IMG/VR virus record: IMGVR_UViG_3300005747_000549
Location: 1 to 24,247 of that record
Reading direction: 5' to 3' (one strand)
Origin: a virus
Length of the DNA: 24,247 nt
Part shown: positions 1-24,247 of the stretch, one piece after another
Position numbering within the stretch: position 1 is the first letter of the stretch
Layout: each line of letters starts with the position of its first letter
The notes under the pieces: model-generated
Seen by the model: the letters and a program-made list of their open reading frames with translations, nothing else
Database searches by the model: none
What the model was told of the DNA's origin: nothing
Translations under genes and position numbers: made by a program

Positions 1-909
1 TTTAATATTAAAGACAATTTATTATCGGTACAGGGCGCTTCAACAGCAAGTAATCTTACACATCGCAATGTTCAATCAACCGGGTTGAACTCGATGATCT
101 CCTTGGCTAAAGATTATGGATCTGAAGCTGGATCTGGCGGTAATCTTACATGGTATACAGGATCACTTCAACTATCCAGTTCTACTCAGGTATATGATCT
201 TACGGATTCGTCTAGTGTAACACTTGAATCAGGTACTCCTGGAACAACATCTATCGAAATCAAAAGAATATTCTATCAATCTGACCCTGCAATCAATAGG
301 TATTTTGATCCATATTTAGCGGGCCTTGATGCATTTGGTTGGCAGAATTATTCTACAGGTATTAACTACTTAATGATGCCTGTATATGATGACTTGCTTA
401 GAATACAGGAAATTGAATTTAATGATACTGTAAGAAAGTCGGCGTATTCATTTGAATTAACAAATAACAGGCTTAGAATATTTCCTACTGCACAAACTGG
501 CAGTTTATATTTCCAATATATAAAGACTGATGAGCGAGAGACACAAACTTTAGGTACTCAGCACGTTACTTCTGATTTTAGTAATATTAACTATCAGTTT
601 ATGGACTATTGCGCTATTAATAGCCCAGGAAGACAGTGGATTCGTAAATATACATTAGCTTTGGCAAAAGAATTACTAGGTGAGATACGTAGTAAGTACG
701 GTTCAATACCGAGCCCTGCTGGTGAAGTCAGCTTAGACGGTGATACACTCAGATCTGAAGCTGCAGTAGAAAAAGAAAACTTGATAGCCCAGATAAGAGA
801 GGACTTGGAATCGTCAAGTAAGCGTAATATGTTTGAAAGGCAAAAGGAAATCAGTGAATTTCAACAGGAAACTCTGAATAGAGTACCATTGTCAATTTAT
901 ATAGGGTAA
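1..909 (+). CDS. Neck protein, T4 gp13-like (5' partial)
   Basis: The frame is open from the first base of the window with no stop before 909, so the gene begins upstream; 302 residues are visible. A TTG at 85 could be taken for a start, but the codons before it (positions 1-84) read as ordinary protein and are probably coding. The mid-region (FGW, then MPVYDDLLRIQEIEFNDTVRKSAYSFE) and the charged C-terminal third (YTLALAKELLGEIRSKYG, then EKENLIAQIREDLE) resemble neck proteins of T4-like phages; T4 gp13 is of similar size. In that family the protein helps close the DNA-filled head and forms the collar that joins the tail. It is followed 2 nt later by a gp14-like gene and then a gp15-like gene, the T4 order 13-14-15, which supports the call. 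Assignment is from recalled family patterns, not a search. Confidence 0.75.
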   Translation, partial: FNIKDNLLSVQGASTASNLTHRNVQSTGLNSMISLAKDYGSEAGSGGNLTWYTGSLQLSSSTQVYDLTDSSSVTLESGTPGTTSIEIKRIFYQSDPAINRYFDPYLAGLDAFGWQNYSTGINYLMMPVYDDLLRIQEIEFNDTVRKSAYSFELTNNRLRIFPTAQTGSLYFQYIKTDERETQTLGTQHVTSDFSNINYQFMDYCAINSPGRQWIRKYTLALAKELLGEIRSKYGSIPSPAGEVSLDGDTLRSEAAVEKENLIAQIREDLESSSKRNMFERQKEISEFQQETLNRVPLSIYIG

Positions 910-911
910 TT

Positions 912-1427
912 ATGTCTTTATTCGGCAAATCAAAGGACATAAATCTATTTAGAGTAATAAATAGAGAGCTAATCAACGGTGTAGTTGACGTAGCAGTTGA
1001 CATATATAAAGCTAATGTCGATGCAACATCAGAAAACTTGTATGGCGAAGCTATTCGTAAGATATACAAAACTGCAGTCAGAGTAAGTTGCTTAATAGAA
1101 CTAGAAGATCAGTCTTGGGCTAGTACCGACACTATTGTCAATGTTAGTCAAAATGCTACATTCTCATTTTTAAGACATGAGCTCAGGGAATATAGTAATT
1201 TAGTACTTGAAGTAGGTGACATTATACATTGGAACGACATATACTGGGAAATTGACGGCGTAATACAAAATAAGATACTTTTCGGTAAAGATCCAGACTA
1301 TGATAAATCAGAATCTGACACTGGTGATAACTTTGCTGTAGTATGTAATACACACCAGACCAGTCGAGACAGGATATCTATTGAAAAGGTAAGAGTCGGA
1401 AATCAATCCAGACCTAGATTTATATAA
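912..1427 (+). CDS. Neck / head closure protein, T4 gp14-like
   Basis: 171 residues starting at ATG 912, with AGGG a few bases upstream. The N-terminus (DINLFRVINRELINGVVDVAVDIYK) and the following NLYGEA segment match my recollection of gp14-type neck proteins in T4-like phages, where the protein sits with gp13 at the head-tail junction. It is shorter than T4 gp14 (about 256 residues). The centre (VLEVGDIIHWNDIYWEIDGV) reads as beta-rich, as in head-closure proteins. Its stop overlaps the start of the next gene (TAATG), so the two are probably translationally coupled. No signal peptide or membrane segment is visible. Main support is order and N-terminal similarity. Confidence 0.72.
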   Translation: MSLFGKSKDINLFRVINRELINGVVDVAVDIYKANVDATSENLYGEAIRKIYKTAVRVSCLIELEDQSWASTDTIVNVSQNATFSFLRHELREYSNLVLEVGDIIHWNDIYWEIDGVIQNKILFGKDPDYDKSESDTGDNFAVVCNTHQTSRDRISIEKVRVGNQSRPRFI

Positions 1428-2212
1428 TGGCCAGAAAAGATCAAATAAGACGTGAAAAGGGAGATGAGCCTATAAAAATAGGGCTTATGACTGCAGATAG
1501 TGCTATATCTTACTATTTTCAGAACGTTATAAAACCTACAGTCAAGACCGCAGAAACTGTTGAACAGATTCCTGTAATTTATGCCGATCCTGAACGTTGG
1601 AAATCGATACAGAAAGGCGGATTCATACGTGATAAAAAAGGCAAGGCTATGATGCCACTTATTACGTATAAAAGAACTAATGTAGAGCGAATGATGATCG
1701 GTACTAAAGTCGATGTAAACAATCCCTTATATCAATCGTCTATTAAGAGCTATAATCAGCGTAACAGGTATGACAATTTTAGTATTCTTACTGGTCAAAA
1801 GCCAGTAGAAAAGCGGTTGAATACTGTTATACCCGATTATGTAAAACTTGCATATGACTGTGTTATTCTTACTGAATATATAGAACAGCTTAACGTTATC
1901 ATTGAAGATATTAACTATGCGGCAAATCAATACTGGGGCGATGACTCCTTTAAATTTCTTGCTAAGATTGGTAGTTTCAGCGTTGATCTATCAGTAGAAG
2001 ATGGCCAAGACCGAGCAGCGAAAGCTGCATTCAATATTGAGATGCATGGTTATATCATACCGCAGAACGTACAGAAGCAAATGTCAGAGTTTAAACCTGT
2101 AGACTATTCAACTCGTCAAGTAATATTCAATACTGAAGTTGTTAGAAACATTAACGACCCTAGAATTGATCTTGATGCCGATGGTTTACAGGAGTTTCAA
2201 CCCAATCCATAA
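1427..2212 (+). CDS. Tail terminator / sheath stabiliser, T4 gp15-like
   Basis: 261 residues, about the size of T4 gp15 (272). The start ATG overlaps the previous stop (TAATG). gp15 caps the last sheath and tube rings and docks the finished tail to the neck. The pattern here fits that family: a basic N-terminus, MMIGTKVDVNNPLYQSS, IPDYVKLAYDCVILTEYIEQLNVIIEDINYAANQYWGD, and FSVDLSVEDGQDRAAKAAFNIEMHGYIIP. The last two segments resemble the strand-rich core seen in tail terminators. Position directly after gp13- and gp14-like genes and before sheath and tube also fits. Unlike T4, no terminase genes lie between it and the sheath gene here; they must be elsewhere. Confidence 0.78.
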   Translation: MARKDQIRREKGDEPIKIGLMTADSAISYYFQNVIKPTVKTAETVEQIPVIYADPERWKSIQKGGFIRDKKGKAMMPLITYKRTNVERMMIGTKVDVNNPLYQSSIKSYNQRNRYDNFSILTGQKPVEKRLNTVIPDYVKLAYDCVILTEYIEQLNVIIEDINYAANQYWGDDSFKFLAKIGSFSVDLSVEDGQDRAAKAAFNIEMHGYIIPQNVQKQMSEFKPVDYSTRQVIFNTEVVRNINDPRIDLDADGLQEFQPNP

Positions 2213-2219
2213 TATTTAT
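2212..2219. promoter_or_regulatory. ATATTTAT octamer upstream of the 2240 gene
   Basis: ATATTTAT lies 20 nt before the ATG at 2240, overlapping the stop of the gp15-like gene. It is one of seven such intergenic copies in the window. Read on the minus strand it is ATAAATAT, close to the T4 late promoter box TATAAATA; read on the plus strand it has no match to a promoter I know. Likely a phage-specific expression signal, orientation unresolved. Confidence 0.45.
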
Positions 2220-2239
2220 ACTAAATAAGGAGTTATACA

Positions 2240-2488
2240 ATGTCACAAAATTTAACAGATATAGAAATTTCACTTGTTAGAAGGTTACAGAAAGAATATG
2301 ATGAAACAGCGGTCCAACTTGGACAGATTTGTTCACAACTTGCTTTATTGGAAGACAGTAAAGCTAAACTGAGTAAGCAACTGGTTGATCTACATGAAGA
2401 AGAGCGATCAACCGCACAGCAATTGAAAGAAAGGTATGGTGAAGGAGCCATTGACATCAAGACTGGAGTATTTACCCCTGCACAATAA
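2240..2488 (+). CDS. Small coiled-coil protein, unknown function
   Basis: 82 residues. ATG 2240 is preceded by a good AAGGAG site 8 nt upstream. Residues about 5-65 are a charged heptad-like helix (LVRRLQKEYDETAVQLGQICSQLALLEDSKAKLSKQLVDLHEE), ending in a YGEGAIDIKTGVF tail, so it probably forms a coiled coil. It sits between the gp15-like tail terminator and the sheath and is preceded by its own ATATTTAT motif, so it is likely made with the tail proteins. It could be an assembly factor or minor structural protein; nothing in the sequence decides this. I do not recognise a named family. Confidence 0.7.
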   Translation: MSQNLTDIEISLVRRLQKEYDETAVQLGQICSQLALLEDSKAKLSKQLVDLHEEERSTAQQLKERYGEGAIDIKTGVFTPAQ

Positions 2489-2506
2489 TTTTGAACCGGG
2501 GCTATG

Positions 2507-2514
2507 ATATTTAT
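2507..2514. promoter_or_regulatory. ATATTTAT octamer upstream of the sheath gene
   Basis: GATATTTATA lies 41 nt before the sheath ATG at 2556, in a 67-nt gap that otherwise holds only AT-rich leader and the GGAG ribosome site. Same octamer as at 2212, 4360, 4944, 6050, 13714 and 21239. This is the longest leader of the set. Confidence 0.45.
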
Positions 2515-2555
2515 ACACAGCAATTATCATACTTTTTGTATATAGGAGATTATAA

Positions 2556-4358
2556 ATGGCTGAAAGAATAGTTAGTCCTGGCGTATTTACACAGGAAAAT
2601 GATTTATCGTTTATCCAACCGGGTATTCCACAAACGGCAGGTGCTATAGTTGGTCCAACAGTAAAAGGACCGGTTCTGAAACCTACTTTAGTAACAAGCT
2701 ATAATGAATTTGTACAGGTTTTTGGAGAAACATTCGAATCCAGCTCTGTTAGTAAACAATTCTTTACGTCAATAGCTGCTAAAGAATATTTAAAAAATTC
2801 AGCCAACCTTTACGTAGTACGTGTCATGGGTGATACATTTTCCGAAGCGACAAGTATTTTCAAGTTTGGTACAGCGTCTACTGCTACTGGCTCCGGTATT
2901 CCATCTACCGGCTCATTAGTACCTTTTACAGGATCGTTTATTATCAAAACATTGTCAGAAGGTGCTAATCTTAACAGTTTAACTAGAGGCGCAAACGCAG
3001 CTGAATTGGCAAACGGTGTTTTACCAAGCGGATCTGCAAACAACCTAAGATGGGAAATTAATGGTTCAGACAAGGACAAGGGAACATTCAACCTTGTTAT
3101 TCGTAGAGGAAATGATACTCAACGTAGAAAGGTAATTCTAGAAACGTTTAACGGTTTAACAATGGATCCAAATTCAGCCGATTATATCGGACTTAGGGTT
3201 GGAACACAAACAACAGTTGTTAGACAAGACGGCTCAACGTATTATACAGATGTTAGCGGATCATACCCTAACAGATCTAAATTTGTTAGAATTGACGAAT
3301 CATCTATTCAGAATATCATTAACTATCTGGATGAAAACGGCAACGTTACTACTAACACAGCAGCACTTACTGCATCCAGCTTCCCGGCTAATAGCTCCGG
3401 TAGTTTTGAAAACGGTGCAGATGACTATCAACATCCAATGAAATTTTACGATGAGATCACTGCAACGAACGTGCAAGGACTTGATCCTACAACCGCTGCC
3501 GATGGTAAAAATGCGTATGAAAAGGCTTTCGGTCTTTTAATGAATCCGGACGAATTTGATATCAACATTATTGCAACGCCCGGTCTTAATCAGCAATCGC
3601 ATGCTACAATGCTAGGTACTCATGTTGTTAACGCTTGCGAAAACAGAGGTGATTGCTTTGCAATTATCGACCCTGTAAGATACGCAATGAGTAACGCTGA
3701 CGCAGTAACAGAAGCTGGTGAAGTTGATAGTAGCTACGCTGCTATGTATCATCCATGGATTTTGATACCTGATACAGTAACCGGGGGTTATGCTTGGGTT
3801 CCACCATCGACAATGATGGCCGGTGTATATGCTTTTAATGATCGTGTAAGTCACGAATGGTTTGCTCCAGCAGGACTTAACAGAGGCGGTATTGAAACAG
3901 CTGTACAACCACAATACAAGTTGACAAACAATCAGCGTGATACTCTATATGAAGCAAATGTTAATCCAATAGCATCTTTCCCAGGTGAAGGACTAGTTGC
4001 TTTCGGTCAAAAGACGCTCCAAAAGAAGGCATCAGCACTTGACCGAGTAAATGTACGAAGACTATTGATTGACCTTAAGAAGTTTATTGGCGGTGTAAGT
4101 CGTAGACTAGTATTTGAAAACAACACTGCAGTAACACGAAATAGCTTTATCAATCAGGTAGAACCATACATGTCAAGTGTACAAGAACAACAAGGTCTAT
4201 ACGCTTTCAGAATCCAGATGGACGAAGAAAACAATACACCTGATGTAATTGACAGAAACGAACTACGAGGTGGTATATTCATTCAACCTGCTAAGTCGGC
4301 TGAATTTATCATAATTGACTTTAATATCTTACCAACCGGTGCAACTTTTGACGACTAA
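2556..4358 (+). CDS. Tail sheath protein, T4 gp18-like
   Basis: 600 residues; T4 gp18 is about 659. Start ATG 2556 follows TAGGAG at 7 nt. The N-terminus (VSPGVFTQENDLSFIQPGIPQTAGAIVGPTVKGP, then NEFVQVFGE) and the C-terminal region (RVNVRRLLIDLKKFIGGVSRRLVFENNTAVTRNSFINQVEPYMSSVQEQQGLYAFRI, then RGGIFIQPAKSAEFIIIDF) are typical of myovirus contractile sheath proteins, in which the conserved C-terminal domain forms the inner sheath wall that interlocks neighbouring subunits. The middle (about 110-290) is Ser/Thr/Gly-rich and looks like the variable surface insertion. The tail tube gene follows directly, as in T4. It would be among the most abundant late proteins. Confidence 0.96.
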   Translation: MAERIVSPGVFTQENDLSFIQPGIPQTAGAIVGPTVKGPVLKPTLVTSYNEFVQVFGETFESSSVSKQFFTSIAAKEYLKNSANLYVVRVMGDTFSEATSIFKFGTASTATGSGIPSTGSLVPFTGSFIIKTLSEGANLNSLTRGANAAELANGVLPSGSANNLRWEINGSDKDKGTFNLVIRRGNDTQRRKVILETFNGLTMDPNSADYIGLRVGTQTTVVRQDGSTYYTDVSGSYPNRSKFVRIDESSIQNIINYLDENGNVTTNTAALTASSFPANSSGSFENGADDYQHPMKFYDEITATNVQGLDPTTAADGKNAYEKAFGLLMNPDEFDINIIATPGLNQQSHATMLGTHVVNACENRGDCFAIIDPVRYAMSNADAVTEAGEVDSSYAAMYHPWILIPDTVTGGYAWVPPSTMMAGVYAFNDRVSHEWFAPAGLNRGGIETAVQPQYKLTNNQRDTLYEANVNPIASFPGEGLVAFGQKTLQKKASALDRVNVRRLLIDLKKFIGGVSRRLVFENNTAVTRNSFINQVEPYMSSVQEQQGLYAFRIQMDEENNTPDVIDRNELRGGIFIQPAKSAEFIIIDFNILPTGATFDD

Positions 4359-4359
4359 G

Positions 4360-4367
4360 ATATTTAT
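4360..4367. promoter_or_regulatory. ATATTTAT octamer upstream of the tail tube gene
   Basis: GATATTTATC lies 18 nt before ATG 4386, directly after the sheath stop. It is embedded in a short near-palindrome (AGATATTTATCT), so an operator-like reading is also possible here. The AAGGAG ribosome site follows. Confidence 0.45.
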
Positions 4368-4385
4368 CTAAGAAGGAGAACATAA

Positions 4386-4883
4386 ATGGCAATCAATACA
4401 GTAGAACCACATGAATTAATGTTCAATCGATTTGAGCCTAAAACTATAAATCGATTCGTTATGTACATTGATGGTATTCCTGCTTATCTAGTAAGAAAGG
4501 CGTCAAGACCTACTTTGTCTCAAGCTGAAGTAACTTTAAAGCACATCAACGTAGAAAGATATCTAAAAGGTCGATCTAGCTGGCAAGCAATGAGTGGAGT
4601 AGAAATCTATGATCCTATCGTTCCTTCTGCAGCTCAAGCCGTTATGGAATGGGTAAGACTTCATCACGAATCTGTAACAGGACGTGATGGATATGCCGCA
4701 TTCTACAAGAAAGATATTGTTTTCAATATGCTAGATCCTGTAGGTGCTAAAGTTGAAGAATGGAAGTTGTTCGGTGCACAGTTGATCAATATCGACTTTG
4801 GCGAAATGAACTGGGAAGATGATCATACACCTGTACTAGTAACATGTGATATCAGATATGACTACGCAGTATTAAATTACTAA
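4386..4883 (+). CDS. Tail tube protein, T4 gp19-like
   Basis: 165 residues, the same size as T4 gp19 (163). ATG 4386 follows AAGGAG. The pattern is that of myovirus tube proteins: FEPKTINRFVMYIDGIPAYLVRKASRPTLS near the N-terminus, a helical middle (AAQAVMEWVRLHHESVTGRDGYAAFYKKDIVFNMLDPVG) and a C-terminal WKLFGAQLINIDFGEMNWEDDHTPVLVTCDIRYDYAVL that fits the beta-sheet forming the tube wall. Hexameric rings of this protein stack to form the DNA conduit inside the sheath. A strong intrinsic terminator follows at 4907-4933, so sheath and tube form a high-expression unit separated from the chaperone genes. Confidence 0.95.
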   Translation: MAINTVEPHELMFNRFEPKTINRFVMYIDGIPAYLVRKASRPTLSQAEVTLKHINVERYLKGRSSWQAMSGVEIYDPIVPSAAQAVMEWVRLHHESVTGRDGYAAFYKKDIVFNMLDPVGAKVEEWKLFGAQLINIDFGEMNWEDDHTPVLVTCDIRYDYAVLNY

Positions 4884-4906
4884 TACTATCTATATACAAT
4901 TAAATT

Positions 4907-4933
4907 AAGCTCGGAATTATCTGAGCTTTTTTT
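4907..4933 (+). terminator. Rho-independent terminator after the tail tube gene
   Basis: AAGCTCGGA (4907-4915), loop ATTA, then TCTGAGCTT (4920-4928) form a 9-bp stem with one G-U pair, running into seven T residues (4927-4933). It lies 24 nt after the tail tube stop and 11 nt before the next ATATTTAT motif. Confidence 0.9.
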
Positions 4934-4943
4934 ATGGGTCACT

Positions 4944-4951
4944 ATATTTAT
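4944..4951. promoter_or_regulatory. ATATTTAT octamer upstream of the chaperone gene
   Basis: TATATTTATTTATATA lies 26 nt before ATG 4978 and just after the terminator, where a new transcript would be expected to start. That position supports a promoter role for the motif family. Confidence 0.48.
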
Positions 4952-4977
4952 TTATATACGGTTTTAAAGGAGATAAA

Positions 4978-5847
4978 ATGGCAAAAGTTACAGACGAATA
5001 TCCAGGACAACTTTCTGATGAAGATTTGAAAAAGTCACTAATCAATGACGTTATACAAAGCGGTGAAGACATCAATAAGGCTTCAACTTCAAAATTCCCA
5101 ACAGAAACTATTGAACTTCCATCTAAGGGCTTAGTATATCCACCAGATAACCCTTTGTCGACTGGCAAAGTTGAAATGAAATACATGACGGCAAAAGAGG
5201 AAGACATTCTCACAAGCCAGAACCTAATTAAAAAGGGTCTTGTAATCGATGCTCTTCTTAAAAGCCTAATCGTAACACCTATCAATTATAACGACTTGGT
5301 AGTTGGTGATAAGAATGCAATAATGGTCGCTGCTAGAATACTTGGCTATGGTGCTGATTATCCAGTTGAAATACAATGTCCAGCTTGCGGTGAAAAGAAT
5401 AAGCTGACTGTAGATCTAACGGAACTGGTTGAAAAAGAGCTAGATGAAAATGCTTATACTGCAGGTCAAAACAGTTTTACGTTTGTACTGCCGGCGAGTA
5501 AGAAGACCATTACATGGAAACTATTGACTCACGGTGATGAAGGTAAGATTGAAACCGCGGTTAAATCGACAAAGAAAAAGAGGCTATCGTCTAATGTCAA
5601 TCCTGAAATGTCAACTCGATTTAAGTATATGATCACTGCAGTTGATGGCGATGAAACTGTAAAAACGATTCATGACTTTGTAGACAACGAATTTCTATCT
5701 AGAGACACGTTAGCCTTTAGAAAGGAAATTGAAAGACTTTCACCGGACATCGACATGTCATTCTATTTTCAATGTGACAACTGTGAACATGAAGTTGATG
5801 ATATGCAAATACCCATGACCGTTGAGTTTTTTTGGCCTAGGGCCTGA
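4978..5847 (+). CDS. Tail assembly chaperone / baseplate hub protein, T4 gp26-like
   Basis: 289 residues from ATG 4978 with AAAGGAG upstream. The segment TIELPSKGLVYPPDNPLSTGKVEMKYMTAKEEDILTSQNLIKKGLVIDALLKSLI fits the gp26-type proteins encoded near the tape measure in T4-like phages. Two Cys pairs, C134-x2-C137 (CPAC) and C266-x2-C269 (CDNC), look like a split zinc ribbon. By position, upstream of the tape measure, it corresponds to the tail-assembly chaperones that keep the tape measure soluble; T4 annotation calls gp26 a baseplate hub component. The last eight codons overlap the next frame at a T7 run followed by a hairpin, so it is probably also made as a longer fusion of about 351 residues. 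Confidence 0.82.
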   Translation: MAKVTDEYPGQLSDEDLKKSLINDVIQSGEDINKASTSKFPTETIELPSKGLVYPPDNPLSTGKVEMKYMTAKEEDILTSQNLIKKGLVIDALLKSLIVTPINYNDLVVGDKNAIMVAARILGYGADYPVEIQCPACGEKNKLTVDLTELVEKELDENAYTAGQNSFTFVLPASKKTITWKLLTHGDEGKIETAVKSTKKKRLSSNVNPEMSTRFKYMITAVDGDETVKTIHDFVDNEFLSRDTLAFRKEIERLSPDIDMSFYFQCDNCEHEVDDMQIPMTVEFFWPRA

Positions 5848-6034
5848 CTACGGCCCAGCGCTACACACTCAGATCTTTGATATGGTCTATTACGGCGAAG
5901 GTGGATGGAATCACACTGATCTATACACTATGCCGGTTCATCTTAGGCTTTTTTACTTCCGTACACTTATGGATCGTAAAAAGAAAGAGTCTGATGAGAT
6001 CAAGAAGGCGCAATCAAAGTCTAAGCGGCACTAA
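5822..6034 (+). CDS. gp51-like tail chaperone extension, probably made by frameshifting
   Basis: The open frame runs from 5819; the earliest possible initiator is TTG 5822, giving 70 residues. It has no ribosome site, and the first ATG (5882) also lacks one, so independent initiation is unlikely. Read through the T7 run, it adds 66 residues (GLGPDYGPALHTQIFDMVYYGEGGW to the basic end KAQSKSKRH) to residue 285 of the gp26-like protein. The LYTMPVHLRLFYFRTLMD segment resembles T4 gp51, the hub-assembly catalyst, and similar short chaperone domains next to tape-measure genes. In lambda the analogous G/GT pair is produced by frameshifting and the extension domain contacts the tape measure. Function inferred from position and that motif. 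Confidence 0.75.
   Translation: MSFFGLGPDYGPALHTQIFDMVYYGEGGWNHTDLYTMPVHLRLFYFRTLMDRKKKESDEIKKAQSKSKRH
5827..5856 (+). promoter_or_regulatory. Programmed ribosomal frameshift signal (+1, or -2), T7 run plus hairpin
   Basis: In the gp26-like frame the codons are GAG TTT TTT TGG, giving a run of seven T (5827-5833). Six bases later GGGCC (5840-5844) and GGCCC (5852-5856) can pair around a 7-base loop that contains the zero-frame stop TGA (5845-5847). A +1 slip of tRNA-Phe on TTT re-pairs perfectly with TTT and continues into the frame that runs open to 6034. A -2 slip reaches the same frame. A -1 slip meets TAG at once. The frames overlap only from 5819 to 5847, and the T run is inside that window. 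Tail-chaperone genes before the tape measure are the classic phage site for such recoding. Confidence 0.75.
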
Positions 6035-6049
6035 TATCTATATTTTTTG

Positions 6050-6057
6050 ATATTTAT
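6050..6057. promoter_or_regulatory. ATATTTAT octamer upstream of the 6075 gene
   Basis: GATATTTATT lies 17 nt before ATG 6075, after a short T-rich stretch. The spacing to the start is similar to that of the tail tube and 2240 genes. Confidence 0.45.
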
Positions 6058-6074
6058 TTACACGGAGAATAGAT

Positions 6075-6281
6075 ATGTCAAAACGTAAAATTGCAGAAGG
6101 TATATTCGATCGTATTATAGATAGGATCTATGGTAAAATTGCTAAGAAAGATCCTAAAGTGGCTCGACTGCGAAAAAGATCTGATAGGTTACAGCGTGAA
6201 ATAGAAGATATGTTGATCGATATGTTCGGATCTCTTGATAAAGTTCCAGACGGATACAAGAAGCAGTTCAATATAAAGTGA
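6075..6281 (+). CDS. Small basic helical protein before the tape measure, unknown
   Basis: 68 residues; ATG 6075 follows ACGGAG. The sequence is mostly charged helix (IFDRIIDRIYGKIAKKDPKVARLRKRSDRLQREIEDMLIDMFGSL), strongly basic in the middle and amphipathic, ending YKKQFNIK. It lies between the chaperone pair and the tape measure, 11 nt before the tape-measure start, so it is likely co-transcribed and may act in tail assembly. I do not recognise a family. It is unlikely to be an ORF artefact: good ribosome site, upstream ATATTTAT motif, and protein-like composition. Confidence 0.7.
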   Translation: MSKRKIAEGIFDRIIDRIYGKIAKKDPKVARLRKRSDRLQREIEDMLIDMFGSLDKVPDGYKKQFNIK

Positions 6282-6292
6282 TATTTTAACTC

Positions 6293-8404
6293 ATGGCTGA
6301 AGATAGTGGAAAATTAGAAGAAAATCTGAGGAATTCGCGTAACTATGCGAAAGACCTATCCAATATACTGGCTAGCGAAGTCGCAGGCAATACAAGAACA
6401 ACTGTAGATCTAGTTGCACAGATAAATGAACAACTAAAAAATTCATCAGATAGCTCAACTCAGCTTAATACGTTAATTCAAAATAGAAACTCGTATATTG
6501 AAGAGCAGGTTAGATTAGGCCGGTTTATCAATCAGAGTCTGGTTGATCAATTAGATAGTCAAATAGCTCTTTTAGAAAAAAAGATTGAACAAGAAAACAT
6601 AGATCAACAAATTGCTGATATCCAGAAGGGTTATACTGATCAAGCTAACGCTCTAAAGGATAAGATGCAGGGTGTATTGAATACTATGACGGCTATAGCT
6701 ACCAACCCGGCTGTAGCAATCGGAGCTGCATTAACGCTCTTTGCTTCAAAGGCCTTTGAGTTTGGTAAAGCGATGTTTGATGCTAGTAAATCTATGGGCT
6801 TAGGTGTAGCTCAAGGAGCGCAGCTAGCTGAAGTAACTGCGGTAGCGGCTGCAGAAGCTACACTATTAGGTGGAAGCACTGATGATGCTGTACAAGCAGC
6901 ACAAGCTTTAACATCAGAAGCAGGCGCATTAAATAACTTAACGGCTGATGCAGTAAATAACGCTACTTTCTTAAGCGTCAGATTCGGCCTTGGTGCTGAA
7001 AACGCCGCTAAATTACAAGCAGTCATGAAAGATGTTACTGACGGAACACTTGAAGGTTCTAAAAGTATGCAGGACTTTGCTACTGATTTAGCTATAGCAA
7101 ATAATGTAGCACCTGGTGCAGTAATGCAAGACATTGCTGCAAATACTGAAATGTTTGCTAGATCTGGTGCTGATGGTGCAAAAGAATTTATTAGAACTAG
7201 TATTGCAGCCAAACAATTAGGTATCGAAATGGCATCTATAAACAGCGCAGCTAATAGTTTATTAGATATAGAAGGATCAATATCTAAGCAAATGGAGGCT
7301 GAAGTACTATTAGGTCGTCAACTTAATCTAGATGGAGCTAGACAAGCCGCTTTACAAGGTGACTATTTAACTCTTACTAAAGAACTAACCAGTCAAGTTG
7401 GTACATTGAATGACTTCAACAATATGTCAGTTATTCAGCAACAGGCGTTGGCTGAGTCTATAGGCATGTCGGTTCAAGATACTCAGAAAATGATTGCCAA
7501 TCAAGATAAGATTGCAGGTCTGTCTGAGGAAGCTAAAGAACATTACAAAGAAACTGGTGAAATATTGAGTGAAAGTTCAAATTTAACTGAACAGATAAAC
7601 CTTCAGAATGCTGATAGTGTTGTTAGTATAGCTGGTGGTATAGCTCCTTTACTTAGTATGCTTGGTTTAAAAACTAATATTCTCGGTGTAACACAAGCTA
7701 CAGCCGCTGCAGAACAGGGTTCAGGTAAAGGTGGCGGATTCCTGTCAACGTTTAGTAAGATCAACCCTATGTCATTAGTTAAAGGCGCAGCGGCAATGGT
7801 TATTGTAGCCGGTGCAGTATTCGTATTTGGTAAAGCAGTACAAGAATTTATGAAGGTCGAATGGAAAGCAGTAGGTATGGCCGTTGTATCAATGTTAGCA
7901 TTGACTGCAGCAGTTGCAGGTTTAGGTTTGATTATGTCATCTGGTGTAGGTGCAGTCGCTATATTAGCCGGTGCCGCAGCAATGGTCGTCGTAGCCGGTT
8001 CAGTATACATACTAGGTAAAGCACTTCAAGAAATGGCTACTGCATTTGATATGATGTTGCCAATGACCGAGTCGCTAATGGGCTTGGTAATGATAGTACC
8101 TGGACTTGTTGCGTTAGCATCAACCTTTGGTTTACTATCTGTAGGTATAGCATCAATGGCTGCTAGTTTATTAGTGTTAACGCCTGTTCTACCGGCCTTA
8201 CTTGCATTAGGTTCATTAGCACCGGTTGTAGGAGCCTTAACTGGAACTACAACTACTGAAGCCCCTGCTGCATCAACTTCTGACAGTGTAATAGAAAAAT
8301 TAGACGAACTAATAACAGTTGTTAAAGCTGGCGGTACGATCAATCTTGATGGACGTAAAGTCGGTGATGTATTAACACTAGCCAAAGCACCAATAGGAGT
8401 ATAA
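6293..8404 (+). CDS. Tail tape measure protein, T4 gp29-like
   Basis: 703 residues. The N-terminal part (about 1-130) is coiled-coil-like and polar; a hydrophobic helix lies at about 137-157; an Ala/Gly-rich helical body follows; about 498-650 is strongly hydrophobic with several potential membrane-spanning stretches; the end is INLDGRKVGDVLTLAKAPIGV, a tail common in tape measures of T4-like phages. The protein sets tail length during assembly and is thought to leave the tube during infection. By the usual rule of about 0.15 nm per residue the tail would be about 105 nm, close to T4. Two near-identical 23-residue blocks (498-520 and 560-582, GAAAMV-VAG-V...GKA-QE) are spaced 62 residues apart. 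No clear ribosome site precedes ATG 6293. Confidence 0.92.
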   Translation: MAEDSGKLEENLRNSRNYAKDLSNILASEVAGNTRTTVDLVAQINEQLKNSSDSSTQLNTLIQNRNSYIEEQVRLGRFINQSLVDQLDSQIALLEKKIEQENIDQQIADIQKGYTDQANALKDKMQGVLNTMTAIATNPAVAIGAALTLFASKAFEFGKAMFDASKSMGLGVAQGAQLAEVTAVAAAEATLLGGSTDDAVQAAQALTSEAGALNNLTADAVNNATFLSVRFGLGAENAAKLQAVMKDVTDGTLEGSKSMQDFATDLAIANNVAPGAVMQDIAANTEMFARSGADGAKEFIRTSIAAKQLGIEMASINSAANSLLDIEGSISKQMEAEVLLGRQLNLDGARQAALQGDYLTLTKELTSQVGTLNDFNNMSVIQQQALAESIGMSVQDTQKMIANQDKIAGLSEEAKEHYKETGEILSESSNLTEQINLQNADSVVSIAGGIAPLLSMLGLKTNILGVTQATAAAEQGSGKGGGFLSTFSKINPMSLVKGAAAMVIVAGAVFVFGKAVQEFMKVEWKAVGMAVVSMLALTAAVAGLGLIMSSGVGAVAILAGAAAMVVVAGSVYILGKALQEMATAFDMMLPMTESLMGLVMIVPGLVALASTFGLLSVGIASMAASLLVLTPVLPALLALGSLAPVVGALTGTTTTEAPAASTSDSVIEKLDELITVVKAGGTINLDGRKVGDVLTLAKAPIGV

Positions 8405-8405
8405 T

Positions 8406-9917
8406 ATGCCAATATTCGGCGATTTAGCAGATGACGACTTTGCAAAAAGGTTAACTGAGTATTATACTACTCATATTGGTGAGGCGGAGTTCAAAAACAT
8501 CAGAGCAGAGGCTAGAAAAGCCAATGTCATGACAGACCTATTTGTTCCAGGTCCACACATCATTAAAGGTATACAAAACGGAGATCCAAATCCAAATCAA
8601 TATCTGATAAACCGGGCTGTTAACGCTGGTACTGATGTTGTTAGAATGTCTAAGACTTTGGCTAGTTCAAAAGGCCTTTTACATCTGGCTGAAACACTTG
8701 GATTTTTCCAAATGAATGCCAGAGTAGACCAAAGATTATTCAACCCGTTATCAACGCCGCTTAACGCAGCTACAGCGCCGTTTGGATATCATCAGAAATT
8801 ACCGTTTGGACCAGGCTATTTAAGTCCTACAAACCTTGCTCCATATTTTACTGTAACTAACAGACTGTATAAACTACAATCTCAAATGTTTGGGCAATAC
8901 TTATTATTACCTACAGCCCCAGGACAACCTGTTACCAATGCTGAAATTACAATACCACCTATTCCTATAAGTGTAGGCCCAGGTGGTCCTAATAGTTTTA
9001 TGGGAATAGGTGCAACTGTGTGGTTTACATCAAATTCAGGAAATGCCGTTAAAGATGCTACAGTATACAATACATTTACTAGTCCATATTTAAGTATAGG
9101 GCCTGTAGTAAGTAAGCATACTACACTAATGGGTCAGCCGATATATCCTGATGGTCAACAGAGACAGGAAGGTCCTGTAACCGTTAATAAGAATCGATAC
9201 AACATTGACAGTGAGGCTGAAAACTCATTTGGACTAGCTAAATACAAGACATTAACATATCAGAATCTAAAGAAAGACGGTCCAAACGATAAATTTCCGG
9301 ACTTCAGAAAGAAGTCTAATTATCACGGCTTAAAATTACCAGACTATAATGCTGACAATATGGCTACTCGTTTAGGATTGCCCGACTACGGTAATCTTGA
9401 GGATAAAGAAGATACTTTAATTGATGACCTTGTAACGTTTAAATTAGGAACTCAACAATTCAGAGCATATTTAGATTCTGGACTTACAGATACTATTAAC
9501 TTTAGTTGGAGTGAGTATAGTTATGTTGGAAACTCGTCACCCAATTATGCTTTTGATAAATCATCAAGGGCCTTCTCCTTTGATTTAAAGATACCTGCGT
9601 TTTCGGCTAAAGATTCACAAAAGAACACTGACAAGCTCAATAAACTTGTTCAGGAATGCTCTCCTAGTGTTAGCTCTAATAGGGCTGTTGGTCCAATACT
9701 ATCATTGACTATTGGCGACTATTGGACTGATGAAAGTGTCATAATAGATAGCATTACTGTAACAGTAGATGCAGATACATCATGGGACATAGGTTTAGGT
9801 GAACAGGACAAAGAAACAACAGGTAAGCAACTACCTATGTTGTATTCATTGTCTATTAGCGGTAAATTACTAGGAAGTTTTAATTCAAGTCGCAAGTACA
9901 TTAATGGAGCTGCTTAA
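8406..9917 (+). CDS. Baseplate / tail tube initiator protein, gp48/gp54-like (putative)
   Basis: 503 residues; ATG 8406 follows TAGGAG and starts one base after the tape-measure stop. In T4 the genes after the tape measure are 48 and 54, which form the platform on which the tube starts. The C-terminal region (about 345-495: FKLGTQQFRAYLDSGLTDTINFSWSEYSYVGN, SRAFSFDLKIPAFSAKD, GPILSLTIGDYWTDESVIIDSITVTVDADTSWDIG, QLPMLYSLSISGKLLG) has alternating polar and hydrophobic strands as in tube-like domains. The N-terminal half is Gly/Pro-rich, with many PG and PNP turns, and may be a separate virion domain. It is longer than gp48 (364) and may do the work of both gp48 and gp54. Identity rests on position and fold-like pattern. 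Confidence 0.65.
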   Translation: MPIFGDLADDDFAKRLTEYYTTHIGEAEFKNIRAEARKANVMTDLFVPGPHIIKGIQNGDPNPNQYLINRAVNAGTDVVRMSKTLASSKGLLHLAETLGFFQMNARVDQRLFNPLSTPLNAATAPFGYHQKLPFGPGYLSPTNLAPYFTVTNRLYKLQSQMFGQYLLLPTAPGQPVTNAEITIPPIPISVGPGGPNSFMGIGATVWFTSNSGNAVKDATVYNTFTSPYLSIGPVVSKHTTLMGQPIYPDGQQRQEGPVTVNKNRYNIDSEAENSFGLAKYKTLTYQNLKKDGPNDKFPDFRKKSNYHGLKLPDYNADNMATRLGLPDYGNLEDKEDTLIDDLVTFKLGTQQFRAYLDSGLTDTINFSWSEYSYVGNSSPNYAFDKSSRAFSFDLKIPAFSAKDSQKNTDKLNKLVQECSPSVSSNRAVGPILSLTIGDYWTDESVIIDSITVTVDADTSWDIGLGEQDKETTGKQLPMLYSLSISGKLLGSFNSSRKYINGAA

Positions 9918-10213
9918 TGAAAAGATATGAAGGATACGAAGTAGATTCAAAGCCTAAGGTTTATAGGTCTATCATATATCCGCCTATACCTCGTTCAGAG
10001 CAGGACATATACATCTTAAGTAGGGTCGGTGATCGACTTGATTTGCTAGCTGCCAATTATTATGATGACATATCATTATGGTGGATTATAGCCTCAGCTA
10101 ATGCAATTGGTAAAGGCACTTTAGTTGTAGACCCCGGCTTACAGATTCGTATACCTATGTTGGTGGATAACATAATACAATCATATAAAGACCTAAATGA
10201 CGACCGTGGCTAA
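9917..10213 (+). CDS. Baseplate wedge protein with LysM-like domain, gp53-like
   Basis: 98 residues; start overlaps the previous stop (TAATG) and is preceded by TGGAG. The core YILSRVGDRLDLLAANYYDDISLWWIIASANAIGKGTLVVDPGLQIRIP is the phage LysM-type fold found in gp53 of T4 and gpX of P2: a DRLDLLA helix, the YYDD-SLWWIIA-AN helix, and a final hydrophobic strand. Such proteins clamp parts of the inner baseplate rather than bind peptidoglycan. Its position between a tube initiator-like and a hub gene fits. It is shorter than T4 gp53 (196). Confidence 0.8.
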   Translation: MKRYEGYEVDSKPKVYRSIIYPPIPRSEQDIYILSRVGDRLDLLAANYYDDISLWWIIASANAIGKGTLVVDPGLQIRIPMLVDNIIQSYKDLNDDRG

Positions 10214-12054
10214 TGAGTATCATAAAAGAAATAGGACCAGTCAAAGATTATATCACAGGTCGCCAAAATTCTAGTAAATCATCTAAATGGAATAATGGCC
10301 GTAAGACCTGGGCGGTTTTTTACGGTACAGATGCAACAAAGATAGGATTAGAAAGTAATCAGATCGACCCGGACTTCAATACGCCACTACCCGGCATAGA
10401 TTCTATAAGTGTAAAGTTTAAAGGCTCACTGGGTTCTCTTAGAGAAGTCACTGTAAATTATACGTGCTGGACTAATGATCAACTGTCAGCAATGAGCAAG
10501 GCTTATATGCAACTTGGTCGAACAGTTGCCGTTTACTTCGGTTGGTCAGTAACTGATGAAGATGATAGAGTTACTATTAATACAGATAAAACATCTAAAG
10601 ACGCATTGAAAGATTTTACAAAGAATGTAAGTAAAACTATAAGCGACAACCGAGGATGTGTCACAGCGTATAAAGGGTTAGTTGATAATTTTACATTTTC
10701 ATTAAATACTAATGGTAGCTATTCATGTATGTGCCATTTTGTAACGCCAGGAGAGGCCGCTTTAGACGTAAATACTGATCTGTCTACTAAGGGAGACAAA
10801 GTTGACCCTGCTAATGAAGACGGTGTTGAGAAGAATCAATCGAATTTAGTGAAATCTATAGTTGCTCTTCGTAAGCATATCATTTCAGAAGAAAAGTCTA
10901 GAGCTGGCGATTGGTTTACAATAACTTTAGAACGTGAACGGGATGAAGAGGAGAAAGCTAATCAAGGTTGGATATCTGCCATTGGCGAGTTTCTTGGAAA
11001 TACTCTTCAAGATACTGACACAGCGTATGTTAGCTTAGGTTACATTGAAGATGAAATTATAAATAAGACTGTATTTCCACTTAATACAAGTGATGAACCC
11101 ATTTATACGTTAAACAGTAGAGATATTGAAGTATCAAATGATGCTTCCGTTCATGCATTAGATCCATTGATAGCACACATTCCAGGTAAAAGTGCATTAG
11201 ACGACTATTCAGAAAGTAAGCCTATACAAGGTCTACCGTCTGTAAATTGGGATGGTCAATTAAGGTCTATCTATATAAACATAAATTACTTACTTTCACA
11301 AGCCTTACAATCGGTAAAACTACAGGACTTTCTAAATTCAGTATTAGGATCTATAAACACGGCCTGTAATGGTAAGTTTGAATTAAGCGTAATCGTTGAT
11401 GAGCAAGACCCATCTTTACTTAAAATTGTTGACAGCAATCATATGGTCGCTGAAACTATACAGCCTTACGTCTTAAACATGTATGGCGTCAATAGTATAT
11501 GTCAAAACGTATCTTTAGACACACAGGTCCCATCAGGTATCAAAGCTCAATTAATATACGGTTCAAACTCTTCAGGTGAAAGTGATTCAAATAACGAATC
11601 CTCTGAATTTAGCTTTCAACCGGGTAAGGATGAGCTTACACCTTCTAATACCGACTTAAAGCAACCTGAATCTAAATTATCTGAAGGAGGCGGAGGTAGT
11701 ACAGATGAAGATCCACAGGGAACATATGAAACCGCGCTGGAAGAAATGTTTAGTGGTGTAGAATCTACAACTATAGATGCTGTAAAAGCCTCATTTAATC
11801 GTTTGCCAATCATAACTGATGAGGTAAAATTAAAGAAGGAAGAAACCGACCCGAATGTACTAGTGCCTTTGAGTCTATCATTTGATCTAGATGGAATAGA
11901 AGGTATTCCGTATGGTTCACTAATACAGGGCAACTTTATACCAGGTGTCTATAAGGACTATGCCGACTTTATGGTAACAGGCGTTTCTCATGATGTTTCA
12001 CCTGATGGATGGAAAACTAGTATAGAAACTGTAATGAGGAGAAAGCAACCGTGA
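10213..12054 (+). CDS. Baseplate hub protein, gp27/gpD-like
   Basis: 613 residues; ATG overlaps the preceding stop (TAATG). The N-terminal region (GIDSISVKFKGSLGSLREVTVNYTCWTNDQLSAMSKAYMQLGRTVAVYFGWS) and YSCMCHFVTPGEAALDV are typical of myovirus hub proteins, and the C-terminus (PLSLSFDLDGIEGIPYGSLIQGNFIPGVYKDYADFMVTGVSHDVSPDGWKTSIETVMRR) matches the end of the late-control-D/gp27 type hub. The hub links tube to central spike. At 613 residues it is larger than gp27 (391). Around 480-505 there is an acidic, Ser-rich linker containing EGGGGS (491-496) that separates the C-terminal segment. No lysozyme motif is evident. Confidence 0.82.
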   Translation: MSIIKEIGPVKDYITGRQNSSKSSKWNNGRKTWAVFYGTDATKIGLESNQIDPDFNTPLPGIDSISVKFKGSLGSLREVTVNYTCWTNDQLSAMSKAYMQLGRTVAVYFGWSVTDEDDRVTINTDKTSKDALKDFTKNVSKTISDNRGCVTAYKGLVDNFTFSLNTNGSYSCMCHFVTPGEAALDVNTDLSTKGDKVDPANEDGVEKNQSNLVKSIVALRKHIISEEKSRAGDWFTITLERERDEEEKANQGWISAIGEFLGNTLQDTDTAYVSLGYIEDEIINKTVFPLNTSDEPIYTLNSRDIEVSNDASVHALDPLIAHIPGKSALDDYSESKPIQGLPSVNWDGQLRSIYININYLLSQALQSVKLQDFLNSVLGSINTACNGKFELSVIVDEQDPSLLKIVDSNHMVAETIQPYVLNMYGVNSICQNVSLDTQVPSGIKAQLIYGSNSSGESDSNNESSEFSFQPGKDELTPSNTDLKQPESKLSEGGGGSTDEDPQGTYETALEEMFSGVESTTIDAVKASFNRLPIITDEVKLKKEETDPNVLVPLSLSFDLDGIEGIPYGSLIQGNFIPGVYKDYADFMVTGVSHDVSPDGWKTSIETVMRRKQP

Positions 12055-12758
12055 CGCGTCTTAGATCTAGTGTAAAGATAAAGTATTTCTATACTTCTGG
12101 TGGTGAATATAAGGTCAAGTCTACTGGACAAGAATATGTAGGACCTTATTTTACTCTCAAAGGTGTTGCATATACAGGCGACAGACAGGTAGATGAGAAG
12201 ACAAATCTATTATTAACAGATTTTAGTATACCGTCACAGGTATTAGTTTACAAGTCTACACTTAAAGACTTTGATGATTTAGCTTCATATCCAGAGCCAT
12301 ACAGACCTACCATCAAGTCTGGATTAGACACAGTTTCTAGAAATTATGCGTACGACCCAATGTATAATCGAATATTTGAGATAGATCCTCAAAAGGCCAA
12401 GTATTATGCCAAGTCTAAACCGTTACGTAAACGTTATCACATAGAAAACATAAATTGGCAACTTAAGGGTCTTTCAGCAATGTATGCTAACTTAGATTCA
12501 ATTGTCAAACTTCCATATCCTAACAGGCTAAAGGATGCTTACTTCAATCCTACTGAGTATGTAAGTGATGCGCCTGCGATATTGACACTTATCGACCTTT
12601 ATCCACTATTTGTGAATATTGAAGATGCAGAAAGGTTTGGTGAATACATGGGCATAGGATCTATGACTCATACACACTTATACAAAGGTCAGACTGGTTA
12701 TATGGCTGCTGGCTCACATTCAGATTTGTCTGAATATAACTTTCCAGTGTCAAACTAA
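12051..12758 (+). CDS. Putative baseplate/structural protein with C-terminal HxH motif
   Basis: 235 residues from GTG 12051, which overlaps the hub stop (GTGA) and has AGGAG about 10 nt upstream. The N-terminus (KIKYFYTSGGEYKVKSTGQEYVGPYFTLKGVAYTG) and the C-terminus (SMTHTHLYKGQTGYMAAGSHSDL) resemble a structural protein type I associate with T4-like aquatic phages. H207, H209 and H223 could bind a metal; HxH metal sites are known in T4 tail-fibre needles (gp12, gp37), but this is not a fibre-like repeat protein. No signal peptide or membrane segment. Its place after the hub gene argues for a baseplate role, but the exact one is unknown. Confidence 0.6.
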   Translation: MTRLRSSVKIKYFYTSGGEYKVKSTGQEYVGPYFTLKGVAYTGDRQVDEKTNLLLTDFSIPSQVLVYKSTLKDFDDLASYPEPYRPTIKSGLDTVSRNYAYDPMYNRIFEIDPQKAKYYAKSKPLRKRYHIENINWQLKGLSAMYANLDSIVKLPYPNRLKDAYFNPTEYVSDAPAILTLIDLYPLFVNIEDAERFGEYMGIGSMTHTHLYKGQTGYMAAGSHSDLSEYNFPVSN

Positions 12759-12775
12759 TTGGGTATATTTAACAT

Positions 12776-13714
12776 GTGCTATCTGAAAATGCGATACAAC
12801 TGAAACAGTGGCTGTATGCCGGCGATACTATTCTAGACGAAGATCTATACATCCCTGCATATCAACATATTCGTAGACTTTATCCTTCAAGACTAGACCA
12901 TAACAAAATACTTCCAGCCTGTAAGGTAAATGAACAGCAAGATCATTTGCAAGGTCTTGATGAGTCAATACCTGATTCACCGGGCTTTGACTATTACAAT
13001 GAAGTCATCTTACCTGCATTTGAAAAAGTTACTTCTAGAGGCCTTTTCATCGGTACTTCAGGTTTTGAGCCAACATACTATAATGTGTTTACAAAGAATG
13101 GGCGAGCTACGAAACGCCATGTTAGTGGAAGTACTGTATATGATAAAACGGGCTTGGCAAGCAAATATAATAGTCGTTATACTAATGGTAAATTGTATGA
13201 AGTAGATTATGATGCGCATCACCTAAGATTAATTAGCAAACAAATAGACTTTACTGCACCTGAAACTAGTTTTCACAGATATCTGGCAAATCACTATTAT
13301 GACTCAGACGACTACAATTATACTGAAGCTAAACAAGTTACATTCCAGGCCATGTATGGTAGAATGCCTGAAGAATTTAATGCTATTAGCTTCTTTAAGC
13401 TTTTGAATGAATTTAAACGGGATCTATGGTCTAAGTATCTAAAAGACGGCTTTGTGGCTTGTCCGACATCAGGTAGACATATCTCTAATAACATCAAGGA
13501 TAGTGGCCAGTTGCTCAATTACTACATTTGTGCTCTTGAAACATGTGAAAATGCCGAAACAATAAACCGCCTTGATATAGTTCCAAGTATGTATGCATAT
13601 GACAGCTTTCTGTTTGATACTGAGACTGCAATAGAAAATATTGTCAGTCAACTACCTCATCCTGTTACAGTCAAAGAGGGCGTTACGTTCCATGACATTA
13701 GATCCAGTAACTGA
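12776..13714 (+). CDS. Minimal family A DNA polymerase-like protein (palm/fingers only)
   Basis: 312 residues; the only initiator in frame after the stop at 12770-12772 is GTG 12776, without a clear ribosome site. Motifs of family A polymerases appear in order: a template-binding-like stretch (YYNVFTKNGRATKRHVSG), motif A EVDYDAHHLRL with D144 in the place of E. coli D705, motif B with K186, F190 and Y194-G195 in the spacing of K758, F762 and Y766, and motif C MYAYDSFLF with D276 in the place of D882. Both metal-binding Asp are thus present. Deviations: His for E710, Tyr for R754, and YDS instead of HDE. There is no 3'-5' exonuclease or 5' nuclease domain. It lies between structural genes and a nuclease-like gene. 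It could be an active gap-filling enzyme or a diverged palm with another role. Confidence 0.75.
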   Translation: MLSENAIQLKQWLYAGDTILDEDLYIPAYQHIRRLYPSRLDHNKILPACKVNEQQDHLQGLDESIPDSPGFDYYNEVILPAFEKVTSRGLFIGTSGFEPTYYNVFTKNGRATKRHVSGSTVYDKTGLASKYNSRYTNGKLYEVDYDAHHLRLISKQIDFTAPETSFHRYLANHYYDSDDYNYTEAKQVTFQAMYGRMPEEFNAISFFKLLNEFKRDLWSKYLKDGFVACPTSGRHISNNIKDSGQLLNYYICALETCENAETINRLDIVPSMYAYDSFLFDTETAIENIVSQLPHPVTVKEGVTFHDIRSSN

Positions 13715-13721
13715 TATTTAT
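13714..13721. promoter_or_regulatory. ATATTTAT octamer at the 13726 gene
   Basis: TGATATTTATT overlaps the polymerase-like stop and ends only 4 nt before ATG 13726. If it were a plus-strand -10 box, transcription would start at or past that ATG; this copy is the main difficulty for a simple plus-strand promoter reading. Confidence 0.38.
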
Positions 13722-13725
13722 TTGT

Positions 13726-14904
13726 ATGATAAGACTAGTAGACATTTTAACAGAGGGTCCCGATACATCCGCAACTACATTATTTCATGAAGTTGCTACT
13801 GGTATCTTTGTAGCCGATCCTTCCGCTAAGATTGAAACCGGCGAAGACATATTACGATACTTCAAAAACGGTACTATACATGCAGTTGATGCAGGTCTAT
13901 CCAAATTAGATATACAAACTCTACCGCAGAATAGATATCTGAATGCTGAATCAATACCGAAACCGGCCTTGATTGCCGATGCTAAATCAATAGCTTCTAA
14001 AATACGATCAAACTTCGGTAGAGCTAAAAAAGTTTGGTGGACTGGTCCTACTAATGATGCATCTAAATTTGGCGCTGCAGATATAGTTGTTGACGGTAAA
14101 TATGGCGTTTCATTAAAATATGGGGCCGGTCAATTAAAAAATCTTACAGTCAACACTTTTGCACAAGCTATTTTAGGTAGTAATCCAAAAGTGAACATCA
14201 TGAAAGAAATCATGAAGGAATATTCTAGTGATTTTAACAAGATGACCGGTGATTGGATGAAACTATTCGTTAAGGAATTTGAACTATCTAAAAACAAAAC
14301 CGCCATAGCTGAAGCTAAAAAATTACAACGTTCTGTTGGTTCAGACTGGTCTAAATATCAGAAACAAAAGATGACACCTGAACAAATAGATCTTCTAGCT
14401 TCTGTTGCAGGGTTAAAAGGTCTAAACGTATCTAAGACTCAGAAAGCCGGTTTAAGGTATTTTTGTAAGAAATTGTTTGAAGTTAAAAAATGGCCTGAAT
14501 GGCAGAAAGTACGTAACGTATACTTCAACAATATTTTTGGCGGTTATTTTAGATCTATTGAACCGGAGATCAAGGCTGGACTAGCTTCTTTATTTAAGAA
14601 GCAATTGTCTGTTCAGGAAAGCGATTTATACTATGCTGCAAAAGGTGGTAAAGACTTTAAGTTTATCCCTGGTGAAAAATCATTTGATACGCTTACAAAA
14701 GATTTGCAGTTTAATTATGAATATAAACCGTATGGCGGCGGATATGAGTTTATCCTCAGTATAGCTAATCCACAAGGTAAAAAACTAGGAACCATATCGA
14801 TTAAGTTTAGATGGAAAGACGGTCAGATGAACGGGTCTATTATAACTACATCGGATGCTAAATGGCTAGTTAAAGATTGGTCTGAAATAATACCTGGAAG
14901 TTGA
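13726..14904 (+). CDS. Putative PD-(D/E)XK-like nuclease, late cluster
   Basis: 392 residues from ATG 13726, no evident ribosome site. The N-terminal half carries a pattern of PD-(D/E)XK nucleases: a conserved-looking helix LFHEVATGIFV with E22, then FGAADIVVDGKYGVSLKYGAG with D119 at the end of one strand and K131 in the next (S-L-K where many families have D/E-x-K), followed by a helix (LTVNTFAQAIL). GVSLK variants occur in several restriction-like families. The C-terminal half (about 310-392) reads as a separate beta-rich domain. I do not recognise a named family. Its position beside a polymerase-like gene hints at a DNA-processing role, but a structural role cannot be excluded. Confidence 0.55.
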   Translation: MIRLVDILTEGPDTSATTLFHEVATGIFVADPSAKIETGEDILRYFKNGTIHAVDAGLSKLDIQTLPQNRYLNAESIPKPALIADAKSIASKIRSNFGRAKKVWWTGPTNDASKFGAADIVVDGKYGVSLKYGAGQLKNLTVNTFAQAILGSNPKVNIMKEIMKEYSSDFNKMTGDWMKLFVKEFELSKNKTAIAEAKKLQRSVGSDWSKYQKQKMTPEQIDLLASVAGLKGLNVSKTQKAGLRYFCKKLFEVKKWPEWQKVRNVYFNNIFGGYFRSIEPEIKAGLASLFKKQLSVQESDLYYAAKGGKDFKFIPGEKSFDTLTKDLQFNYEYKPYGGGYEFILSIANPQGKKLGTISIKFRWKDGQMNGSIITTSDAKWLVKDWSEIIPGS

Positions 14905-14922
14905 TAGATATAGGGGCGATGG

Positions 14923-15312
14923 ATGAAGACCCAATTATTATGTACGTTTACAACGCCTAATTATGTAGCCGGAACAGTAAACAAAATAACGAATCACTAC
15001 ACAATAGTTTTTGGTCGTATATTCATACTTGAAAATGAAGATGACGAAGACGAGCTTATGTGCACCTACAATGTAGAGCAATCTAATTATCAGGCTAGTT
15101 TAGACTCAACGATTAGCTTACACAGAAAGAAGACTACAAATACGTTGTATACTATAAACGCACTTAATGCATTAATCAAACAACTCAACAATGGCGTTTT
15201 AGATCAGTCATATCAAGTTCCATGGAACAACTACCGAAATATGATCATTCTATATGGTGAGTCCGGTCTTAGAGAAGTTCCAACAGCAATTAAAGAAATA
15301 GTAAATCTTTGA
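14923..15312 (+). CDS. Conserved-type hypothetical protein, 129 residues
   Basis: Starts at ATG 14923 with a GGGG stretch upstream. The opening MKTQLLCTFTTPNY and the segments IVFGRIFILENEDDEDELMCTYNVE and HRKKTTNTLYTINALNALIKQLNNGVLD recall a small protein family I associate with T4-like aquatic phages, function unknown. It appears to be a compact alpha/beta protein with an acidic loop (ENEDDEDE). It follows the nuclease-like gene by 18 nt and its stop codon overlaps the -35 box of the next promoter, so it is likely the last gene of the late transcript. Confidence 0.7.
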   Translation: MKTQLLCTFTTPNYVAGTVNKITNHYTIVFGRIFILENEDDEDELMCTYNVEQSNYQASLDSTISLHRKKTTNTLYTINALNALIKQLNNGVLDQSYQVPWNNYRNMIILYGESGLREVPTAIKEIVNL

Positions 15313-15336
15313 CGTTACAAACTTTTTAGTTATATT
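15309..15336 (+). promoter_or_regulatory. Early-type promoter upstream of the membrane protein gene
   Basis: TTGACG (15309-15314, in the context CTTTGACG), a 16-nt spacer, then TATATT (15331-15336). The -35 overlaps the stop codon of the 129-residue gene. The predicted start of transcription is at or within a base or two of ATG 15343, so the mRNA may be leaderless. Confidence 0.65.
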
Positions 15337-15342
15337 TGATAT

Positions 15343-15684
15343 ATGAAGTTGCTTTACCCAATTTTACTTATTGTCCTGGGTCAAACCCTGATATGGATAC
15401 AATCGAACGCCCAGTTCTTTAGTTCATGGGCTAAAGATAACCCGTTTATCATGGCCTGTACATTCAGTGTACCGATATCCTACATCTTTATTAACACAAC
15501 AAAACTGTGTGTAGAATATTTTGACGGGTTATTGTGGCCTGGCAGAGTACTTGGATTTAGTTTAGGTATGATCACCTTCTTTACTCTTACTGCTGTATTT
15601 AAAGGTGAACTGCCAGATATCAAAACCGGAGTGTGTATACTCCTGGCTTTCGCTATTGTCCTACTTCAGGTTTTTTCAAAATAA
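15343..15684 (+). CDS. Small four-helix membrane protein, unknown
   Basis: 113 residues with four hydrophobic stretches: about 3-20 (LLYPILLIVLGQTLIWIQ), 34-52, 65-88 and 92-112, joined by short loops. The only charged regions are small (SWAKDNP, EYFDG, FKGELPD). It has no cleavable signal and should sit in the host inner membrane. It is the first gene after the late cluster and has its own CTTTGACG/TATATT promoter, so it is probably expressed early. It has no ribosome site, consistent with a leaderless message. Function unknown. Confidence 0.7.
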   Translation: MKLLYPILLIVLGQTLIWIQSNAQFFSSWAKDNPFIMACTFSVPISYIFINTTKLCVEYFDGLLWPGRVLGFSLGMITFFTLTAVFKGELPDIKTGVCILLAFAIVLLQVFSK

Positions 15685-15688
15685 GTCT

Positions 15689-15716
15689 TTGGCTTCTGAA
15701 ATATTATTGTTAGATT
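15689..15716 (+). promoter_or_regulatory. Early-type promoter upstream of uvdE
   Basis: TTGGCT (15689-15694, context CTTTGGCT), 16-nt spacer, TAGATT (15711-15716) followed by AGTAT. It shares the layout of the boxes at 15309, 16663 and 18795. The predicted transcription start (about 15722-15724) falls after the TTG at 15721, so the real start codon should be ATG 15742. Confidence 0.6.
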
Positions 15717-15741
15717 AGTATTGAACAAAAAACAAAACGAT

Positions 15742-16692
15742 ATGCAATCAAATCTTGGTTATGCCTGTATCAATATGACTTTGCGCGAGCAAGGCATTAC
15801 TACCAACAGGCGCTGTACAAAACGTACATTTGAATCTAAAGGTCTAGACCACATCAGCAATCTTGTGCTAGCTAATGTTACTGACCTTAAGAAAATTATC
15901 CAGTGGAATATTGACAACGACGTTATGCTATTTCGTATATCTAGCAACTTGTTTCCATGGTTTTCTAAATACGATCTACACGATCTCAAAGATTCAAAGC
16001 AAATTCTAAATACGCTGATCGAATGCGGTCGTCTTGCTACTGAAGCAGGTCAACGTCTCAGCTTTCACCCTGGTCAGTTCTGCGTTCTAGCCTCACCTGA
16101 CGAAGCTGTAGTTGCAAATGCTATTGTCGATCTTGACAATCACGGCAAAATATTCGACTTCATGGGTCTCAGTCAGACTCCTTACAACAAGATCAATATC
16201 CATGTCGGCGGTGCTTATGGTGATAAGGCTTCTGCACTCGAACGCTTCTGCAAAAACTTCAAACGTCTTGCACCAAGTACCCAAACGCGGCTTACTGTTG
16301 AAAACGACGACAAAGCAAACATGTTCAGTGTTCGCGATCTATACGAAGGCGTACACAACGTCATTGGCATTCCGATTGTATTTGACTATCACCATCACAA
16401 GTTCTGTACAGGTGATTTGTCTGAGCGTGAAGCCCTTGAACTAGCAATGAGTACCTGGCCTGATACTGTCAAGCCTTGTACACACTACAGCGAAGGTCGT
16501 GACATCGAATACGCTATGAACGGCATCGATGAAAAAGTTACCCCTCGTGCACACAGCGACTATATTTACAACGAGATCGACGATCATGGCTACAGCATTG
16601 ATATCATGGTCGAAAGCAAAGCCAAGGAATTGGCTATTATCGATTATTCTAGCAAATTCCCTTTGGATAGTCAAAAAGAATTAGTATATTAG
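15742..16692 (+). CDS. uvdE: UV damage endonuclease UvdE/UvsE
   Basis: 316 residues from ATG 15742. The frame extends to a TTG at 15721, but the promoter boxes put transcription start after that codon, and family members typically begin a few residues before the LGYACIN strand. The UvdE TIM-barrel motifs are all present in order: LGYACINMTL, LFRISSNLFPW, LSFHPGQFCVL, INIHVGGAYG, LTVENDDK, IVFDYHHHKFC, CTHYSEGRD, PRAHSDYI and MVESKAKE. They supply the His, Glu and Asp metal ligands. The enzyme nicks DNA 5' of UV photoproducts and starts an alternative excision repair. Arginine codons are almost all CGN here, whereas the structural genes favour AGA/AGG, suggesting recent acquisition. The 3' end carries the -35 of the next promoter. 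Confidence 0.95.
   Translation: MQSNLGYACINMTLREQGITTNRRCTKRTFESKGLDHISNLVLANVTDLKKIIQWNIDNDVMLFRISSNLFPWFSKYDLHDLKDSKQILNTLIECGRLATEAGQRLSFHPGQFCVLASPDEAVVANAIVDLDNHGKIFDFMGLSQTPYNKINIHVGGAYGDKASALERFCKNFKRLAPSTQTRLTVENDDKANMFSVRDLYEGVHNVIGIPIVFDYHHHKFCTGDLSEREALELAMSTWPDTVKPCTHYSEGRDIEYAMNGIDEKVTPRAHSDYIYNEIDDHGYSIDIMVESKAKELAIIDYSSKFPLDSQKELVY
16663..16690 (+). promoter_or_regulatory. Early-type promoter upstream of the gp32-like gene
   Basis: TTGGAT (16663-16668, context CTTTGGAT) lies inside the end of uvdE; after a 16-nt spacer comes TATATT (16685-16690) followed by AGTAT. The predicted leader is about 33 nt and contains AAAGGA 7 nt before ATG 16730. Confidence 0.7.
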
Positions 16693-16729
16693 TATCAATC
16701 ATAAATCAAATCAAAAAAAGGAATAACAA

Positions 16730-17491
16730 ATGGCAATTGACTTAGATGCAATCCGCAAGAAGTTGAATACTCTACAGAATTCAACAAAGAAGTCGTCAAA
16801 TCTTTGGCGCCCAGAACCTGGTAAAAATCAAATTAGACTTGTACCATATCAGTACAACAAGGACAATCCGTTCAACGAGTTGTACTTTCATTATAACATT
16901 GGCAAGAGAAATCACCTTAGCCCTATTACATTTGGTGAAGCAGATCCTGTTGTTGAATTTGCTGATCAACTTCGAAATAGTGGAAACAGCGATGACTTTC
17001 AACTTGCAAAGAAGCTTACACCGAAAATGCGAGTACTAGTCCCTGTTATTGTAAGAGGCAAAGAATCCGAAGGCGTTAAGTACTGGGGCTTTGGCAAGCA
17101 AGTCTATCAAGAGCTTCTTCAATTCTTGGCTGATCCAGACTATGGTGATATTACTGACTTGAAGTCTGGTCGAGATATCACTGTAAACTTTACTCCAGGT
17201 GATGGTAATGGCACTTATGCAAAGACGTCAATTATGGTAAAACCTAATCAGTCACCGGCAACAGAAGATGCCAATCTACTTGATCAAATTGTAAATGGTC
17301 AAGTCGATCTATTTGAAATTTACAAGAAGAAGTCTTACGACGAACTTAAGACTATACTTCAAGAATGGCTCGATGGTGGTGATACTGAAGAGTCTACACA
17401 AGATACATCAACGCAATCGCAAGCTGCAAGTGTCGGTGCAAAATCTACAGGTGATATTGATAGTGCGTTTGACGAACTATTCAATAGCTAA
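16730..17491 (+). CDS. Single-stranded DNA-binding protein, T4 gp32-like
   Basis: 253 residues; ATG 16730 follows AAAGGA. The start (MAIDLDAIRKKLNTLQ, with a basic stretch) corresponds to the gp32 N-terminal region for cooperative self-association. The core WRPEPGKNQIRLVPYQYNKDNPFNELYFHYNIGKR fits the gp32 OB-fold, and the tail is Ser/Thr/Gln-rich ending in acidic DIDSAFDELFNS, the part that contacts replication partners in T4. The protein contains no cysteine, so the zinc site of T4 gp32 is absent. It coats ssDNA in replication and recombination and is adjacent to the recombinase gene, with which it shares a transcript (8-nt gap). Confidence 0.92.
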   Translation: MAIDLDAIRKKLNTLQNSTKKSSNLWRPEPGKNQIRLVPYQYNKDNPFNELYFHYNIGKRNHLSPITFGEADPVVEFADQLRNSGNSDDFQLAKKLTPKMRVLVPVIVRGKESEGVKYWGFGKQVYQELLQFLADPDYGDITDLKSGRDITVNFTPGDGNGTYAKTSIMVKPNQSPATEDANLLDQIVNGQVDLFEIYKKKSYDELKTILQEWLDGGDTEESTQDTSTQSQAASVGAKSTGDIDSAFDELFNS

Positions 17492-17499
17492 GGAGAACT

Positions 17500-18654
17500 A
17501 TGGCTAGAAAAAAGAAAGATACACTAAGTAACGCAAATCTAAGAGACGATTTAGCCGGAACATTAGCCGAAACGCTAAACAATAAATTCAGTGACGTAAA
17601 GGTTGCATATTTTTTAGACGGCACTGAAGAAACACCTACTGATCTTACAGAATGGATTAGTACTGGCTCATCGCTCTTAGATCTAGCCATTTCAAACAGG
17701 CCTGATGGCGGACTACCTGTTGGTCGTATTACTGAAATTACAGGTATGGAAGCTAGTGGTAAATCGCTGATAACCGCTCATGTATTAGCGAATACTCAGA
17801 AGGCCGGTGGTTTGGCTGTATACATCGATACTGAAAATGCCCTTAATGAAGAGTTTGCTAGGGCTATTGGTATCGATGTTAGCCAACTGCTATATATCCA
17901 ACTTGAAGCTGTAGAAGATATTTTTGAAGTTATTGAAAACATCATCTTAAAGGTTCGTGAAAGTGACAAAGATCGTCTAGTAACAATTGCAGTGGATTCA
18001 GTTGCTGCAGCTACTACTAAACTTGAACAAGCAGCTGATTACGAGAAAGACGGATGGGCTACTGCTAAAGCGCTTGTTCTTTCAAAGGCCATGCGTAAAA
18101 TAACGCAGCTTATTGGTCGTCAGCGTATTTGTCTTGTATTTACGAATCAACTCAGACAAAAGTTGGGTGTTAGTTTTGGTGATCCATGGACTACAAGTGG
18201 TGGAAAGGCTTTACAGTTTCATGCAAGTTGTAGATTGAGACTTAAGGGTATGGGCCAAATAAAAGTCAAAGACAAAGAGCTGAAGAAAGAGAACGTAATT
18301 GGTATCAAAACCAAGGCTCAGGTTGTCAAGAATAGAATGGGTCCACCATTGAGAACGGCCGAGTTTGACATCAGATTCGATTCAGGAATTGATGATTATG
18401 GTAGTTGGCTTCAACTTATGAAAGACTATAAGCTAGTTGATCAAGGTGGAAGTTGGTATACATACACTGATACCGAAACTGGTGAAATGACTAAATTCCT
18501 GTCTAAGGACTTTGAAGATAAAATATTACATGATACTAGAATCAAGGATCAAATATATTCTAGAATCTGTGATGCGGTTATAATGTCGTATAAGTCTGAT
18601 GATGTCGGTATTGACGACATAGAAATTGGAACTAATGATCTTCCTGACGGTTGA
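17500..18654 (+). CDS. uvsX: RecA/UvsX-like recombinase
   Basis: 384 residues; ATG 17500 follows AAGGAG, 8 nt after the gp32-like gene. It has a RecA fold: Walker A GMEASGKS (82-89), a catalytic-Glu-like DTENAL (E112), Walker B LVTIAVDS (D166) and a loop region ending SGGKALQFHAS (about 233-243). The P-loop is closer to bacterial RecA (SGKS/T) than to the T4 UvsX GPSKSFKS, while length and C-terminus resemble phage UvsX. It forms filaments on ssDNA, aided by gp32-like and mediator proteins, for recombination-dependent replication and repair. Two in-frame stop codons end the gene (TGA TAA), followed after 95 nt by a terminator. Confidence 0.93.
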   Translation: MARKKKDTLSNANLRDDLAGTLAETLNNKFSDVKVAYFLDGTEETPTDLTEWISTGSSLLDLAISNRPDGGLPVGRITEITGMEASGKSLITAHVLANTQKAGGLAVYIDTENALNEEFARAIGIDVSQLLYIQLEAVEDIFEVIENIILKVRESDKDRLVTIAVDSVAAATTKLEQAADYEKDGWATAKALVLSKAMRKITQLIGRQRICLVFTNQLRQKLGVSFGDPWTTSGGKALQFHASCRLRLKGMGQIKVKDKELKKENVIGIKTKAQVVKNRMGPPLRTAEFDIRFDSGIDDYGSWLQLMKDYKLVDQGGSWYTYTDTETGEMTKFLSKDFEDKILHDTRIKDQIYSRICDAVIMSYKSDDVGIDDIEIGTNDLPDG

Positions 18655-18745
18655 TAATAAGTACATATACGACTCTGTGATTAGCAATGAGGATTTTAAT
18701 TGATTTGCTTAATTGTGGTGAATCCAATCACGTAATCGCTAAATG

Positions 18746-18781
18746 CCAGCCACCTATTAACGTAGGTGGTTTGGTGTTTTT
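18746..18781 (+). terminator. Rho-independent terminator after uvsX
   Basis: CCACCTA (18750-18756), loop TTAACG, TAGGTGG (18763-18769): a perfect 7-bp stem, extendable with CCA/TGG across a small internal loop, followed by TTTTT (18777-18781). It closes the gp32-uvsX transcript. The 95 nt between the uvsX stop and the stem hold no convincing gene; a small GTGA/TCAC hairpin is present but weak. Confidence 0.85.
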
Positions 18782-18794
18782 ACAGAAAAATACT

Positions 18795-18822
18795 TTGAGA
18801 TATCAAATATTATAGGTATATT
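18795..18822 (+). promoter_or_regulatory. Early-type promoter upstream of the 5' nuclease gene
   Basis: TTGAGA (18795-18800, context CTTTGAGA), 16-nt spacer, TATATT (18817-18822) followed by AGTA. It sits just after the terminator and gives a leader of about 20 nt. It drives the nuclease-helicase pair. Confidence 0.7.
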
Positions 18823-18848
18823 AGTAATGTACAATAAACGACCATACT

Positions 18849-19877
18849 ATGAGTAAACAACGCTACAAAGACATCCTAGCCAATCTATCTGAACAACCTA
18901 AAATGGCTCAGGATGATCGTATACTACTTGTTGACGGTCTGAACTTATTTATTCGCAACTTTACAATCAATCCAAGTCAGAATGAAAACGGTGTTCCTGT
19001 CGGCGGCATTAAGGGTTTTCTACTTGGCTTAGGTGCAGCAATCAAGCAAATAAAACCTACTCGGGTTATTATATGCTTTGACGGTAAAGGCGGTTCAGCT
19101 CGTAGACGTAAAATATATCCAGACTATAAAGCAGGTCGTAAACCTGTTATGAGTGCTCACGGTAAAACATTTAGTACTGATGATACTAGGCTTCTGATGT
19201 CACAACAACTCACCAGGCTTACGGACTATCTATCTGTATTACCTGTAACTGTTATGTCAACTGAAAATATTGAAGCTGACGATGCTATCGCATACATAGC
19301 AAAGCAGATCTATCCAGATTCAAACAAGTTCATTATGTCAACAGACAAGGACTTTCTACAACTGGTCGATGAAAAATGCTGCGTATGGTCCCCGACAAAA
19401 AAGGTATTCTATTTCAGGAATGAAGTTCAAGAATTATTCGGTATTATGCCTGAAAATCTGGCAGTATTACGTGCTATATTGGGCGACAAGTCTGACAATA
19501 TTTCAGGCGTACAAGGTGCAGGCTTAAAAACTATACAGAAAGCAATTCCTTCACTATTTGGTGAAAGCAAGATAACAATAAACGGCCTTTTTGATCTTAT
19601 AGAGCAGTCTGATTCTACTGCTAAAGTCTGTCAAAGAATACTCGACAATAAAGACATTGTCAAAGTCAACTATCGTATTATGCAACTATATGATGTAGAA
19701 GTTTCAGGTTATGCTCGTGAATCGTTACTGAATATCACAAGTAAACCTGTGCAAGCCTTAAATATGGTCAAGTTCATTCAAATGTTGACTGAAGATTCAA
19801 TGCATCTTCTCAAAAACTTAGACTTGTGGCTCAGATCAGTATGGGTTCCAATTGACGCAATAAGGGATAACAAATGA
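18849..19877 (+). CDS. 5'-3' exonuclease / RNase H, T4 Rnh-like (FEN family)
   Basis: 342 residues from ATG 18849; no ribosome site visible. It has the PIN-like core of phage 5' nucleases: ILLVDGLNLFIRNF (D29), VIICFDGKGGSARRRKIYPDYKAGR (D78 and the basic patch), TENIEADDAIAYIA (E142, D144, D145), IMSTDKDFLQLV (D166, D168) and the helix-hairpin-helix region AILGDKSDNISGVQGAGLKTIQ (D213, D216). These supply the two-metal site. T4 RNase H (305 residues) removes RNA primers from lagging-strand fragments with gp32 and the clamp. Its stop overlaps the helicase start (ATGA), so the two are probably coupled. Confidence 0.93.
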   Translation: MSKQRYKDILANLSEQPKMAQDDRILLVDGLNLFIRNFTINPSQNENGVPVGGIKGFLLGLGAAIKQIKPTRVIICFDGKGGSARRRKIYPDYKAGRKPVMSAHGKTFSTDDTRLLMSQQLTRLTDYLSVLPVTVMSTENIEADDAIAYIAKQIYPDSNKFIMSTDKDFLQLVDEKCCVWSPTKKVFYFRNEVQELFGIMPENLAVLRAILGDKSDNISGVQGAGLKTIQKAIPSLFGESKITINGLFDLIEQSDSTAKVCQRILDNKDIVKVNYRIMQLYDVEVSGYARESLLNITSKPVQALNMVKFIQMLTEDSMHLLKNLDLWLRSVWVPIDAIRDNK

Positions 19878-21229
19878 GCGATAGATTAAGTGATTATGGA
19901 TACAGTTTTCAAATTAAGATTGTATCAGCCTTACTTCGGGACTCTAGCTTTTTACAGCAAGTCCATGATATACTAGAAGGTAGTTATTTTGAAAATGACT
20001 CTATACGTTGGCTATGTGAGTCTGTCATAAGCTATCATCTTAAGTACAAGGAGTCTCCGACCCTGGAAGTATTTAAGGTTATGTCTAGTGAAGTGGAAGA
20101 CGCTGTACTAAAGACTCAGATAGTCGACAACTTAAAGGACGTTATAGCTAATTTAGAAGCTACAGACCTGGAGTTTGTTAAAGCACAGACAATAGACTTT
20201 TGTAAGAATCAGAATCTGAAAAAGGCTATTATGACTTCCGTAGACTTATTACAGTCAGGCGACTATGACGGCATCAAGACTACTATAGACACTGCAATGA
20301 AGGCCGGCACTGAAAGGAATATTGGTCTTGAATATGCAGATAATGTCAAGGAGCGCTATACAGTGAATATTAGAGATTGCATACCTACTGAATGGGATGT
20401 AATAAATAATTTAGCAGATGGTGGCTTAGCAGGCGGTGAATTAGGCGTATTTGTTGCTCCTGCTGGTATAGGTAAATCATGGGCATTAGCTAATGTAGGA
20501 GCTCATGCTGTTAAAAAAGGAAAAACCGTAGTCCATTATACATTAGAGCTCAATCAGAATTATGTTGGTCTCAGGTATGATAGTATTTTTACAGGTATTT
20601 CGGCTCAAGAGCTAAAGTACAATATAGATGATGTTGAAAAAGTTGTCAATAATCTTAAAGGCGAGTTGATCGTTAAATACTTTCCTACTAAAGGAGCTAC
20701 TGTAAATTCACTTGCAGCACATATTGAAAAGTGCAGAATTCAGGGTAAAAAACCGGACATGGTTATAGTTGACTATGCAGACCTGTTACGTGGACAAGGC
20801 TTAAATAATCGCGAAGTCCGTCATGAACTAGGTAATATTTATGAAGATCTTCGAGGTCTAGCCGGTGAGTTAGATGTTCCAATCTGGACTGCTTCTCAAG
20901 CCAATAGAAGTGCAATTAATGAGGAAATAATACAGGCTGATAAGATCGCAGAGTCATATTCTAAGATTATGATTGCCGATTTTGTAATATCTTTAAGTCG
21001 TAAACTTGAAGACAAAACGGCTAACACTGGACGTTGGCATTTAATTAAGAACAGGTTTGGTCCTGACGGTATAACATTCCCTAGTAAAATGAATGCAGGC
21101 AATGGTCATATTGAGATATATGAGCCTAATTCTGCACAGGGTCAAGAAACGCAACAAGAAATAAATCAAGGCAGTGAGTATATTAGAAAAATGCTCAAAG
21201 ATAAATTTGCCAATATGCCTCAACAGTAA
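19874..21229 (+). CDS. Replicative DNA helicase, DnaB/T4 gp41-like
   Basis: 451 residues; the start ATG overlaps the nuclease stop. The N-terminal helical part (about 1-150) matches the DnaB N-domain type. The C-terminal RecA-like motor has Walker A APAGIGKS (195-202), a HYTLELNQ segment, Walker B MVIVDYADLL (D300) and a WTASQANR sensor stretch followed by a basic region. The length is close to T4 gp41 (475). It unwinds the fork 5'-3' as a hexamer and recruits primase. No intein or insertion is evident. Confidence 0.93.
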   Translation: MSDRLSDYGYSFQIKIVSALLRDSSFLQQVHDILEGSYFENDSIRWLCESVISYHLKYKESPTLEVFKVMSSEVEDAVLKTQIVDNLKDVIANLEATDLEFVKAQTIDFCKNQNLKKAIMTSVDLLQSGDYDGIKTTIDTAMKAGTERNIGLEYADNVKERYTVNIRDCIPTEWDVINNLADGGLAGGELGVFVAPAGIGKSWALANVGAHAVKKGKTVVHYTLELNQNYVGLRYDSIFTGISAQELKYNIDDVEKVVNNLKGELIVKYFPTKGATVNSLAAHIEKCRIQGKKPDMVIVDYADLLRGQGLNNREVRHELGNIYEDLRGLAGELDVPIWTASQANRSAINEEIIQADKIAESYSKIMIADFVISLSRKLEDKTANTGRWHLIKNRFGPDGITFPSKMNAGNGHIEIYEPNSAQGQETQQEINQGSEYIRKMLKDKFANMPQQ

Positions 21230-21238
21230 GTATATATC

Positions 21239-21246
21239 ATATTTAT
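21239..21246. promoter_or_regulatory. ATATTTAT octamer upstream of the ribonucleotide reductase
   Basis: CATATTTATC lies 36 nt before ATG 21283 and just after the helicase stop. It is the only one of the seven copies in front of a metabolic gene, so the motif may not be strictly late-gene specific. Confidence 0.4.
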
Positions 21247-21282
21247 CCCACACATCAATTTTAACACAATAAAGGAAAACAC

Positions 21283-23139
21283 ATGGACGTCTCCACTTCG
21301 ATTCTTAGTGATATCACAGTTTATATGAAATATGCAAAATATAATGAAGACCTACAACGCAGAGAAACATGGTCTGAAATCGTAGATCGTAATAAGGCTA
21401 TGCATATAAAGAAATATCCAGATTTGAAGTCCGAGATTGAAGATGCATATAAGCTTGTATATGACAAAAAGGTTCTACCATCAATGCGCAGTCTACAATT
21501 CGGTGGAAAGCCTATTGAAATTTCACCGAACAGGGTATACAACTGTGCATATTTACCTATTGATCATCCTGATTCATTTAGTGAAGTCATGTTCCTGCTA
21601 CTCGGCGGTACTGGCGTTGGCTATTCTGTACAGCGTCATCATGTAGAATCACTACCTGAAATCAGAAAACCATACGTAAAACGAACAAAGCGCTTTTTAG
21701 TAAGTGACAACATCGAAGGCTGGGCAGATGCCATCAAGGTTTTGCTTCAAAGTTATTTTAAGGGCGGCTCTAGTATCAAATTTGACTTTTCAGATATTAG
21801 ACCTAAAGGTTCTAGGTTAATCACTTCAGGTGGCAAGGCTCCAGGTCCGCAGCCACTTAAGGAATGTATACTAAAACTTAAAGGGATCTTAAATGAGAAA
21901 CAAAATGGCGAGAAGCTCTCGACTCTTGATGTCCATGATATGGTTTGCCATATTGCTGATGCCGTTCTTGCTGGTGGGATTAGGCGTGCAGCGCTTATAT
22001 CGCTATTTAATGCAGACGATGACGAAATGATATCATGTAAGGCTGGCGATTGGTGGGAACTTAATCCTCAGCGAGGTCGAGCAAACAATTCTGCAGTACT
22101 TATGCGACATAAAGTTACCAAAGAGTTCTTTATGGACCTATGGAAGCGAGTAGAACTTTCAGGTGCTGGAGAACCCGGTATCTATTTGAATAATGACAAA
22201 GACTGGGGTACAAATCCTTGTTGTGAAATTGCACTACGACCTTATCAGTTCTGTAATCTTTGTGAGGTAAATGCTAGTGATATTGAGTCTCAGGAAGACT
22301 TTGAAGCCAGGGTAAAAGCTGCTACATTGATTGGTACTTTACAAGCTGGATATACAGACTTTCATTATTTGCGAGAAATCTGGAGAGAAACAACTGAAAA
22401 AGATGCATTGATAGGTATTTCAATGACAGGCATTGGCTCAGGAACAGTACTTGGCTATGATATGTCATCGGCTGCTAATCTTGTAGTTAAAGAAAATAAA
22501 AGAATTGCCAAACTAATTGGCATCAATTCATCTGCACGTGCTACTACTGTAAAACCTGCAGGTACAACCAGTCTTGTTCTTGGTACCAGTTCAGGTATTC
22601 ATGCATGGCACAATGATTATTATATTAGACGTATTAGAGTTGGCAAAAATGAGGCTATATATACATACTTATCTATATACCATCCTGAACTAGTAGAGGA
22701 TGAGTATTTTAGACCTCATGATACTGCTGTTATCAGCATTCCACAAAAAGCACCTCAAGGAGCTATTTTGAGAACAGAATCACCGTTTGCTCTTCTTGAA
22801 AGAATAAAAAAGGTATCATCAGAATGGGTAAAACCCGGTCATCAGAAAGGTTCTAACTCACATAACGTTTCAGCAACTGTATCATTAAAAGAGGATGAAT
22901 GGTCCGATGCCGGTGAATGGATGTGGGAAAACAGGGACTATTATAACGGTCTATCTGTATTACCTTACAACGGTGGAACATATACTCAAGCACCATTTGA
23001 GGATATTACGGAAGACAAATACAATGAGCTGCTATCCAGTTTAAAGGAGGTCGATTTGACCAAAGTTATTGAGGTAGAAGACATGACAGATCTTTCAGGT
23101 GAATTAGCATGTGCAGGTGGGCAATGCGAAGTACAGTAA
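21283..23139 (+). CDS. Adenosylcobalamin-dependent ribonucleoside-triphosphate reductase (class II, monomeric)
   Basis: 618 residues; ATG 21283 follows AAAGGA. It reduces ribonucleotides to deoxyribonucleotides for phage DNA synthesis using a cobalamin radical, so it needs B12 from the host or environment. Landmarks follow the Lactobacillus leichmannii enzyme: C88 (VYNCAYLP, cf. C119), N311-P-C-C-E315 with C313 and E315 as the thiyl Cys/Glu pair (cf. C408, E410), C324 eleven residues later (cf. C419), and the C-terminal shuttle pair C610 and C615 (CAGGQC, cf. C731/C736). Also present are LLLGGTGVGYSVQ and VKPAGTTSLVLGTSSGIHAW. At 618 versus 739 residues it is shorter than that enzyme, so some insertions are missing. 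An extra Cys (C314) follows the catalytic one. Confidence 0.95.
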   Translation: MDVSTSILSDITVYMKYAKYNEDLQRRETWSEIVDRNKAMHIKKYPDLKSEIEDAYKLVYDKKVLPSMRSLQFGGKPIEISPNRVYNCAYLPIDHPDSFSEVMFLLLGGTGVGYSVQRHHVESLPEIRKPYVKRTKRFLVSDNIEGWADAIKVLLQSYFKGGSSIKFDFSDIRPKGSRLITSGGKAPGPQPLKECILKLKGILNEKQNGEKLSTLDVHDMVCHIADAVLAGGIRRAALISLFNADDDEMISCKAGDWWELNPQRGRANNSAVLMRHKVTKEFFMDLWKRVELSGAGEPGIYLNNDKDWGTNPCCEIALRPYQFCNLCEVNASDIESQEDFEARVKAATLIGTLQAGYTDFHYLREIWRETTEKDALIGISMTGIGSGTVLGYDMSSAANLVVKENKRIAKLIGINSSARATTVKPAGTTSLVLGTSSGIHAWHNDYYIRRIRVGKNEAIYTYLSIYHPELVEDEYFRPHDTAVISIPQKAPQGAILRTESPFALLERIKKVSSEWVKPGHQKGSNSHNVSATVSLKEDEWSDAGEWMWENRDYYNGLSVLPYNGGTYTQAPFEDITEDKYNELLSSLKEVDLTKVIEVEDMTDLSGELACAGGQCEVQ

Positions 23140-23190
23140 ATATAGGAAACGATTGGATTCAGCGATTGTACTATAATCTAGGAGATTATA

Positions 23191-23382
23191 ATGAACAACG
23201 CAAAAAATATCGAACAAAAAATAATTGAATTTGAACAACAATTAAAGGAACTACAAGACAACTGTAAACACGAAGAATACATAAAGCAAAAGGAAGACGG
23301 CAGACCTATAAAGGCTTGTAAAATTTGCAATAAGGAATTAGGTATGCTATCGTCCCAAGAGCTTGATGATTGGTTGTCTTAA
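23191..23382 (+). CDS. Small zinc-ribbon-like protein with N-terminal coiled coil
   Basis: 63 residues; ATG 23191 follows TAGGAG. Residues 5-24 form a charged helix (IEQKIIEFEQQLKELQ). Then C25-x-H27 and C43-x2-C46 can hold one zinc ion, followed by LGMLSSQELDDWLS. The order helix then CxH...CxxC is common in small phage regulatory or DNA-associated proteins, but no family is recognised. It lies between the reductase and the YkuD-like gene (9 nt before it). A role as a reductase partner (thioredoxin-like) is unlikely because the Cys spacing and context are those of a metal site. Confidence 0.75.
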   Translation: MNNAKNIEQKIIEFEQQLKELQDNCKHEEYIKQKEDGRPIKACKICNKELGMLSSQELDDWLS

Positions 23383-23391
23383 AAAGGTAAT

Positions 23392-23991
23392 ATGAATTTT
23401 ACAAGAGAGCAAATTGAAACAGCAGTAAAATCTAAAGGTTACAAATGGTTTGAGAATGGTAATTACAATCTTAACATTGTAGGTGTTAGAAATTCTGAAA
23501 CACATGATGAAGTGACTAATAAGTTCGACGATTTGGTCACTGTAACATATAAAGTTGGAAATGATTGGAACTTTCATCAATGGAACGCAACAACTGATCC
23601 AGGTAAATATTACACTGAAAACCTACTCAATTCAGACGGCGTTGCTATCATGGTTCCAGGACAATATCGAAGCTCTCATGTGCTTGGAATGCATCAAGGC
23701 AAATATAAAGCTTTGAAACAGGCCAGACCTGTAAAAGTATATCGAGACTCTAATAGAGATAACTGTTATGATATGGATCCAGCAAAAATCCAAGAAGGTA
23801 TCTTTGGTATTAACATTCATAGAGCTTCAGCATCTGGAACTTCAACTCAGATAGACAAATGGAGCGCCGGTTGTCAGGTTATTGCTAATTATGAAGACTT
23901 TAACAAGCTGATGTGGCTAGCAATTCAGGCTGAAGACATCTGGGGTAATTCATTTACATATACACTCATTGAGAGTAAAGATCTTGTTTAA
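23392..23991 (+). CDS. YkuD-like (L,D-transpeptidase fold) phage protein, candidate lysis enzyme
   Basis: 199 residues from ATG 23392; AAAAGGT upstream is a weak ribosome site. The C-terminal half contains FGINIHRASASGTSTQIDKWSAGCQVI: H143, S158, G160 and C161 match the H...SxGC catalytic signature of YkuD/L,D-transpeptidase-type peptidoglycan enzymes. The preceding VLGMHQGKYKALKQARPVKVYRDSNRD and the N-terminal helix recall a conserved phage protein I have seen without firm function. No signal peptide, so it would act in the cytoplasm unless helped out, for example by a holin. Next to it is a partial two-helix membrane protein. A lysis role is inference; a metabolic or cell-wall-modifying role is possible. 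Confidence 0.65.
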   Translation: MNFTREQIETAVKSKGYKWFENGNYNLNIVGVRNSETHDEVTNKFDDLVTVTYKVGNDWNFHQWNATTDPGKYYTENLLNSDGVAIMVPGQYRSSHVLGMHQGKYKALKQARPVKVYRDSNRDNCYDMDPAKIQEGIFGINIHRASASGTSTQIDKWSAGCQVIANYEDFNKLMWLAIQAEDIWGNSFTYTLIESKDLV

Positions 23992-24247
23992 CCTTAGCCT
24001 AAAATCTCAAATTTCAGCCTGGTTATCAATATTGATAATCTGTACTTTCTTTTTGGTTCAATCCTGTATTGTTTTTGGGGTTTGCGAAGTATCATATAAA
24101 TTATCACTATTTGGATATGCTTGTGTGATATTGTTTGTACCTCCTTTTACTATTGTAGTTTCTGAATTTATTAGAAATATAAGTCTTAAGGAAAGTCAGA
24201 TTAATTCTCAATTAGAAGGTATAAATAAATCTAATCTTGTAGTTATT
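23984..24247 (+). CDS. Partial membrane protein with two transmembrane helices (3' end off window)
   Basis: The frame is open from TTG 23984 (GAGAG 8 nt upstream) to the window end, 88 codons. It overlaps the end of the YkuD-like gene. Another TTG at 23969 is possible. Two hydrophobic stretches at about 12-33 (AWLSILIICTFFLVQSCIVFGV) and 40-60 are followed by a polar, coiled-coil-like segment (ISLKESQINSQLEGIN). The overlap and the membrane topology are compatible with a holin or spanin-like partner of the preceding gene, but nothing more specific can be seen. No ATG start is available. Confidence 0.55.
   Translation, partial: MFNLSLKSQISAWLSILIICTFFLVQSCIVFGVCEVSYKLSLFGYACVILFVPPFTIVVSEFIRNISLKESQINSQLEGINKSNLVVI

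Follow-up and report, generated by a model that had tools for sequence, protein, structure and literature searches.

The closest described system is divPolA1, a polymerase family that was described in 14 phages in 2024 (Yutin et al., 2024, Virol J 21:200, PMC11348598). According to the main text of that paper, phages with divPolA1 always also carry a regular DNA polymerase of family A, B or C. As described there, the neighbouring replication genes of divPolA1 are conserved, the thumb is truncated and the exonuclease domain is inactivated, all three of its catalytic aspartates having been lost; the protein was proposed to retain polymerase activity and to act in replication (PMC11348598). A full-text literature search for the name divPolA1 found only Yutin et al. 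and its preprint, and no mention of a form lacking the exonuclease domain was found in the main text of PMC11348598.

Here, we have analyzed a stretch of viral DNA of 24,247 nucleotides (IMG/VR record IMGVR_UViG_3300005747_000549; hereafter, the window), in which a first-pass annotation had pointed out that a T4-like phage encodes a second polymerase, a family A protein of reduced size with neither an exonuclease nor a 5' nuclease domain. Our results support this claim. The second polymerase is real, but its family is not new, having already been described as divPolA1 (PMC11348598). Our findings agree with that description and add to it more than 500 stretches encoding relatives in viral contigs (among the matches listed), the presence of the gene in all testable loci, invariant substitutions in the active site, a clade that is associated with the UV-damage endonuclease UvdE and lacks the exonuclease domain, and additional divergence in the copy of the window. 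The gene concerned is the following:

12776-13714, plus strand: divPolA1-type mini-polymerase, short (exonuclease-less and thumb-less) form, 312 aa, identified by its ORF, fold, HMM and residue conservation

This ORF is intact and begins with GTG. An in-frame TAA lies two codons (6 nt) upstream of the start, and the GTG aligns with the ATG starts of short-form relatives; on the basis of both observations, the start is considered sound.

The window protein is truly related to bacterial DNA polymerase I but has been strongly shortened and consists of palm and fingers only. By itself, it had no match in Pfam, PHROGs or PDB sequences in single-sequence searches, and a four-sequence profile also had no match in the PDB. 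Its kinship with polymerases was settled only through its relatives and its structure. Relatives were found by tblastn with E-values from 1e-25 to 2e-8, including a 484 kb uncultured phage (1e-25), gene 1 of Flavobacterium phage immuto (MW353175-MW353177; 4e-21 over 80% of the query) and Microcystis phage Mel-JY01 (2e-8). Immuto gene 1 matched the DNA_pol_A model PF00476 (E 4.6e-11; 42.7 bits, cut-off 34.3), and so did 42 of 50 aligned relatives at an E-value of 0.01 or better, the window protein by itself being unmatched. The HMM of the mini-polymerase family also found E. coli PolA, in an alignment that spans motifs 1, A, B and C; no significant detection of immuto gene 71 or T7 gp5 was obtained with it. 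A search of genome contigs returned seven matches, all in metagenome-assembled genomes (several of them flavobacterial), which is consistent with phage contigs that had been binned into genomes.

The right-hand palm fold expected by the first-pass annotation was indeed predicted. The AlphaFold model of the window protein, built with a 50-sequence alignment, had a mean pLDDT of 91 and a pTM of 0.87, and the PDB entries matched by Foldseek, with a best E-value of 1.7e-10 and a probability of 1.00, were those of Pol theta, Bst Pol I and Pol nu. A 425-aa long-form relative (L021) was matched with the Klenow fragment (E 1.4e-18, TM 0.74-0.76).

The catalytic motifs of the window protein are located as follows:

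13103-13105, plus strand: R110 of motif 1, which corresponds to R668 in Pol I; in the window copy, the motif around it has diverged
13205-13222, plus strand: motif A, from D144 (= D705) to H149 (= E710), both invariant (131/131)
13319-13360, plus strand: motif B, with Y182 (= R754), K186 (= K758), F190 (= F762) and Y194-G195 (= Y766-G767)
13598-13606, plus strand: motif C, Y275-D276-S277 (= H881-D882-E883), identified by residue conservation

The motif A Asp, the K...F...YG of motif B and the motif C Asp are present, in this order, on the predicted palm fold. When mapped against E. coli PolA, the residues D144, K186, F190, Y194 and D276 were all found where they had been placed before, and the three departures from consensus noticed at that time are real: E710 is replaced by H149, R754 by Y182 and HDE by Y275-D276-S277. 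Thus, the consensus R754, E710 and HDE of family A are lacking in the window protein, and these departures are family-wide. Among 131 relatives (non-redundant at 95%), D144, H149, K186, F190, Y275 and D276 were present in 131/131 and Y194 in 130/131, although conservation of the motifs in this set is partly circular, as motifs A and C had been used as patterns in the first search for relatives. Position 182 is Tyr as a rule (Glu or Val in a few relatives) and position 277 is Ser or Ala. The same residues, including both catalytic Asp, whose loss in homologues would have spoken against the first-pass annotation, were found in 34 of 34 independent members that had been collected through the neighbouring gene Z rather than through motifs. 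The invariance of H149 and Y275 in both sets (131/131 and 34/34) indicates that they are fixed traits of the family and not signs of decay.

These two residues could also be taken to reflect an altered choice of nucleotide, in which the active site suits ribonucleotides and the enzyme has a primase-like or RNA-patch activity. This idea is based on the invariant His at the E710 steric gate and on the Y-D-S/A of motif C, which recalls the H-D-S found in motif C of T7-type RNA polymerases, and such invariant departures (131/131) speak for specialization rather than drift. However, at the F762 position the protein retains the Phe of DNA polymerases (F190), where T7-type RNA polymerase has a Tyr; the His still places a bulky side chain at the steric gate; and immuto encodes a separate DnaG primase. 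We therefore regard an altered nucleotide choice as distinctly improbable.

Comparison with E. coli PolA revealed that the protein has lost more than the first-pass annotation had listed, since the thumb is absent too. Only 21 residues separate the pre-thumb glycine from the motif 1 arginine in the window protein, compared with 124 in E. coli PolA and 20-40 in the family, and hence the thumb is essentially gone; approximately 103 residues are missing here relative to E. coli PolA, a gap that is also visible in the HMM alignment. The fingers are shortened (30 residues from the YG of motif B to GY, compared with 46 in PolA), and the spacing in the palm from motif 1 to motif A is retained (34 residues, 37 in PolA). 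Two size classes could be distinguished: proteins of 387-457 aa with an N-terminal domain and proteins of 312-348 aa without it. One starred set (96) of a quick tree was made up of 17 rows that each belong to the short class; the window is among them, although its long branch makes its exact placement unsure. This grouping suggests a single loss of the exonuclease domain. The short (312-348 aa) form, which has lost even the inactive exonuclease domain, forms a single clade and is accompanied by UvdE.

The window copy is the most divergent member of the family. Its motif 1 reads NGRATK in place of the TGRPSN of the relatives; in the 131-sequence set, the relatives have T (rarely A), P, N and N where the window copy has N108, A111, K113 and S117. 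In addition, the position of Q849 is occupied by C252, and nearly all other members keep the Gln. The motif 1 changes are not sequencing errors, because they are also present in a relative (L004) with 95% identity to the window copy. Between these two genes, dN/dS was approximately 0.16 over 203 codons (17 synonymous and 11 non-synonymous changes), which indicates that the gene is under purifying selection.

Such divergence raises the alternative that the polymerase fold has been reused for a non-polymerase or regulatory role, as in an inactive paralogue that serves, for example, as a DNA-binding protein or a scaffold of the replisome. The absence of the thumb, the loss of R754 and E883, the replacement of E710 and H881 and the further changes of the window copy at motif 1 and Q849 could all be explained in this way. 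On the other hand, the equivalents of D705, D882, K758 and F762 are unchanged in 131/131 relatives and that of Y766 in 130/131, and inactive paralogues normally lose their metal ligands first. A dead fold is therefore unlikely, and so is the reuse of the fold for another task.

The genes surrounding the mini-polymerase in the window are listed below:

12051-12758, plus strand: gene X, conserved neighbour directly upstream, no family match (69/83 loci in the first set, 148 loci in the larger set)
13726-14904, plus strand: 392-aa protein between the mini-polymerase and gene Z, no family match (homologue only in L028)
14923-15312, plus strand: gene Z, 129 aa, no Pfam or PHROG family (downstream of the mini-polymerase in 178 loci, upstream in 0)
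15721-16692, plus strand: UvdE-type UV-damage endonuclease (PF03851, E 1e-61)
16730-17491, plus strand: single-strand DNA binding protein (SSB) of the T4 gp32 type (phrog_1192, E 5e-27)
17500-18654, plus strand: UvsX/RecA-like recombinase (phrog_97, E 2e-71)
18849-19877, plus strand: 5'-3' exonuclease of the Pol I N-terminal-domain/FEN type, a separate gene (PF02739, E 3e-31; PF01367, E 2e-7)
19874-21229, plus strand: DnaB-like replicative helicase (phrog_19, E 8e-74)

The recurring order is hub, LysM protein, hub, X, mini-polymerase, Z, SSB, UvsX, 5'-3' exonuclease, helicase and ribonucleotide reductase, and the order of markers was unbroken in all 191 loci that contain at least four of the eight marker genes. 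Examination of 85 loci located through gene Z revealed that 51 carry the mini-polymerase and that in the other 34 the sequence ends no more than 2.5 kb upstream; the mini-polymerase was absent from none of the 51 with enough upstream sequence. The first-pass annotation had placed the gene far from the replication block. In the window, however, SSB starts only 3.0 kb downstream (at 16730), followed by UvsX (17500), the FEN-type 5' nuclease (18849, 5.1 kb downstream) and the helicase (19874), and all genes between the mini-polymerase and the helicase are either replication/repair genes or small unclassified ones. Given this downstream run and the unbroken order, the mini-polymerase is located at the junction between hub and replication genes. 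It probably forms an operon with the replication run, as judged from orientation and spacing. Further downstream, positions 21283-23139 encode a ribonucleotide reductase with weak matches to the barrel and B12-dependent insertion-domain models (PF02867 and PF21995), possibly of class II, and positions 23392-23991 encode a 199-aa protein without a Pfam match, whose H...SAGCQ stretch recalls L,D-transpeptidase-like or lysis proteins.

The first-pass annotation had proposed a virion-packaged or late-acting enzyme encoded together with the baseplate. In favour of this proposal, almost every locus has hub genes directly upstream in the same orientation. Replication genes, however, are found directly downstream just as constantly, no T4-type late promoter octamer was found upstream of the gene in 77 loci, and the extra domain of the long forms is exonuclease-like, of the Pol I type, and not a virion domain. 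The placement on which this proposal relied thus does not hold, and we consider a virion or late role extremely improbable.

UvdE was found in 12 of the 14 short-form loci that span the region from Z to SSB and in none of 75 long-form loci. It should be noted that this link comes from one clade and may reflect one acquisition. Gene Z is core to this phage clade and has an invariant HRK...N..YTIN motif. It occurs in the same six named phage records as the mini-polymerase. A two-part polymerase could be imagined, in which the thumb-less protein is the catalytic subunit and a partner grips the DNA in trans; gene Z would be the best candidate for this partner because it lies downstream wherever both genes were seen and is found in the same named phages. 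In that case, the active site would have been rebuilt, and the invariant His and Tyr at the E710 and H881 positions would be parts of it. It is just as possible that gene Z is simply one more core gene of the clade, since its co-occurrence with the mini-polymerase fits both views, and we consider such a two-part enzyme improbable.

We also analyzed the main replicase of phages that carry the mini-polymerase. In 24 records (excluding G049, as its contig ends before the mini-polymerase), the separate replicase belonged to family B in 17, was a full-length family A enzyme in 4 and belonged to family C (PF07733) in 3. Thus, the general statement that T4-like phages replicate with a family B polymerase fails across this group. 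In the quick tree, the labelled rows with family A could be separated from the remainder by a branch, and so could those with family C. This clustering of replicase families on the mini-polymerase tree indicates that the mini-polymerase persists while the replicase changes. The nearest relatives of the window have a family C replicase, and none is encoded on the 24 kb window fragment itself. One of the family B records, the 484 kb LR756508, has family B matches in two ORFs approximately 5 kb apart as well as a family C match (260623-266900 and 47415-48068), so that up to three polymerase types may coexist in it. In the contig of L018 (G001, 113366-114467), a family C match is distributed over two adjacent frames of 447 and 750 aa, which may represent a split gene, an intein or a frameshift. 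Comparison of profiles between the full polymerase of immuto and the mini-polymerase was not significant, and the former was rejected as a parent of the latter by this test. A search for replicases in other records that started from immuto gene 71 gave no match.

Pol I is an accessory gap-filling enzyme that combines a polymerase and a 5' nuclease in one chain and participates in Okazaki-fragment maturation and repair. The mini-polymerase is most probably neither the phage replicase nor a virion enzyme. Its role is predicted to be distributive gap filling or patch synthesis in maturation or repair, to which we assign a probability of roughly 55%; gap filling had already been suggested by the first-pass annotation and is now the leading idea. 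Our degrees of confidence in the different explanations are judgements rather than calculations, and they overlap in part. The protein is a putative metal-dependent, template-directed DNA polymerase of low processivity, in which the catalytic set is retained, namely the two metal-binding Asp and the equivalents of K758, F762, Y766 and R668. Synthesis is expected to be distributive because the thumb, whose role in Pol I is known, is missing. In the predicted scheme, the mini-polymerase would add short patches at gaps and nicks, and the 5' end, displaced or RNA-primed, would be cleared away by the separate FEN-type nuclease, a division of labour that Pol I achieves with its two halves. These intermediates would also be acted on by SSB and UvsX. 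Such work would comprise Okazaki-fragment maturation and gap or excision repair, and in the exonuclease-less clade it could include UV repair initiated by UvdE. A recognizable ATP-dependent ligase was present in only 3 of 12 records checked and an NAD-dependent ligase in none of 10; since few records encode a ligase, the sealing of nicks would rely on that of the host in many of them. Against gap filling, a protein that lacks both the thumb and the R754 equivalent is expected to bind DNA and dNTP less tightly, and motif 1 and the Q849 position (C252) have changed as well in the window copy.

A translesion or recombination-primed polymerase is a possible, though doubtful, alternative. Such an enzyme would extend mismatched or lesion-blocked 3' ends, or D-loops made by UvsX, when the replicase has stalled, and its open, thumb-less active site would tolerate damage. 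UvsX is adjacent to the mini-polymerase, as is UvdE in the short-form clade, and the mini-polymerase has been maintained across three types of replicase. Pol theta and Pol nu, which are among the best Foldseek matches of the window model, are translesion enzymes of family A. However, the matches with these two and with the high-fidelity Bst Pol I are nearly equal, the long form matches the Klenow fragment best, and the insertion typical of Pol theta was not found in the mini-polymerase. With regard to fidelity, the short form has no proofreading domain and that of the long form is inactivated (PMC11348598, as described in its main text), which would also suit translesion synthesis.

The association with UvdE leads to a concrete hypothesis of repair. 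More generally, divPolA1 is a core gene of an abundant uncultured group of T4-like phages and has been kept while the replicase swaps among families B, C and A; for this reason, it is a good test case for the need of phages for a second polymerase. We infer that the short form, which has no thumb and no nuclease, may be among the smallest natural palm-and-fingers enzymes of family A that are known, and its biochemistry would reveal how far the Pol I architecture can be pared down without loss of DNA synthesis.

Finally, the mini-polymerase could be compared with known systems. It shares with divPolA1 of immuto the sequence family, the gene order beside replication genes, the truncated thumb and the catalytic residues of the palm. 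The two divPolA1 representatives shown in PMC11348598 keep an inactivated exonuclease domain, whereas the clade of the window (312-348 aa) has none; as the inactivated 3'-5' exonuclease domain is wholly absent, we classify the window protein as a variant of divPolA1. Unlike other divPolA1 proteins, the window copy has also diverged from the TGRPSN of motif 1 and lost the Q849 equivalent. The divPolA2 protein of barbaviruses is similar in being a second family A polymerase without thumb and exonuclease beside a family B replicase, but it differs, by its description in the same paper, in that its N-terminal domain is unrelated and its neighbouring genes vary (PMC11348598). The palm and fingers motifs are homologous to those in the Klenow part of E. 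coli PolA, from which the mini-polymerase differs by the absence of a thumb and of a working 3'-5' exonuclease, by a 5' nuclease encoded separately and by changes at E710, R754, H881 and E883. The replicative family A polymerases of phages, such as immuto gene 71 and T7 gp5, have the family A core in common with the mini-polymerase, but they are, unlike it, full-length replicases with an exonuclease and a thumb.
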